A DNA stretch of 64,000 bases from NCBI GenBank assembly GCA_949292215.1, contig CASEYW010000102.1, forward strand, positions 1-64,000. Reading direction: 5' to 3'. Made by a program: the position numbers and the translations under genes. The DNA is from an uncultured bacterium (GTDB lineage: Bacteria; Verrucomicrobiota; Lentisphaeria; Victivallales; UBA1829). Shown in pieces: positions 1 through 64,000 of the stretch. Positions within the stretch are counted from its first letter, which is position 1; each line of letters begins with the position of its first letter. A model generated the notes under the pieces. The model was not told the origin of the DNA. It did not search any database and was given only the letters and a program-made list of their open reading frames with translations.

Positions 1-2577
1 AAAGGAAAGGATTTCCAGGTGTTCGGCAATATTGTCAATGCCTATCCGGCTCCCACCGGGCTGGTTATGCCCTACCTTGTCCCGGGGGAGAAACAGAACG
101 GAACGCTCTGGATCGACTCCGTCTCCTATGCCATCGGCGGTCACTCCCGCTTCCACGACGCCGCACCGCTTCATCTCCGAGCCTCTCATGCGCGCAAATC
201 CGGCTACTACTACACCGGAGAAATGGTCAAGGTTGCGCTCGAAGCCGAAAACTACACGGAAAAGTCCCTCGACACCGTCCTCACCGTTCTCTGGAAGGAC
301 TGGACGGGAAAGATCGTTCAGCAGTCGGTTCCCCGAAAAATGACGCTGAAGAAAGGAGAGAGAAAAACGATTCCGTTCAATCTTCTTCCGCCGAACACAC
401 TGCGAGGTCCGGTGAATCTGACCTTTCTCTGCAAAAGCGGTTCGCATACAGAGGAAAGCACGCTCTATTTCGGAGTGATCGACCGGAACCGTGCGCCAAA
501 CTTCCGCATCGGAATCGAAGCGACCGCCATGCAGAACATGAAATGTCTGATGCCCTATCTCAAGGATTTCCGCATCGGCATTCTCCGAATCGGAACTGCA
601 TCCGGATCGCTCTGGCAGAGTTTTGAACAGCTTCCCTATCTGAAAAGTCACGGGATCCGCGCGCTTCTCTGCGTCTCCATGAGCAAACAGGAACGAGACA
701 ATCCAGAACGCTGGAACGCCTGGTGCGGACAGTTTCAATCCTACGTGAAAAAATACGCCGGCCTTGCCGAGTTTTATGAAACGCAGAACGAACCGAACAT
801 CTCCGGCTGGTCGGTCGAGAACAACTGGAAGCAGATTCAGGAAGTCGCAAAAACGGTGAAGCAGTACGACCCCTCCGCAAAGATTGCCGGCCCGACCACC
901 TGCGGCATTGACTACACCTGGATTTCCGCAATTCTTTCCAAAGGCGGAAAGGATCTGTTTGACGCCGTCACCTACCATCCTTACCGTTCGAAACCCGAAC
1001 TGCCCGATTACATGCAGGAGGCGGAACGCCTTCAGGAAACGATCAACGCCTTCCGCAGACTCCCGCAGATGGGAACCGAAGCCGGTCATGTCGTTCCGTC
1101 GGCGATGACCGATCAGACAATCACGGATTATCTCCGCGATACCGCCGCGCTGGATATCCGCAACATTATTCAGGGACTTGCCGGAGGTGCGGAACGCTAC
1201 TATCATTTCTGTCTTGACACCAAACATGCCGGCAGCGCGTGGCAGCTCGTTTTCATGGGAAATCCGGGAACGGACAATACTCCTGTTCCAAATGTGATGT
1301 TTTTTGCGCTCCGCAATCTGATCGACCGTCTGGAAACGGCAAAACCTGCCGGACGGGCAAAACTCGGACTCAGTTACCGTTCCCCGATCTTCGATCACGG
1401 AACGAAACGGACCGCCGTGCTCTGGAAATGGCAGGGGAACTCCTCCCGGATGCGCTTCTCCCCCGGGGATGCGGCGAAACTGACCGCGTATGACTTCTTC
1501 GGAAACAGAATCCCTTCTGTATCACTGGCTGTCGGAGCTCATCCCGTCTATCTGGACAGCACTCTTTCCGTTGCGGAGCTGACAACTCTTCTGGAGAACG
1601 CTTCTCTGACCGGACAATCGGGAAATTACGCGGAGATTGAATCTGTCGTCACGGGAGAACGCACATTTGCTGTGACGGTACGAAACACGACGGGCCGTCC
1701 GTTTGACTGTACGGTATCGGTTCTTTCGCCCGGTGCCGTGGAAGGCAGCGCCATCCGGACTCTGAAAGGTGTTCCGGGCGAAGATTCCCGGAAAGCGGAA
1801 TTCCGTCTGAAAAAAGCGATTTCCACCGCATCCTGCAAACTCCGGCTCCGCGTGGAAATCCCCTCCGGAAAAGAAGTTCGCGAAACAGAGATCAACCTGC
1901 GAGCCATTCTCGTTCACAAAACGCCGAAGCCGCTCAAAATTGACGGGGATCTTTCCGACTGGCCCGCGACTTCCGTCCCGATCCGTCTGGACAAACGCAA
2001 TACGGACCCGAGAGAACACCGCAACTGGGGCAAAGCGGAAGAGAAGATCACAGTAAACCTGCGCTATGCCTGGGATGACAATTTCCTTTACGCTTCCGCC
2101 GAAGTGTTCAAGCCGGAACTCCACGCGCTCCCGGAGATCGCCCGGCCGGACCGCGTATGGGAATATGACAGTGTCCAGATCTGCTTTGATCCGCTCCGGA
2201 ACGCATCTCCCGGCCGCGAAAATCTCGAAGACGACGACTTCGAATACTCCATCGGTCTCATGGGCGGAGATGCCAGAGTCTATCGCCGCTGGGCCTCCAT
2301 CGCCCTCTATGACAGTCTGAACAAGGAGCAGGGACTCCTGCCCCGGGAAGAAGTTCCCGTTGCTATTCGTAAATACGCCGATCGGATCGTTTACGAAATC
2401 GCGTTTCCGCGTCGTGCAGTGAGTCCCTTCCGCCTTCTGCCGAATGCCTCCATGCGTCTCAGCACTCTGGTCAACATCTGCAACGGCAGGGAACGGGCGG
2501 GATTCCTGGAACTGACTCCCGGGATCGGACACCGGAAAATGCCCGGTCAATGGATGGATCTGGTTCTGCTGCCGTAA
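1..2577 (+). CDS. Secreted clan-A glycoside hydrolase with C-terminal CBM9-like domain (5' truncated by window edge)
   Basis: The reading frame is open to base 1, so the start and any signal peptide lie outside the window; at least 858 residues are visible. The first ~150 residues look like beta-sandwich/Ig-type modules. A TIM barrel follows, with a Q-N-E-P motif (acid/base Glu) near base 790 and a G-T-E-A-G motif (likely nucleophile Glu) near 1075, the usual GH-A clan pair, closest in style to GH39/GH5. The C-terminal ~220 residues begin with D-G-D-L-S-D-W, typical of CBM9/DOMON-like carbohydrate-binding domains. Probably exported and acting on a plant or host glycan; the substrate is unknown. 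It converges on the next operon across a hairpin. Family assignment is by motif only. Confidence 0.75.
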   Translation, partial: KGKDFQVFGNIVNAYPAPTGLVMPYLVPGEKQNGTLWIDSVSYAIGGHSRFHDAAPLHLRASHARKSGYYYTGEMVKVALEAENYTEKSLDTVLTVLWKDWTGKIVQQSVPRKMTLKKGERKTIPFNLLPPNTLRGPVNLTFLCKSGSHTEESTLYFGVIDRNRAPNFRIGIEATAMQNMKCLMPYLKDFRIGILRIGTASGSLWQSFEQLPYLKSHGIRALLCVSMSKQERDNPERWNAWCGQFQSYVKKYAGLAEFYETQNEPNISGWSVENNWKQIQEVAKTVKQYDPSAKIAGPTTCGIDYTWISAILSKGGKDLFDAVTYHPYRSKPELPDYMQEAERLQETINAFRRLPQMGTEAGHVVPSAMTDQTITDYLRDTAALDIRNIIQGLAGGAERYYHFCLDTKHAGSAWQLVFMGNPGTDNTPVPNVMFFALRNLIDRLETAKPAGRAKLGLSYRSPIFDHGTKRTAVLWKWQGNSSRMRFSPGDAAKLTAYDFFGNRIPSVSLAVGAHPVYLDSTLSVAELTTLLENASLTGQSGNYAEIESVVTGERTFAVTVRNTTGRPFDCTVSVLSPGAVEGSAIRTLKGVPGEDSRKAEFRLKKAISTASCKLRLRVEIPSGKEVRETEINLRAILVHKTPKPLKIDGDLSDWPATSVPIRLDKRNTDPREHRNWGKAEEKITVNLRYAWDDNFLYASAEVFKPELHALPEIARPDRVWEYDSVQICFDPLRNASPGRENLEDDDFEYSIGLMGGDARVYRRWASIALYDSLNKEQGLLPREEVPVAIRKYADRIVYEIAFPRRAVSPFRLLPNASMRLSTLVNICNGRERAGFLELTPGIGHRKMPGQWMDLVLLP

Positions 2578-2626
2578 TCCGGCAGAACTTCTCGTGCAAT
2601 GGAATTTTTCCGGCTGGTTCTACATT

Positions 2627-2667
2627 CCGGCAGAAGATTCCTCTCATCGAACGGAATCTTCTGCCGG
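2627..2667. terminator. Perfect 15-bp stem-loop between convergent genes
   Basis: CCGGCAGAAGATTCC at 2627-2641 pairs perfectly with GGAATCTTCTGCCGG at 2653-2667 around an 11-nt loop, and one further T-A pair extends the stem. It lies between two convergent glycosidase genes, as expected of a bidirectional terminator, but neither side has a clear U-tract. Confidence 0.6.
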
Positions 2668-2691
2668 AGAGTCTCCTTGAAACGGGCATTT

Positions 2692-5600
2692 TCAATTGAG
2701 AACTCCCCAGCCGAATTCATCCGGATTTTTTGCCCTGCCAATTCCTCCCATCCATTCCATCCAGCGGATGCGTCCTTTGCCGTCGTTTTCATTGACCAGA
2801 AAAGCAAAACGGAATAGTGTGCCGGAACGGTTCAAAATGCCGAGTTTCGCAAGCGGCAGTTCTGCCCGATAGCGGGTAACGCCGTTCCGATGAATCACAC
2901 TGACAGGAACCTTCCAGATGCCTTTCAATTTCTCCTGACAGGTAATATGTGCATAAGCACACCCCTTTCCATCGCGACCGGAAAGTGTGAGCTCGGTATA
3001 TTTTCCATCCAGAGAGGAAAAGGCAATTTGAATGCTGTCATCCCGCCAGCCGTTTTCCGGAAGACTGTTCATGACATGCCGGTCATCAGTGACATCCACC
3101 AAAAGGAGCAGACAACCGTTTCTGCGGCTCATTCCGAACGAGCAGGAAAGATCCTTCGGACCCATCCAGCGCGGAATGTGCGGATCAAAACTCATCTCGC
3201 AAACCTTGTCCAGAGTCTTCAATTCAATGTGTGCAGCCGGCACAGAGCCTTCCGCAACGGGATAGCAGACATTGACCGTGACAGGAACACTCCATTCCAT
3301 TGTTTCGCTTCCAACAGTCAATTTCCATTTTTCCTCCCTTGCAAGCATTCCGTTAACAGCATTGGCCGGCACAGAAAACGGAACCGGAAGAAGAAGTGTT
3401 TCGCCAGGTTTCAGAATTTTTCGTCCGCTGGCATTCCGCAGTTCCATTTCCCGGTCAAAAGGATTGTGGACCTTGATTTCCACATCGACGACAGCTCCCG
3501 CAGGACATCCGGTAATTCGATTCTGTACTGCAATCGGACTCCCCAGACGGTAACAACCCGCCGGATATGAAATGTAAATCACATCATCGACCGGGATTGC
3601 CGCATAACCACTGCAAGATGTGATCGGAATTTTTCTTCCGTAGAGATCAACTGCCTCCAGAGAGCCGCTTCCTTCCAGAGAGAGAAGCTGACGTGTTCCG
3701 GCAATTCGCGGCCAGAGCGCCAGAATTTCCCGTTTCCCATCCAGAGAGCGGAACCGATAAAGATCAAGCTGTTTGTCAGAAAGCTTCTCCCCGCGCCCGG
3801 TATTGCCGAGACGGCGGATCAGTTCGTTGTACACGACAAAGGACGGTTTCGGCCGATTGTCGCTTGTTACCAGTCCGAACGAATCATCCGCCATCGGATC
3901 CATGTCCCAGAAGTCCTGGAGGGTGAACCAGATGTAAAATTCCGTGTTGCGGCTCTTTGCATAGATGATTTTGCGGGCCAGAGTTCCCGCCTGACGATAG
4001 ATGGTCTCCGGAACATAACCGGCGCGGTCTCCGGTTTCGGTATTGCAGATTGGAACATCCTTTCCGGCTTCCGCAAGCCATTGTTCCACTTTTTCCTGCC
4101 GCTCCACATAGTCCAGGAGACTGCCGTGAGCATGAAAGCTGGCAATATCGTAGTACGCTTTCGCGCGGACATAGGTATCGCGGGAGAAGTTTTTCTTTTC
4201 CTTCGGATGCTTGATGGTAACTCCACCGGTGGTAAGTCGGATTGCAGGAGCTGTCGCATTCCGGGTTTCATGAATGATCCGGAGCGCAGGAAGATATTCT
4301 TCAAACGTTCCGTTGTAGAAATCCAGATCAGGTTCATTCCAGAATTCCAGGTAACGGACAGAGTCATAAGGCTTCAGGCATTCAAATACGTTTGTCATGT
4401 GACGGCGGAATGCCGGAAGATTCGTCGGTGCGCCTCTTGGTTTCGGCTTTTTCTGAGTATAATTCGGGACCGCATCCGTGTAGGAAACACAGGCAAGCAT
4501 CCCGAGTCTTTCATAGTCATCCAGATACTTCCGGACCGCCGGGACGCTGCTGACAGAACCATTTTCAATCCGGCTTCCCGTAATACAGAAGCGTTCAATG
4601 TCAAATCCCGCAAGTTGTTTCCATTGATTGTGAAGAGCATTCTCCGCAGTGCCGTTCCATGTGACGGTATCCTGAATGCCGAACCACATCGGAACATGAT
4701 TCATCCGTCTGCCGTTCGGCTGGAAAACCGCAAACCAGTCCAGATAACTGCTTTTACAGCGTTCGGCAACAAAAGTCACATCCGCATGGTAGCTTCCGAT
4801 CTTCTGTGGCGGAAGCTCAAAATGGACCGGGACAGAGCCGAAAGGAGGAATCCGGACTGTTTTTTCCGCTTGAGCAGTCTGTTCTCCTCGTAAATCCTGA
4901 AGCACAATCCTTAATACACCGGTTATTTCTTCCGGAGCCGCATTGCGCAGACGGTATGCAGCATGGAGCTTTTCCCCGGGAACATTCGCCAGCGGAGCAA
5001 GCTGGGGCCGGATGGTAATCAGCCTTTGACTGCTGACTGTTCCGGTAAAAGCGATATCATCAATCAGGATTTCTCCTTTTCCGGCAACACCATCCGCTTC
5101 AAAATGAATTTTCTCCAGTTTATACGGCGGAGCAAAGCCATGGATTGTAATCGGGGACCGGTAACGTCGCCAGCCGGCACCGGAGAGTTCTGCACTCTGA
5201 GTCCGCAGTGTTCTACCAGCAGAATCCTCCAGAGTGAAAGCAAAACGTCCGCGAACACCTTTCGAATCGGCATCGAACTCCACGGCGTCGGCAAACACTT
5301 CCGGCAGGGAGGCTTTGGCGCGGCAGAAATCCAGTTTCCCGGTTTTGGAGGCATCCGCAAAATCAAATTTCAATTTTCCAGCATAGCCGTCATCCCTGGA
5401 AGAATCCGGCTCCGCACTCAGGACCAGATCCGCGGCGAACCACCGCCCCGGCGTAGTATTGGCAACTTCCCAGGTACGCCAGGTGCCCACATCAGAAAAA
5501 TCTTCAATCACCAGACGGTTCTGTTCCTTTTTGTGATCTTCCTTTCTTCCCCGTACAACCGGCTGAATTTCCGCAATCCACTCTGCCGGGAGTGCGGAAT

Positions 5601-6276
5601 CATAAATCCGGACCTCGTCCAACTCAATTCGGCTGCCTCCATGCTGTTTCAGTCTGCCGAGCATCAGCGAACGGAATACATCCAGACGGGTCATCGGAGC
5701 GGGACGTTCCGCAACCTTCCCATCTACATAAAGAATCACTTTCCGAGCTTTTCCGTCAAAGGCGATTGCCACATCGGACCATCCATCCTTTTTCGCTGGA
5801 AGGTAACCGGACCCCATTCCCGCTTCCAGAGTTCCGCTTCCTTTCGCCCGGACGGCAAGTCCTTCCGGGAACGAAAGTTCCGTCAAAACAAGCTGCGGCC
5901 AGTCTCCCGGCTTCTCCGCATTGACAAGTCCGAAATGGAATGCAAGCCCGTCGGATTTCCCGTATCGAATCCGGCAGTAAATCGTTCCGCTTTCCAGGAG
6001 CCTTGCAAAACGAGGAGACCCCGAATTTACGGCACCGGTCAGCAGATAGGTCCCGTCCCCCAGCAGAATGCTTCCGGACGGATTGATCTGAAACAACGGA
6101 TCAGAACCGAAAAACTCTTTTTTCAGCGGAATACCGGCTATATCGTCAATCAGCACTCGCGTTTCTGAGGAAACATCATTGAATGTCCAGCGTGCCAGCA
6201 GACCGCTGGTGAAATCCGCATGGGCACATCCTGCGGCAAACATCAGAAACAAAGACACGAACATTTCTCGCTTCAT
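2692..6276 (-). CDS. Large secreted multidomain glycoside hydrolase (LamG - Gal-binding - GH39-like - CBM9-like)
   Basis: 1194 residues. The start at 6276 was chosen because it gives a clear signal peptide (MKREMFVSLFLMFAAGCAHA) behind an AGGAAG ribosome site; longer in-frame starts would put ~20 odd residues in front. Residues ~25-245 look like a LamG/ConA-type lectin fold (ARWTFND near the start, ELDEVRIYD near the end). Residues ~275-430 form a galactose-binding-like sandwich ending in ILIDDI. A TIM barrel follows with F-W-N-E-P (acid/base) and C-N-T-E-T-G (nucleophile), GH39-like. The end resembles a CBM9-type domain. It is the last gene of module A, 43 nt after a pseudopilin. Likely exported; substrate unknown. 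Confidence 0.8.
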   Translation of the reverse strand: MKREMFVSLFLMFAAGCAHADFTSGLLARWTFNDVSSETRVLIDDIAGIPLKKEFFGSDPLFQINPSGSILLGDGTYLLTGAVNSGSPRFARLLESGTIYCRIRYGKSDGLAFHFGLVNAEKPGDWPQLVLTELSFPEGLAVRAKGSGTLEAGMGSGYLPAKKDGWSDVAIAFDGKARKVILYVDGKVAERPAPMTRLDVFRSLMLGRLKQHGGSRIELDEVRIYDSALPAEWIAEIQPVVRGRKEDHKKEQNRLVIEDFSDVGTWRTWEVANTTPGRWFAADLVLSAEPDSSRDDGYAGKLKFDFADASKTGKLDFCRAKASLPEVFADAVEFDADSKGVRGRFAFTLEDSAGRTLRTQSAELSGAGWRRYRSPITIHGFAPPYKLEKIHFEADGVAGKGEILIDDIAFTGTVSSQRLITIRPQLAPLANVPGEKLHAAYRLRNAAPEEITGVLRIVLQDLRGEQTAQAEKTVRIPPFGSVPVHFELPPQKIGSYHADVTFVAERCKSSYLDWFAVFQPNGRRMNHVPMWFGIQDTVTWNGTAENALHNQWKQLAGFDIERFCITGSRIENGSVSSVPAVRKYLDDYERLGMLACVSYTDAVPNYTQKKPKPRGAPTNLPAFRRHMTNVFECLKPYDSVRYLEFWNEPDLDFYNGTFEEYLPALRIIHETRNATAPAIRLTTGGVTIKHPKEKKNFSRDTYVRAKAYYDIASFHAHGSLLDYVERQEKVEQWLAEAGKDVPICNTETGDRAGYVPETIYRQAGTLARKIIYAKSRNTEFYIWFTLQDFWDMDPMADDSFGLVTSDNRPKPSFVVYNELIRRLGNTGRGEKLSDKQLDLYRFRSLDGKREILALWPRIAGTRQLLSLEGSGSLEAVDLYGRKIPITSCSGYAAIPVDDVIYISYPAGCYRLGSPIAVQNRITGCPAGAVVDVEIKVHNPFDREMELRNASGRKILKPGETLLLPVPFSVPANAVNGMLAREEKWKLTVGSETMEWSVPVTVNVCYPVAEGSVPAAHIELKTLDKVCEMSFDPHIPRWMGPKDLSCSFGMSRRNGCLLLLVDVTDDRHVMNSLPENGWRDDSIQIAFSSLDGKYTELTLSGRDGKGCAYAHITCQEKLKGIWKVPVSVIHRNGVTRYRAELPLAKLGILNRSGTLFRFAFLVNENDGKGRIRWMEWMGGIGRAKNPDEFGWGVLN

Positions 6277-6319
6277 AAAACCACTTCCTTGTTCTTGTAT
6301 CATTCTTTTCCTGAAAAAA

Positions 6320-7090
6320 TCACCATTTCCGGAACCCATGACTGTGAAGCTGGTTCAGACCGACATCGGAGACATGGGCATCAAGCCAGAGGACATTCTT
6401 GCGCTGAACGTGTCGATACGCCATTTCGAATCCGCTGCTTCCGTTGGCCGCATCATAAATGTAGAGAGGTTCATTGCCGAGCTGTTTGCAATTTTGGAAA
6501 ACAACATCATTCCCGTCTGTCCCGCTGACATACCCGGCTTCCGAAACAAGAGTGATTATGGACGGACGGGGAAGAATGCCGGTTCCTCCGTCAAAACTGC
6601 AACTTGATGAGGGAGAGGCTGCATAAATTGCATTTGCATCTCCTGCGGCGCCGTAAACGACTTTATTCGGACTTAATTTATACCAGGCAGCCAGAGGACC
6701 GAATCCGAACATGGAATAACTGTTCCGGTCCCGCATGGATGGATTAAAGTTCAATGCCGGACAGAGCAGAACCCCGGATTCCCGGATTCTGCTTGCGGAA
6801 AGCCAGTCTCCCGGGGCTTTTCTCTTCATCTCAAGATATGGCATGAGCAACCAGTGCCAGGTGTTCAAATTGAAGAGGTTATATCCCGCTTGTTTCGCGG
6901 GGGGAAAGAACTCCTGATCGCCGGCATAGACAACCAGGGCAGTGCCAATCTGCTTCAGATTTCCGGCACATTTTACTTTCACTGCGGTCTGACGAGCCTT
7001 ATTCAGCGCCGGAAAAAGCATCGCAATCAGAATGACTATGACAACAATTACAATCAGGAGTTCTATTAATGTGAATTTTCTGGAGCTCAT
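6320..7090 (-). CDS. Prepilin-type pseudopilin, module A
   Basis: 256 residues from its own ATG at 7090, which has an AAGGAATG ribosome site 5-6 nt upstream. Residues 6-30 form the prepilin helix (FTLIELLIVIVVIVI...) with Glu at +5 and the usual A-R/K-C-x-x-N-L-K-Q-I-G after the helix. The residue before the cleavage-site Phe is Lys, not the canonical Gly. The C-terminus has Arg-His-x9-Asp-Ala, a variant of the H-X9-DG motif of PVC-type pseudopilins. The reading frame is open upstream into the GH43-like gene, so translation as a fusion is possible. Likely role: a type II secretion/type IV pilus-like subunit tied to the adjacent secreted glycosidase; this is inference. Confidence 0.85.
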   Translation of the reverse strand: MSSRKFTLIELLIVIVVIVILIAMLFPALNKARQTAVKVKCAGNLKQIGTALVVYAGDQEFFPPAKQAGYNLFNLNTWHWLLMPYLEMKRKAPGDWLSASRIRESGVLLCPALNFNPSMRDRNSYSMFGFGPLAAWYKLSPNKVVYGAAGDANAIYAASPSSSCSFDGGTGILPRPSIITLVSEAGYVSGTDGNDVVFQNCKQLGNEPLYIYDAANGSSGFEMAYRHVQRKNVLWLDAHVSDVGLNQLHSHGFRKW

Positions 7091-8254
7091 TTTTTCATTC
7101 CTTTGTTTTTTGTTGGTATTTTCTGGGAACTCTGGTTTCCCGTTTTTTTCTCTCTCGGAAGACTCTTTGAGCAGAGAGGGACTTGCCAGGCGGCGGAACT
7201 CTCCACTAGAAGGATGAGAGAGTCTTCTTATATCCCTGCACTTCAACGCTTTTTCACCACAGGAGTCTGCCAGAGAAATGTTGCTGTCTGTATTTCCGAA
7301 ATCTGCTGCCGGACATGATGGAAGAATGCAGGATTCTGTCCGACGCACCTCTCCAGGATAATGCCAGTGGAGCAGGTCGTTGCTCCAGGCAATTCCGATA
7401 CAGGCATGGGTATCAAAGACAACCGATTCATCTTCCGGTCCAGTCCCATGATAGAAAAGCAGAGCCAGACCGACATCCGGATGATCGCGGAGATCCAGAA
7501 CGAATCCGGCAGTAAGACGCCCGCGCGCCCAATCCCATTGATTCTGACCGAGCGTAATCAGTCTTCCCTCAGGCTCCCAGTGTTCCAGATCGCGGCTGGT
7601 TTGAAGAGAGATTCCATTTTTCGGAGAACTCCAGAGATGGTAGCGACTATCTGCGATCACCACACAGACATTTTCTCCGCCATCCATCCGCCCGATGAAA
7701 TTCCACTTTTTCAGATCCCTGCTCCACGCATATGAAATTCCGTTCTGCTTGAAAAAACACCAGATTTTTCCGGGATCTTTCCGATCAAAGAACCAGAACG
7801 GATCAATCATCCTGCCCATCTGGTTCTCCTGTACATCCGGACCTTTCACTGGAATGATTTCCGGCGGCGACCAGCAACGCAGATCCGGGGAGGATGATCG
7901 GAAAAGACGGCAGCGCTCATTTCCAAACTTCTCTCCGTTTTCACGGCAATACGACTGGAAACACAAGTGATAAAGTCCTCCGAACTCAAGAACATTTCCC
8001 GGACTGGAATAGTTGCATCGCTGATCTCTCACGGTTATTTTCCTGATGGGAGAAAACAAGCGAAAATCCCGTGTTTCCGTTGTCGCAACATAAAGGAAAA
8101 CGGAACCATCCGTCTCAGTTTCCACCAGCGTAAAGAACAGGTGAAACGTTCCATTCCTGCGGAACACACACGGGTCCCGGTAAGCGATTCTCTCGTTTCC
8201 GGCAAGAAGAATCGGACTTTCCAAGGCCATAAGTTCTTTCTGAAACGAATTCAT
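6320..8254 (-). CDS. GH43/GH130-like five-bladed propeller protein whose frame runs into the pilin gene
   Basis: Residues 1-302 (8254 to ~7349) read as a beta-propeller glycosidase-like protein: Y-R-D-P near residue 25, repeated W-S-x-D-L-x-x-W blade motifs, M-I-D-P-F-W near 150, and W-D-W-A-R-G. There is no signal peptide, so it is probably cytoplasmic or acts on imported oligosaccharides. No stop codon follows. About 86 low-complexity residues (7348-7091) lead in frame into the pseudopilin that starts at 7090, giving one 644-residue frame. More likely the true stop was lost or shifted and the pilin is translated separately, but a read-through fusion cannot be excluded. Start alternatives are 8254 or the Met at residue 9. 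Divergent from the AraC gene at 8336. Confidence 0.65.
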   Translation of the reverse strand: MNSFQKELMALESPILLAGNERIAYRDPCVFRRNGTFHLFFTLVETETDGSVFLYVATTETRDFRLFSPIRKITVRDQRCNYSSPGNVLEFGGLYHLCFQSYCRENGEKFGNERCRLFRSSSPDLRCWSPPEIIPVKGPDVQENQMGRMIDPFWFFDRKDPGKIWCFFKQNGISYAWSRDLKKWNFIGRMDGGENVCVVIADSRYHLWSSPKNGISLQTSRDLEHWEPEGRLITLGQNQWDWARGRLTAGFVLDLRDHPDVGLALLFYHGTGPEDESVVFDTHACIGIAWSNDLLHWHYPGEVRRTESCILPSCPAADFGNTDSNISLADSCGEKALKCRDIRRLSHPSSGEFRRLASPSLLKESSEREKNGKPEFPENTNKKQRNEKMSSRKFTLIELLIVIVVIVILIAMLFPALNKARQTAVKVKCAGNLKQIGTALVVYAGDQEFFPPAKQAGYNLFNLNTWHWLLMPYLEMKRKAPGDWLSASRIRESGVLLCPALNFNPSMRDRNSYSMFGFGPLAAWYKLSPNKVVYGAAGDANAIYAASPSSSCSFDGGTGILPRPSIITLVSEAGYVSGTDGNDVVFQNCKQLGNEPLYIYDAANGSSGFEMAYRHVQRKNVLWLDAHVSDVGLNQLHSHGFRKW

Positions 8255-8282
8255 AAAAATAACATTTCCTTCTTTTTCCAGA

Positions 8283-8310
8283 TTGATTAATTCTCTGTTT
8301 TCGTTATATT
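8283..8310 (+). promoter_or_regulatory. Putative sigma70 promoter of araC-type gene
   Basis: TTGATT (8283-8288), 16-nt spacer, TATATT (8305-8310), 26 nt before the regulator start. The 81-nt gap is shared with the divergent module A operon. Confidence 0.5.
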
Positions 8311-8335
8311 ATATCTCAAAATCCGGAGAAACACA

Positions 8336-9274
8336 ATGGCAATTCCTGTAAAAAACATAACCAGAACTACATATATTCCCAAAGGCTCGGTAGAGCATAT
8401 CGTTTCACCGGCTGTTGCAGGAAAAATCAGGCATATCTCTTCGATCGACCTGATGGGAGTCAGTTATCTGCTTCCCGGTTATCTGGTTGTCCGAACGCCT
8501 TCCTATCCATTTCATGTTCTGCTGATGGTCCGCCGGGGAGTTCTGCATTTTCGCGATCACCCGTCGAGAGGAGAGACGCGTGATTTTCCGGCGGACAGCA
8601 TGTTGTTTCTGCCGGCAGGGACATGGTATCTGTATTCCGCAGAAGAACCGCTTGAACTGGTCTGGTTTCATCTGTGTCCGAACTCCTCCGAATGGCATTT
8701 TCTGGAGAATGTCAAGCGCTTTGACGATGCGGCGGTCGATCTGGAATGCCTGCGTTCGCTGATTTCCGTTCTATACCGGGAAAGCAATGCAACGATGAAA
8801 GACGAATCTGGTCTTTCATGGTACGGACTCCGAATGATTGAACTGCTGCTGCGGAGAATCCTCAAACGCTTTGCTCCGGAAGCGGATCATGTCAAGCGGG
8901 TACGGACTCTCTTCGATTCCATGGAGGTTTCCCTTGAAAAACAGTGGACCGTATCTGGAATGGCACGACAGGCAGGCATCAGTCCATCCGCACTCTTTGC
9001 TGTTTCCAGAACCTATTTTGGAGTCTCCCCGATGGCACGACTCCATGAGCTGCGCATGAACGCAGCAGCCAATCTTTTACGCAATACAACTTACAAACTT
9101 GATGCAATCGCATCAATGGTCGGGCTCGGCTGCGGTTTTTCTCTTTCCAGAGCCTTCCATAAATTCCACGGGATCAGCCCGCGTGATTATCGCAACAACT
9201 GCTGCCGCAAAAACGGAAGGCAGCATGAGTTGATGGAAGATTCTAGAAATGTAAAAAAGAAAACTTCCTCATGA
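8336..9274 (+). CDS. AraC-family transcriptional regulator
   Basis: 312 residues. The N-terminal ~190 residues look like a cupin-type effector domain (G-V-L-H-F-R-D, then F-L-P-A-G-T). The C-terminus has the two AraC helix-turn-helix units, ending in F-S-L-S-R-A-F-H-K-F-H-G-I-S-P-R-D-Y-R. The ATG follows CGGAGAAACACA. It is divergent from module A (GH43-like, pilin, GH39-like) and upstream of a broken esterase gene whose leader carries paired direct repeats, so either could be its target. Effector unknown. Confidence 0.9.
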   Translation: MAIPVKNITRTTYIPKGSVEHIVSPAVAGKIRHISSIDLMGVSYLLPGYLVVRTPSYPFHVLLMVRRGVLHFRDHPSRGETRDFPADSMLFLPAGTWYLYSAEEPLELVWFHLCPNSSEWHFLENVKRFDDAAVDLECLRSLISVLYRESNATMKDESGLSWYGLRMIELLLRRILKRFAPEADHVKRVRTLFDSMEVSLEKQWTVSGMARQAGISPSALFAVSRTYFGVSPMARLHELRMNAAANLLRNTTYKLDAIASMVGLGCGFSLSRAFHKFHGISPRDYRNNCCRKNGRQHELMEDSRNVKKKTSS

Positions 9275-9304
9275 AATCATGCAAATTACAAGTTTCAATC
9301 TGAT

Positions 9305-9337
9305 CAATTATGACATCAAAAAGAACAATTATGACAT
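9305..9337 (+). promoter_or_regulatory. Paired direct repeats, 21 bp apart (likely AraC-type operator)
   Basis: CAATTATGACAT occurs at 9305-9316 and again at 9326-9337, same orientation, 21 bp start to start (two helical turns), the geometry of araI1-I2-type half-sites. A possible -10 (TATAAG, 9367-9372) follows with no good -35, as in activator-dependent promoters. The rest of the 9275-9630 gap shows no convincing gene. Confidence 0.5.
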
Positions 9338-9630
9338 TTTCCAAGCTCTCTTCCTGTGTTGTAATGTATAAGATGATGTAGATTGAGCTGTCCCTGTTCA
9401 CGAAAAGAGAGGAAAAACATGCTCCCGACAGACAACCGCAGCAGGCAGAAACAGAATAAATTTCTGCGGAATGATTTCCGCCCGCATCTGCACCCTTACA
9501 GCCGGTTTTCCGAAACGGCTGGCAATCAGGCAGGAAAACGGGCTTCCGGCAATCATGTCAGGAATCGGATTTATCAAAACAAAAAGGGAATCCAACTTTT
9601 CGGAATAAAAAACACAAGGAGTCAACTTTT

Positions 9631-10528
9631 ATGAAACACATTTCTCTTTCGGCGATTCTGTGCATCCTTTTGTCCACCCCGATCCTCCTGAACGCACAAA
9701 AGCCATAGAAAGAACCGCTTGTTTTCTCTGCAGAAGTCAGTAGAAAAGATGGCATTTTCCGTTGCGGGAAAGCGATTGGATTCCAATTTAAACTTCTTGA
9801 AAACGGGACTCCCGCCTCTGGCAAAATCATTGAATACACACTTCACAAAAACGGCTTTCCGATAGAAACGAAACGAGCTCCAGGAGATCAGACGCTGAAG
9901 ATCAAAACCTCTCCTGACAAACCCGGATGGCTCCTGGTTCGAGTCTTTGCTCTGGATGGAAAAGGAGAAAGAATCAAAAAAAACACGCGGATGGTTTGTC
10001 AACTCGTTTGCCGGAGCTATGGTTGAACCGGAAAAGCTGCGTCAGAATGATCCGGAACCCGCCGATTTCGATGCCTTCTGGAGCCATCAGCGGAAAAGAC
10101 TCAACCAGGTCCCTGTCCGGGAAATATCGAGAATCCCAGTGGAAGCGCCCCAGGACCTGAAAAACAAAGCGGACCATTTTGTCGTTACAGTCGTCTACGC
10201 CGGACCGAAACCGCTTACCGGCATTCTTTCCATTCCGAAAAACGCAAAACCGCATTCTCTTCCCGCGATTGCAATCTTTCAGGGAGCTGGTATTTATCGT
10301 TCCGGATTCAACCGTCAATATGTGGACGGTGCGATTATTCTGCATGTCAATGCGCATGGTCTTCCTCCTCTTGAAAAGCCGGAGTTTTATACCGCTCTCA
10401 GCCAAAATGAACTGAAAAATTATGCTCATCAGAATAAAACAGACCGGGAAAAATTTTATTTCAACGGAATGTACCTCCGTGTCATGCGGGCATTCGACTA
10501 TCTGAAAACCTTTCCGGAAAACGCATAA
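9631..10528 (+). pseudogene. Broken acetylxylan esterase / cephalosporin-C deacetylase (AXE1) family gene
   Basis: ATG at 9631 behind AAGGAG opens a clean signal peptide (MKHISLSAILCILLSTPILL) that hits an in-frame TAG at 9706-9708. The same frame then continues as an Ig-like N-terminal domain to ~9976. At an A8 tract (~9976-9983) the coding sense moves to the +1 frame, which reads like the start of an AXE1 alpha/beta hydrolase (G-A-M-V-E-P-E-K, E-P-A-D-F-D-A-F-W, M-R-A-F-D-Y-L-K-T). It stops at 10528, before the region that should hold the nucleophile elbow (G-G-S-Q-G-G) and the rest of the catalytic domain. With a nonsense codon, a frameshift and a missing 3' half, it is not functional as read. 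The AraC gene on the other strand lies 32 nt away. Confidence 0.75.
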
Positions 10529-10560
10529 CTTCTTGATTTTATTGGCAAAGAAGCGGAGCC

Positions 10561-11493
10561 TCAATTGGAAAAGGATTTTTCAGCCTCTTCAGAAGAAGCA
10601 AGATATTGTTTCCGATGTTTCTGCGGAGAGGATCCGGTTTGTCGTTTGAATGCTCTGCTGAACACAAACGGATCACTATATCCGCATTTTTCCGCAATCC
10701 TGGAAATTGGTTCCTCCGTATGTTCCAGCATTTCAACGGCGAACTGCATCCGCAGTCGGCTGATCAGTTTTCCGGGAGTGATTTCTCCATAACTTCTGTG
10801 AAAAATCCGCCGAATGGTCTCCTCACTCATTCCGAATTCGGCTGCAACGGATTTCAGAGAAATCGGTTTATTGAAATTGTTCCGGAAATAATCCGAAATC
10901 CGATCAGCGGTTTCCCGGGGAACATAATGTGAGAGGCGGCCTTCCTGTTCCGCTTGAAGAATCTTTCTCCGCTGAGCCAGAAGCAGCTCCATCAGAGCCA
11001 GCACCCCCTTCTCCGGAACGGAGCTCTCCTTGCGCAGATAGGTTCGAATGATGCACGCGATCTTTTGTGCATCATCCGTATCCGGCGTCAAAAGATGATT
11101 TTTCAGGGGAAGAAGCGGAGAATAGTTCCTTGCCCGTTCCGTAAAAGTAATCGCCAGAAACGAATATTCAGAACGGGGACAGAGCAACCTGGTGGAATGG
11201 AACTGATAGGGGAAAAACAGAATCATATCCGAAGCCTTCATAGGAATCCTGAGCCCGTCGACAATCGTGACAACATCACCGGACAAAACGATCTTCAGAA
11301 TCATCCGCTGATGGATCGACACATCAGTAACCGTCTGTTCCGATGATGATTTCCACACCAGAATATCTTCCGGGAAAAACGGAGCTTCGGCTGAAAAACC
11401 TCCGGAAAACAACGTAAGCGGCGGCTTGAGCGCGTTTTTCCCGATTGCTTCCCTGATGTGGGATAAAGCCATGTTTTTCTCTTTTTCTGCCAT
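10561..11493 (-). CDS. AraC-family transcriptional regulator
   Basis: 310 residues. The N-terminal cupin-like domain has D-V-V-T-I-V-D-G and F-F-P-Y-Q-F-H-S. The C-terminal double HTH has M-S-E-E-T-I-R-R-I-F-H-R and a final C-G-Y-S-D-P-F-V-F-S-R-A-F-K-R-Q-T-G. The start could be 11493 or the Met at residue 8. Divergent, 69 nt apart, from the oxidoreductase / PLP-enzyme / D-aminoacylase operon, which it probably controls. The shared gap has TATAAT at 11516-11521 on the plus strand and a matching A/T-rich -10-like box on the minus strand. Confidence 0.88.
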   Translation of the reverse strand: MAEKEKNMALSHIREAIGKNALKPPLTLFSGGFSAEAPFFPEDILVWKSSSEQTVTDVSIHQRMILKIVLSGDVVTIVDGLRIPMKASDMILFFPYQFHSTRLLCPRSEYSFLAITFTERARNYSPLLPLKNHLLTPDTDDAQKIACIIRTYLRKESSVPEKGVLALMELLLAQRRKILQAEQEGRLSHYVPRETADRISDYFRNNFNKPISLKSVAAEFGMSEETIRRIFHRSYGEITPGKLISRLRMQFAVEMLEHTEEPISRIAEKCGYSDPFVFSRAFKRQTGSSPQKHRKQYLASSEEAEKSFSN

Positions 11494-11562
11494 TCTATTT
11501 CAGTCCCGGTCCGAGTATAATATAAGTCATCTGAACGAAGCAGTCAAGAGAAAGGAAGCAAA

Positions 11563-12627
11563 ATGCAGCAAACCTGTCATCGGATCGGATTCATTGCGTT
11601 CGGCCAGCGCGGGCAGCAGCTCGCTGAGACATTGATCAATCAACTTCCCGAGTACGGATATCCTGCCGCTGTGGCGGATTTGCGGGAAAAACCGGTGGTT
11701 TCACCGCTCTTCTCCTTCCGATGCCCGGACATTCCGTATTTCACGGACTACCGCGATCTCCTGAAAATGCCGGAGATCGACACGGTCATCATCTCCACGT
11801 ATGAAGACACCCATCTCCAAATCGTCAAAGATGCAATCGAGGCAGGCAAAGCAGTCTACTGCGAAAAACCGATTGTCCCGACTCTGGAACAGGCGGAATA
11901 ACTCTACCGTTTTGTCACTTCACGCGAATGTCTGTTCCAGATCGGATTGAATCTGCCGAACTTTCCAGTTGCGCTTAAACTCAAAGGAATTCTCGACACC
12001 GGAATCATCGGAAGACCTGTCATGATCCGGAGCGCCTGTGATGTCGGTCAGAACTTTGCCAGGGCCTTTCTCATCAACAAGTTCTCCCGGAAGCGCGGCA
12101 GTTTCATCACTGCCAAACTGACTCACGATACCGATCTTCTTCAGCATCTTGCCGGTTCCTATGCGGAAACGGTCTGGGGAACAGGAGCGAATTTCCTCTG
12201 GCACAGACATGGCGAAGAACCGATGACCGACGACACCGCTGTCATCTCCGGAGTCCTTCATAACGGAACCATGTTCACACAGACCCTGACCAGCTGTGGA
12301 AGTGCCTATGAACGCAATCTCCACATTTTTGGAACAAAAGGCGAGATCCTCACGGAAATTCACGGCTCAGAAATCCGAATCCGTTATTCAAACGGGCAAA
12401 CCGAACTGGTTCCGGCGCCGAACCTCTCCGGAGGCGGACACAACGGAGCGGACCTTCTCACCCTTCGCGATTTTCTTGATTATGTGGACTCCGGAGAACG
12501 GAAACCCCGCTGGCCGGAACGCATCCTTTCCAGTGTGATGGTTCCGATGGCGGCTCTCGAAAAGCGACTGGTGGAAACAGGCAAGTGGTACCGGTCGGTT
12601 ATCCGCGCAAATGAGAGCAGCAGATGA
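11563..12627 (+). pseudogene. Gfo/Idh/MocA oxidoreductase interrupted by one in-frame stop
   Basis: From ATG 11563 (RBS AAAGGAAG) the frame gives an N-terminal NAD(P)-binding fold, with I-D-T-V-I-I-S-T-Y and the family hallmark Y-C-E-K-P (residues 103-107). A TAA at 11899-11901 interrupts it. The same frame continues without shift for 242 more codons through the alpha/beta substrate domain (K-L-T-H-D-T-D-L-L in place of the usual H..D motif, G-T-K-G-E-I-L) to 12627, where its stop overlaps the next start. One substitution would restore a normal ~354-residue enzyme. This could be a recent nonsense mutation or a base-call error. No strong internal ribosome site was seen for the 3' part. Confidence 0.75.
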
Positions 12628-13775
12628 GCATCTATGAAGAACTCGGGGTACCGACTCTGATCAACGCTGTCGGGACCTATACTGTTGTCGGGGCATCAAG
12701 GATGTCGGAGGAAACCCTCGCGATGATGTGTGATGCCGCCCGGAGCTATGTTTCCATCGAACGTCTTCAGGAAGCAGTTCACAAACGTGTGGCGGAACTC
12801 ACCCGCAACGAAGCGGCATACATCTGCAACTCCTGCAGCACGGCAATCTATCTTGCGATTGCTGCGTGCGTTGCCGGACACTATGGCAGGGACTTCGAAA
12901 CCCTCTTGCCGGAAGAGATCAGCCGATGCGAAGTCATCGCTCTCTGGGGACAGCACATTCCCTATGATCACGCCATCGAACAGCTGGGAGTCAAACTCCG
13001 TTTTCTCGGCTATCCGAACATGGAAGCAGCATTTGATCAACGGATGCTGGAAAACGCATTTCACGAACACACGGTCTGCTGTTATTTTGCCTCGCGGACC
13101 CCTTCCGGCTATTATGGTGAAGGGTGCATGAATCTTGAAACCTTCCGGGATACTGCACATCGTTTCAAGCTCCCCGTTCTGGTGGATGGAGCCGCACAGC
13201 TTCCGCCGAAATCGAACCTCTGGCATTTCACCCGGGATATGGGGTGCGACATGGCATGTTTCTCCGGGGGAAAGGATCTTGCGGGACCTCAGGCCAGCGG
13301 ACTGCTGGTGGGGAAAAAAGAGTACCTGGACCTCGTCGCCTCACTGGGGTTCCCGAAATACGGATGCGGAAGAATCATGAAAATCGGAAGGGAGGAGATC
13401 GTTGCTCTCTACTCGGCGATCCGCCAGTATGTCGAGGCGGATGAAGAGGCACGGCTCCGGTGGTGTGAAACCGAAGTGAAAAAACTCGTTTCCGCTCTCC
13501 GGAACACCAGGCATTTTTCCGCCGAACGCACATGGCCGAATCAGGCTGGACAGCCTCTGCCGCGGGCATTCGTCGCTTTGAAGGCAACGTCCCTGCGCCC
13601 GCTGGAACTGCGCAGGATGCTGGCGGAAGGAACGCCTTCCATCATCTGCTATTCGGAGAACCGCCCCGGAGTCTATGTAAACCCGATGTGCCTGGCCAAA
13701 GGAGAAATGGAACAGATCATCAGACGTTTTCAGGAACTGGATCTCATATTGGAACAAGGAGGAAACACAAAATGA
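12624..13775 (+). CDS. SelA/DgaE-like PLP-dependent lyase
   Basis: 383 residues of the SelA-like fold-type I PLP family, which includes D-glucosaminate-6-phosphate ammonia-lyase and other selenium-independent homologues. Asp188 in L-V-D-G-A-A-Q is placed to hold the PLP ring, and Lys217 in F-S-G-G-K-D-L-A-G-P-Q is the expected Schiff-base lysine. It overlaps the upstream oxidoreductase (ATGA at 12624) and the downstream RidA gene (ATGA at 13772), so translation is coupled. A lyase forming an enamine next to RidA makes chemical sense. The substrate is unknown; a D-amino acid or amino-sugar acid is likely. Confidence 0.75.
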   Translation: MSIYEELGVPTLINAVGTYTVVGASRMSEETLAMMCDAARSYVSIERLQEAVHKRVAELTRNEAAYICNSCSTAIYLAIAACVAGHYGRDFETLLPEEISRCEVIALWGQHIPYDHAIEQLGVKLRFLGYPNMEAAFDQRMLENAFHEHTVCCYFASRTPSGYYGEGCMNLETFRDTAHRFKLPVLVDGAAQLPPKSNLWHFTRDMGCDMACFSGGKDLAGPQASGLLVGKKEYLDLVASLGFPKYGCGRIMKIGREEIVALYSAIRQYVEADEEARLRWCETEVKKLVSALRNTRHFSAERTWPNQAGQPLPRAFVALKATSLRPLELRRMLAEGTPSIICYSENRPGVYVNPMCLAKGEMEQIIRRFQELDLILEQGGNTK

Positions 13776-14218
13776 AGATCGAAGCGAAACTTTCGGAAAT
13801 GGGAATCAAACTTGTACTGCCGGGACCGTGCAGTCATCCGATTCTGCACAGCAAGCAGACGGGGAACCTTCTGTTTGTCTCCGGACACGGAACAAAAATC
13901 AAAGGCAAGGTCGGGGCCACGCTGACCACCGCCGACGGATATGCCGCCGCACGGGAAGCCGCCATCCATTGTCTTGAAGCAATAAAACTCCACTGCGGCG
14001 ATCTGGATAACATCCGCAGTTTTGTCAAAGTGTTCGGCATGGTCAACGCGACGGAAAACTTCACGGAACATCCTACTGTCATGAACGGCGTTTCCGAACT
14101 GCTTCTGGAAGCATTCGGAGAGAAGATCGGAAGTCATGCGCGTTCCGCAGTCGGCATGGGATCGCTTCCGAACGGAATCGCGGTTGAAGTGGAAATGGTC
14201 GTCGAACTGTCGGAGTGA
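13772..14218 (+). CDS. RidA/YjgF-family enamine/imine deaminase
   Basis: 148 residues from ATG 13772, preceded by AAGGAGGAAACACAAA and overlapping the upstream stop. The C-terminal signature A-R-S-A-V-G-M-G-S-L-P keeps the catalytic Arg of active RidA proteins. The family hydrolyses reactive enamine/imine products of PLP lyases to keto acids plus ammonia, so its place directly after a PLP lyase suggests it is a pathway-dedicated copy. Confidence 0.88.
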   Translation: MKIEAKLSEMGIKLVLPGPCSHPILHSKQTGNLLFVSGHGTKIKGKVGATLTTADGYAAAREAAIHCLEAIKLHCGDLDNIRSFVKVFGMVNATENFTEHPTVMNGVSELLLEAFGEKIGSHARSAVGMGSLPNGIAVEVEMVVELSE

Positions 14219-14222
14219 TGCG

Positions 14223-15782
14223 ATGTTCGATCTTCTGATCGCCGGAGGAACCATTTACGACGGGCGCGGAGGAGCTCCGTTCCAGGCGGATCTCGCCATC
14301 CGGGGAGAACGGATCGCAGCCATTGGCGCCTTGAACAGGGCGGAGGCAAAAGAGACGTTCGACGCATCCGGGATGGCGGTCACTCCCGGCTTCGTTGATG
14401 TCCACACCCATTCCGACTGGCAGTTTTTCCAGGCCCCCGGACGAACAGAAGCGCTCTGTCAGGGAATCACGACGGAAATTGCCGGAGCCTGCGGAATCGG
14501 ACTCTTTCCGCTCCGCCATTCCGATTACGGACAGGTTATGACCGGAATCTTCGGAGCGGAACCGCGACTCTTCGGCTCCTGTGCGGAGTATCTGGAGTCG
14601 CTTCCGCAGACCGGAGTCAATGCGGCCGTTCATCTGGCGCACTCGCCGTTGCGCTGCTCGCTGTGCGGATTCCGCGATGAGCCGCTTCCGCTGAAGATTG
14701 CTCAAGAGATTGCACGGCAATCATTTGAAGAAGGTGCATGTGCCTTTTCCACCGGTCTGGCCTACTATCCGGCCTCCTTTGGAGATACGGAGGAGGTTGC
14801 GGCAATCGGCAAAATTGCGGCGGAATTTGATGCACCCGTCTGCGTTCATCAGCGAACTGCCCTGAAGGAAGATATCCCGGGATTCGACCCGCGCGAAGAG
14901 GTCCTTGAATTCGCCAGGAGAAGCGGAGCTCGCGTCCATTTCTCCCATTACCGGACCAATCCCGGGAACGCAGGACATCTCGGCAAACTCCTGGAACCGA
15001 TCGAACGAGGCATTGCGGAAGGACTGCGCATTACAGCTGATTTCTATCCGTATTCCGTTGGAGCGGGTTATTCGGCAGTACATCTGCCGATGCGGGTCAT
15101 GGAAGGGGGATTTTCCGCCATCCTGGAACGGCTGCGGAATCCGATCTGGAAACAATGGATTCTGAACGAGTGGAAGCGACGCCCGGAGACTTGTCCATCC
15201 GAAGCTGTCCTTCTTCATGCGCCGCAACACCCCGATTACCGGAATCGGACTTACCGGGAGGTTGCTCGGATGCGCGGACAAATGATTCCGGAAATGCTGC
15301 TCGACCTTCTGGCTGAAGAAAAACTGCAGCTGGCATTCCGCCCGGAAACGGAAGAGCACGATGAGAAACTTCCGGATGCACTGGAACACGATTTCACGAC
15401 TCTGATGCGCCATCCCTGTTACATGTTCGGATCGGACACGCTCCCCGGACTCGAACATCCCCATCCCCGAAGTTATGGAGCGTTTGCGCGGCTTCTGCAT
15501 CTGGCATTCCGCAACAAGGTACCGCTCGCGGAATTTGTACAGCATGCCTCTGCACATCCGTGCGAACTGTTCGGACTGCGCGGAAGAGGAATCATAAAGG
15601 GATGGAACTTCGCCGATCTCTGTGTATTCCGTCACGCGGAAATCGCCGACCGCGCCACATTTGCCGATCCCTGCCGGACCGCAGAAGGAATGCGTCTCGT
15701 CACAGTCAACGGCAAAATCGCCGTGCGGAATGGAAAGCCGACTGGAATCCGGGCGGGGCGTCCTCTCCGCAGAGGACAGTAA
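14223..15782 (+). CDS. N-acyl-D-amino-acid deacylase (D-aminoacylase family)
   Basis: 519 residues of the amidohydrolase superfamily. The start at 14223 lies 4 nt after the RidA stop and gives M-F-D-L-L-I-A-G-G-T, the usual opening. Metal ligands visible: His61 and His63 (V-H-T-H-S-D) and Cys90 (A-C-G-I-G), with the same 27-residue spacing as in known D-aminoacylases, plus Asp in F-G-S-D-T. The expected product is a free D-amino acid and a carboxylate in the cytoplasm. Fourth gene of the operon; no signal peptide. Confidence 0.87.
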   Translation: MFDLLIAGGTIYDGRGGAPFQADLAIRGERIAAIGALNRAEAKETFDASGMAVTPGFVDVHTHSDWQFFQAPGRTEALCQGITTEIAGACGIGLFPLRHSDYGQVMTGIFGAEPRLFGSCAEYLESLPQTGVNAAVHLAHSPLRCSLCGFRDEPLPLKIAQEIARQSFEEGACAFSTGLAYYPASFGDTEEVAAIGKIAAEFDAPVCVHQRTALKEDIPGFDPREEVLEFARRSGARVHFSHYRTNPGNAGHLGKLLEPIERGIAEGLRITADFYPYSVGAGYSAVHLPMRVMEGGFSAILERLRNPIWKQWILNEWKRRPETCPSEAVLLHAPQHPDYRNRTYREVARMRGQMIPEMLLDLLAEEKLQLAFRPETEEHDEKLPDALEHDFTTLMRHPCYMFGSDTLPGLEHPHPRSYGAFARLLHLAFRNKVPLAEFVQHASAHPCELFGLRGRGIIKGWNFADLCVFRHAEIADRATFADPCRTAEGMRLVTVNGKIAVRNGKPTGIRAGRPLRRGQ

Positions 15783-15905
15783 ACAAATCCGAAAATCAGA
15801 ACAAGGAAAAGAAAATGACAGACAAAGATCGCTGTTCCGGCAAACCACCTTCCCCTTCCCGGTCAGTTTCCGGCAATTCAGGGGAAACAACAGGAGACTG
15901 AACAC

Positions 15906-16661
15906 ATGGGACATTATAACGATTTGAAAGGGAAACGGGTTCTCGTCACCGGAGCCTCCCGCGGAATTGGAGAAGGAATCGCACGGGCATTCGCAGAAGC
16001 GGGAGCACGCCTCTTTTTCCATTATCGTTCCGATCCGAAACTTGCTGAACGCATTGCCTCGGAACTCCCCTGCGAACACCATCTTTTCCGGGCGGATCTG
16101 AGCGACCCGGGAGAGCTCACCTCAATGTTTGAGGAAATCGAACGAGTGTTCGGCGGACTCGACTGTGCCGTCAACAATGCGGGCTGGAACCACTCCCCGC
16201 GCCCGCTGGAGGGAATTGACTTCGAACTGTTCGACCAACTGATGAATCTCAATCTCAAGGGAACGCTTTTCTGCTGTCTGAACGAGATCCGGCTGATGAA
16301 AGGACATCCCGGAAGCATCATTAACATCGGGTCCGTCCATCAGGACAGCTCTGTTCCTGGACGCACGCTCTACGCAGCGAGCAAGGGAGCGATCCACTCC
16401 ATGACCGGACAGCTTGCCGTAGAAGTCGGGCCCTCTGGAATTCGGATCAACAATATTCTCCCCGGCTGCATCAACGTCAGCGGAAGGATTCCGAATCCGG
16501 AGGAGTTCACGGGAATTCCACTCGGCCGCTACGGAACTCCCGCGGATGTCGCCGCTCTCTGCCTGTTTCTCGCTTCGGAAGATTCCTCCTTCATCAACGG
16601 AGCGGATCTCGTCATCGACGGCGGCGTACAGAGGAAACTTGCCCGTTTTGTCCGCCACTGA
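15906..16661 (+). CDS. Short-chain dehydrogenase/reductase
   Basis: 251 residues, classical SDR: T-G-A-S-R-G-I-G cofactor motif at residues 15-22, N-N-A-G, catalytic Ser in I-G-S and Y-A-A-S-K. The C-terminal S-S-F-I-N-G-A-D-L-V-I-D-G-G is typical of FabG/gluconate-dehydrogenase-like members. An AGGAG lies ~10 nt before the ATG. It follows the deacylase after a 123-nt gap with no gene of its own and is probably the last gene of the operon, converging on GH42. Substrate unknown. Confidence 0.88.
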   Translation: MGHYNDLKGKRVLVTGASRGIGEGIARAFAEAGARLFFHYRSDPKLAERIASELPCEHHLFRADLSDPGELTSMFEEIERVFGGLDCAVNNAGWNHSPRPLEGIDFELFDQLMNLNLKGTLFCCLNEIRLMKGHPGSIINIGSVHQDSSVPGRTLYAASKGAIHSMTGQLAVEVGPSGIRINNILPGCINVSGRIPNPEEFTGIPLGRYGTPADVAALCLFLASEDSSFINGADLVIDGGVQRKLARFVRH

Positions 16662-16708
16662 AGCGGAAGGAGCTCCCATTCGCCGGAAAAAACCGGAGGG
16701 GGTCCCCG

Positions 16709-18721
16709 TTATTCCGATGTTCCGGAAGCCCGGACGATCAGGACATCATACGGATTCAACGTCATGGAATCCCCCATCCGGATCTCGGCATTTCCCAGCA
16801 AGATCTTCCCGGATATTTTTTCTGTCAGGGAAACCTTCCGCGAAGAGGAATTCATGTAAAAACGATATTCCCCCCGTTCGATCCGGGAAACCTCCGGCGG
16901 CAGTTCCGCATCCGGAAGAGAAATACCGCACTCCTCAAGAACGCGACGGACCATTTTCCGCACACCCGTGACATCTAAAAATGCCGATACATAAAAAGCC
17001 ATCCCCTTTCCGTATGAATTCCGAGTCAGGAGAGGAGAACCGGCAAAGCAGGTTGAGGAAAGTTTTTCCAGAACGGTACAGGTCCTGGGAAGCACCTCTT
17101 CCACATAACGCTCCGCTCCGGCGGTCCCGCCGAAACAGCGAAGTTGAGTCGAAGATTTCGGCAGGGATGAGATGTCAAACACGCCCATATTGGCATCCGT
17201 CTGTGAATTCAGGAGTTCCCGGTTTTCCGCGATTTCCAGCCCGAAGAGCTCCGTCATACCGCACGGATACGGCTCACGACGATACATTCCGGACTCCTCC
17301 AGCAGATTCAAACGAGTCACAGCCACCAGGCATCCTCCGCGGCGGACATACTCCTTCCAGCGTTCGGCAATTTCCGGAGAAACCCGTTCACAGAGAGGCA
17401 GAAAGACCACCCGGTAAGGAGAAAGATCCATCGATTCGTCCAGCATCAGGAAATCCGGATTTTTTCCGAACGCAGTCAGTGCCAGATGAATCCGGTTCGT
17501 GGCAAGATAAAGCGCATCGCTTCCTTTCGACGCATGGTATTGACCGGAAGCAGCGTCATGAACGATTGCGAGTTCCGTTTTCGGAAGCGGAAGGGATGAA
17601 ACATCCATCGGCAGGGAATCCATCTCCTTCTTGATCCGCTGAATGGTCCGGAACGCATTTCCCGGCCGGCCGCACCAGGGGAGAATCGCCGGATGCGTCT
17701 CCTCGCCCATCACGGACTGCCGCCAGCGGAAATACAGAACCGACTCCGCTCCCCGGGCAACCATCTCCCAAAGCCATGGTTTCAGGGCATCATAGGAGTC
17801 CGGTTCCGTAGTGACCTGATTGAATGCGCCGGTTTCCGCAACCATGAAATTCTGCTGTCTGCCGGCAACTCCGCGATAGAAATCCCAGAATGCGCGGAAG
17901 CGGAAGATATTGTCGCAGGAAACATAGGTATCGCACGCGGCATAACCGAGTTCGGCAAAAAGAGTGTCCAGCCGGATGTCCGAATAGGTCATTGCCGGAT
18001 TGTTCGTCGTAATCACCCAGTCCGGATTTGCGCGCTTCAGGAGATCGCGGTGATGAAGGACCAGTTCCAAAAGGAGTTCTCCCTGCACTCGGAGGTATTC
18101 CTTTTTCCATCCCCGACGGAAGCGGAACGGCGGTTTCAAGTCTTCCCAGGATTGGAAATCTCCGGACCAGAATGCGCCATTCCATGCCCGGTTAAAGGCT
18201 TCGATGGTCTGATACTTCTCCCGCATGGCAGATTGAAACCGTTTCGTGCACGTTTCGCAGACACAGAGCCCGGTAGCAGCTTCCACACTCAATTCGTTGT
18301 CAAGCTGCCATAGGACAACCGCCGGATGATTCCGGAAAGCACGCGCCATTTCCGTTACAATCCGGTCAGAGAAAAAACGGAACTTCGGAGAAGAGGGACA
18401 GAAGGTCTGCCGAGCATCGTTTTCCGGCCGGGTTCCGTCAGCTCTCCGTTTCTGTGTTTCCGGATAACGGGACGCCATCCAGCGGGGAACCGCCGCGGTC
18501 GGCGTACACATCATCACACGGATTCCATATCGGGCTGCAAGATCCAGAACCTCAAGATACTCGTCGAACTGGAAGACGCCCTCCTCCGGTTCAAATTTTC
18601 CCCAGTTGAACTCTCCGAGCCGGACCATGTTGAATCCGAGTTCCCGCATCATCCGGAAATCGGTTTCCCAGCGTTCCTTTTCCCAGGCCTCCGGATAATA
18701 GGCGCATCCGAAATACTTCAT
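16709..18721 (-). CDS. Beta-galactosidase, GH42
   Basis: 670 residues, the usual GH42 length. It opens with Y-F-G-C-A-Y-Y-P-E-A-W, keeps the acid/base Glu in W-Q-L-D-N-E-L, the nucleophile Glu in V-A-E-T-G-A-F-N-Q, and a cysteine cluster C-x-C-x-x-C (near residue 155) that binds zinc in several GH42 enzymes. No signal peptide, so likely cytoplasmic, cleaving imported galactosides. Its ATG overlaps the stop of the upstream glycosidase (18718-18721), so it is co-translated as the last gene of module B. Confidence 0.9.
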   Translation of the reverse strand: MKYFGCAYYPEAWEKERWETDFRMMRELGFNMVRLGEFNWGKFEPEEGVFQFDEYLEVLDLAARYGIRVMMCTPTAAVPRWMASRYPETQKRRADGTRPENDARQTFCPSSPKFRFFSDRIVTEMARAFRNHPAVVLWQLDNELSVEAATGLCVCETCTKRFQSAMREKYQTIEAFNRAWNGAFWSGDFQSWEDLKPPFRFRRGWKKEYLRVQGELLLELVLHHRDLLKRANPDWVITTNNPAMTYSDIRLDTLFAELGYAACDTYVSCDNIFRFRAFWDFYRGVAGRQQNFMVAETGAFNQVTTEPDSYDALKPWLWEMVARGAESVLYFRWRQSVMGEETHPAILPWCGRPGNAFRTIQRIKKEMDSLPMDVSSLPLPKTELAIVHDAASGQYHASKGSDALYLATNRIHLALTAFGKNPDFLMLDESMDLSPYRVVFLPLCERVSPEIAERWKEYVRRGGCLVAVTRLNLLEESGMYRREPYPCGMTELFGLEIAENRELLNSQTDANMGVFDISSLPKSSTQLRCFGGTAGAERYVEEVLPRTCTVLEKLSSTCFAGSPLLTRNSYGKGMAFYVSAFLDVTGVRKMVRRVLEECGISLPDAELPPEVSRIERGEYRFYMNSSSRKVSLTEKISGKILLGNAEIRMGDSMTLNPYDVLIVRASGTSE

Positions 18722-21700
18722 TTCCGAACTCCGTTCTTTTTCAGCTCGCAGGAGATGGTCACGGGAACACCTTTCCGGAATTTCGCAGAGATCCAGGCGC
18801 GGCTCTGCTCTTTTTCCGGAACAGGAAGAACCGCATCCGCACCGTTTACGACAAGTTTCCGGAACAGCAGATCCGCTGCAGACTCCGTACCAAGAGACGC
18901 CCGGAATACAATGTTGCCGGGACCATCAAATTCCGGAACAAAGCGGAACTCCTGCTTCACCCACTGATCTGTCGGAAGGAACGGCGTGTTTTCATTGCTT
19001 CGAAGCTGGAGGATCTTCCCGCTGGCATCCCGCACTGCCGCACTGATGACAGCACCATCCCCGCGATTCAACTCCAGAACGATGAAATTGCGGCGGTTGC
19101 GATAGCTGTCGGAGCAGCCCGACCAGGAAAGCTTGGATTTCTGCCGGTCGCCGTCCGAATCATTGACCGCAAGATCCAGAGCGATGAAATTGTTCCGGTA
19201 AACGACAGGAACCTCAAAGGTCCAGGTATACCCGTCTTTCCGATCCGTAAACAAAGACTTGATTCCTGCGTTTCCGAGAGTTCCGCCGCGGGGCGCAATA
19301 TACTGCTTGCAGAACCGGTTATACATCGAACCCGAGCCACCGAACGGATCCTGATCCACAAACAGCTCAACACTGTCTCGCTGATATGGCGGAAGGTGAG
19401 GATTCCGCGAGGGTTTGTCATCCCGCACCGCGACCGTTACCTGCAGAGTGGAACTGTTCTTCATCGCAAGAGTCATCACGGCGGAAAGATCCGCACGAGA
19501 TTCCACCTTGCCGAAAATGGTATTTCCAATTTCAAATGACCGGGGGCGATATCCGATCATTTCCCGTCTGCGCACCGGAACCGCAATTCTGACCGGCCGG
19601 ATATCCGCGGAGGAAATTTCCATTGTCTCCTCCGTTCCGCACGTTTCAGCAAGGCGAACCGCTCCGCGGAGTTCGGCAGTCCGGAAATACCCGATCTCCT
19701 TTGCGGTCAACCGGACCGGCTCTTTCAATGCCGCGCCGCTCACAAAAAACACCGGATTCTTCAGCACCTTTCCGCTGAGGTTCTCCACCTGGACATGCAG
19801 AACCCCTTCCTTGCGGTTCCGAAGCAGATTCGCATTCCGGACCCGGATCGGATTCTCGCAGTGCTCCTCCGGATTCCGAAAAATTGCCGCCACCGTTTCC
19901 GGCGATGCGTTTTTCCATTGAATATAACGGGGCATCGGATTCAGTTCCAGCGTAATGCTTCCTCTCTGCGACGACAGCGGATTGGAGAAAATATCATACT
20001 CGGCAAACGAGACTCCTGCCGGAAGTTTCAGTGTAATCCATGATTTCTGTTTTGCACGGGCATTCCAGAGGACTGTGAAGAGCCCCTCCCCTTTTCGATA
20101 GGTATAACCGAGAGCACCGGAGGGAAGATCGATCTTTCCAATCGGTTTTGCACCGGAAATCATCTGAGAAGTCCCTGCCTGGACCACGTAGCGCAGATTC
20201 GGTTGCGGTTTCCCGTGCCGGCTTCCATTGTGATACACCTGCGCGGGATGAATGAAACTGGAGAAAAAAGCACTGTCATATTCCACCGTGGTGGAAAATG
20301 CGATTCCCTCACCCATATCGATGATATGGTGCCGGATGTACCGGGAAATTTCGTAATCCGGAGCCTTGTTCCACCAGAAGTGGAACGCGTCGCCGTTTTC
20401 GAAAAAGTAGTTTTCCGTGTTTGCCAGAGGCTTGTTCACGCCAGCGTTATGAAGGCTCTTATAAATGCCGGCATACTGCTCCATCTGACTCGGATTCGAG
20501 TCGTCCAGTTTCAGATACGGATGATAGGAAATCACATCGGAGTATTTCCCTCCGCCCATCCGGATGACTCTGGCAATAAAGGAATCGGCATTCACTCCGA
20601 AGTCGCTTGTTGCGCAGATTCCGACCACATCTGCTGCGGGATCCATCCGCTTGATCGTCTGATACGCCGTTTTCAGGTACGGAAAATAGGAAGCTGCATC
20701 CATCATCAGCTGCGGTTCATTGAAAATTTCATAGGAATCAATCTGTCCTTTGTAGCGTTGAAGCACTGCTGTCAGGAAGCGTTGCCAGTCGTCCTGGCGC
20801 GGACGCCACAGCGGAGAGAAGCGGGGATTGGTCACAAAGGGATTTTTCGCGCCCTGCGGACCCGCGGGATCACGATCCATCACCCAGCGGGGAAGAACCC
20901 AGCTGACACGCGACCACGGATTGTTCCGCTCCCCGAATGTGGCTGCCATTACCGTGTAAACGCCCGCAAGGTTGTATTTGCTCATTGCCCGGATAATGGA
21001 ATCGGAATGAGTAAAATTGAATTTTCCCTGTTCCGGTTCCAGAAAGCTCCAGGGGAAAGCATTCCAGATTTTCGTGATGGTAGCCCCGGAATCCCGAAGC
21101 GTTTCCGCAAACTCCTCGCCCAATCCCATACCATCCCGGTAGAGACGGTTCCGGAGATCGCCGCCGAAATGCAGACACGGACCCATCCGATACCCGTCTT
21201 CCGGAGGAGCGGGAGGAACAGGAAGACTCGCAATAAAAGCCGCCGACTGATAGGAAAAATCACCGTCTTTCAGCTTTGTACTGCGCTGTGCAGCAGGCTT
21301 CTCCGGTGAGCGTTCATACTCTCTGGTCGTAATTCTCGGCTGAAGGGAATGGTACACGGTATACATGCCGAACTTCAATCCGTCAAACACAAAACTCTTT
21401 TCCTGCGGAACGCCCGGTTTCAGATCGAAAAAGAGTTCCTGCCGTTTCTCCACCTGATCCGTAAAAAGATTATAAAGAGAAAGAGTCACAGACTCTCTCT
21501 TTCCGGGAGTATCATAGAAAAGAGCAACGGCCTTCCCCGCGGCCTTTCCCGCTCCGACTGTCCGATCCGGCAGATAAAGCGCAACTTCAAACGGCGATGC
21601 CGGTTTGTAAGGAGACAATGTTTTCCCAGCCTCGACCTGCACGTCATCAATCCAGACGGTGCAATCCCGGTATCCGGAATCAACCGAAAACGTATAGGCG

Positions 21701-22227
21701 ACAAAATCCCGTTCCGGCGTAAACTGGAAGGAATAGCGTTTCCACTCCGGTGTCAGGGTCATATCCAGCGCTGTCTTCGGCATTCCGAAATGGACCTTTA
21801 CCTGGGGCACGTCCTTTCCCCAGGACGTCGGAGGAAGAATGGTACCGTCCTGTGCGCGGTTGGGCGGCACCATGCAGGATCGCATCCGGACAGGACAGCG
21901 AACCGCTTTGTCGCCTTTCGCAAAAAAAGAAACCGTGTATGTTTTTCCGAATTCGACCGGGATGTCATGCGAAAAAACTGCCGTTCTCCGGGCACTTCCT
22001 TTCAAACTGACCTTCAGAGAGTTTTTCCCGGTGTGCGCTGTCGAAGAGTCAATCCCCCAAAGTCGTTCCGAAATTTTCCGTTCAAAATTCTCCGCGGCCT
22101 GTCTTTCGCAGAATCCGTTCCATCCCTTCTCTCCCAGTTCAAAGGAAGAGTTGAAAACCAGATTGCCTCCCAGAACCGGCAGCGCTGCACAGACAGCGGT
22201 CATCCAAAAAATCTTCATACGATTCAT
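18718..22227 (-). CDS. Very large secreted clan-A glycoside hydrolase with CBM, module B
   Basis: 1169 residues from 22227 (an alternative ATG at 22218 shares the same AGGAAAGG region); both give a signal peptide ending near V-L-G-G. Residues ~20-175 look like a CBM4/9-type sandwich (N-L-V-F-N-S-S-F-E, ending W-I-D-D-V-Q-V). The TIM barrel at ~370-700 has Y-E-I-F-N-E-P (acid/base), Y-H-P-Y and N-T-E-N-Y (candidate nucleophile), GH39-like. The C-terminal ~250 residues contain a CBM9-like domain. It lies 14 nt after the pilin gene and overlaps GH42, in an operon led by a LacI gene. Probably exported to release galactose-containing oligosaccharides for GH42; this is inferred from context. Confidence 0.8.
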   Translation of the reverse strand: MNRMKIFWMTAVCAALPVLGGNLVFNSSFELGEKGWNGFCERQAAENFERKISERLWGIDSSTAHTGKNSLKVSLKGSARRTAVFSHDIPVEFGKTYTVSFFAKGDKAVRCPVRMRSCMVPPNRAQDGTILPPTSWGKDVPQVKVHFGMPKTALDMTLTPEWKRYSFQFTPERDFVAYTFSVDSGYRDCTVWIDDVQVEAGKTLSPYKPASPFEVALYLPDRTVGAGKAAGKAVALFYDTPGKRESVTLSLYNLFTDQVEKRQELFFDLKPGVPQEKSFVFDGLKFGMYTVYHSLQPRITTREYERSPEKPAAQRSTKLKDGDFSYQSAAFIASLPVPPAPPEDGYRMGPCLHFGGDLRNRLYRDGMGLGEEFAETLRDSGATITKIWNAFPWSFLEPEQGKFNFTHSDSIIRAMSKYNLAGVYTVMAATFGERNNPWSRVSWVLPRWVMDRDPAGPQGAKNPFVTNPRFSPLWRPRQDDWQRFLTAVLQRYKGQIDSYEIFNEPQLMMDAASYFPYLKTAYQTIKRMDPAADVVGICATSDFGVNADSFIARVIRMGGGKYSDVISYHPYLKLDDSNPSQMEQYAGIYKSLHNAGVNKPLANTENYFFENGDAFHFWWNKAPDYEISRYIRHHIIDMGEGIAFSTTVEYDSAFFSSFIHPAQVYHNGSRHGKPQPNLRYVVQAGTSQMISGAKPIGKIDLPSGALGYTYRKGEGLFTVLWNARAKQKSWITLKLPAGVSFAEYDIFSNPLSSQRGSITLELNPMPRYIQWKNASPETVAAIFRNPEEHCENPIRVRNANLLRNRKEGVLHVQVENLSGKVLKNPVFFVSGAALKEPVRLTAKEIGYFRTAELRGAVRLAETCGTEETMEISSADIRPVRIAVPVRRREMIGYRPRSFEIGNTIFGKVESRADLSAVMTLAMKNSSTLQVTVAVRDDKPSRNPHLPPYQRDSVELFVDQDPFGGSGSMYNRFCKQYIAPRGGTLGNAGIKSLFTDRKDGYTWTFEVPVVYRNNFIALDLAVNDSDGDRQKSKLSWSGCSDSYRNRRNFIVLELNRGDGAVISAAVRDASGKILQLRSNENTPFLPTDQWVKQEFRFVPEFDGPGNIVFRASLGTESAADLLFRKLVVNGADAVLPVPEKEQSRAWISAKFRKGVPVTISCELKKNGVRK

Positions 22228-22241
22228 TTCCTTTCCTGAAG

Positions 22242-23006
22242 TTACCGTTTCAAAAAATTCGAATAAAAACTTCTCTGGTCGAAATAGGTTCCAGACGCGC
22301 CGGAAACCGAAAGCCAGCCACTTGTAACATACGCACGGACACTGCAGTCCAGAAAAGCGATGTTGTTCCTCCCTCCGTGACGGAGAAGATCCATCCGCGA
22401 CAATCCAGTCGCATGGTAGTGATCCGAAGAATTCCATTTTACTTCCGTAAGATAAACCGTAAAACCACCTGACCGGATCGTGAAGTTCTCATGAGAATCC
22501 TTAACCATCAGCTCGTTCAGCCGCTTGCCAATTCTGTCCGGAGAAACTCCGTTCTGGAAAAAATAGTTGATTCCATAAGACTGGCGGTTCGTCAGAAGCC
22601 CCCCGCACTTTCCCTCGGAACAGGCGGCATTGCTCTGATCTCCCCGAGACGTGTGAACATCTCCCGGACAAAGAAACAGCTTCGCCGTTTTCTCCGAGGA
22701 AAATTGATAACGGTCCGCCACCAGTTTCCCCGAAAACAGATACGGTTCCAGCGCACGAACCCAGGTCTGCTGATAATAATCCGTAAAAAAAGGATAAATC
22801 CAGTCATCGAAGTCTCCCATGTACATGGCATTTGCCGTAACCAGCTGTTTCACTCGCCCGGTACAGGAGGCAGTCTGAGCACTCTCTCTTGCCCTGTTCA
22901 GAGCGGGAAGAAGCATCGAAGCAAGAATTGCAATAATAGCGATCACAATCAGAAGTTCCAACAGTGTAAAATTTCTGGAGACAGAAACATTCTCTTTTTC
23001 TCTCAT
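22242..23006 (-). CDS. Prepilin-type pseudopilin, module B
   Basis: 254 residues from ATG 23006, which overlaps the TGA of the LacI gene (ATGA), with AAGGATG upstream. Prepilin helix from residue 13 ([20 protein letters not shown]) with Glu at +5. The preceding residue is Asn rather than Gly. After the helix comes N-R-A-R-E-S-A-Q; the C-terminus has [13 protein letters not shown], i.e. H-X9-D with Cys in place of Gly. The glycosidase follows 14 nt downstream. Confidence 0.88.
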
Positions 23007-23980
23007 AATCCACATCCTTTCAATTGTTTGACTGTTGAAGCGTTTTCCACCAGAGTAAACGGAAGATACGTGACAGCGGGAGTCAGTATGCTTCTGGGGC
23101 GGTACTTCAGATAATATAGAACCCATTCCACGACCTGCTCCTCATGAAATTCAATGAAACTCGGGTACTTCCATCCCTTTCTGCGTTCTACTGTCATATA
23201 ATGATCGGGATTGTCGCAGGAGATCAATCCGATGTCGTCCGGAATCCGGATGCCATTTCTTTCCGCAGCAAAAACGAAATTTCTTGTCAGGACACATCCG
23301 GGGATGAAGACTCCGGCTCCGTGGTACGGAACATCCCGGAAAAAGGACTCGAACGTTTCTTCGGAAAGAAGCGTCTGGCAAACTTTCAGTTTCACAGACG
23401 GGTATCGAATCAGGACCTGACCGGCAAATGCCTTGATCCGTTCCGCAAAATCAATCCCCGTTTCCGGCAGGATTGCAAAGACGGTCCGATATCCCATTTC
23501 CCCGCAGAGGAAATCAGCAGCCAGAGAACCGATTCCCTGGTTGTTCGGGGTGATCAGCAATTCCGCATCATGCACGTAGCCGTAACTGCATACAATACGG
23601 AAAACATCCGGATTCCACTCGCGGATTCGCTTCATGTCGGACTCCGCCGGATTCGAAAAAAGAACAGCAATATCCGCATCGGCAAACGCCTCGCGCTGGA
23701 CTTTGGCAGAATCGGAATAGGAGAGACGCCGGACCTCATACTCCTCCTGGAAAATACCGTTCAAAAGCAGTTCGATCACAGGGTTGTCCTTGCGCCCGTA
23801 GATAACCAGCTTTTCCCGTCGGGAACCTTGCCGAAGCAGATAGCCATATCGGGAAAGAACTGCGGAAACATGTCGTCTTGTGGAGGTTCTGACGTGCTCT
23901 TCTCCATTCAAAACACGCAACACGGTCCGAACGGAAACTCCAGCTTTTTCGGCAATCTCCCTTAACAGAATTTTTCTCAT
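23003..23980 (-). CDS. LacI-family transcriptional regulator, module B
   Basis: 325 residues. The N-terminal HTH ([21 protein letters not shown]) and hinge are LacI-type, followed by a divergent periplasmic-binding-like sensor domain. First gene of an operon with a pilin, a clan-A glycosidase and GH42; the 4-nt overlap with the pilin couples their translation. The promoter upstream has near-consensus boxes with a GATATC-centred near-palindrome in the spacer, suggesting it represses its own operon. Effector probably a galactoside, by context. Confidence 0.88.
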
Positions 23981-24014
23981 GGCCCTGTTCCGTTCCTTCC
24001 TTTTCTTTTTTATA

Positions 24015-24043
24015 ATTTTACGATATCCGTCCTAAAAAGTCAA
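24015..24043 (-). promoter_or_regulatory. Module B promoter with embedded near-palindrome
   Basis: On the minus strand TTGACT (24043-24038), 17-nt spacer, TAAAAT (24020-24015), ~35 nt before the LacI start. ACGATATCCGT (24020-24030 on plus) in the spacer is a near-palindrome that could be the operator. Confidence 0.55.
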
Positions 24044-24286
24044 TGATTTTCAACAGGCTTTTTTCAGGAAAAATTGGCGTAAAAGTGACAAGATGGAGCA
24101 AGACTCATCCCAATGAAACGCTCCCGAGAAAACCATCATCCGACTTCACGTCCCCTTATGGGAACGCATGATCGGTAAAAATTGTCCGAAAGACTTCCTG
24201 GACGGTCTTGTTCACGAACCTCTGCCGGAATGCGGTACAACAAGCATCCTCCGGTCTCAACAGAAAAAAAGCATGCCGTTTTTGAA

Positions 24287-24618
24287 TCAGGAGAGATTTT
24301 CTTTCTCTGACTCTTTTTTGCCGCAATATTCGGCAGGCGTCTTATGAAAGTTCTTCCGGAATACCCGGAAAAATGGAAGGGATTTCCAAAACCGCTTTTT
24401 CTGGAAACTGTCGACACAGGAAGATCGGTTCCCGGGAGAAGTTTTTCCGCCTGCATCAGACAAGTCCGCATCAGGAGTTCGCTGAAACTGAAACCGGTTT
24501 CCTCAAATCTCCGATGAAAATTCTCTTCGAATCCCCGGAAGGCAATCTGAGAAACAAACTCAAAAACAGTCTCTATCTCTATCCGGTCGGCAAAGAGGAT
24601 GATCCCTACTGGCATCAC
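24287..24618 (-). pseudogene. Remnant of an AraC-family regulator (C-terminal HTH), frameshifted
   Basis: In one minus-strand frame, residues resemble the second half of an AraC DNA-binding domain (F-H-R-R-F-E-E-T-G-F-S-F, S-R-K-S-G-F-G-N-P-F-H-F). At an A5/T5 run (24369-24373) the sense moves to another frame that gives F-R-V-F-R-K-N-F-H-K-T-P-A-E-Y, the canonical AraC ending, stopping at 24287. Adding one T on the minus strand would rejoin them. No intact start or effector domain is recognisable upstream. Confidence 0.55.
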
Positions 24619-24989
24619 GGATTCTGAACACGATAAATCAGCGGATCAATCGGAATGAATCCGCAAAAAGGTTCCGATCCAACAAGCAGCGGAAAAACCG
24701 CAATGCCGCCCATGAGTCTCGGAAATTCATCCATTTCACTCAAAGGAACCATTTTGCAGCTGATTCAGAATCTGTTTTCAGATCCGGGCTGATACACAGC
24801 AATCGAATTTCCATGAATGCAGATCCGGCATAATCAGAACAAAAAATAACCTTTTTCAAAGTGACATGTTTGAAGCGTCCCTTGATATTTCTCCCTGTCA
24901 CATTTCCGGACCGGTTCCCGCTCCAAGTGACGAAGCCACTCCTAAGCGATCTGTTCCAATATGCACTCTCCTCCGAAACGCTTTCATCA
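24619..24989. other. Gene-poor, probably decayed DNA
   Basis: About 370 bases with no convincing gene. Short protein-like stretches on the minus strand (for example around 24630-24760, ending I-D-P-L-I-Y-R-V-Q-N-P) occur in shifting frames broken by stops, as expected of old coding remnants next to the AraC remnant. None could be identified. Confidence 0.35.
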
Positions 24990-26396
24990 TCAGACAGTCA
25001 GATCCTCTTTTACGGCATGGAAATCGGTCAGGACAAGCGGATAATCCCGGAGCGGAAGGTTCCGGAAGACGCAGGGGTCGCCGTTTCGATCCCTTTCATA
25101 TTCGGAAACACGGTATGCAAAGCCATCCAGCAGATCAATCAGGACCGGATCGGAAATCCGCTGCTCCGTTTCGCAGGGAGCTGTCCAGAGAGCAACCCGG
25201 TGCGGGGCTTCCCACTCCAGCTGAACGTCTTCCGGCACATAATAGACATGGAGCGGCAGGCCGCGCCGGAGAAATCCCGCGGAAAGGAACGCGACATCTG
25301 CAAGCCGGGAACGCGGATGTTCCCGTGGAATTCCCGAATCCAGAGAAAGACGCAAGTCCCGTCGGACCGTATCCTGGTCGAACAGAGCCGTCAGATGCGA
25401 CATTGCCTCCCAGGACTGCTTCGGCGTATAGGTAAGCCCATTCAGAATCCCGTGCCGGGCCGGATTCTTCCTTGTAAGGTTCCCCATCTGATACTCCGTC
25501 TCCATCATATCCGCCATCTGGAAAAAAGAACTGAATTCCATTCCCAGACGAAAATCGGTGATGAAACTGCGCAGCAGCCATTTTGCCTGATTCCGTTCAC
25601 TGTGCAGGATATAGGGATGAAGCCAATGCCCATCCGGAAACCATGACGCATATCCGGACTCTCCCTGAAAAATCCGAACATGTTCACCTCCCCGGGCGGC
25701 AAAAAGACGCCGCAGCAGCTCCACTTCCGCGGCATAATTGAACTCCGGCTGAATCCGATAGCGGTGAATGCAGTGAAAATCCAGTTCCTCCGCAATGCCT
25801 GAAGCAATGAATTCCGGCGTATAATCATTCAGATAGACTCCGCAGCTGCACGAGCCGATTTCCACATCAGCGATCTTCTCACGGATTAGCGGTGCAGTCA
25901 GCTTGATCAGACGCGCATACTCCAGCGGATTTGCTTTCTCCGGCTGCCAGAAACAGTCGTTTTCGGGTTCATTCCAGATCTCCCAGCGTTTTACGCGCGA
26001 AGCAAAATGCTCCGCCAGAACGGAAACATACCTCTTCCATGCCTCGATACACTCACTCCCGAAATAGAGCGGAACAAATCCGACCGCCGCCTCGCCAAAG
26101 GTCTCCGACATGTACAGCCGATTGCCGAAACCGAGATTGAACCACGGCTGAACACCTCGCTGGAGAAGATTGTCAACGACCTCGTCAAGCCATTGAAAAT
26201 CGTATCTGCCTTTTTCCGTTTCACAGCGGCACCATCCGGTCTGACAGCGAGCCCATTTCACACCGGACTCCGCCAGCTTGTCGTAGCATTTTTCCGGACG
26301 GAACACCCGGCGATCCAGACATTCGAATCCAATGCTGATGCCGGAATTCCTGATCTCCAAAGCATGACGTCTTTTCAGTTTGCCAATTCGGTCCAT
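24990..26396 (-). CDS. Cytoplasmic clan-A (GH39-like) glycosidase
   Basis: 468 residues with no signal peptide. The TIM-barrel motifs W-E-I-W-N-E-P (acid/base Glu) and F-Q-G-E-S-G-Y (nucleophile Glu) fit clan A, GH39-like. Unlike the other clan-A enzymes here it lacks extra binding domains. It lies 13 nt after an aldolase gene in a three-gene operon with an enolase-superfamily dehydratase, so it probably splits an imported oligosaccharide whose sugar or sugar acid feeds that branch. Substrate unknown. Confidence 0.75.
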   Translation of the reverse strand: MDRIGKLKRRHALEIRNSGISIGFECLDRRVFRPEKCYDKLAESGVKWARCQTGWCRCETEKGRYDFQWLDEVVDNLLQRGVQPWFNLGFGNRLYMSETFGEAAVGFVPLYFGSECIEAWKRYVSVLAEHFASRVKRWEIWNEPENDCFWQPEKANPLEYARLIKLTAPLIREKIADVEIGSCSCGVYLNDYTPEFIASGIAEELDFHCIHRYRIQPEFNYAAEVELLRRLFAARGGEHVRIFQGESGYASWFPDGHWLHPYILHSERNQAKWLLRSFITDFRLGMEFSSFFQMADMMETEYQMGNLTRKNPARHGILNGLTYTPKQSWEAMSHLTALFDQDTVRRDLRLSLDSGIPREHPRSRLADVAFLSAGFLRRGLPLHVYYVPEDVQLEWEAPHRVALWTAPCETEQRISDPVLIDLLDGFAYRVSEYERDRNGDPCVFRNLPLRDYPLVLTDFHAVKEDLTV

Positions 26397-26409
26397 CTGT
26401 TCCTCCCTT

Positions 26410-27018
26410 TCAGTCCAGGTTGAAAAATTCTCTGCTCAGTTCACCGATCTTCTCCGGCGACCAGTCCGGATGAAAGATTCCGGTCCCGACGCCGATGCCG
26501 TCCGCGGTTTTCAAATACGCATCCCTGTTTTCGAGGGAAATGCCCCCCACCGCGAACACAGGAACCTTGATTACGGATTTCAATACGGAGATATTCTCCG
26601 GAGAAAAACAGGGAAATGCCTTCAAAACTGTCGCACCGGCCTCCATTGCGAGAAAGGCTTCGGTGGGAGTCTGAAATCCCGGAATGGAAAGCAGTCCGAG
26701 TTCAAGCGTCCGGCGGATTACAGAGGGATTCACATTCGGGGAAAGAAGGTATTCCGCCCCCGCATCGGCGGCATTCTCCACATCAGCAGGACTCAGAACC
26801 GTTCCCGCCCCAATCCGGACATGGCTCCCGCGGAAATGCTTCGCCAGCAGACGAAGCACAGTTATTCCCGTCTCCGTATTCAATGGAATCTCCAGAAATG
26901 AAGCTCCCGCATCAACGATTCTCTCGGCAGTCGCAATCGCGGATTCCTCACGCAATCCGCGCAGGATTACGATAATCCGCGCATCCAGCAGTTCCCTGCA
27001 AAGTGTTTTGTTTATCAT
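26410..27018 (-). CDS. KDPG/KDPGal aldolase
   Basis: 202 residues, the standard length. Glu43 (F-L-E-I-P-L-N-T) and Schiff-base Lys133 (V-L-K-A-F-P) are in the expected places. The family cleaves 2-keto-3-deoxy-6-phospho-sugar acids to pyruvate and glyceraldehyde-3-phosphate. Next to a galactonate-dehydratase-like gene, the galactonate form (DgoA-like) is the best guess. No 2-keto-3-deoxy-galactonate kinase is present in this operon. Confidence 0.85.
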   Translation of the reverse strand: MINKTLCRELLDARIIVILRGLREESAIATAERIVDAGASFLEIPLNTETGITVLRLLAKHFRGSHVRIGAGTVLSPADVENAADAGAEYLLSPNVNPSVIRRTLELGLLSIPGFQTPTEAFLAMEAGATVLKAFPCFSPENISVLKSVIKVPVFAVGGISLENRDAYLKTADGIGVGTGIFHPDWSPEKIGELSREFFNLD

Positions 27019-27039
27019 TCGCTGACCCTCCTTTTGTTT

Positions 27040-28203
27040 TCACCAGTCGCTGACAGCGCCGTCTTCACGGAAGAGACGCGGGATCTTCAGATTCAACGCC
27101 GGAAATTTCCGGCACAGCTCCAAGTTCAATTCCACACCCCAGCCCGGTTTTTCCGGGAGTTCTATGAAACCATCCTTCACAGTAAGAGGTTCCGTGATGA
27201 CATCGTTGCGCCAGTCGTTCAGGAACAGACGCTCCTGAATCAGAAAATTCGGAACAACAGCATCCAGATGAGCGGAAATCACAGTCAAAACCGGACTCAT
27301 CGGTCCGTGCGGCGCAAGAAATCCGGAAAAGCAGTCTGCCAGGACAGCAATCTTATACGCCTCAAGAAATCCATTGCAATGGGCAAGATCCGGCTGAACA
27401 ATCGTCGCAGCGCCGCATTCCAGAAGCCGACGGAACTCCCAGCGGGATTCCAGACGCTCCCCTGCGGCAACCGGCATCGGAACATTTGCGGCAACCCGCG
27501 CCATCGCCTTCTCGTCCATCTGCGAAACGGGTTCTTCGAAAAAGTAGAGACGGACATCCTTCAAAGCACGACCGACTTCAATGGCGGAATTCGCATCCAG
27601 CCGGCCGTGTCCATCGAACATCAGCAGATCATCCGGACCAATGACATCCCGGATTGCCTCCGCCGCCCGCACAATCATACGGACCAATCCCGGATCGTAA
27701 TTCGGCCAGGACGCTTTGGCAATACTGAACTTGAATCCATGATATCCCGCCGCCACAGCGGCAGCGAGCCGGTCGCGAATGACGCCGGGGTCCGTCGCGC
27801 CCCCGCTCCAGCCGTTGACATATACCCGGATCTTCTTCCGGCAGGTTCCGCCGAAGAGCCGGTAAACCGGCACCCCCAGTTTCTTCCCGAGGATATCCCA
27901 CAAGGCAAGCTCAATTCCAGCGACAGCGGTTCCCTTGACAACACCGCCCCGCCAGAATTGCTGGCGGGTCATCACCTGCACAAGGTACTCAATCCGAGTC
28001 GGATCCTCGCCGATCAGGAAAGATTCCAGATCTCGAATCAGGGCAGGAATGGTCTCCGCAAAACCGCCAAGCGAAGCCTCCCCGAGTCCTGTGATGCCCT
28101 CATCCGTATGAACGAGAACAAAAATGTAGTTTTTGTCGGAAAGCAGCCCGTTGCCTGGCGTGGGAGCGCCGACCGTCATTGTCTCAATTTTCGTGATTTT
28201 CAT
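27040..28203 (-). CDS. Enolase-superfamily sugar-acid dehydratase, galactonate-dehydratase-like
   Basis: 387 residues of the mandelate racemase/muconate lactonising family. Metal ligands: Asp197 (M-F-D-G-H-G-R), Glu223 (F-E-E-P) and Glu249 (A-G-E-R). The D-G-H-G-R form and F-K-F-S motif fit D-galactonate dehydratase (DgoD) and close relatives. It dehydrates an aldonate to a 2-keto-3-deoxy acid in the cytoplasm. First gene of the operon, divergent from an AraC gene. Exact substrate not settled. Confidence 0.8.
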   Translation of the reverse strand: MKITKIETMTVGAPTPGNGLLSDKNYIFVLVHTDEGITGLGEASLGGFAETIPALIRDLESFLIGEDPTRIEYLVQVMTRQQFWRGGVVKGTAVAGIELALWDILGKKLGVPVYRLFGGTCRKKIRVYVNGWSGGATDPGVIRDRLAAAVAAGYHGFKFSIAKASWPNYDPGLVRMIVRAAEAIRDVIGPDDLLMFDGHGRLDANSAIEVGRALKDVRLYFFEEPVSQMDEKAMARVAANVPMPVAAGERLESRWEFRRLLECGAATIVQPDLAHCNGFLEAYKIAVLADCFSGFLAPHGPMSPVLTVISAHLDAVVPNFLIQERLFLNDWRNDVITEPLTVKDGFIELPEKPGWGVELNLELCRKFPALNLKIPRLFREDGAVSDW

Positions 28204-28307
28204 ACAGCAATCCTTTTTTCCGTTTCCAGAATATACAATAAATGGAAAGGCAAATCATTTCCCTCTCTTTTTTTCTTAAAAAATGATCGAATCTTCCTTT
28301 TTTTCTG

Positions 28308-28335
28308 TTGCAGGAGTCCGAAATTGGATTATATT
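28308..28335 (+). promoter_or_regulatory. Possible promoter of araC-type gene
   Basis: TTGCAG (28308-28313), 16-nt spacer, TATATT (28330-28335), 41 nt before the ATG at 28377, in the gap shared with the divergent dehydratase operon. Confidence 0.4.
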
Positions 28336-28376
28336 CCCGAAAAGCGGGAACGCTGCCGCCTGCGGAAAGGAGTTTT

Positions 28377-29216
28377 ATGGAAAATCTATCCTGCCTCAGT
28401 CGCCGGAGAGTGAAACATCGGCTTCTGACGGACCGATACAGTCTGCCTCCATGTTTTGGAGTCATGCTAGCAGAGTACCCGGAACAGACCGGGACACGGA
28501 TTCCGCATACACACAACGAATTTCAGATCATCGTCCAGATTTCCGGAGTCATCCGTTTTACGACAGACCGGGATTTCATTCTTTCTTCCGGGGACGTTCT
28601 CCTGCTTCCGGCGGGAACACGTCACGCATGGAGTGTTCTTGAACGCGGAAAAACTCTTCAGCTTCTGCTGTCGCCCGGACTCCCCACGGACTATCCGGAA
28701 CTGCGTTCGATCCTCGTGCCGGCAGCGACACGACTTTCTCTAGCTCCGTTCCCGCTGGAAACGTTCTGGCAGGAAATCATCCTGGAAGAGGAACGTGCTC
28801 TTCCGGGCACGGCTCTCCTTCTCCGAGCCCGACTCCTCGAACTTCTCGCCCGGATCCTGCGAGCCTGTTCCACGGCCCGCCAGGGAATCACCGCCCGAAC
28901 CCATGACGGAATTGCGAAAACGCTGGATCTGATCGCCTCAAAGTATCGGGAAAAACTCACCCTGCATCGTCTGGCTTCCACTGCGGGACTGAGCATCAGC
29001 CGTTTCTCCGCACTCTTCCGCGCTCTGACAGGACAAGCTCCGGTTGAATTTCTGCTTGCCTACCGTCTGGAACGCGCCCGCGAACTGCTGGAATCAACCG
29101 ATCTGAAAGTCTATGAAGCAGCGGAATGTGCAGGATTTTCCTCCCTTGCCCATTTCAACCGGAAATACAAATCACTTTACGGGCATCCTCCCGGAGCCCG
29201 GCGGAAGGATGCGTGA
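28377..29216 (+). CDS. AraC-family transcriptional regulator
   Basis: 279 residues; ATG 28377 has a strong AAAGGAG. The cupin effector domain has P-H-T-H-N-E-F-Q-I-I and L-L-P-A-G-T-R-H-A. The C-terminal HTH pair has L-S-I-S-R-F-S-A-L-F-R-A-L-T-G and C-A-G-F-S-S-L-A-H-F-N-R-K-Y-K. Divergent from the dehydratase / aldolase / glycosidase operon, its likely target. Confidence 0.9.
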   Translation: MENLSCLSRRRVKHRLLTDRYSLPPCFGVMLAEYPEQTGTRIPHTHNEFQIIVQISGVIRFTTDRDFILSSGDVLLLPAGTRHAWSVLERGKTLQLLLSPGLPTDYPELRSILVPAATRLSLAPFPLETFWQEIILEEERALPGTALLLRARLLELLARILRACSTARQGITARTHDGIAKTLDLIASKYREKLTLHRLASTAGLSISRFSALFRALTGQAPVEFLLAYRLERARELLESTDLKVYEAAECAGFSSLAHFNRKYKSLYGHPPGARRKDA

Positions 29217-29346
29217 AGGGAATCGAAACCACACCTCGCTCACGCTCCCCGAAATCAGAAAAAAAATCAAAATCAAACCCTTCAAGACTTGTAAAAAATA
29301 AATAAGATATTATTTTTCCGGATGCAGTTTGTACAGGAGGTTATCA

Positions 29347-29604
29347 ATGAATGTGAAAAAAGAATATTACGGAGACGGACTCACACAGCTCCATTTTGTC
29401 GGAGGTCTTGTCCGATACGACTTTGCAACCCTTCAACCGGATACGACCGGGAAAGGCGGAACCCCGCTTCCGGAAAAAAATCTGCGTCTCGTCATGAATC
29501 TGCCGGGCTTCCTGAAAACCTACGATACGATGAAAGCTCTTCTGGATCGGATGCTGGATGCCGGAATCGTCAAAAAAAATCTGGTCGAAAAACTGGATGA
29601 CTGA
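29347..29604 (+). CDS. Small conserved-looking protein, function unknown
   Basis: 85 residues from ATG 29347 behind an ideal AGGAGG. Soluble, no signal peptide. It opens with an aromatic-rich strand region (Y-Y-G-D-G-L-T-Q-L-H-F-V-G-G-L-V-R-Y-D-F) and ends in two helical segments. No family recognised. It stands alone between the AraC gene and a YqfO-like gene. Confidence 0.65.
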   Translation: MNVKKEYYGDGLTQLHFVGGLVRYDFATLQPDTTGKGGTPLPEKNLRLVMNLPGFLKTYDTMKALLDRMLDAGIVKKNLVEKLDD

Positions 29605-29747
29605 TTTCTCCCCGGAAAATAATCGCCGAAAATCATCGTTTTTCATAAAAAAACACTTTTTTTTTCATTTTTTTGGCGTTTCCGCATGTAAATTTCATCC
29701 GACATGCGTTATATTCACAAAATAAACCGTACACGAAAGGAACTAGC

Positions 29748-30056
29748 ATGTACAAAATAGAGTTTTACACACCGGAATCGCATCTTGAAACCGTGAAGAA
29801 AGCCATGTTCGATGCAGGAGCAGGCCATCTTGAGAATTATGATTGCTGCTGCTGGCAGACCAAGGGAATCGGACAGTTCCGTCCGCTCGAAGGCAGCAAT
29901 CCCTATTCCGGAGAACTCGGTTCCGCTGAAAAGGATACCGAATGGAAGGTTGAAATGGTCTGCGCGGATGAGTGCATCGACGCCGTCATCACAGCGCTCA
30001 AAGAGACCCATCCCTATGAAACTCCGGCGTATCAGTACTGGGAAGTCAAGGCTTGA
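29748..30056 (+). CDS. Stand-alone YqfO/NIF3-insert-like small protein
   Basis: 102 residues; RBS AAAGGAACTAGC before ATG 29748. It matches the CutA-like module found inside NIF3/YqfO proteins: an early G-A-G-H-L-E-N-Y-D-C-C, then G-I-G-Q-F-R-P, and H-P-Y-E-T-P-A-Y near the end. Role unknown. Its stop overlaps the TTG start of the M50 gene. An inverted repeat GCATGT / ACATGC (29684-29707) lies upstream. Confidence 0.8.
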   Translation: MYKIEFYTPESHLETVKKAMFDAGAGHLENYDCCCWQTKGIGQFRPLEGSNPYSGELGSAEKDTEWKVEMVCADECIDAVITALKETHPYETPAYQYWEVKA

Positions 30057-30682
30057 ACATTTTTCTTTCCAACCTCTACGACAATCCCACCTATTTTCTG
30101 CTTGTGCTGCTGAGTGTGATTCCCTCCATCTGCCTGCATGAGTATTCTCATGCACAGACGGCATTGTGGATGGGAGATGACACTGCAGCGCAGCAGGGAC
30201 ACCTCACACTCAATCCGCTTCGGCAGATGGGGTGGACGTCCATTATCACATTTCTCATCATCGGCATTGCATGGGGAATGGTCCCGGTGAACCGTGGAAA
30301 TCTGACAAGAAAAGGGGCGGTGCTGGTTTCTTTTTCCGGACCGCTGACAAATCTCGGTTTGTTCCTTGTTTCCACGGCGGCTCTTCTGGTGATGATTCTG
30401 CTTATGAAATACTTTGATCTAAGATTTCCGGAGCTTCTGTACTCCTATTTCCAGATCCTCGGAATTTACAATCTGGTTCTGTTTTTCCTCAACATGCTGC
30501 CGATTCCCGGACTCGACGGATGGGGAATTCTTTCCGAATTCATCTCATTTAAAAATGTCAATTCCGAATTCATAAAAGGCGCAATGCTTCTGTTTATGCT
30601 GGCGGTGTTCGTCTGCATCGGCTATCTTTATGAGGCTTCGGCATGGGTGCTGTACGGAATCCTCGCGCTGGCTGTCAACTGA
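30053..30682 (+). CDS. Site-2-protease-like M50 membrane metalloprotease
   Basis: 209 residues, about four or more membrane segments. The zinc motif is H29-E-Y-S-H33, and the second motif N-M-L-P-I-P-G-L-D-G supplies the Asp ligand. It resembles the short SREBP-cleavage-type M50 proteins without PDZ. The start is TTG at 30053, overlapping the upstream stop by 4 nt, so translation is coupled. Confidence 0.85.
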   Translation: MNIFLSNLYDNPTYFLLVLLSVIPSICLHEYSHAQTALWMGDDTAAQQGHLTLNPLRQMGWTSIITFLIIGIAWGMVPVNRGNLTRKGAVLVSFSGPLTNLGLFLVSTAALLVMILLMKYFDLRFPELLYSYFQILGIYNLVLFFLNMLPIPGLDGWGILSEFISFKNVNSEFIKGAMLLFMLAVFVCIGYLYEASAWVLYGILALAVN

Positions 30683-30700
30683 GGACGGAGTGTTCCGGCG

Positions 30701-31909
30701 ATGATGGAAGCGAAAATCCCGGTCTGGACCGTTACTCAGCTCAATGAGGCAATCAAGGATCTGCTGGAAAATACCTTTCTGCCCGTCTGCATTCTTGGAG
30801 AGATCAGCGGGCTGACGATCCATCGATCCGGTCACGTCTATCTGACTCTGAAGGATGAGCATGCACAGATCCGCGCGGTCTACTTCAACGGCGCGGCAAA
30901 ATGTTCTGAACTGGATCTGCGCAATGGAACACAGGTCGAAGCGTATGGAAGAATCGCTTTTTATGCTCCACGCGGAGAATGCCAGCTGACCTTGCGGGAA
31001 ATCAAACTGCTCGGGACCGGATCGCTCCAGCAGAAATTCGAGGAGATGAAAAAGCGTCTTGCCTCCGAGGGACTGTTCGATTCCAACCGCAAAAAGGATC
31101 TCCCGTTCGTTCCCCGCTGCATCGGCATCATCACCTCACCGGAAGGGGCAGCGATCAAGGACTTCATCAAGGTTGCACTGAAACGCTTCCCCCCGCTCCG
31201 GTTCCGGGTTTTTCCGGCTCCCGTACAGGGAAAGGGAGCGGAACAGCTTCTGGCACAGGGAGTTCGTTTTTTCAACCGCTATCACTGCGCCGATGTGATT
31301 CTGATCACCCGCGGAGGTGGAAGTCTGGAGGATCTCTGGCCATTCAATGAAGAGGTTCTCGCGCGCGCAATCGCGGAAAGCGAGCTGCCCGTGGTCAGCG
31401 CCGTGGGCCATGAAATCGACACGACCATCTGCGATCTCGCAGCGGACCGCCGGGCCCCGACCCCGACTGCCGCGGCAGAAGTCCTTCTTCCCGATTTCCA
31501 TGAACTCAAAGAGGATACCGAAGCTCTTCTCCTCCGACTCAAAAACGCAACGGAACTCACCTGGCAGCGGGCGCAGAGCCGACTCGAACGACTCCGTTCC
31601 GCCAAAGCCATGATGCGCCCGTCTCAAATGCTGCAGGAACGGATGCAGAGGATCGATTACACGGTCAAAGACATGGAAAACGCCCTCTTCCGCGCCGCAC
31701 AGGAGCAGGAAAACCGGCTTCTCCGTCTCAACGACAAACTCAACTCCCTGAACCCGACAAAAATTTTGAACCGCGGCTATGCGGTTCTGCTTGATAATCA
31801 GGGAAAAGCGGTTACATTACCTTTACAGGTCCCCGCCGGAAGCGAAGTAACTGCCATTCTCGCGGGCGGCAGGATCAAACTCGAGTCGAAAGGAGAACTG
31901 AAACAATGA
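30701..31909 (+). CDS. xseA: Exodeoxyribonuclease VII large subunit
   Basis: 402 residues (or 401 from the second Met), normal for XseA. It opens with an OB fold (G-E-I-S-G-L-T-I-H-R-S-G-H-V-Y-L-T-L-K-D), then the catalytic region with I-T-S-P-x-G-A-A-I-K-D, I-T-R-G-G-G-S-L-E-D-L-W and A-V-G-H-E-I-D-T-T, and a coiled-coil C-terminus. It degrades single-stranded DNA with XseB. The gene in the usual xseB position is a different, secreted protein. Confidence 0.93.
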   Translation: MMEAKIPVWTVTQLNEAIKDLLENTFLPVCILGEISGLTIHRSGHVYLTLKDEHAQIRAVYFNGAAKCSELDLRNGTQVEAYGRIAFYAPRGECQLTLREIKLLGTGSLQQKFEEMKKRLASEGLFDSNRKKDLPFVPRCIGIITSPEGAAIKDFIKVALKRFPPLRFRVFPAPVQGKGAEQLLAQGVRFFNRYHCADVILITRGGGSLEDLWPFNEEVLARAIAESELPVVSAVGHEIDTTICDLAADRRAPTPTAAAEVLLPDFHELKEDTEALLLRLKNATELTWQRAQSRLERLRSAKAMMRPSQMLQERMQRIDYTVKDMENALFRAAQEQENRLLRLNDKLNSLNPTKILNRGYAVLLDNQGKAVTLPLQVPAGSEVTAILAGGRIKLESKGELKQ

Positions 31910-32235
31910 AACATCCGTTCATCGCAGCCTTCGCCGTACTGCTGCTCGGTACGGGAATTCTTTCCGCCGCGGAACCCGCACAGAAAAAGACGGAACCGAA
32001 AAAAACCGTTCAAAAATGCGCCTGCACCGGAGAAGCCGTCTGCAAATGCGACAAATCAAAAAAATGCAAATGCAACGAAGCGAAAAAAGCCGAGACAAAA
32101 AAGACAACGGAAAAGGCAAAACCTGCGCCAATTAAAAAACCGGTTTCACAGTCCATCATCAAACGAGTGACGAATCCGGTGCTCGAACAGCAGAAGAAAC
32201 GCGATCAGCAGCTCATTGATCAGGGACTTCTCTGA
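31906..32235 (+). CDS. Secreted Lys-rich protein with three CxC repeats (possible metal binder)
   Basis: 109 residues overlapping xseA by ATGA. Signal peptide residues 1-22 (ends I-L-S-A-A). The mature part has Cys 38/40, 46/48 and 54/56: three CxC pairs spaced exactly 8 residues apart in a Lys-rich stretch, then K-T-T-E-K-A-K-rich low complexity and a helical tail. The layout recalls a small metallothionein-like metal binder, but it is not a named family. If exported, the cysteines could also form disulfides. No relation to XseB seen. Confidence 0.7.
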   Translation: MKHPFIAAFAVLLLGTGILSAAEPAQKKTEPKKTVQKCACTGEAVCKCDKSKKCKCNEAKKAETKKTTEKAKPAPIKKPVSQSIIKRVTNPVLEQQKKRDQQLIDQGLL

Positions 32236-32284
32236 AACCCTCATCTTCCGTTGAATCACACGTTTTTTCTCCGGATCAAACCGC

Positions 32285-32320
32285 AATACCGGGGTCCATC
32301 CATGACCCCGGTATTTTTTT
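32285..32320 (+). terminator. Rho-independent terminator
   Basis: AATACCGGGGTC (32285-32296), 7-nt loop, GACCCCGGTATT (32304-32315), then a T run to 32320: a perfect 12-bp GC-rich stem ending the xseA operon. Confidence 0.92.
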
Positions 32321-32375
32321 GTGTTTCTTTCAGAGCGCTTCTCCTGAGAAATCCCTCGTCACGCAGAAACCGTGA

Positions 32376-32399
32376 AAAATGTGACTCTTTTCACATTTT
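32376..32399 (+). promoter_or_regulatory. Perfect CRP-type site
   Basis: AAAATGTGA (32376-32384), six bases, TCACATTTT (32391-32399): an exact TGTGA-N6-TCACA palindrome with the A/T flanks of CRP sites. Its centre is ~74 bp before the predicted start of the lacI-MFS transcript, a class I position. Confidence 0.7.
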
Positions 32400-32426
32400 C
32401 AGGCACAAAAAACCGATGGTGGCTGA

Positions 32427-32455
32427 TTGACAAATCTTCCGTTCAGGCGTATCAT
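32427..32455 (+). promoter_or_regulatory. Strong sigma70 promoter of lacI-MFS operon
   Basis: TTGACA (32427-32432), 17-nt spacer, TATCAT (32450-32455), 28 nt before the ATG. Confidence 0.75.
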
Positions 32456-32483
32456 TACATCAAAACCGGAGACAACGTCAATC

Positions 32484-33473
32484 ATGGGCATGAAAAACGG
32501 AATCGGCAGAATCAATTTCAAGGAAATCGCAAGGGAACTGGGGATCAGCGTCATGACCCTCTATCGGGTGCTGAACAACGAATCCTCCGTCAAGCAGGAA
32601 ACCAGAGTCCGCGTGACCGAAGCGCTGAACCGCTACGGTTTCTATACGCACAAACCGGCAAGGGAAATCCGCATTATTTTCGATTTCTGCGATCATATCT
32701 ATCTGCATCATTACGGCACGGAACTGATGCAGCGGCTCTCCCATCACGACTATTCCTGCATCGCAACCGACCACCGGAAAAATCCGCAGAAATTTCTGGA
32801 TGCGGCAGCGGAAAGCGACATCATTGTCTACTGTTCCGTCCCGGAGAACTCGGTGATTGAAGAAGCGCGGAAAAACAATCCGGATCTCTATCAGATCTCC
32901 GTCTACACGAAATGCGATGCCGATATTGTCGTCTCCTCCGACAACTATCTCGGGGGAGAACTTGCTGCGGAGCATCTGCACGCCATGGGGCATCGCCATG
33001 TTGCGGTCTATCTTTCCGATTCCCATCCGACTCGATTTGACCGCTACCACAGCTTCTTTGCCCGCTTGAAATCGCTGGATCCGGACTCTCGGATCGACCG
33101 CATTCACGAACGGCGCGGCGACTCTCTCCCCCGGGTCTGCGCGCAGTATTTCGACTCTGTCCGACCGATACCGACCGCCATTTTCTTTCTCACCGGAGGA
33201 GCCGCCCAGAAGTTCCATCTTGAATTTCTTCGAGACAGGTCCGGTCCTCTCAAAGAACTGAGCATCATGAGCTATGATCATCCGGAAAACTTCGCGCAGG
33301 ACCCCGAAATTCTGGAACGATTCGACCGAATCGAATTCCATCCGCAGGAGATTCTGGACTGGACCGAATTCTACATTGTCAACCGTCCCATGATGAAGCG
33401 GCGGAGTTCCGTTCATACTTATATCAAACCAATCCTGCGCATCGCGGGCTCGGTCAGACGGGTAAAGAGCTGA
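32484..33473 (+). CDS. LacI-family transcriptional regulator
   Basis: 329 residues from ATG 32484 (Met at 32490 possible). HTH F-K-E-I-A-R-E-L-G-I-S-V-M-T-L-Y-R-V-L-N-N and a periplasmic-binding-type sensor with S-S-D-N-Y-L-G-G-E-L-A-A-E-H-L and G-H-R-H-V-A-V-Y. It closely resembles the module B regulator in style. The MFS gene starts 3 nt after its stop, so it likely controls uptake through that transporter. Behind a CRP-type site. Confidence 0.9.
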   Translation: MGMKNGIGRINFKEIARELGISVMTLYRVLNNESSVKQETRVRVTEALNRYGFYTHKPAREIRIIFDFCDHIYLHHYGTELMQRLSHHDYSCIATDHRKNPQKFLDAAAESDIIVYCSVPENSVIEEARKNNPDLYQISVYTKCDADIVVSSDNYLGGELAAEHLHAMGHRHVAVYLSDSHPTRFDRYHSFFARLKSLDPDSRIDRIHERRGDSLPRVCAQYFDSVRPIPTAIFFLTGGAAQKFHLEFLRDRSGPLKELSIMSYDHPENFAQDPEILERFDRIEFHPQEILDWTEFYIVNRPMMKRRSSVHTYIKPILRIAGSVRRVKS

Positions 33474-33476
33474 ACG

Positions 33477-34766
33477 ATGGACAATGCCATCCGGATAAAA
33501 ACGGTCTCCGCGGCGGAACGCTCCGCGATTCTCTCCTCCTGCTGCGGATTTCTCGGCGAGGTCACACTGACGGACAGCGCCATCATCATTCTGTTCGCCG
33601 GAATGCTCGGCGCCGGCGACATGCTTTCTCTCCTGACAACCTCGGTTCTGCCGTTCTTCAACGGACTCTGCGTGATTCCCATGGCATATCTGGTAATGCA
33701 CTTCGGAAGACGTAAACTGATTCTGAGCGCCTGTACATCGGCGTCCATCGCCTATTTTGCGGCGGCGTCGGCACCGTTCTTCGGAGAATGGAAAGTGGCG
33801 ATGCTCATCGGATCAATTGTCTGGTTCGGATTCAGCCTGACCGGATTCATCGCGGGCTGGTTCCCGATGCTCGATACCTTTCTGACCCGCGAAAGCCGTA
33901 CCGCCTTCTTCAGCCGCATGCGCTTCTGCCATCAGCTGACGGCTACGGCATTTCTGTTTCTCATCAGCCTTCTGATCGGCAGGAATCCGTCCGTCGGGAT
34001 GCTTCAGGGAATTCTTTTTATCGCAGCAGTCATTTTCTGCGGACGGGGATTCTTTATTGCGCGTATCCCGGAGTTTCCCGTCCAGAAAAAGGAGACCTTC
34101 GGGTTCCGCGACGGATTGCTTCAAGCGATCGGGAATAAATCCCTGACCGGTTTTTCCCTCTATCTGTTCATGCTGAACCTGGCATCCTCCGGAACGGTTC
34201 CGCTGATGCTGCTCTCACTCAAAAACGAGTTCCATGCACCGGACAATGTAGTAGTACTGATCTCGGCTCTCTCTCTGCTGGGAATGCTTCTCGGCTACAT
34301 GGGTGTCGGAAGCCTTCTGCAAAAACTCCGTCTGAAGCGGACCTTTCTGCTGTTCCATGCAGTCCTGCTTCTCGGCAATCTGATTCTCTTTTTCCCCGGA
34401 GAAGGAGGAACCGGAGTTTATGTGCTGATCGCGATTCTGATTCCGCTCTACAGCTTTACCCTTGCAGCCGGAACCATTCTGGCGTCCGCGGAAATGATGG
34501 AGCTGGCAACGCCCGGAAACAAGATCATGGCGATGGCGTTCAGCGGTGCATTTTCCTATGGAGCATCCGGACTGTCACGTCTGCTCTCCTCACTTCTGCT
34601 CGGATCGGGAATGCTGGCAGCGGAGTGGCACATCGGCGCGATGCGAGTCTGCCGTTACCAGACCTTGCTGCTGATCTATACCGCAGCCATGCTCTTCGCA
34701 GGCATCTTTCTGATTCTTGTCCCCGCAGTTTTTCCACGAGGAGAATACTGCTACCGGGAACATTGA
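33477..34766 (+). CDS. MFS transporter
   Basis: 429 residues, about 12 hydrophobic segments, with an MFS loop 2-3-like motif (H-F-G-R-R-K). Cotranscribed with a LacI regulator 3 nt upstream, so probably a sugar or oligosaccharide permease. Substrate unknown. No outer-membrane partner is nearby. Confidence 0.82.
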   Translation: MDNAIRIKTVSAAERSAILSSCCGFLGEVTLTDSAIIILFAGMLGAGDMLSLLTTSVLPFFNGLCVIPMAYLVMHFGRRKLILSACTSASIAYFAAASAPFFGEWKVAMLIGSIVWFGFSLTGFIAGWFPMLDTFLTRESRTAFFSRMRFCHQLTATAFLFLISLLIGRNPSVGMLQGILFIAAVIFCGRGFFIARIPEFPVQKKETFGFRDGLLQAIGNKSLTGFSLYLFMLNLASSGTVPLMLLSLKNEFHAPDNVVVLISALSLLGMLLGYMGVGSLLQKLRLKRTFLLFHAVLLLGNLILFFPGEGGTGVYVLIAILIPLYSFTLAAGTILASAEMMELATPGNKIMAMAFSGAFSYGASGLSRLLSSLLLGSGMLAAEWHIGAMRVCRYQTLLLIYTAAMLFAGIFLILVPAVFPRGEYCYREH

Positions 34767-34776
34767 GTTCTGTCCT

Positions 34777-34816
34777 GAAAAACACCATGTACGGAAAAAT
34801 GTTCAGGTGTTTTTTC
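34777..34816. terminator. Bidirectional terminator hairpin
   Basis: AAAAACACC (34778-34786) pairs with GGTGTTTTT (34806-34814) around a ~19-nt loop, A-rich on one side and T-rich on the other, between the convergent MFS and pilin genes. Confidence 0.6.
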
Positions 34817-34884
34817 GGGTCGGGGACTGCCTCCTTGTCGTGCTCCAGCGGCGAAACACTTGCCGTGAACGCATGGAATCTTTT

Positions 34885-35679
34885 TCAATACTGGAAATTC
34901 CAATAGCGGTAATTCCGCGACTCATAAGCGAAGGGATCGTCACGCCAAGGTTTTACGGAAACCCGCTGGGGATTTACATTTCCGGCGGCGCGCAGGATAT
35001 TGCACTCGCTGCCGTGACGAATGGATGGATACCCCCAGCCGCCGGTCACATTTTCCGGATTGTACCGGGGATCCCAGCGCCAGTATCCTGTTTTCGCACT
35101 CAAAGTGCTTTTGGCAATCTCCGAAACATCCGGAAGGAGCATTTTGATTGAGGGCTCTCTCAGGCGGTTGATCCGAACCGGCTGGGAACTCGGACTGACC
35201 AGATATGCCATTGCATAATGCGGATAGTAGATCCACCAGAACCACTCGCTGGAGGTGGTGGATTCCTTCGCGAAAATGCCGTCCTGTCCGGGACAGCGCA
35301 GCATCGTTGAAGAGATGTATCTGCCTTTGGAAAAATATTTGGCGGATTTCCACCAGGTGCTCTCGCTTGGTTCATTCGGATTCGGTCCCATCAGGAGCTG
35401 ATGCCAGCCGGGAAAAGTAAATGTGCCTTTCGAATTGTCACTGGCATAGGGCATGACATCATCGCCGTCGTTGCAATACATCTGAATCCCCAGACCGAGC
35501 TGTTTCAGATTGCTGACGCAGGAAATCGACCGAGCCTTCATCCTCGCCCTGCCCAGCGCCGGAAGAAGAAGCGCGGCAAGGATGGCGATGATCGCAATCA
35601 CCACGAGGAGCTCTATAAGAGTGAAAATCCTCCTGGAACGCTCTCTTTTCTTTTCGTTCAAAGCATTGCAGCACAACAT
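34885..35679 (-). CDS. Prepilin-type pseudopilin, module C
   Basis: 264 residues; ATG 35679 with a perfect AGGAGGTG. The prepilin helix starts at residue 19 ([20 protein letters not shown]), Glu at +5, preceded by Ile rather than Gly. After the helix comes [11 protein letters not shown]. The H-X9-DG motif is eroded: [13 protein letters not shown], with Ala for Asp. It lies 20 nt after the glycosidase, the one module where the enzyme precedes the pilin. Confidence 0.87.
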
Positions 35680-35699
35680 ATTACACCTCCTGATTTCTA

Positions 35700-38390
35700 T
35701 TATTTTTCGATTGTTGTTTTCCATGAGGAAAGAAATGTTTCCGGAGAACATTCGGCGGAAAGATAAAGAAGGGAGCCATTCCAGATATCTTTTGCCGGAT
35801 TGCCGAAAAGATCCGTTGTCTTATGGGGAACAGAACAGGTAAACTTCGCCTTGCCGGAAGGAAGTCCGGTCAGAACACCGACCGTCCGTTTCCCGTTGGA
35901 AAAGACCGCAACATAGAATCCATCCGCGAGTTTCCGGAACCGATGGAAGCGGAGAGCCTCCACGTTCCGGGCAAAAACCGACATTGCAACCAGTCCCGGA
36001 TGCGGATAGCCATCCGCAGAAAGCATGCACTGAAGATTCGTCCCGCGGTGCAGTCCGGAGTAACAATGCGAGGAATAGAGAAACACACGTTTCACACCGA
36101 AACTCAGATGCGAAAGCACGTAACGGACATCCAGTTCGGCGATCTGCCGGAAATTCTCACGGTTCTCCCACGTCACCGAATGTTTGCTGAGACCGACGCG
36201 GGGGACCGTGCTGCGCACAGCGGCACTGTCCGCCTGTCCTTCCGAAAGAATGACGGGCTTGTCGAGTTTTCCTTTCTTACGGACTATCTCTGCAAAGGTC
36301 TCGTCACAGACCGCTTTCAATCCGTCGCCGGGGAATCCGCAGTCGTAGCCCTGGTTATAGCGGTGATAATCCACCTCATCGCAAAACTCGTAAGCGCCGA
36401 GTTTCATCAGAAGAGCAGTCCACTTTCCACCGCCTGCGTTGATTCCGGTAATCCGACAGTCGGGATTCCCTTTTTTCGCTCCGGTCCATGCGAGCCGCGA
36501 CAGACGCGCATAGACCTCCGCCCTCTCCTCCAGAGTCGGATACGGAATCCGCTTGCCCGCGGAAGTGACACCTTTGCTGAGAAAACCTGTCCCCCACGGC
36601 TCGTTCCAGATGAACCAGTCATCGATCACCCCTTTATAGCGGCGTGTCATGACCTCGCAGTAGCGTGTGAAATCCGGCTCGAACTCCGGCAGGGGAGCAA
36701 AAAAGCGGCTGAAATAGGAATCGGAATAGGAACTCTTCCGCAGAGCCGTTGCCCATCTCGGCGCGCCGCCAAGCTGTCCGTAGATATGGAGATGCTGATC
36801 CCGAATCGCCTGAATTTCGCGGTCGCGGAACTTCCACTTGCCCTTTTGGGGTTCCATATCATACCAGGAACAGAGATGCGTACCGCCATCGTGCAGGCGA
36901 ATCCAGTTGAATCCGCCCGCCTTCAGCGCCAGAAGATTTGTCTTCAACTGATTCGAATGGATCCCGAACGGAGAATCCGGAGCATCCTTTCCCCAGTACA
37001 CGGGACGCGGCAGACGCGTGACGATCCATTCGTTCTGAACCGATACCGGTCTGCCGTTGCGATATGCCCTCGCCTCAATACGGAACTGACCGAAGCGATT
37101 CTCCCCCGGCAGATAGCGAACGGTCCCGCGCTTTCCTTTTCCATCCGGAAGAGCAACCGTTCTGCCATAAAGATCGGTCACGGAAAATTTCAAAGTGACA
37201 TCCTCTGCTTTGCCGGTCACATAATAGTGCAGAAGCGGCGCCTCATCCGCGAACTGAATCCGGGATGCCGCTGCGTCACCAGCAGGCAGGAAAAAGGAAA
37301 TTTCGTGCTTCCCCGTGGGTTTCCATGAGCCGTCACCATCATCCGACACGCGGAATCCGTCCAGATACAGAACTCCGGTTCCTTTGACCTGAAGAACCGC
37401 GGCAAACGCATTGTCGGGAATATCAACGGAAAGAACTATGCGCTTCCATGTTTTCTCATCCGGTTGGATCTTCACTTCCTTCAGAGACTTCCAGAGTTTT
37501 CCCACATGAACACCTGCGGAAAATGCACCTTTTCCCTTGCAGGAAAACGATACCGTCATTGTTTTTTCCGGACGTGATGCGACAAACGGCTCCGAATAAA
37601 TGCCGACTGCACGATCCGGGGAAGAATTCAGAACCAGAGTTTTTTCTCCCGTCGGTCCGGTGGCATCCTCCGAGACCTTCACCGACGCCAGACAGTAATT
37701 CGGATTCGCAATCTGATTCCATCCGCTTTGCAGTCCGCACGGCAGAGAACTGTTCCGGAAAAAATTGACCGTTCCCTCCGCCTTTCTGATAATATTGTCA
37801 TTCTTGCGAGTCCGGTTCAGATGGTCGTAAGCCTCCTTTGAAATCTCCTCGACAAGCACCCGCTTGAATCCGATCATTCCTGTTCCGGAAATGTGCAGAT
37901 ACAAGGAAGTCGGATTCTTCGGGGTCACACGGGGCCCGATGAACGGAAATTCCACCGTCTGAAACGTCTGTCCGGCCGGAATCTCCGGCAGATGCGCCAG
38001 ATCCGCATACGGCGACTGCGTCTGCCGCAGATAAAAGAAAACCGGACGCGACAGGCGGTTCCAAACTGCCGCAGTCATTTTATAATACCGTTTTTCCTTC
38101 AGTCCCGGCAGAGGAATCACAAACTGGACTCCCCCTTTCCGCACCTCGAATTCCAGATAACGGTCTCCATAAAAATCCACTTTGCTCTCCGTCCGGCACC
38201 ATCCAGGCGACCAGCCGACATAATCCTGCGCCATGTGCTTCGGGATCGGCCCGGAAAAGGTCCCTTTCTTCGCAAGGCTGCGGACTCCCGAGTGAACATT
38301 GAAATTCACATCAATGATCCTCTGAGTTTTTTCCGCACCAGGCAAAAACAGAGCCAGCACGAACAGCAGAATGCTCAATCCATATTTCAT
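35700..38390 (-). CDS. Secreted clan-A (GH39-like) glycoside hydrolase, module C
   Basis: 896 residues from ATG 38390, which gives a signal peptide ([20 protein letters not shown]); a longer in-frame start would mask it. Two sandwich-type regions precede the barrel (~residues 25-190 and ~210-370, the second ending [10 protein letters not shown]). The barrel has W-F-I-W-N-E-P (acid/base), Y-H-R-Y and V-I-L-S-E-G-Q-A-D (nucleophile). It follows the GntR-type regulator and is followed by the pilin. Substrate unknown. Confidence 0.8.
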
Positions 38391-38470
38391 TTTACCTGTT
38401 TTTCCCTTTTTATAATAACAATTTCCAATTCGTTGCATATGAATTTCATGGGATGCGTAAAATCCTTTTT

Positions 38471-39802
38471 TCATCCGTTTTCCAGACTGCCGGAAAGTTT
38501 TTCATCCATTCTCATGCGAATCAGTTTACCATCCGCATGACAGCAGAGGTACGCCTCGTAAAGCGCACTCAGCGAAGAGGCAAGCGACTCCCGAAGTGTT
38601 TCGGAATGAAGCAGAAGATCATCCTTCTGCGGAATAAAGTGGTAGAAATCCTCCCGGTTCACCCACTGATAATCTTCGATCCCCATATCTTTGCGGAGGG
38701 CAATCGCTCCGCTCATGGAACAAACCTCTTTCAAGACCCGTTTTGAAAGCAGTTTTTTCAGCAGCATCCAGATTCTCTGCTTTTCATTGCGCGTAATGCT
38801 GGAATTGATAAAGGTCTCCAGACAATAAAGGCCGTACCGCAGGACACGCCTGTCGCCACACATCAGGGGAACAATTCGGAAATGAGTTTCCGGGAATCCG
38901 AGCTTTCTGTACTGAACGCATCCCCAGGAACCAACGGAAAATGCAAGAGCACTCTCCTGCGAGAAAAAGTTCTGTGCGGAATCTTCATAGGAATCGCAAT
39001 CATCCAGTATCCGGAAGACTCGTTCTCCTGTCTCCGTATCAAAACAGGGCGGAGAAAAGAGCGCATCCGGCGCAAAGCCTTCCTGAAGACGCAGAAGCGC
39101 CAGCGGAACCAGATACGGCATCGACCATGTAAGTTTCGGCAGGAGCAGTTTCATCGCAGGCGAAACGCCGCATTCGCGGCACTTTTTCACCAGAACCTCC
39201 CACCACCCCAGGGAATCGAAGCGGGAAACGTCCTGTTCGAATCCGATTCTCTTCAATATTTCCGTATTGACAACCCCTTGATAGGTAAACATATAAAACG
39301 GAAGCTGCATGGTGCTCAAGGCATCCCCCATGGAATCAAACTGACTGAGAAATTCGCTGTAATCTTCGAATTCTGAATAGTCCAGCATCATGCCTGCCTG
39401 ACTCCAATGGGGAACCTTTTCAAAAATAACAACTTTATGTTCCTGAAAACAAGTCTGGAAATCACCCTGTTCAATTGCCTTGATCCGAATGTTCAGATTC
39501 AGCTCATTCTCCCTGGCAATCGCATTGAGCAGGCGTTCCATCACGGGAAAGTCAAACGATGTTTCGGTCAAACGGAACTCCACATCCAGAATCTCTCCGC
39601 CATTGAGAAAAGAACCGATCCCGTTCCGGATCTTGATCTTTCCGGAATGTTCCAGATTCTTGTACGCTCTCTGCGCTGAGGAATACGGAATTGAAAACAG
39701 ACGGCACAGCTCCACATATCCGGGCAGACGGTCTCCGGGACTTAATTTTCCCTCTGCAATCAGTTTATCAAAATATTGTTCTATTTTTTCCGTGATCGTC
39801 AT
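38471..39802 (-). CDS. GntR-type HTH fused to a solute-binding-protein-like domain, module C regulator
   Basis: 443 residues. Residues 1-70 form a GntR winged helix (L-S-P-G-D-R-L-P-G-Y-V-E-L-C-R-L-F, A-Q-R-A-Y-K-N-L-E). From ~80 on it resembles a family 1 extracellular solute-binding protein: L-P-F-Y-M-F-T-Y-Q-G-V-V-N-T-E-I-L, S-L-G-W-W-E-V-L-V, V-G-S-W-G-C-V-Q-Y-R. No signal peptide, so it is a cytoplasmic sensor. RBS AAGGTGAAGT. It leads the glycosidase-pilin operon from a consensus promoter with a palindrome at the start site, consistent with ligand-controlled autoregulation. Confidence 0.75.
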   Translation of the reverse strand: MTITEKIEQYFDKLIAEGKLSPGDRLPGYVELCRLFSIPYSSAQRAYKNLEHSGKIKIRNGIGSFLNGGEILDVEFRLTETSFDFPVMERLLNAIARENELNLNIRIKAIEQGDFQTCFQEHKVVIFEKVPHWSQAGMMLDYSEFEDYSEFLSQFDSMGDALSTMQLPFYMFTYQGVVNTEILKRIGFEQDVSRFDSLGWWEVLVKKCRECGVSPAMKLLLPKLTWSMPYLVPLALLRLQEGFAPDALFSPPCFDTETGERVFRILDDCDSYEDSAQNFFSQESALAFSVGSWGCVQYRKLGFPETHFRIVPLMCGDRRVLRYGLYCLETFINSSITRNEKQRIWMLLKKLLSKRVLKEVCSMSGAIALRKDMGIEDYQWVNREDFYHFIPQKDDLLLHSETLRESLASSLSALYEAYLCCHADGKLIRMRMDEKLSGSLENG

Positions 39803-39815
39803 ACTTCACCTTACC

Positions 39816-39831
39816 AGCTATCGCGTTAGCT
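39816..39831 (-). promoter_or_regulatory. Palindromic operator candidate at the module C start site
   Basis: AGCTA-N6-TAGCT (39816-39831) lies just downstream of the -10 box and overlaps the expected transcription start, a typical repressor position. Confidence 0.55.
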
Positions 39832-39833
39832 AT

Positions 39834-39862
39834 ATTATAAACGATTTTATTGATTTTGTCAA
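39834..39862 (-). promoter_or_regulatory. Perfect consensus sigma70 promoter, module C
   Basis: On the minus strand TTGACA (39862-39857), exactly 17 nt, TATAAT (39839-39834), upstream of the GntR-type gene. Confidence 0.88.
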
Positions 39863-40012
39863 TAGGGGAAAAGGAACGATCAGGAGAAAAAACAGAAAAT
39901 CGCATTTCCGTGCGAAAAAAAAAGCAGCTGAATTTCCAAAACCGGAACAATAGATTTCCCTGTTTTCATTTCCGGAGTCTCCAAAAAAAAGTACTTTTTT
40001 TCAGAAACCCTC

Positions 40013-40040
40013 TTGATTTTGGAAAAAAATGGAATATAAT
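40013..40040 (+). promoter_or_regulatory. mraZ promoter
   Basis: TTGATT (40013-40018), 16-nt spacer, TATAAT (40035-40040), 37 nt before mraZ. Confidence 0.65.
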
Positions 40041-40064
40041 GGAATAGAATGGAATAAACCGGAG
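40020..40064 (+). promoter_or_regulatory. mraZ: Five 10-bp-phased direct repeats (MraZ box)
   Basis: TGGAA recurs at 40020, 40030, 40040 and 40050, and CGGAG follows at 40060. The exact 10-bp period matches known MraZ operators (TGGG-type pentamers every 10 bp before mraZ). The repeats cover the -10 box and start site, as for autorepression. Confidence 0.75.
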
Positions 40065-40076
40065 AAAAAAATCCTG

Positions 40077-40541
40077 ATGCTTTCTTTTTGCGGAATTGAT
40101 CGATGCTCCGTGGATGCCAACGGCAGGATTAAATTGAGTCCGCGGGTAATAGAAGACTTTACCGCCAGAGGCGGAGAGGTCGTTCTGCACTGTCTGCCGG
40201 AGGGAGCGATTGCGGTTTATCCGGAAGATGTATATCTTGCGATGCGAAAAAATGAGTCGAATCCGGCGGAAAAGGCTGCGGAAAGCATTGTCTTCCGCAG
40301 AACCCTCCGAAGATTCGGCGGCTGGAGCCAGTCGGAAAAGATATCGGCACAGGGCAGAATCACGCTGCCGCAAATGTTCAAGGAACATGCAGGACTCAAA
40401 AACGGTGCGGACGCGGTGGTTGCCGGAGTGGAGATCGGAGTCGAACTGTGGAGCGTCGAACGCTGGGAGGAGGAACAGCGGAAAATCGATGAACACATGA
40501 GACGGAAGAGCGAACAGGAAATGGAACAGGATCTGCTGTAG
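40077..40541 (+). CDS. mraZ: Transcriptional regulator MraZ
   Basis: 154 residues from ATG 40077. Two AbrB-like halves: V-D-A-N-G-R-I-K-L-S-P in the first and I-S-A-Q-G-R-I-T-L-P in the second. MraZ heads division/cell-wall clusters and represses its own operon. Here it is followed by FtsL-like, PBP-module and SEDS genes; mraW (rsmH) is absent between them. In-frame upstream codons at 40029 lie inside the repeat array and are unlikely starts. Confidence 0.88.
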   Translation: MLSFCGIDRCSVDANGRIKLSPRVIEDFTARGGEVVLHCLPEGAIAVYPEDVYLAMRKNESNPAEKAAESIVFRRTLRRFGGWSQSEKISAQGRITLPQMFKEHAGLKNGADAVVAGVEIGVELWSVERWEEEQRKIDEHMRRKSEQEMEQDLL

Positions 40542-40570
40542 GATTCGAAAACAGGAAAGCGAGGTCGGAA

Positions 40571-40846
40571 ATGAGTGCATGGATCAGAAACCGGAAAATC
40601 CGGTACGCATTTTGCATTGTCGTTCTGGCAGTTTCGCTCCTGCTGCTCGGTGCGGGACGGATGAACGGTGAAAAAAGAACGCTCTCAAGACGGGCGGCGA
40701 ACATCTCGGTCTGCCGCGTCACTTGCGAACGTCTTCTTCCTGCGCTTCCCATGGAGGAGCGTGCCGCGTGGAACAATCTGGTCCGGAAATCACCGGAACT
40801 GGCGCTGCGCATCGGGAGCGTCAATCTGCATGAACTGAACCGCTGA
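40571..40846 (+). CDS. Small FtsL-position membrane protein
   Basis: 91 residues, one membrane helix (~residues 10-27) after a basic N-terminus, then a ~60-residue helical extracytoplasmic domain. Size, topology and place (after mraZ, before the PBP-like gene) fit FtsL, but sequence similarity is weak, which is usual for FtsL. Confidence 0.5.
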   Translation: MSAWIRNRKIRYAFCIVVLAVSLLLLGAGRMNGEKRTLSRRAANISVCRVTCERLLPALPMEERAAWNNLVRKSPELALRIGSVNLHELNR

Positions 40847-40863
40847 GCAGGTGAAATCTCCGC

Positions 40864-41583
40864 ATGAATCCGGAAGCACATACTTCCGCGGACCAGTTCC
40901 GCCGGAGAAGCGGAATCCTGTTTCTGATTCTAATTGCATGGGGAGTTCTCGCCGCGGCGCATATCCTTTATTATTCCTGGTACCGGCGCGACAGCCTGCT
41001 CAAGGAAACTCTGCATCTTGCCTGGAGGGAAGGAGTTCTGCCGCCTCTCCGCGGACGCATCCTTTCCGCCGATTCCCGTCTGCTTGCCTGGACGGAACTG
41101 ACGCATGATCTGATTCTGCGGAAACCGCTCCCCCCTCCGGCACGTTTTGAAGAGCTGATTCGCAGACTCACCACTCTTCTTCCGGATCTTGATCCGGAGG
41201 AAAAGGAGGCGTTTATTCTGCTGAAACGGAACATCTCACCGGATGCAGTGCTGAAAATCGAAGCACTTCTGTCCGATTCGCCAGAGCTGTCGGTGGTTCC
41301 GCGAATGATCCGGCGTTCTGTGGATGATCCCGGACTCCGGGAAGTGCTCGGAGAAACGATGCCGGAACCGGGAAGTCCGGCGTTGAGAGGCGTCAGCGGA
41401 CTGGAACAGAAATACGATTCCGTTCTCGCTGGAAAACCGGGGAAGTTCCGCGTCATGCTGGGTCCCGGCGGCAAATGGATTTCCGGAACCATAGAGCTGA
41501 TAGCCCCTCCGGAAAACGGGAAAGATGTTGTCCTGCCGGAAACATTCCAACTTCCAGCGGGAAAAAAGAGGGTTCTTCCATGA
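40864..41583 (+). CDS. Class B PBP dimerisation module lacking the transpeptidase domain
   Basis: 239 residues. One membrane helix (~17-39), then the pedestal hallmarks of class B PBPs: P-P-L-R-G-R-I-L-S-A-D-S-R-L-L-A-W (residues 60-76) and G-L-E-Q-K-Y-D (179-185). It ends soon after N-G-K-D-V-V-L (218-224), where full-length PBPs pass into the transpeptidase domain (G-x-D-L-x-L-T-I-D). No S-x-x-K, S-x-N or K-T-G motif is present. Its stop overlaps the SEDS start (ATGA at 41580), so the short form looks native. Probably a SEDS partner without crosslinking activity. Confidence 0.7.
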   Translation: MNPEAHTSADQFRRRSGILFLILIAWGVLAAAHILYYSWYRRDSLLKETLHLAWREGVLPPLRGRILSADSRLLAWTELTHDLILRKPLPPPARFEELIRRLTTLLPDLDPEEKEAFILLKRNISPDAVLKIEALLSDSPELSVVPRMIRRSVDDPGLREVLGETMPEPGSPALRGVSGLEQKYDSVLAGKPGKFRVMLGPGGKWISGTIELIAPPENGKDVVLPETFQLPAGKKRVLP

Positions 41584-42695
41584 AACTGCGAAATCAGTCA
41601 TTTCTCAATACTGCACTTGGACTTTCCATTCTCGGTCTCGGCGGCTGTCTTGCAATCTACAGTGCACGCTCGTTTGGAGAAAATCCGTTTTATTTTGCGT
41701 TCCGTCAGCTGCTCTGGCTTGGAAGCGGAGTGATCTTTTTTCTTTTTCTTGCCCGGATTCCGTTCCGGTATTATGAAAAAAACGCATGGCTGCTTGCCGG
41801 AATCTCCTTTTCCGCACTGATCCTGGTTCTGGTGTTCGGTACGACAATCAACGGAATGAGAGGGTGGTTCTCCATTGGAGGGAAAGTTCTGCTCCAGCCG
41901 TCGGAACTGGCAAAAGCGCCGTATCTCCTTCTGCTTTCTGTGATTGCATCGAATGAATCGATGACTTCCAAAAGACGTTTTCTTCTGCTCTCCGGGACAG
42001 GAGGGGCATTCTGCGGAATCATTCTGCTTCAACCCGATTTTGGAACGGCAAGTGTCTATTTTGCGGGACTTGCGATCGTGCTGTTCGTCACGGGATTCCG
42101 ATACCGCATTCTTGCACTGCTTCCGGCCGTCGCCCTTCCCTGCACGGTTCTTTTTCTTCTGAATCACGAATATGCGATGGCACGAATTGCCGGGTATCTG
42201 AATCCGGATGCCCATTTGTACGGAAGCGGATGGCACATCAAACAATTTCAATATACACTTGCCCACGGCGGGTTGTTCGGATCGGACTGGGGCGGCGCAC
42301 TCTGGTCGAACGCATATCTGCCGTTTTCGCACAGCGATTCTGCCTTTGCCGCAATCGTGGAATCCGGAGGGGGAGCGGGAGGACTTCTCATTCTGGGAGG
42401 ATTTCTAGCAATGGTCTGGCTGTTTCGCGAGATGGCACTTTCGGGAGGAAACAACACGGCGCGGATTCTGATCTTTTCCGCAGGAGCGGTTTGCGCGGTC
42501 CAGGCGCTGCTGCACATCGGAGTCAACACGGCGCTTCTGCCGCCTACAGGACTCACGCTCCCGATCTTCAGTTACGGAGGCAGTTCTCTGTTCGGCACCA
42601 TGGCAGCCTTCGGAATGGCTTGCAGTGCCTCAAGCTCCGGATGCCCTTCCCATTCAGGAACAGAAAAAAAATCAGCAAATACGGTTGAGTTTTGA
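41580..42695 (+). CDS. SEDS-family glycosyltransferase (FtsW/RodA)
   Basis: 371 residues, ~10 membrane segments, standard length. SEDS motifs visible: L-L-Q-P-S-E-L-A-K, L-Q-P-D-F-G-T-A, L-P-F-S-H-S-D-S-A-F-A, and G-L-T-L-P-I-F-S-Y-G-G-S-S. It polymerises peptidoglycan from lipid II with a class B PBP partner; the coupled upstream gene is such a partner without its transpeptidase. The usual T-D-F of FtsW is S-D-S here. The dcw-like context favours FtsW, but RodA cannot be excluded. Confidence 0.87.
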   Translation: MKLRNQSFLNTALGLSILGLGGCLAIYSARSFGENPFYFAFRQLLWLGSGVIFFLFLARIPFRYYEKNAWLLAGISFSALILVLVFGTTINGMRGWFSIGGKVLLQPSELAKAPYLLLLSVIASNESMTSKRRFLLLSGTGGAFCGIILLQPDFGTASVYFAGLAIVLFVTGFRYRILALLPAVALPCTVLFLLNHEYAMARIAGYLNPDAHLYGSGWHIKQFQYTLAHGGLFGSDWGGALWSNAYLPFSHSDSAFAAIVESGGGAGGLLILGGFLAMVWLFREMALSGGNNTARILIFSAGAVCAVQALLHIGVNTALLPPTGLTLPIFSYGGSSLFGTMAAFGMACSASSSGCPSHSGTEKKSANTVEF

Positions 42696-42712
42696 GAAAA
42701 TCGGTTTATAGT
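42685..42712 (+). promoter_or_regulatory. Possible promoter of acyltransferase operon
   Basis: TTGAGT (42685-42690), 16-nt spacer, TATAGT (42707-42712), overlapping the end of the SEDS gene and 54 nt before the next start. Confidence 0.45.
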
Positions 42713-42766
42713 AACGCTTGAGAATGATTATGCTGGAAAGAGTTTTGAGTCATCAGGGAGAACGCG

Positions 42767-43600
42767 ATGCATGACATGGCTACAATCAGGCGGCAAATAG
42801 CTGAACCGCCGCTTATTGCAGAGAAAGATCAATACCTGATCAAGTTTGCCATTACGGATGCCGAAATCGAAGACGCCTTCAAATTGCGTTATAATGTTTT
42901 CAATGTCGAACAGGGCAAAGGGCTGAGTACGTCAAAGAACGGAATCGACAAGGATAAATTCGATGATTCCTGTCTTCATTTGATCGTGGTCCGGAAAGAC
43001 ACGGGAAGAGTTGTCGGCACCTATCGGATTCACTTCGGTTCCATCGCGGCACACTCCATGCTCGGATTCTATTCGGAGCAGGAATACAGCATTGAAGGTC
43101 TTGCGCCGCTGGCTTCCGCCAGTATCGAAGTCGGCAGGTCCTGTGTTGCGCAGGACTCCCGGAACGGATCGGTGATGGCGCTCCTCTGGAGCGGGATCTC
43201 TGAACTGATTTACCGAAGCAAACAGAGATATCTTCTCGGCTGTGTCAGTCTGGAAGTGACGGAACCGGTCGCAGGATGGGCTCTGTATGAATATTTCAAA
43301 CGCACCAACTGCTTTGCTCAGAATATCCGCGCATTTCCGAGAAAAGGCTACGAACTGCCGCGTCCTCCGGAATCGGAAATTCTGGAGGCGGCAACGGATA
43401 AAAAACGGATTCACGCCATGATTCCTCCGCTCTTCAAGGGATACCTGCGTCTGGGAGCGAAAATCTGCGGAGAACCGGCCTTCGATTACGAATTCGGCTC
43501 CATCGATTTCTTCATCATCCTGGATGTGGAACAGGTTCCTCAGAGATACATGAAACATTTCAGCGTCGAACCGGGAAAAAACAACGAACGGAAATGCTGA
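42767..43600 (+). CDS. GNAT-type N-acyltransferase, OlsB-like
   Basis: 277 residues; RBS AGGGAGAA. The GNAT/autoinducer-synthase-like core opens F-K-L-R-Y-N-V-F-N-V-E-Q-G, then G-R-V-V-G-T-Y-R-I and V-G-R-S-C-V-A-Q. Paired with a PlsC-type acyltransferase overlapping its 3' end, this is the OlsB-OlsA arrangement that makes ornithine lipids (N-acylation, then O-acylation). Other lipid acyltransferases of the same fold remain possible. Confidence 0.65.
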   Translation: MHDMATIRRQIAEPPLIAEKDQYLIKFAITDAEIEDAFKLRYNVFNVEQGKGLSTSKNGIDKDKFDDSCLHLIVVRKDTGRVVGTYRIHFGSIAAHSMLGFYSEQEYSIEGLAPLASASIEVGRSCVAQDSRNGSVMALLWSGISELIYRSKQRYLLGCVSLEVTEPVAGWALYEYFKRTNCFAQNIRAFPRKGYELPRPPESEILEAATDKKRIHAMIPPLFKGYLRLGAKICGEPAFDYEFGSIDFFIILDVEQVPQRYMKHFSVEPGKNNERKC

Positions 43601-44364
43601 CCTTCTTCAGAAAACTTTACCGGATCGCCTGCCTTCTCGGCTGGTTCCTGTTCATGGCGACAGGAGCGATTCTGCGCAAACTGGGAAAAAATCCGGAGGA
43701 AACCATCCGGCAGGCCTCGCTTGACACCGGACGATGGGCCCGCGGAATTCTGAATATTCTGAATATCCGCCTCACTGTGCATGGGACAATGCCGCAAACC
43801 CAGGGAGTTCTGATCGTATCGAACCATCTGGGATATCTGGACATCATTGTCCACGCCTCGCTGATGGGAGTCCGGTTTGCACCGAAAAAAGAGATCCGTT
43901 CGTGGCCGTTCCTCGGATGGTACGTCGGGCTCTCCTGCCCGGTCTGGATCGACCGGAAATCCCCGGCAAAGTCCAAAGAGACTCTGGAGGAGTTTGAAAA
44001 AACGCTGCGGATCGGCGTTCCGCTGATCGTTTACCCCGAAGGAACAAGCACGGATGGACTTCATGGACTCCGTCCATTCAAATCGACCCCTTTCGAAGCG
44101 GCAATCAAAGACAACCGTCCGCTGATGCCGATCATCACGGTCTACACCGTTCCCGAAGGGGCAATGAATCCGGCATGGTTCGGCGATCAGGAGCTTCTGC
44201 CGCATGTATGGGAGCTTCTCGGAATCCGGCAGATCAAGGCTGATGTTTATATTTCACAACCGATTCTCCCGGAAGGCTTCGACCGGAAAATCCTGGCGGA
44301 AAAAACCCGCGATGTGATGCTGGCATCCTATCGGGAACATACAGGAATCACGGAGGAATCATGA
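43594..44364 (+). CDS. PlsC-type acyltransferase, OlsA-like
   Basis: 256 residues. The acyltransferase motifs are N-H78-L-G-Y-L-D83 (HX4D) and Y-P-E-G-T-S-T near residue 150. An N-terminal membrane segment anchors it. It overlaps the OlsB-like gene by 7 nt. It transfers an acyl chain to lyso-ornithine lipid if the pair is OlsBA, or to lysophosphatidate if it is a housekeeping PlsC. Confidence 0.8.
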   Translation: MLTFFRKLYRIACLLGWFLFMATGAILRKLGKNPEETIRQASLDTGRWARGILNILNIRLTVHGTMPQTQGVLIVSNHLGYLDIIVHASLMGVRFAPKKEIRSWPFLGWYVGLSCPVWIDRKSPAKSKETLEEFEKTLRIGVPLIVYPEGTSTDGLHGLRPFKSTPFEAAIKDNRPLMPIITVYTVPEGAMNPAWFGDQELLPHVWELLGIRQIKADVYISQPILPEGFDRKILAEKTRDVMLASYREHTGITEES

Positions 44365-45107
44365 ATCGGGAACTCCTTTGCGAACTGGCGGCAACAGCAA
44401 ATATCTTCTTTTTCCGCAAATTCGACGCAGAGGAGGCGGAACCTACCGCAGTCCTCTTTCCCGTGATCGGAATCATCACAGGATTCTTCTTCACGCTGAC
44501 GGCATGGACGTTTACGGTTCTGTTCGGTCATCTGACCGCAGCGCTTCTCGCCGCAATCCTCTTTCCTCTGCTCTACGAACTGGCTACGGACTGGAACGGA
44601 CTGAAAAATCTGACCTCCTATCTCGCAATGAGAGCAGACAACCTTCCCGCCGCCCATGCTCTGACGAAAAAGCTGGAACCGGAACAAAAACTCACCCCCA
44701 TCTTTCTTCTTGTTTCGCTCTATCTGCTGAGAATGCTGGCGTTCGGAATGATCGCCGGTCACGCGCCGGCAGTCTTTCTTTTCGTTTTCACCGGAGCGTA
44801 CCAGATCCGTTCGGAGCTTGCGGCGTATGCCTCCGAAGAGGAAGAGCCATTGCTGGAAATTCCGGAAGAAAAACGGTTTCTTCCGCGCATCATCACTGCC
44901 GCGGCATTTCTGCTGACGGCATTTCTCTCATTCAGTCTGAAGGCAATTGCCGCAGGAATTTTGTCGGCGGTCGTACTTCTGCTGATCCTCCGGCTCCAGG
45001 AGCGCAGCATTCAAACGCATACCGGGCGCATCGGGCTGCGGCAGCTCCACATTTACGGATCTTCCGCGGAACTCGTTCTGCTCTTCACTGGAATAATTGT
45101 CTCATAA
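44361..45107 (+). CDS. Polytopic membrane protein, possibly CobS-like
   Basis: 248 residues, ~6 hydrophobic segments, overlapping the PlsC-type gene by ATGA. The early F-P-V-I-G-I-I-T-G region and overall layout resemble CobS (adenosylcobinamide-GDP ribazoletransferase), and a C-terminal helix is followed by G-S-S-A-E-L-V-L-L-F. But the catalytic H-L-D-G-L-A-D region reads A-T-D-W-N-G-L-K, so CobS activity is doubtful. No cobalamin genes nearby. It could be a lipid-modifying relative; function open. Confidence 0.45.
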   Translation: MNRELLCELAATANIFFFRKFDAEEAEPTAVLFPVIGIITGFFFTLTAWTFTVLFGHLTAALLAAILFPLLYELATDWNGLKNLTSYLAMRADNLPAAHALTKKLEPEQKLTPIFLLVSLYLLRMLAFGMIAGHAPAVFLFVFTGAYQIRSELAAYASEEEEPLLEIPEEKRFLPRIITAAAFLLTAFLSFSLKAIAAGILSAVVLLLILRLQERSIQTHTGRIGLRQLHIYGSSAELVLLFTGIIVS

Positions 45108-45122
45108 ATTACGCGCGGGTTC

Positions 45123-45151
45123 TTGTAAAATGATCCATCCGGAAGTATTAT
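45123..45151 (+). promoter_or_regulatory. Putative promoter
   Basis: TTGTAA (45123-45128), 17-nt spacer, TATTAT (45146-45151), 28 nt before the next ATG. Confidence 0.5.
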
Positions 45152-45179
45152 TCGATACTACAATCAGGAGATGAGCGTT

Positions 45180-45533
45180 ATGCCGAAAGAACAGATATCC
45201 AAGCGCAGCATCGTTCTATTTTATATTGTTCTGGTGATTCTGCTTGCTGCCGGCATTTTTGCGACGGTTCGCAACTCCTATCGCATCCATTCCAACCTTC
45301 ATCAACAGAGAATCAACGCACTGAAGGCCCCCTTCCCCAGAAACGAAGCGGAGAAACGAATCGCCGAAGAACTGCACCTTCCTTCCGGGGAAATGACACC
45401 GGAACAGAAACAGCTGCTCAAGACCAGAGTGGATGAGGAAATGCGGAACTATCAACGGAAAAATGCGGAGGAACTGGAAAAACTCCGAACGAAGAAATTC
45501 CTGTTCCTCTGGAACTATCCCGTCCAGGAATGA
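45180..45533 (+). CDS. Single-pass membrane protein, function unknown
   Basis: 117 residues from ATG 45180 (AGGAG at proper spacing; an ATG at 45171 lies too close to it). One membrane helix at ~residues 9-28, then a charged helical extracytoplasmic domain. The OppD-like gene follows 4 nt later. No family recognised. Confidence 0.7.
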   Translation: MPKEQISKRSIVLFYIVLVILLAAGIFATVRNSYRIHSNLHQQRINALKAPFPRNEAEKRIAEELHLPSGEMTPEQKQLLKTRVDEEMRNYQRKNAEELEKLRTKKFLFLWNYPVQE

Positions 45534-45537
45534 CATT

Positions 45538-46548
45538 ATGAAAAATGTACTCGAAGTCAAAAACCTCACAATCGAATTCAAATCCGACGGGATCTGGCTG
45601 CCGGCAGTGACAGATGTCTCTTTTCACCTGAAAAAGGGCGAGATTCTCGCTCTGGTCGGGGAAAGCGGATGCGGCAAAAGCGTCTCCTGCATGTCGCTGG
45701 CCCGGCTGCTGCCCTCGCCCCCGGCGCGGATTGCACGCGGCGAAGTCCTGCTGACAAAACGCGACGGTTCGCGCGTGGATACCCTGCTGCTTCCGCCTGG
45801 ACAGCTGAGAAAAATCCGCGGAGGGGAAATCGCATACATCTTTCAGGAGCCGTCGGTTTCCTTGAACCCGGTATTCCGAGTCGGCGCACAGATTGCGGAA
45901 GCGATTGAACTGCACAGACCCGATGTCACAAATGTCGATGCGGAAGTGGTGAATCTGCTGAAACAGGTCGGCATCCCGGGGCCGGAGGACCGGGCGAAAC
46001 GATATCCGCATGAGATGTCCGGAGGAATGCTCCAGCGGGTCATGATCGCGATGGCCCTTGCAAGCAATCCGTCGATTCTCATTGCGGATGAGCCGACTAC
46101 CGCTCTTGATGTCACCATTCAGGCGCAGATTCTGGACCTGCTGGCAGATCTGCGGAAACAGTGCGGCATGTCGATTATTCTGGTCACGCACAATCTTGGA
46201 ATTGTCTCTGAAATGGCGGACCGCGTCTGCGTGATGTACGCGGGACGCATCGTGGAAACGGCTCCGGTGCGGGAAGTGATTGATCATCCGCTTCATCCGT
46301 ACACCTCTTCCCTGCTGAAAGCGGTGCCGTCACTGGGCAGGAAAACGGGGACTCTTTCCACCATCCCCGGCTCCGTCCCGACTCCGGCAAATTTTCCGAA
46401 GGGATGCCGTTTCTGCGACCGCTGCGCTCTGAAACAGCAATTTTCCTCCGCCGATCAGAACGAGTGTGAAAACATCGTGCCTCCCCTCCGGGAAATGACA
46501 CCGGGACACTTCTGCGCCTGTCACAGGCTGAAAAGGAAAGACGCATGA
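45538..46548 (+). CDS. OppD/DppD-type peptide ABC transporter ATPase
   Basis: 336 residues. Walker A G-E-S-G-C-G-K-S, signature M-S-G-G-M-L-Q-R, Walker B I-L-I-A-D-E-P-T-T, and the oligopeptide-type C-terminal extension with paired cysteines (C-R-F-C-D-R-C ... C ... F-C-A-C). Such ATPases energise peptide or oligosaccharide importers. No permease, binding protein or OppF partner is adjacent, so it is an orphan here. RBS AGGAA. Confidence 0.87.
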   Translation: MKNVLEVKNLTIEFKSDGIWLPAVTDVSFHLKKGEILALVGESGCGKSVSCMSLARLLPSPPARIARGEVLLTKRDGSRVDTLLLPPGQLRKIRGGEIAYIFQEPSVSLNPVFRVGAQIAEAIELHRPDVTNVDAEVVNLLKQVGIPGPEDRAKRYPHEMSGGMLQRVMIAMALASNPSILIADEPTTALDVTIQAQILDLLADLRKQCGMSIILVTHNLGIVSEMADRVCVMYAGRIVETAPVREVIDHPLHPYTSSLLKAVPSLGRKTGTLSTIPGSVPTPANFPKGCRFCDRCALKQQFSSADQNECENIVPPLREMTPGHFCACHRLKRKDA

Positions 46549-47270
46549 AACAGTTTTTGAAATCAAGTTTTTCCAATCCGCTTGCACCATTCATCCTGAT
46601 TTTCGCGCTGATTATTCTGACGACCCTGATCGTCTCCAATATCAAAAACTCCATGGAAACGGAAGCGGCAAAGGAAACGGAATTCGCGGCGAACCACAGT
46701 CTTCTTCTGGACTCCACTTCCTCCGCCGGCCTCCCGCCGGAAACGGAACCGAAGGACAATTCCAAACCGGATGTCCAGTTTCTCACGGCCGCGGCTCTCG
46801 CCGACTGGTCCAAAGGCAATTTCGATGCCGCAGAAGATAAATTCCGCACCATTCTGGTCTTCAATCCCAACAATCCCGTGGCGCTCTCCCATCTGGGAGC
46901 CCTTCTGCATCATCGAGGAGACTACAAAAATGCGGAGCTGATGTTCCGTCGGCAAACCCTCTTTTTCCCGAGCGATCCCAATGCACACATGAATCTTGGG
47001 ACGGTTCTTGCCAAACAGAATAAATTCAGCGAAGCAATCCGAGTTTCCAAACGCAGCCTGGAACTGGATCCATCCAATTCCGCAACCGCTCTGAACCTGG
47101 CAAAAATCCACTCCATGGCGAACAATAAACAAACCGCCATGGACTACTTCAAGCGCGCAGCAAACATCATGGGGCCCGGAATCGTGGAAGCGTCATGGGA
47201 TCCCGCTTTTGACAACATCAGAAACACCGCTGAGTTTAAAAGAATTGTCAAAGAAGCGGGAGAAAACTGA
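46545..47270 (+). CDS. Membrane-anchored TPR protein
   Basis: 241 residues overlapping the ATPase gene by ATGA. One N-terminal membrane helix (~13-32), then at least three TPR units from residue ~85 (G-N-F-D-A-A-E-D-K-F, G-D-Y-K-N-A-E-L-M-F, N-K-F-S-E-A-I-R). A scaffold or assembly role is likely; partner unknown. Confidence 0.8.
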   Translation: MKQFLKSSFSNPLAPFILIFALIILTTLIVSNIKNSMETEAAKETEFAANHSLLLDSTSSAGLPPETEPKDNSKPDVQFLTAAALADWSKGNFDAAEDKFRTILVFNPNNPVALSHLGALLHHRGDYKNAELMFRRQTLFFPSDPNAHMNLGTVLAKQNKFSEAIRVSKRSLELDPSNSATALNLAKIHSMANNKQTAMDYFKRAANIMGPGIVEASWDPAFDNIRNTAEFKRIVKEAGEN

Positions 47271-49216
47271 TGAGCATCATCAAAGTCCTGCCGGACCATG
47301 TCAGCAACAAGATTGCCGCGGGAGAGGTTATCGAACGCCCGGCGTCGGTCGTGAAAGAGCTTGTGGAAAACGCCCTCGACGCCCATGCAAAACGCATTTC
47401 CATACGGATTGAGCGGGCTGGACAACGCCTGATTTCCGTCTCCGATGACGGCGACGGCATGGACCACGACGATGCCATCCTCTGTTTCGAAGCCCATGCC
47501 ACCAGCAAAATAACCACCGAAGAAGATATCCTGCATATCCGCTCCTTCGGGTTCCGGGGAGAGGCCATGCCAAGCATCGCTTCGGTCTCCAGAATGACTG
47601 TCCGGACGCGGAAACGCGGTTCTCAGGAAGGAATTCAAGTCACTGTTCTCGGGGGCATTATGCAGGACACCCTTCCGGTCGGCTGCGCACCGGGAACGGA
47701 AACCACGGTACGGGATCTCTTCTTCAATATCCCCGCACGGAAAAAATTTCTGAAATCGAATTCCACCGAAGAGCGGCACATCACGGAGATCGTCTCACTG
47801 ATCTCTCTGGCGCATCCGGATGTTGCCTTCGAACTCTCCATGGACAACCGCACAATCATTTCCAGCGGAACCGGGGAGGATCTCATGCCGCGCATCCGTG
47901 ACATCTACGGACGCGACCTCGCCGACGCCATGGTTCCGGTCGAACACGAAACCGAACGCATCCGCATTCGGGGCTTTATCACAAAGCGGGGAGTCACCCG
48001 GCCGACAAGACAGGATCAAAGAATTTTTGTCAATGACCGTCCTGTCGAATCCCTCCCGATTTACCGGGGCATTAAAGAGGGTTGCGGCCCCATGCTCGAC
48101 AAGGGACGCTACCATCCCGCGGTCCTGTTTCTCTATCTGGATCCGGCGCTTGTGGACATCAATGTGCATCCGGCAAAACGGGAAGTCCGTTTCCGCAATG
48201 AATTCGAACTTGCCATGACGGTCCGGGATGCCGTTGCCGAAGCGCTCTCCGAAGCCGCACGCAGCGACAATACCTTTCTCATCCGGCCGTTCGGACAACC
48301 TGTACAAACCGTCCTTCCCCGGGAGGAATCGGAACCGGAAGAGTCCCACCCTCCGGAGATTCCGCTCCCGGACCGGAAAAACACGATCTCCGTTCCGTCC
48401 TCTCCGTCCACGGATTTCCGAACACAGCCGTTTTCTCCGCAGCCTGCCGCGCCACGCACCAGTTTTGACCGGATTCTGCTTGCAGCGAAAGTCGACTACC
48501 GGCCGATCGGCGTTCTTCAAGTCCGAACGGTTCCCGATCTCTTCCGTGAACAGGAAGACTCCGCATCGACGATCCGGGAAACACTCCGGGATTCCGTGAA
48601 TCCGGCAGATTCTGCACAATCCATTCCGCCTCCCCGCAGTTTTCCCGAACGCGGAGAGTTGAAGGTCCTCGGATTTTTCGAAAATGCCTACATCATCGCA
48701 ACAATGAAAGACAGTATCGTCCTGATTGATCAGCATGCTGCTCATGAACGCGTTCTTTATGAAAAACTGTTGAAAAAAAGCAGCGGCACACTCTCACAGA
48801 AACTGCTCATTCCCATTTCTCTGGACCTCTCCCGTGCAGAGTGCCGGTTCATCGAAAAGAATCATGAAATTTTCGAATCGCTGGGATTCGAGGTGGACAC
48901 GTTCGGAGAAAACACAGTCAAACTGAATGCAATTCCGGCAGCCATGCGCCAGGACAACGCCGGAGGTGTGTTCCAGGACATTCTCGCAAGGATCACGGAG
49001 GATGGGACGTTCTCCGGACGAACCGATGCACCAAAACTGGCACAGGCGGCTTGCAAAGCGGCGGTCAAGGCACATGACAAACTGAATATGGAAGAGTGCA
49101 CCGCTCTGCTGGATCAGATGGCACAATGCGATCTGCCCTTCTGCTGTCCGCACGGCAGACCGACCATCATCAACCTTTCCCGGAACGAAATCGAGCGACG
49201 GTTCGGCAGAAGATAA
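47270..49216 (+). CDS. mutL: DNA mismatch repair protein MutL
   Basis: 648 residues. GHKL ATPase motifs: E-L-V-E-N-A-L-D-A, D-D-G-D-G-M, T-S-K-I and G-F-R-G-E-A. After a Pro/Ser-rich linker (~340-450) the C-terminal domain keeps the endonuclease motif D-Q-H-A-A-H-E-R-V-L-Y-E (from residue 487), A-C-K-A-A-V-K-A and C-P-H-G-R-P, so it should be a nicking MutL rather than an E. coli-type one. Its ATG overlaps the TPR gene stop. Confidence 0.95.
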   Translation: MSIIKVLPDHVSNKIAAGEVIERPASVVKELVENALDAHAKRISIRIERAGQRLISVSDDGDGMDHDDAILCFEAHATSKITTEEDILHIRSFGFRGEAMPSIASVSRMTVRTRKRGSQEGIQVTVLGGIMQDTLPVGCAPGTETTVRDLFFNIPARKKFLKSNSTEERHITEIVSLISLAHPDVAFELSMDNRTIISSGTGEDLMPRIRDIYGRDLADAMVPVEHETERIRIRGFITKRGVTRPTRQDQRIFVNDRPVESLPIYRGIKEGCGPMLDKGRYHPAVLFLYLDPALVDINVHPAKREVRFRNEFELAMTVRDAVAEALSEAARSDNTFLIRPFGQPVQTVLPREESEPEESHPPEIPLPDRKNTISVPSSPSTDFRTQPFSPQPAAPRTSFDRILLAAKVDYRPIGVLQVRTVPDLFREQEDSASTIRETLRDSVNPADSAQSIPPPRSFPERGELKVLGFFENAYIIATMKDSIVLIDQHAAHERVLYEKLLKKSSGTLSQKLLIPISLDLSRAECRFIEKNHEIFESLGFEVDTFGENTVKLNAIPAAMRQDNAGGVFQDILARITEDGTFSGRTDAPKLAQAACKAAVKAHDKLNMEECTALLDQMAQCDLPFCCPHGRPTIINLSRNEIERRFGRR

Positions 49217-49284
49217 ATCCAGCCGGATTCCCCCCACAGAAAACGTCAAAAACTTAAATTTTGCCATTTTTTTTGGTTTCCCTA

Positions 49285-49313
49285 TTGACAAAAACAATGT
49301 TTTGTTCTATAAT
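49285..49313 (+). promoter_or_regulatory. Perfect consensus sigma70 promoter, module D
   Basis: TTGACA (49285-49290), exactly 17 nt, TATAAT (49308-49313). The spacer holds AAAAC-AAT-GTTTT, an inverted repeat. Confidence 0.88.
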
Positions 49314-49317
49314 TAGT

Positions 49318-49327
49318 TTAACGTTAA
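49318..49327 (+). promoter_or_regulatory. Palindromic LacI-type operator candidate
   Basis: TTAACGTTAA, a perfect 10-bp palindrome with central CG, lies over the expected start site, 27 nt before the LacI ATG. LacI-family operators often have a central CpG. Confidence 0.55.
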
Positions 49328-49354
49328 GGCAAATTAAAAAACACAGGTTTGTTT

Positions 49355-50389
49355 ATGGTAAAGCAGCGGATCAGTCTCAAAGATGTGGCGCAGAGAGTCG
49401 GGGTCTCGATGGTGACAGTTTCCGCCGCGGTGAACGGCAATGGACGTGTCGGCAGGGAGCTGGCGGAAAAAATACGGAAAGTCGCCCATGAAATGGGGTA
49501 TCGTCCAAACGCCGCTGCGCAGATCCTGAAGAATTCGCCGAAAGACCTCGGACTGCTGATCCTCGAAAAAACAGAATTGATCCGATCGAATGCCAGCATT
49601 CAAGACGCAATGATCCAATTCATGAAGCTGAGCCGGGAAAAATTCCGGCGCTGCCAGATGGAATGGTTCGATTCGCACAAATATCCGGATGAACTGCCGC
49701 ATATGCTCACCGATGGATTAATTGGCGGAGTCATCTGTTACGGCCATGCAGAGAATGCGCTTGCGGATTTTCTTGAAACATCCTCTACCATTCCGATCGT
49801 CCGCCTGGATGAACCAGGAGCCTACACCATTAATTCCGACATGATGGAAGGGGTCAGAAGAACCGTTCACTATCTGGCGGAATCCGGTCATCGCCGGATT
49901 GGAATGATCAACGGCAAACGTTTTCATGTATTTCAGCAGGCAAAAGCGGGATTCGAAACAGCTTTGAAAGAACGGAATCTTGATCTGTCCAACATCTGTT
50001 ACAGGGAAAATCAGCCGTTCGACAATTACCCGGGAGAAATTTATGAACTGGCGGATTATGTTCTCTCCTTCGGGGAAAAACGCCCCACGGCACTGCTGAT
50101 CGACTGCGCTCCGATTACAAAAGCCTTGATCTATGTCTTTCAAGAGAAAGGAATCAAGGTCCCGGAAGACCTCAGCATCGTCTGTTTCGGCAATATTGAC
50201 TGGGAAGCGAAAAACTTCATTCCCCCAATTTCCGGACTGGAATATTCTTATTACAAAATCATTTCCGCGGCAATGGATATGCTTCTGGATCTCATGAATC
50301 ACAACGAACCGCCGATGAAAAAAATCTCCATCGTCCCGGAACTGACCATTCGGAATTCCGTAAAAAAATTAAAATATACCACAGAATAA
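49355..50389 (+). CDS. LacI-family transcriptional regulator, module D
   Basis: 344 residues from ATG 49355. [25 protein letters not shown] and hinge N-A-A-A-Q-I-L, then a periplasmic-binding-type sensor ([16 protein letters not shown]). First gene of an operon with a pilin (13 nt later) and two very large exported GH-like proteins. Confidence 0.93.
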
Positions 50390-50402
50390 GAAGGAGAATC
50401 CC

Positions 50403-51125
50403 ATGAAACAGAATCAAACAAATCTCTTATCCGCCGTATCAAACTCGCTGCGGAATACGCAATGGAAAGGACGGGAATATTTCACATTGATAGAACTTCT
50501 TGTTGTGATAGCAATTATTGCGATTCTTGCATCCATTCTTCTGCCCGCATTGAACAGCGCAAGGGAATCCGCACGGAAAATCGAATGTATCAACAATATG
50601 CGCCAACTGAACCAGTGTGTCATGCAATACGGGATGGAGCATGAAGATATCATCATGCTTTCCATTACACCGGATTCCTCGATGGTAAAATGGCAGCATG
50701 TGCTCAAAATCCTCGGATATTTCAAAGGTTTTCCATACAATCCGGAACCGACGGTCGGGGATAAAACCTATTCGCCTAAAATCATCACCTGCCCGTCATG
50801 GGATAAAGACTCCTGGAGCTATGGAGGTGTAACAGGAAAATATGGAAGAGTGGATTACTACTTCTTTTACGCTTTGAATGAACATCTTGCCCCGGTATCC
50901 GGCACACCCAATAAAATTACAAAGTATAAAACACCGAGCAGGACTATGATTATGACCGAGGTGGACGGACCCTATTGCTGTATCGCCACATGGGCAATGG
51001 ACAGAGCCAGATATCGGCATTCGCTTGCCACCAATGCCGTCATGCTCGACGGTCATGCCGAAACACGGAAATATCCCCTGCCACCCAACGCCAGCCCGAA
51101 GTTTTTCTGGACAGGAAGTTATTGA
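50403..51125 (+). CDS. Prepilin-type pseudopilin, module D
   Basis: 240 residues; RBS AAGGAG. Long 26-residue leader, then [20 protein letters not shown] with Glu at +5, preceded by Tyr rather than Gly. The C-terminus has a full H-X9-DG motif ([14 protein letters not shown]). It sits between the LacI gene and the first GH-like gene (49 nt). Confidence 0.9.
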
Positions 51126-51174
51126 AACGGGTTACTGTACAACCATGCAAAGATAAGAAAATCAAGGAACTGCA

Positions 51175-54100
51175 ATGAAACACATTTTCCGGATGCTCCT
51201 TCTGCTTCCCGCGCTTGCCATGGCGGAAAACCTGACGGATTCCACCCTTCTGCTGACCGACCAGGTGAAAATCAACGGAGGGAAATCGTTCTCTCTTGCC
51301 GCGCCCCCGAAAAACGGAGTCCATCAATGGCAGACACGGACACCACATGCGCGGAAAGAGGAAATTCTCATTTCTTTTCCTTATGAAAACGGCATTCTGC
51401 TGGAGCGAATTCAGGCAAACGCAAGAATGGAGTACCCCCAGAACGTGGAACTCCAAGTCTGGGACGGAAAAAAATGGACCGTGAAAGCCAATGCCGCCTC
51501 TCTGCACTTCACCTTCAAACCGGCGCTTCCGGCTCTTGCCCTCAAATTCATCTGTACCGGCATGGGAAAACGCGATCATGAGCCCTTCTATTACAATAAC
51601 TGGAAGATCGAAGGAACCGCCGCCGGACGGAAACTTCCCGTCAGCGGATCTCTGACTCTGACAACGAACGCTGAGGACAATGTCTTCAACCTGCCCTCCC
51701 CCGTCACAGCGGAGTGCAAAGTAACAAATCCGGATGGAACAGCGGATGAGTTTCAGGCGGAAATTCGTTACCGCAACTACATCGGAGAATCAATCGCCCC
51801 ACGGGAAATCCGGACTTTTTCCCTGAAATCCGGGGAAACGCGTACCATCCCGATCCAGATTCAACTCAAACAGCAGGGACCACTTGTTGTCGAGGTGTAT
51901 CTGTCAAAGGGCAGAACGCGTCAGCTCATTGCGGCACAAGGACTTCTGCTCGGAGTACGCGATCCAGAACTGGCATCCGGAGAAGCCGCTCCCGAACCGT
52001 ACCGTTCACCCGCCATGAAACGGGGCGAACGCATCCGTTCCTGGCAGGAACGCCATGCCGCGGACGGCTCCCTCTGGGGTGCGGATGCCACCCAGGTGAT
52101 CCTCTTTTCCGGACGCCGCATCCAGCCGCTCTTCTTCGAAAAAATGCAGGAGGCCGGCGCGGAAATTCTGATGACCTATCTGACCCATCACGATTTCGAA
52201 CCTCTGCCCGGAGTCTACAATTTTGCGGCGTTCGATCACATGGTTGAAGAAGCGGGAAAGCATCATCTCGGACTCGAAATGGGGCTCTGGTGCTGGGACT
52301 TCAACGGACCCTCACAGTTCTGGCTCAAAGATGAGGTCATGCGACAGCGCGACGGTTCCATCGGCACTCGCTGGGCACGAATGCTGAGCCTCTTTTCCGG
52401 CAAGGCTCAGAAACATGCCAGACGCGCACTGGAAGTGATGATCCAGCGATATCGGAATGCTCCGGAGGTCATCGCCTGGCTTCCACATCCCTACGGAATG
52501 GTCGATCACGACGGCCACGGCATCTTCGATTTCCATCCGGAAGCCCTTGCCGCATGGAAAACGTATCTTCAGGGAAGGTATGGAACGATCGCCGCACTGA
52601 ACCGGAGCTACGGAAAAAACTATACGTCATTTGACGCCGTTCCCGTCCCGGAACCCCAATACAGAGAACTGGAAAAGAAAAAAAAGTGGCGGGAAGCTGT
52701 TTCCGTGGTCGACATGTCTCCCGGCTGGGAGGATTATCTTGATTTTTACCATTCCCGGCTGCGGGAAGTCCGCAGGACAATGACAGAGATCCTCCGCACC
52801 AACGATTCCAAACGCGCGGTCAGCGGAATGAATGCAACCGGAGGGGTCGGACTTGCAGACGCCACCTTTGCCGATTTTGCCCGCAACCGGGCATTCTACG
52901 GAGATCAGGGAATCAATCAGACACACTATGTCCGGCGTCTTGTCGCCCGGCAGCGTTACGGACTCGACCTGCGGCACGAGGACATCGCACCGGTCACAAT
53001 CGGACGCAACAACTTTACCCGGGAAAACATCCATGACCGCATCGACTGGGATATGTTCCAGCTGACGGCAATCGGCGTGGCGCATTTCAACTATGTCTTC
53101 GCGGTCTGGACGGACAGCCCCTTCTGGGACCGTCTGTTCTCCAATCCCCGGGCAAAAGCCCTCTGCAAAGAAGCGGAACAGATGGAAGCCGATACGATCC
53201 CCGCCGGATATTTCCATTCATTCACGACCGATGTCCGCCTCGGCCGCTACAACTATCAGGGAATCTCCCTGTTCCGCTGGTGGACCATGAATGCCATCAG
53301 TGCTCAGATGCTGAAACCGGGCAGGTACGTCGAACTCTTTTCCGATGCGTGTGATCTGACCCCGCTTTCCGGGCTGCGCTGTGTCTTTGACGACGGCTCC
53401 CGCGTTATGCCTCCCGCAGCCGTTGCAGCACTCACGGAATTTGTGAAAAACGGAGGCAATCTCCTGATCTTCAATGTCACCAATGAATATACACTGGGAC
53501 ATCCCGGCAGGAACTATCAACTGCTCAAAAATCTCGGCTATCCGGAGCCCGATGCACTCTCGCAACGCTCTTTCGGAAATGCGGAAATCCAATTTACCGC
53601 CGGAAACGGAGTCTTCCACACACTCAAGACACTTCCGGTTCACGACTATTCCAAACTCACGGTACCCGAAGGCGGCAACGTGCTCGGTACCATCGCCGGG
53701 ATTCCGGCGGCTGTCACGTGGAACTTCGGACGGGGAAAGGTCGTACTCCTCGCCGGACTTCCCGGCTGTAATTATGAACCGGCCGTCGCAGCGCTTGCCG
53801 ATGAGCCGGATGCAAAAAAACGAGCTCTTCTTTCCGGCGATTACTGGAAACGTTCGGAACCGGAACTCGGCGCTGTCTGGGGAACGCTGCTTGCAGACTG
53901 GATGGCCTTTGCCGGCATCAAACCTTCCTATCATCTGACCGGCAGCTGCCGTACTCTGATGCGGAAAGCTCCCGGCAAGTACCTGGTTTACCTGTATACG
54001 GAACAGGAAGAATCTCCGCGCTTGAATCTCTACGGAATTTCCGGAAGATGGCGCGTCACCAGGGAAACTCTCGACAAATGCGGAGATTCCTATGAGGTCG

Positions 54101-54195
54101 ATGGAAAATTCCTCGGATCTCCCGGTCTGCAGCTCGGGAGAATCCCGGCGAAACGCTTCATGGCTGTCCGGCTGGAAAAGATCAATCCCCATTAA
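51175..54195 (+). CDS. Secreted GH42-like barrel protein, module D
   Basis: 1006 residues with a signal peptide (MKHIFRMLLLLPALAMAE). Residues ~25-140 form a sandwich domain, ~150-270 an Ig-like region, then a GH42-like barrel (F-E-P-L-P-G-V-Y-N-F, later F-H-P-E-A-L-A-A-W-K-T-Y-L) and a trimerisation-like domain. Where GH-A enzymes carry N-E, this has V-I-A-W-L-P-H-P-Y-G, with no Glu. A conserved R-H-E-D remains where the nucleophile strand would be. It may be an altered-mechanism enzyme or a binding protein. Its partner follows 19 nt later. Confidence 0.7.
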   Translation: MKHIFRMLLLLPALAMAENLTDSTLLLTDQVKINGGKSFSLAAPPKNGVHQWQTRTPHARKEEILISFPYENGILLERIQANARMEYPQNVELQVWDGKKWTVKANAASLHFTFKPALPALALKFICTGMGKRDHEPFYYNNWKIEGTAAGRKLPVSGSLTLTTNAEDNVFNLPSPVTAECKVTNPDGTADEFQAEIRYRNYIGESIAPREIRTFSLKSGETRTIPIQIQLKQQGPLVVEVYLSKGRTRQLIAAQGLLLGVRDPELASGEAAPEPYRSPAMKRGERIRSWQERHAADGSLWGADATQVILFSGRRIQPLFFEKMQEAGAEILMTYLTHHDFEPLPGVYNFAAFDHMVEEAGKHHLGLEMGLWCWDFNGPSQFWLKDEVMRQRDGSIGTRWARMLSLFSGKAQKHARRALEVMIQRYRNAPEVIAWLPHPYGMVDHDGHGIFDFHPEALAAWKTYLQGRYGTIAALNRSYGKNYTSFDAVPVPEPQYRELEKKKKWREAVSVVDMSPGWEDYLDFYHSRLREVRRTMTEILRTNDSKRAVSGMNATGGVGLADATFADFARNRAFYGDQGINQTHYVRRLVARQRYGLDLRHEDIAPVTIGRNNFTRENIHDRIDWDMFQLTAIGVAHFNYVFAVWTDSPFWDRLFSNPRAKALCKEAEQMEADTIPAGYFHSFTTDVRLGRYNYQGISLFRWWTMNAISAQMLKPGRYVELFSDACDLTPLSGLRCVFDDGSRVMPPAAVAALTEFVKNGGNLLIFNVTNEYTLGHPGRNYQLLKNLGYPEPDALSQRSFGNAEIQFTAGNGVFHTLKTLPVHDYSKLTVPEGGNVLGTIAGIPAAVTWNFGRGKVVLLAGLPGCNYEPAVAALADEPDAKKRALLSGDYWKRSEPELGAVWGTLLADWMAFAGIKPSYHLTGSCRTLMRKAPGKYLVYLYTEQEESPRLNLYGISGRWRVTRETLDKCGDSYEVDGKFLGSPGLQLGRIPAKRFMAVRLEKINPH

Positions 54196-54214
54196 AAACG
54201 GAAAGTATTCTGTC

Positions 54215-57200
54215 ATGAGAAAAACAACGCTTCTCTCACTTCTGTTGCCGACGGCTGTAATCCTGTCATCGAACGCGGAAGTCCTGCCGCTGAAACTGGT
54301 AAAATCTCCGGTGGAAATCCGGGAATTCATTCCGGATGCTCAGATCTCCGCTTTGAAACCGGGAACGGAACTCCGGGGCATCCGAGGCAGGACCGTGGAA
54401 AAACAGCTTCCAGGACAACCGCAAAAACTGACCGTCTTCCATACAGTGAAAGCTGTCGGAAAAGGGCTTGCCTGCGGCATGAGAAACACAATCCCGGTCG
54501 ATATCGACCGCACTTATAAAATCCAGGTCACTTATGCAAGCGGAATCGAAGGCGTGAAACTGGAAGTTCACTCCTACGGCTTCGGAACATGGGGCGACAC
54601 GGTCGGAGTGAAACGCTTCTCTCTCCCTGTGAGCAAAGAACTGAAAACATGCGAATTCCGCTATCAGCCAGCACCCGGTGCAATCTGCGCGGGACTCTGG
54701 TTTTCCGCACCGAAAAAGTCCGCGGGAGAATTCCATCTGGCCCGCTTTTCCATGACCGGCTACGGCTGGGGAGGACTCCCCCCTCAGAAACCGACAGCAA
54801 ACGCAGATTATCTCGTCAGCCGTGATGTCAGAAACAGTAAACCGATCCATTCCCTGTACCACGGACCAAAGAGCCAAATGCTGTTCCGGCGCAATGAACT
54901 CTCCGGATTCGGTGCAATCCGGATCCCGCTCGGGGCGATGCTACCAGCCGAAAAAGGCAACTACAAAATAGATCTCATCCTCCGGGAACTTGGCAAAGGG
55001 CCCGTCAGAAAACAATACTCGGGAGGGATTGAACTGAAAGACGACTCTCTGCCGGAACTTGCCGTCGATCTCGGCATCCCCGATCGCTCACAGGAACTCC
55101 ATTATAAAACATGGAATGCAGACGGCAAACTCATCCGCAACGATTTTCTCATCCTCCGGAAATTCAGCCGAACACCACTGAAGGACGGACGTGCCTATCA
55201 ACAGATGGCAGCCGTGGAAGAGGCATCACCATCCGGATTCCTGACTATCAACGCCGGGAAGGAGAAAATCAGGACCTTCGCTCCGCAGACGCTCCTGAGC
55301 GCCGCAGTCTCTGTCGGCAGCCCTGCCAGAGACTCGGTTCTGGATGTCAAAATCCGCGACTTTACCGGAACCATTCTGAAGACGGAACAAAGAAAGATCC
55401 CATCGGGAAAAAACGGAAGCCTGAAAGTGGAAGCAAAGGTTCCGGTACCGGAAGTCTATGAGATCTGCGCGGAACTGAAAGACAACTCAGGAACACTTCT
55501 GGATTCCTCGGTTCTCCAGATCGGATACAAGGCTCCGGTACAGCCGTTTACAAGGCCGTCCCATCCGGAAGTCTACTTCTCGGAAGAACTCGCGACCCCT
55601 TCCGAACGCTATGCCGGAAGTGCCATGAATACGGTAAAACGTTATGTTGCCGCAGCCAGGAAACACGGCAGCACAGTTGCTGGATTCGGGATCGACATCG
55701 CCTCCTTCAATCCACTGCCGGGAGTTTACCGGTTTGCGGAACTGGACAGACGAATTGCAGAAGCAACACGCCTCGGACTGAAAAGCGAGATTTATCTGCA
55801 CCTTCATGGAGCGTGGGTTCCCTATGCCGACTATGAACAGCCTGTCGATCAGAACGGCATTCGCGACAATGTTCCTTCCATTGCATCGGACGCGGTCCGC
55901 CAGGTGGTCGGAGATGCCTTTGCCGCACTCGGAGCCTATTTCCGCGGCAATCCGGATGTGGTCGGTTTCGGTCACTGGGGACCGTTTTTCGACTGGTATT
56001 ACCGCGACGGCAACGGCAGGCATTACGACTATTCTCCAAGCGCCCTTGCCCAATGGAAGCAATTTTCCGGAGGAATGGAACCCCCCAGGACTTTCCGCAA
56101 AGAGACCGATCTTTCGCCGCAGTGGCGGAAATGGGCGGAGTTCCGTTCCTTTCTGATGCACCGCTGGCTGATCGAAACCGTCGGAGAAAAACTCCGCGGC
56201 TACGAGAAGGAACGCCCTCTGTTCGCCTATACGATGGCGGGCGGACTTGGCGATGTCGAACTTCTCTGGCCCGAATTCAAACGACTGAATATGTTCCCCG
56301 CTCATGGTGGTTCCGATTCCTGGGACATTCCGCGACATCTGGAATTGGCGGCGCAGCGGGGATTGATTTTCCGCCATGAATCGGTTGCAGCACCGGAACG
56401 GCATGTGCTGTATGTCGATCCCCAGATTGTACACGGACTCCAGGGAGGAGTCTCCAACGGCAGCCGTCCTTTCTGGAACATTGCATGGAATATCGGATTC
56501 AATGTCACGGCAGACAATCCCGGTGTTCAGGCGGCTCTGGAACGGAGAAAACTGCTGCTGGAACTCGTCCGGCAGATGTACCGGGAACAATACGAGCGCG
56601 ATCCCATCCGCTGGGCACAACTCTACAGTTGGGACAAAATGATGCTGAAAGTGAAAAATTTTCAATGGAATGCCCTCGGTTCCGATCTCTTCGCCGGAAA
56701 CCGCTGCGAACACCTTTCCAGCGAAGCGGTCAGTGACAGAACTCCGCTGGAAAACTGGAAAAAATATCCGCTGATTGCAGCGTTTACCCCGGGAGTCTGG
56801 ACACCCGAAACCGTGGAAATCATGAAACAGTATCTGAAACAGGGCGGAACCCTGAGTCTGATCCTGAGTGATGACAATGACGGAAAAGCCGTCCGCGACG
56901 CCTTCGGCATCAAAGTCTCTGGAAAAGGGAAAAAGCGCATCTCCGGATGCTGCAACGGGTCCATATTTCCACGTACCCGCACCGTTGTGCTTGACTGTAC
57001 AGCGGAGTACCGGCTGCCCGCTGACTTCTCTCCGCTGCTGACTGACAAGAACGGTTCCCCAGCTGCCTGGCAAACCCGGTATGGAAAGGGACACCTCCTC
57101 CTGTTTGCCGGAACAATCAACCATTCCAAAAGCAAAGGTTATCTGGAAGATCTTCTCAAGAGCGTCGGCTTGAAACGGAAAATTCAGCTTTCCATGGGAA

Positions 57201-57580
57201 AACCGGAACAATCCCTGATGGGAATTGAATTTCGGAATCCCAAAGGAGAGGTCATGGTCTGGTTTTACAACTCTTTGCTTTGGAACGGATACAGCAGATT
57301 GTATGCCCGGGTGGCATCCCGGCCTCCCACCTGGGATGGAGTGGCTGAAGTCACCGGCAGATCCCCTGTAAAACTCCGCTACTTCGCTCCGGAAGCCGGG
57401 CGTTTCCATGTAGACCGCTGGAATGCAGGCACCTGGGAACCACTGGGAATCCATACATCAGAACAACTTGCAAAAGAAGGTGTTACAACAGAACTTGCAC
57501 CGGGGGAAAATGGGATCATCCGCTTCCGGCAGATCAAGCAACAGGAGCAAAAAGCAACAGCATACAGCCAACCTCTCTGA
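54215..57580 (+). CDS. Secreted GH-like barrel protein, paralogue of the previous gene
   Basis: 1121 residues from ATG 54215, signal peptide ending near S-S-N-A-E. N-terminal sandwich domains (~25-230 and ~290-460) precede a barrel with N-P-L-P-G-V-Y-R-F and S-P-S-A-L-A-Q-W-K-Q-F, like its neighbour. The acid/base position reads V-V-G-F-G-H-W-G-P-F-F, again without N-E, while F-R-H-E-S-V matches the neighbour's R-H-E. Last gene of module D; a stem-loop follows at 57676. Confidence 0.7.
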   Translation: MRKTTLLSLLLPTAVILSSNAEVLPLKLVKSPVEIREFIPDAQISALKPGTELRGIRGRTVEKQLPGQPQKLTVFHTVKAVGKGLACGMRNTIPVDIDRTYKIQVTYASGIEGVKLEVHSYGFGTWGDTVGVKRFSLPVSKELKTCEFRYQPAPGAICAGLWFSAPKKSAGEFHLARFSMTGYGWGGLPPQKPTANADYLVSRDVRNSKPIHSLYHGPKSQMLFRRNELSGFGAIRIPLGAMLPAEKGNYKIDLILRELGKGPVRKQYSGGIELKDDSLPELAVDLGIPDRSQELHYKTWNADGKLIRNDFLILRKFSRTPLKDGRAYQQMAAVEEASPSGFLTINAGKEKIRTFAPQTLLSAAVSVGSPARDSVLDVKIRDFTGTILKTEQRKIPSGKNGSLKVEAKVPVPEVYEICAELKDNSGTLLDSSVLQIGYKAPVQPFTRPSHPEVYFSEELATPSERYAGSAMNTVKRYVAAARKHGSTVAGFGIDIASFNPLPGVYRFAELDRRIAEATRLGLKSEIYLHLHGAWVPYADYEQPVDQNGIRDNVPSIASDAVRQVVGDAFAALGAYFRGNPDVVGFGHWGPFFDWYYRDGNGRHYDYSPSALAQWKQFSGGMEPPRTFRKETDLSPQWRKWAEFRSFLMHRWLIETVGEKLRGYEKERPLFAYTMAGGLGDVELLWPEFKRLNMFPAHGGSDSWDIPRHLELAAQRGLIFRHESVAAPERHVLYVDPQIVHGLQGGVSNGSRPFWNIAWNIGFNVTADNPGVQAALERRKLLLELVRQMYREQYERDPIRWAQLYSWDKMMLKVKNFQWNALGSDLFAGNRCEHLSSEAVSDRTPLENWKKYPLIAAFTPGVWTPETVEIMKQYLKQGGTLSLILSDDNDGKAVRDAFGIKVSGKGKKRISGCCNGSIFPRTRTVVLDCTAEYRLPADFSPLLTDKNGSPAAWQTRYGKGHLLLFAGTINHSKSKGYLEDLLKSVGLKRKIQLSMGKPEQSLMGIEFRNPKGEVMVWFYNSLLWNGYSRLYARVASRPPTWDGVAEVTGRSPVKLRYFAPEAGRFHVDRWNAGTWEPLGIHTSEQLAKEGVTTELAPGENGIIRFRQIKQQEQKATAYSQPL

Positions 57581-57675
57581 AGTCTCCCGGGAGCGTTTCA
57601 GGAAACAATCTCCGGAATATTCCGCGCCGTTCTGCGAATCTTATCAACGATTGAGGTCATTCTTGAACTCTCCCG

Positions 57676-57702
57676 GGTGGAATGACTATAACTCATTCCA
57701 CC
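57676..57702. terminator. Perfect 10-bp stem-loop in the gap after module D
   Basis: GGTGGAATGA (57676-57685), 7-nt loop, TCATTCCACC (57693-57702), without a U-tract. A 12-bp palindrome CGGAATATTCCG lies at 57613-57624. The rest of 57581-57875 holds no gene I can support. Confidence 0.45.
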
Positions 57703-57875
57703 TGAAAGGATAGCACATGCCATGACTCTCCGCCCCGGCACAAAAGCAGTTCTCAGACGTTGATCTCCAAGCCAATACAATGTGAATGATCTATCCAGAA
57801 ATGAATTATTCCGCAAACAGAATGCAGCTTAAAGTGACTTAAATTCAAAAATAAAACTTTCCCAGTTGCCCCCTA

Positions 57876-57904
57876 TTGACGAAACAGGACTTTTCGAATA
57901 TAAT
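57876..57904 (+). promoter_or_regulatory. Strong sigma70 promoter, module E
   Basis: TTGACG (57876-57881), 17-nt spacer, TATAAT (57899-57904), 31 nt before the regulator ATG. Confidence 0.82.
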
Positions 57905-57935
57905 AAAAGAGAGAAAAACAAGGGAAAGTGAAAAA

Positions 57936-59033
57936 ATGGCCATTGCACAACAGGCACAGAATCATCCGTACGGTGAATTATCTCGTACATTAAGTCGTGA
58001 ACTGCGTAAAAGCATCCTGGCGGGGAAATATCCCGTTGGCACCAAACTCCCCTCCAACCGGCAACTTGCGGAACAGACGGCGGTCAGTCAGGTGACAGCG
58101 CGAATGGCAGTTCTTCAGCTTGTCCGGGAAGGCCTGCTGGAAGTCCGTAAAAATTGCGGGACCTATGTCCGGAACATTCCGCTGGATACCATCCCGGAAT
58201 CGCAGGGGAAACCTTCCCGGATCGGCGTAATCCTTTCTCCCTGGGACACGGAGAACACACCGGCATGGGACAGCAGGGGAAGTCTTTCCGAAATTCTCAA
58301 ATATGTATCCCGCAATGAATGCCAGATCATGATTTTTTCCTATCCGCAATGGCGGAAATATGCAGAACGGGCGCCGGAGGAACTTATTACGCGCAACCAT
58401 CTTGATACTCTCGTCTGGTTCTATACGGGACCGCATGAGGTCCGTTTCATCCTTGATCTGGAACGGCGCCGTTTCCGGCAGCTGATTCTGAACCGTCGGA
58501 CTTTCGGACTTCAGGCCACGGCAATCCTCCTTGATGAAGAGGGTATGGCAGAAGACATTCCACACCTGCTGACCGAACAGGAGCGTGCCTCACTGCTCAT
58601 CATCTCTGCATCAACTGATATCCAGCCATATGCGGACAGAGTCGGCGCGCTGCGGAACCAGCTGGGAAAAAACGGACCCCTTCCCGAAGATTTTCTCCTG
58701 ATTCTGCCGGAAGCCAGAATCGAAGGAAACTTTCCCGAATGGACCCGCCTCGTCCTGAAAAGCGAACTGGAGAGAATCCGTCCGAAGGTCATTGTTGATT
58801 TCGCCGGATACATCAACTACCTTTCGCAATTTCCAAACGCCTTTTTTGAAGAAATCGGAAATCCGCGCTTCATCAGCACAGCCCCGCCTACGGCTTGGAC
58901 CTGCCGCAAAGATTTTCATTACACATGCTACGACCCGGAACAGCAAGCAGTCAACAAGGTGATCCGACAGTTCTTCGAAAAGGGAGCTATGGATCAGACA
59001 ATCCGTCTACCCTATATCCGAAAAGAAATCTGA
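57936..59033 (+). CDS. GntR HTH / LacI-type sensor hybrid regulator (AraR-like), module E
   Basis: 365 residues from ATG 57936 (RBS AGGGAAA). GntR winged helix at residues ~15-80 (P-V-G-T-K-L-P-S-N-R-Q-L-A-E-Q-T, A-V-L-Q-L-V-R-E-G-L-L), then a periplasmic-binding-type domain from ~95 (S-R-I-G-V-I-L-S). This AraR-like architecture responds to sugars. It heads the pilin and GH2-like operon. Confidence 0.87.
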   Translation: MAIAQQAQNHPYGELSRTLSRELRKSILAGKYPVGTKLPSNRQLAEQTAVSQVTARMAVLQLVREGLLEVRKNCGTYVRNIPLDTIPESQGKPSRIGVILSPWDTENTPAWDSRGSLSEILKYVSRNECQIMIFSYPQWRKYAERAPEELITRNHLDTLVWFYTGPHEVRFILDLERRRFRQLILNRRTFGLQATAILLDEEGMAEDIPHLLTEQERASLLIISASTDIQPYADRVGALRNQLGKNGPLPEDFLLILPEARIEGNFPEWTRLVLKSELERIRPKVIVDFAGYINYLSQFPNAFFEEIGNPRFISTAPPTAWTCRKDFHYTCYDPEQQAVNKVIRQFFEKGAMDQTIRLPYIRKEI

Positions 59034-59072
59034 ATATGCAATCTAACAATAACAGAAAAAAAGGAACAAAAT

Positions 59073-59801
59073 ATGAGAAGAAAATTCACATTGATAGAAC
59101 TCCTCGTCGTGATTGCAGTCATCGCAATCCTGACATCCCTGCTGCTTCCGGCATTGGGCAAGGCTCGTGCGACAGCAAGAAAAATCGCCTGCATCTCCAA
59201 CATGAAACAGCTTGCGCTTGGATTTGAGCTTTACAGTGCGAGCTATGACGATTACATTCCCAAACCGTTCGGACCGACGCCGTGGGGAGAAAGCAGAAGC
59301 TGGCACAGCGTCGTCTATCCGCTGTTTCTGCCGAAAGTGACCGGACGGGAACTCGTCCATGATTTCGACGCAAAAGCCAAATTCTACTGTCCGGCATTCG
59401 ACAATCCCAAAGCATATCATAAACAGACCACCTACAGCATGAACGGCTACATGGGCGACAATCAGTGGTGGGGCGGCTCCACTCCGGCAAAAACCTACGC
59501 GAGAAGAAACACGATCAAAAATGCCAGCATGGTCTTTCTGGTCGGGGAAAAGGGTGCCAATGCCGACTGGGGATACACCATCGTGAAAAACGCCTTCAAA
59601 AATTTCGAAGCCAATCTGCTGAGTTCATCGGAAAGCGTCGTCAAGACCCGCATTGAACCGCGGCATTCCTTTGGTGCCAACTTCCTCTATCTGGACGGAC
59701 ACGCCGGGCATTCCACCCGCACGCAGATTCCGGCATTTTCCGACATTGCCATCGGACGGGACATTCCGCAGGCGAACTATTCCGGAACCTTCTACAACTG
59801 A
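59073..59801 (+). CDS. Prepilin-type pseudopilin, module E
   Basis: 242 residues; RBS AAAGGAA. Only four residues (M-R-R-K) precede [20 protein letters not shown], Glu at +5, Lys at -1. The C-terminus has the full H-X9-DG motif ([14 protein letters not shown]). Sits between the GntR gene (39 nt) and the GH2-like gene (33 nt). Confidence 0.92.
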
Positions 59802-59834
59802 TCTCCCTGCAACATTCTCAAAACAAGGAATTTT

Positions 59835-62800
59835 ATGAAACGATCTTTTCCCGCTTTCCTCCTGACCGGTATGGCATGCGCTCTTTCCGCGGCACCTCTT
59901 CTTCCGGGCGTCAGCGACTTTTCCTGGGAAACTCCCGGTATCCGGAAAAACGCTGAACGCGAACAGGCGTGCCTGAACGGATACTGGGCCTTCTTCCCCG
60001 TTGCCGACACTCTGGATCCCAAGGCGAAAGCGCCCGCCGCTTCCGCCGGATGGGGCTATGCCAAGGTCCCGTATCCGTGGGAAACCATGCGGGTCGTGAA
60101 CCTGCCCGAAAACGCGCCGAAAAAAGCAAAATGGCATACGGCATGGTACCGCAGGACCTTCCGGGTTCCCGAAGACCGGAAAAACAAACGCATCTTTCTG
60201 GAAATCCAGCACATCCAGACGCGCGGGATCATCTGCATCGACGGAAAGGAGGCCGGAAGAATCGTTTTCCCCGGCGGCTCCCTCGACATCACGCCGTTCA
60301 TCAAGCCCGGAGTGTCTCAGGAGCTGACGATCCGGGTTTCAGCGGTGCCCTCCTCCGCGGAAGAGTATGTCATCATGGACATCAACAACATTTACAAGGT
60401 GGCATCGCGGATCCGGAACAAGGGAATCGTCGGCGATGTGTTTCTGAACATGGTTCCGGAAACCCGCATCGAACAGACCCATTTCATCACTTCGGTGGAG
60501 AAAAAGCAGATCACGTTCCATGTCATCCCGGTGAACCCGGACGCGGGAAAGCAGTACACGATCGAAGCGGAGATCCGCGATCCCTCCGGAAAAACGGTCA
60601 AAACCTTCCGGAGTCCGGCGCTCACGAAACAGATGCTGAAAAAGGGCGCCTGGAACTTCTCCGCGCCGTGGAACGATCCGGAACTCTGGGATCTCGACAC
60701 CCCGGGCAACGTCTACCGGGGGACGCTGAAACTCTATGAAAACGGACGGCTCCTGGATACCACCCTGCCGGAACGCTTCGGATTCCGCGAATTCAAGATC
60801 CGGGGACAGGACTATGTTCTCAACGGCAAACCGATCCATCTTCTGGCGTACATTCCCGGGAACTACAGCTACTTCTGGTCCTCGGACAAATCCAGCCGCC
60901 CGCTGGCGGAAATGACCCTGAAGCGTCTCAAAGCAATGGGGTACAATTTTGCAATCAGCGAAAACTACAACTTCAATGAAGGAGCCACCGGTTACATCCG
61001 CGGCTTTTTCGAAGCAGCAGACAACATCGGTTTTCTGCACTCCTTCTCTCTTCCGCATCCCCGGGCGTTCAACAGCGCACTTGATACGGACCCGCAAAAA
61101 CGCGGGGAATACCGGAAACTGGCGGAATATCTGATCCGTCTCTACTGGAACCATCCGTCGCTTGTCATGTACGCCACAACGCACAACTGCACCGGAGCCT
61201 GGGGCGATCAGAATCCGACCCGTCTTGGAGGCGATTATGTCGCGGCGAACGCGAAAGGCGAACGCGAACTCAAGGAGAAAAACCGCCGCAATGCAGAGGA
61301 GACACAGAAAATCATCCGCGAAATCGATGCGGAACATCCGGTCTACATCCACTCCTCCGGCAGTCTCTGCGGACAGTATACGTTGAACATGTATCTGAAC
61401 TGGGCACCGCTCCAGGAACGGAGCGACTGGCTCGAACACTACAGCAAACATGGAAAAATGCCGCTGGCGCTGGTCGAATGGGGTCCACCCCACAGCGCAT
61501 CGTTCTCCAGCTTCCGCGGATGGGTCTGGAGCCGGCCCCACATTCAGACCGCCTGGGATGCCGAATACGTTTCCGCCTATTACGGTGACAAGGTCGGAGA
61601 ATGGACCCCGCAGCGTCTTGAGCTTCTGAACCGGATCATCAAAAACGACGGAAAACCGGTTCACTTCGGCAGATTCACCGTTTTTGAACGATTCGACATC
61701 GTCAATCGTCTCCAGGGCGATTTCTTTGCGGACAACTACCGTTCCATGCGGGCATGGAATCTCTCCATGATGCTCCCGTGGGACTATGATTCCAACTACA
61801 TCCGCGTTCCCGGAGAATGGAAATCCAAAGAGTGGCCGGACCGTTATCAAAACCTCAATCAGCCCGGACTCGTCCCCGATTTTGTCGGACATGACAAATA
61901 TCCTCTGACCATCTATCCGGAAGCTTACCGATTGAGTCATCTCGGCAAAGCCATTCAGTACTGGGGTGCCCCTCTGATCGGCTTCATCGGCGGAGAAAAA
62001 GTGTTCACGACAAAAGAGCATGTCTATCTGCCGGGGGAACGCATCGCCAAAACCCTCGTAATGATCAACGACAAACGGAAGGACCTGGACTGCTCCTGGC
62101 AGCTGATGCTCAAGAACCGTCCCGAAACAAAGCGGACAGGCAAAGTCCGGATTTCTGCCGGAGGACGCGCCTTCCGGAGCGTGGAAATCCCCCTCCCCTC
62201 CGATTTGAACAACGGCACCTTCGAATTGAATGCGGAATTCCATTTTTCCGACGGCACACTTCGCACAGACACATTCCCCTTCCAGATCATTCAACCCATC
62301 AGGCCTGGCGCGACGGGACGGACCATCGCCGCACTTTATGATCCGAAAGGCATGACAGAAACTCTGCTGAAAAAATGGAACATCCGTTACCGCAAAGTCG
62401 GACTCCGGGACAACCTTTCCCGGTACAAAACAGTCATCATCGGGCGCGAAGCGCTCTCCGCGAAAGGCTCCCTTCCAAAACTGGATGCGGTCCGCAATGG
62501 ACAGCAGGTCCTGATCTTTGAACAGCAGACACCCGTTCTGGAACGTCTCGGCTTCCGCATCAACGAAATCGGCCTGCGCAACCTCTTCTTCCGCGACGCA
62601 CGAAATCCTCTGCTGAAAGAGATGAGCGAACCGCTCTTCACCAACTGGCGCGGAGAATCAACCCTTCTGCCGCCGATGCTCGACTACAATGAATTCTTCT
62701 GCCCCCCGTGGAGCTGGTGCGGCTTCAAAACGCATCGGGTCTGGCGATGCGGCAACCGGGGGACCATCGCCGATGCCCTGATCGAAAAACCGACCATCGG

Positions 62801-63608
62801 CAACTTCATGCCGGTTCTCGACGGCGGATTCAGCCTGCAATACGCCCCTCTGCTGGAATACCGCGAAGGGAAAGGACGAATCCTTTTCTGCCAGCTCAAC
62901 GTCACCGGCAGAAGCGAGACGGAACCGGCAGCAATGCAAATGGTCGCCAATCTTCTGCTATCGCTGGAGAATCCGCCCGTGAACGAACTCAAAACCTGGA
63001 AGATTCTCGGTGGAGAATCCTTCCGGCAGGAAATTGCTAAGCTCGGTTTCCGAAATCCGACGGCGGACCGGAATGCACAGATCATCGTCATCGGCCCGGG
63101 AGCGAAACACTATCCGGACCTTACCAGAACGGTTGAGAGCGGAACCAAAGTCCTCTGTTTCGGACTCAAGGCAAAGGAATTGAACGCTCTCTTCCCCGGC
63201 AAGATCAACGCAAAGGATGTCAAGAACCAGCCCTCGCGCCTTGCGGATCTGAATCATCCGGAATTCGCGGGGATCTCCAACATGGACACCTACTTCCAAA
63301 CCAGGCTCGACTATACCGTCACGAAGAACGGAGCGGAACTGGACAGTATCGCAATCGGGAAAGGAACGGTTGTGATCTGTTCCGTCACAGCCGATATGCT
63401 GGACTACCGCAGACTCTTCCACCTGCGGACCTCCTTCCGGCGAAGGAGCAATCTGATGTCCCGCCTGCTGAACAATGCGGGGATTCCGTCACAAAGTGTT
63501 CTTCTGAAACGCTTTTCGGACTCCCCGAATGAAAAGCCCTGGCTGAACAGCTTCTATGTTCAGGAACCGGTCGACGAAGACAACCCCTATCGTTATTACC
63601 ACTGGTGA
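59835..63608 (+). CDS. Very large secreted GH2-like protein, module E
   Basis: 1257 residues with a signal peptide ending at A-L-S-A-A. GH2 order: jelly-roll sugar-binding domain (~45-200; W-Y-R-R-T-F-R-V-P), Ig-like domain (~215-330), barrel from ~335 (N-G-K-P-I-H-L-L-A). The acid/base motif is N-H-P-S-L-V-M-Y-A-T-T-H-N-C, Cys for the canonical Glu of N-E. The nucleophile-type Glu remains in L-V-E-W-G-P-P. About 500 more residues of sandwich/Rossmann-like domains follow. Activity uncertain. A strong terminator follows. Confidence 0.78.
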   Translation: MKRSFPAFLLTGMACALSAAPLLPGVSDFSWETPGIRKNAEREQACLNGYWAFFPVADTLDPKAKAPAASAGWGYAKVPYPWETMRVVNLPENAPKKAKWHTAWYRRTFRVPEDRKNKRIFLEIQHIQTRGIICIDGKEAGRIVFPGGSLDITPFIKPGVSQELTIRVSAVPSSAEEYVIMDINNIYKVASRIRNKGIVGDVFLNMVPETRIEQTHFITSVEKKQITFHVIPVNPDAGKQYTIEAEIRDPSGKTVKTFRSPALTKQMLKKGAWNFSAPWNDPELWDLDTPGNVYRGTLKLYENGRLLDTTLPERFGFREFKIRGQDYVLNGKPIHLLAYIPGNYSYFWSSDKSSRPLAEMTLKRLKAMGYNFAISENYNFNEGATGYIRGFFEAADNIGFLHSFSLPHPRAFNSALDTDPQKRGEYRKLAEYLIRLYWNHPSLVMYATTHNCTGAWGDQNPTRLGGDYVAANAKGERELKEKNRRNAEETQKIIREIDAEHPVYIHSSGSLCGQYTLNMYLNWAPLQERSDWLEHYSKHGKMPLALVEWGPPHSASFSSFRGWVWSRPHIQTAWDAEYVSAYYGDKVGEWTPQRLELLNRIIKNDGKPVHFGRFTVFERFDIVNRLQGDFFADNYRSMRAWNLSMMLPWDYDSNYIRVPGEWKSKEWPDRYQNLNQPGLVPDFVGHDKYPLTIYPEAYRLSHLGKAIQYWGAPLIGFIGGEKVFTTKEHVYLPGERIAKTLVMINDKRKDLDCSWQLMLKNRPETKRTGKVRISAGGRAFRSVEIPLPSDLNNGTFELNAEFHFSDGTLRTDTFPFQIIQPIRPGATGRTIAALYDPKGMTETLLKKWNIRYRKVGLRDNLSRYKTVIIGREALSAKGSLPKLDAVRNGQQVLIFEQQTPVLERLGFRINEIGLRNLFFRDARNPLLKEMSEPLFTNWRGESTLLPPMLDYNEFFCPPWSWCGFKTHRVWRCGNRGTIADALIEKPTIGNFMPVLDGGFSLQYAPLLEYREGKGRILFCQLNVTGRSETEPAAMQMVANLLLSLENPPVNELKTWKILGGESFRQEIAKLGFRNPTADRNAQIIVIGPGAKHYPDLTRTVESGTKVLCFGLKAKELNALFPGKINAKDVKNQPSRLADLNHPEFAGISNMDTYFQTRLDYTVTKNGAELDSIAIGKGTVVICSVTADMLDYRRLFHLRTSFRRRSNLMSRLLNNAGIPSQSVLLKRFSDSPNEKPWLNSFYVQEPVDEDNPYRYYHW

Positions 63609-63625
63609 TCCGCCTTTTCAAAAAC

Positions 63626-63662
63626 AAAGCCCGGTCCGCTTCAGAGCGCGCCGGGCTTTTTC
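63626..63662 (+). terminator. Rho-independent terminator of module E
   Basis: AAAGCCCGG (63626-63634), 16-nt loop, CCGGGCTTT (63651-63659), then Ts. It may also serve the convergent gene on the right. Confidence 0.88.
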
Positions 63663-63681
63663 ATACCAAAACTCCTGCTGT

Positions 63682-64000
63682 CTAAATCAGGAAGAGGAAA
63701 TAACTCAAGATCGCGGAACCGATCAAAACGTAAATCAGATTCAGTTTCCATTTCAGCTCGACAAAAAGGACCAGAGCGAAAATCAGTACTCCCTGCCAGC
63801 AAAGGCCGAACGATTCCCCCTTCGTCCAGAGATTCCGCAGAGGCGCCGTAAAGACGGAGGTCTCGGTAAAGAAGATCACGGCGGCGGCGATCAGTCCGAG
63901 CGTCGCGGGACGGATGCCGGAAAGCACAGCCTTCACAATCGGATTGTCTTTGAACACCTGAATGAAATAGGCAATCAGGGTCACGATAATCAGCGAAGGC
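63682..64000 (-). CDS. Chromate-transporter-family protein, C-terminal part (cut by window edge)
   Basis: The frame is open to base 64000, so the start is outside; ~105 residues are visible. P-S-L-I-I-V, N-P-I-V-K-A-V-L-S-G-I-R-P-A-T-L-G-L-I and three or more hydrophobic segments fit the CHR (ChrA) family C-terminal half-domain. Many PVC and gut bacteria carry CHR genes as paired halves; whether this is one half cannot be seen. Confidence 0.75.
   Translation of the reverse strand, partial: PSLIIVTLIAYFIQVFKDNPIVKAVLSGIRPATLGLIAAAVIFFTETSVFTAPLRNLWTKGESFGLCWQGVLIFALVLFVELKWKLNLIYVLIGSAILSYFLFLI

Follow-up and report, generated by a model that had tools for sequence, protein, structure and literature searches.

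The window, a 64,000-nt stretch of contig C102 from a 4.9-Mb draft metagenome-assembled genome (MAG; 89.7% complete, 7.8% contamination), carries a compact forward-strand unit of four genes. The unit opens with four operator-like TGGAA(N5) repeats of 10-bp period at 40020-40059 (TGGAAAAAAA, TGGAATATAA, TGGAATAGAA and TGGAATAAAC), followed by mraZ2, which encodes an MraZ paralogue (40077-40541; PF02381, E 1e-13), and by sTM (40571-40846), which occupies the position of ftsL and encodes a 91-aa protein with a single transmembrane (TM) segment and no significant match in Pfam. The third gene (40864-41583) encodes a 239-aa pedestal-only class B penicillin-binding protein (PBP), consisting of a TM anchor and a PBP_dimer domain and matching PF03717 only (residues 60-207, E 2e-11); its product is here called the pedestal. 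The fourth gene, SEDS3 (41580-42695), encodes a SEDS glycan polymerase of a third clade (PF01098, FTSW_RODA_SPOVE; residues 23-351, E 1e-62). The last two genes share an ATGA overlap (41580-41583), in which SEDS3 starts with ATG at 41580 and the pedestal stop codon TGA occupies 41581-41583. Open reading frames (ORFs) and Pfam matches bear out the order given by an earlier sequence-only reading of this DNA, namely mraZ, a small TM gene, a PBP pedestal and a SEDS gene, and the ATGA coupling and the missing mraW noted there are both present as described.

That reading had also called the locus a reduced dcw operon, which is wrong, as an intact mraZ-mraW-ftsL-ftsI cluster lies on another contig (C135) of the same genome and encodes a 655-aa FtsI. 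PBP2 (617 aa) is encoded on C93, FtsW on C34 next to murG, and RodA on C188 adjoining an adenylosuccinate-synthetase-like gene. Of 12 relatives sampled, 11 share the mraZ-mraW-ftsL-ftsI order, and the remaining one, a distant member of the class, has mraW and ftsI with no ftsL detected between them. The window locus does not have this order: mraW is absent and mraZ2 is a second mraZ copy beside the canonical mraZ1 on C135. With the canonical genes present elsewhere in the source genome, the locus represents a paralogous third SEDS system.

The pedestal scored 45 bits against a Pfam cut-off of 24.4 for PF03717, which places it with the N-terminal part of class B PBPs. The transpeptidase domain (PF00905, with motifs SxxK, SxN and KTG) had no match in the protein, and PF00905 matches lie elsewhere in the genome; the product is therefore a PBP pedestal rather than a PBP in the strict sense. 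When 27 homologues were combined in a profile, it aligned to residues 15-226 of Pseudomonas aeruginosa FtsI, a segment that covers the TM helix and the pedestal and stops at the edge of the transpeptidase domain, in agreement with the earlier claim that the protein ends at that border. The predicted structure (AF2, pLDDT 91.6) recovered 6pl5_B (PBP2 of RodA-PBP2) and 8bh1_B (FtsI of FtsWIQBL) among its top three Foldseek matches. As the TM-scores are only moderate (about 0.5), the fold match also rests on E-value and the sequence profile. Pedestals form one clade (support 100/99) with long branches, and for that reason the tree gives no choice between FtsI and PBP2 as their origin. High-scoring full-length matches in family f10, considered as possible descendants of a full-length PBP ancestor at the locus, proved to be PBP2.

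The short form is conserved across the class Lentisphaeria, including outside the order of the window. Searches of 61 relatives gave pedestal matches in 52, of which 13 were weak and inside full-length PBPs (genus g6) and the other 39 were short ORFs or contig-end fragments. Profile matches across 289 genomes of the phylum were bimodal, with short ORFs at E <1e-19 only in the class of the window; the remaining listed matches lie in full-length frames, bar contig-end fragments. The short protein is about 190-290 aa long, the short ORFs of the profile search measuring about 200-350 aa, some with over-called N-terminal starts; besides many MAGs, the Victivallis vadensis type strain DSM 14823 and two closed genomes, zth2 and WC36, carry it. 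An assembly error or decaying pseudogene might be suspected because the window lies in a draft MAG; the same short gene in the two closed genomes and the type strain, together with class-wide conservation and purifying selection (dN/dS 0.15-0.26 for the pedestal), makes this explanation extremely improbable, and a frameshift at the pedestal is ruled out by the closed genomes and relatives. The earlier suggestion that the truncation was selected gains support, since relatives encode this short protein in place of a full PBP, dN/dS is low and the overlap with the SEDS gene is mostly kept.

SEDS3 is likewise under purifying selection (dN/dS 0.10-0.18) and has the SEDS fold, scoring 212 bits against a PF01098 cut-off of 26.4. 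It is not assigned to FtsW or RodA, falling below the NCBIfam equivalog cut-offs of TIGR02614 and TIGR02210, and also below that of spoVE. In a tree of 48 SEDS proteins, all 31 SEDS3 sequences form a single clade (100/100) to which neither RodA nor FtsW from this class belongs. D253 aligns with D255 of Thermus thermophilus RodA (A in the mutant structure 6bas), the catalytic Asp is present in 37/38 SEDS3 proteins, and all the signature residues compared (Q106, P107, E109, K112, D253 and E261) match RodA/FtsW. The loop preceding D253 carries a clade motif, mostly WHxxQ, in which RodA/FtsW have N or Q in place of H. The most divergent SEDS3 (L071:639-1751, genome G221; branch length 1.62) has F in the Asp column and an adjacent Asp, in an ambiguous alignment. 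One pattern scan found no viral relatives of SEDS3. The AF2 model (pLDDT 85.6) matches 8bh1_A, the FtsW of FtsWIQBL, with a Foldseek TM-score of 0.79; taken individually, the confidently modelled SEDS3 and pedestal folds match the two halves of solved SEDS-PBP complexes. The predicted activity of SEDS3 is lipid II polymerisation. Loss of the transpeptidase would also be explained if SEDS3 polymerised another undecaprenyl-linked glycan, one with no need of peptide crosslinks, and the separate, long-branched clade with its own loop motif and no transpeptidase partner is compatible with such a substrate; this is nonetheless improbable, given the match of every tested signature residue to RodA/FtsW and the lack of glycan-biosynthesis genes consistently adjoining SEDS3.

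Pedestal and SEDS3 genes are closely paired. Of 58 named SEDS3 loci, four are too near a contig end to test, and 52 of the other 54 have a short pedestal directly upstream (four cut by a contig end), the exceptions being L114 and L124, which have no adjacent pedestal. With start codons taken nearest the pedestal end, SEDS3 begins before the pedestal gene has ended in 29 of 32 relatives, and in 13 of these the overlap is exactly 4 nt. Within the order, the nine genomes with a pedestal encode three SEDS genes and the eight without encode two, each of these genomes having two full-length class B PBPs. Several lineages of the order do without the system, so it is not universally essential. Pairing is looser in the wider class: SEDS3 was not found in two genomes that have a pedestal (G196 and G096), it is absent within the stretch read in a third (G040), and in G165 it lies on a different contig (L156) from the pedestal. 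Four pedestal genes (L044, L067, L068 and L069), one of them in G165, have no SEDS gene directly downstream.

On this evidence, the locus probably encodes a dedicated third SEDS-PBP synthase of the Lentisphaeria, with a class B PBP reduced to anchor and pedestal and crosslinking provided in trans. The main function of the pedestal could instead be regulatory, through binding to FtsW or RodA in competition with FtsI/PBP2, with SEDS3 independent or secondarily regulated, as might be expected from the two genomes that keep a pedestal without a detectable SEDS3. This is unlikely, because the pedestal gene adjoins, and mostly overlaps, SEDS3 in nearly all loci and, in the order tested, occurs only where a third SEDS exists.

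By analogy with RodA-PBP2 and FtsW-FtsI, the TM helix of the pedestal would dock on the membrane domain of SEDS3 and its pedestal domain on extracellular loop 4 (ECL4), and this docking would switch on lipid II polymerisation; sTM might act on the pedestal as a regulator, as FtsL or MreC do. Crosslinking of the resulting glycan strands would fall, in trans, to FtsI or PBP2, the sole crosslinkers found in the source genome. The search for a separate transpeptidase proposed with the earlier reading yielded FtsI, PBP2, a class D beta-lactamase-like protein and one partial domain match only, and thus no dedicated enzyme for SEDS3 in the source genome. Other PF00905 matches in the genomes of the order are smaller or weaker than the two full-length class B PBPs, and some belong to class A PBPs. 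The beta-lactamase-like protein (C107; L032:1870-2784, on a 3-kb contig) has a class D family as its best CDD match; this small PF00905 protein and another in zth2 (L155) were rejected as partners because class D beta-lactamase models match them best. The partial match (C33; L033:4392-7514) is an ORF of about 1040-1048 aa that aligns to positions 40-133 of 299 in PF00905 with 50 bits.

Neither class A PBPs nor YkuD L,D-transpeptidases were found in the source genome, G001 (98% complete) or G012 (97%), so that FtsI and PBP2 are the only crosslinkers detected in these three genomes. Other members encode one or both of these families, and L,D-transpeptidases are therefore not a consistent crosslinker across the group. 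Class A PBPs (PF00912) were not found in 39 of the 61 relatives, including genomes 95-99% complete. A simple replacement of class A PBPs by the pedestal system is unsupported, since the presence of one does not exclude the other: six genomes (G006, G009, G018, G021, G047 and G052) have both a class A PBP and a pedestal, and six (G038, G039, G042, G049, G054 and G057) have neither. More tentatively, and with less confidence than the synthase itself, the system may represent a SEDS activator naturally split from crosslinking, a free-standing regulated polymerase that, where a lineage has no class A PBPs, would stand in as the unlinked polymerase.

Both halves of the proposed synthase belong to known families. 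As in RodA-PBP2 (T. thermophilus 6PL5, Escherichia coli 8TJ3) and FtsW-FtsI (P. aeruginosa FtsWIQBL, 8BH1/8P1U), the polymerase has a SEDS fold with a catalytic Asp, and its partner shares their pedestal fold and has a single TM helix; unlike in those complexes, the partner is without the entire transpeptidase domain and SEDS3 is by phylogeny neither RodA nor FtsW. Activation of SEDS proteins has been placed at the interface of the pedestal and ECL4, and FtsI can be essential while its transpeptidase is dispensable (PMC8078798). Catalytically dead PBP2B supports division in Bacillus subtilis if PBP3 is present (PMC5656894), so PBP2B can act, as proposed for the pedestal, as a non-catalytic part of a SEDS machine, but PBP2B still has the domain, which mutation can inactivate, whereas the pedestal has lost it by evolution. 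RagB/YrrS of B. subtilis, a proposed stimulator of RodA that is needed when class A PBPs are absent (PMC12457691), resembles the pedestal as a putative stimulator of a SEDS polymerase and differs from it in acting on RodA, whereas the activator proposed here is a PBP pedestal that has a dedicated SEDS partner. In RodA-PBP2, activation has been connected with movement of the transpeptidase domain (PMC10257715); this prompts the question of how a partner devoid of the domain is switched. A class B PBP that lacks the transpeptidase and is paired with a SEDS protein is not described in the mainly open-access literature searched.

Whether a PBP pedestal can activate a SEDS polymerase without crosslinking is under active study, and the work so far has relied mostly on point mutants. 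A pedestal-only construct of this kind has arisen here by evolution and persisted across a class with a cultured type strain among its members, which makes the putative minimal activating unit directly testable. In these cells, wall polymerisation may naturally proceed with no crosslinker built in, which raises the questions of how strands from such a polymerase enter the wall and whether beta-lactams leave SEDS3-dependent wall synthesis unaffected.

The unit probably has its own regulator in MraZ2, as judged from the repeats upstream of its gene. A three-unit TGGAA pattern has three matches in the 4.9-Mb genome, two of which overlap at mraZ2 while the third is a lone triple on C92, and the reversed pattern used as a control has none. 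Similar repeats lie upstream of mraZ2 in most class members examined; canonical mraZ1 genes have TAGGG-type repeats of about 10-bp period in most genomes read (by eye). Mollicutes MraZ likewise binds direct repeats upstream of mraZ (PMC8475190). MraZ2 would control the unit separately from the dcw operon. In family f8, G054 (C40; L139:4055-4585) keeps an mraZ2-like gene without a pedestal and has only two SEDS genes; MraZ2 may have another target there. The 'FtsL-like' label given earlier to sTM reflects position alone, as none of its 22 homologues has an FtsL/DivIC Pfam match; in their alignment, G27, W67 and P75 are nearly invariant. In family f4 (V. vadensis, zth2 and G045), mraZ2 lies apart from pedestal-SEDS3, and in zth2 and G045 sTM stays beside mraZ2 at the split loci (L137:4610-4864 and L138:4734-5021). 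The unit is therefore modular, and this arrangement suggests two modules, mraZ2 with sTM and the pedestal with SEDS3.

Being paralogous and dcw-like, and having an MraZ and operator-like repeats to itself, the unit also brings to mind SpoVE-SpoVD of Firmicutes, a sporulation pair encoded in dcw and likewise an extra dcw-type SEDS-PBP pair beside canonical genes. A duplicated unit of this kind could have been repurposed as a stage-specific synthase for one mode of growth or division, for which the SpoVD/SpoVE synthase of Clostridioides difficile offers a precedent (PMC10693644). No developmental stage is described for the group in the sources consulted. SpoVD, from another phylum, retains its transpeptidase domain, unlike the pedestal. 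Such a specialization is possible, if rather unlikely; it concerns role rather than mechanism and is compatible with a dedicated third synthase whose strands are crosslinked in trans.

Downstream of SEDS3 (42767-44364), the window encodes a GNAT protein (Acetyltransf_5, FeeM/autoinducer-synthase-like) and an overlapping acyltransferase-like ORF. The two genes were not seen beside the locus in relatives examined outside the genus, and they are possibly an acyl-amino-acid or ornithine-lipid pair.
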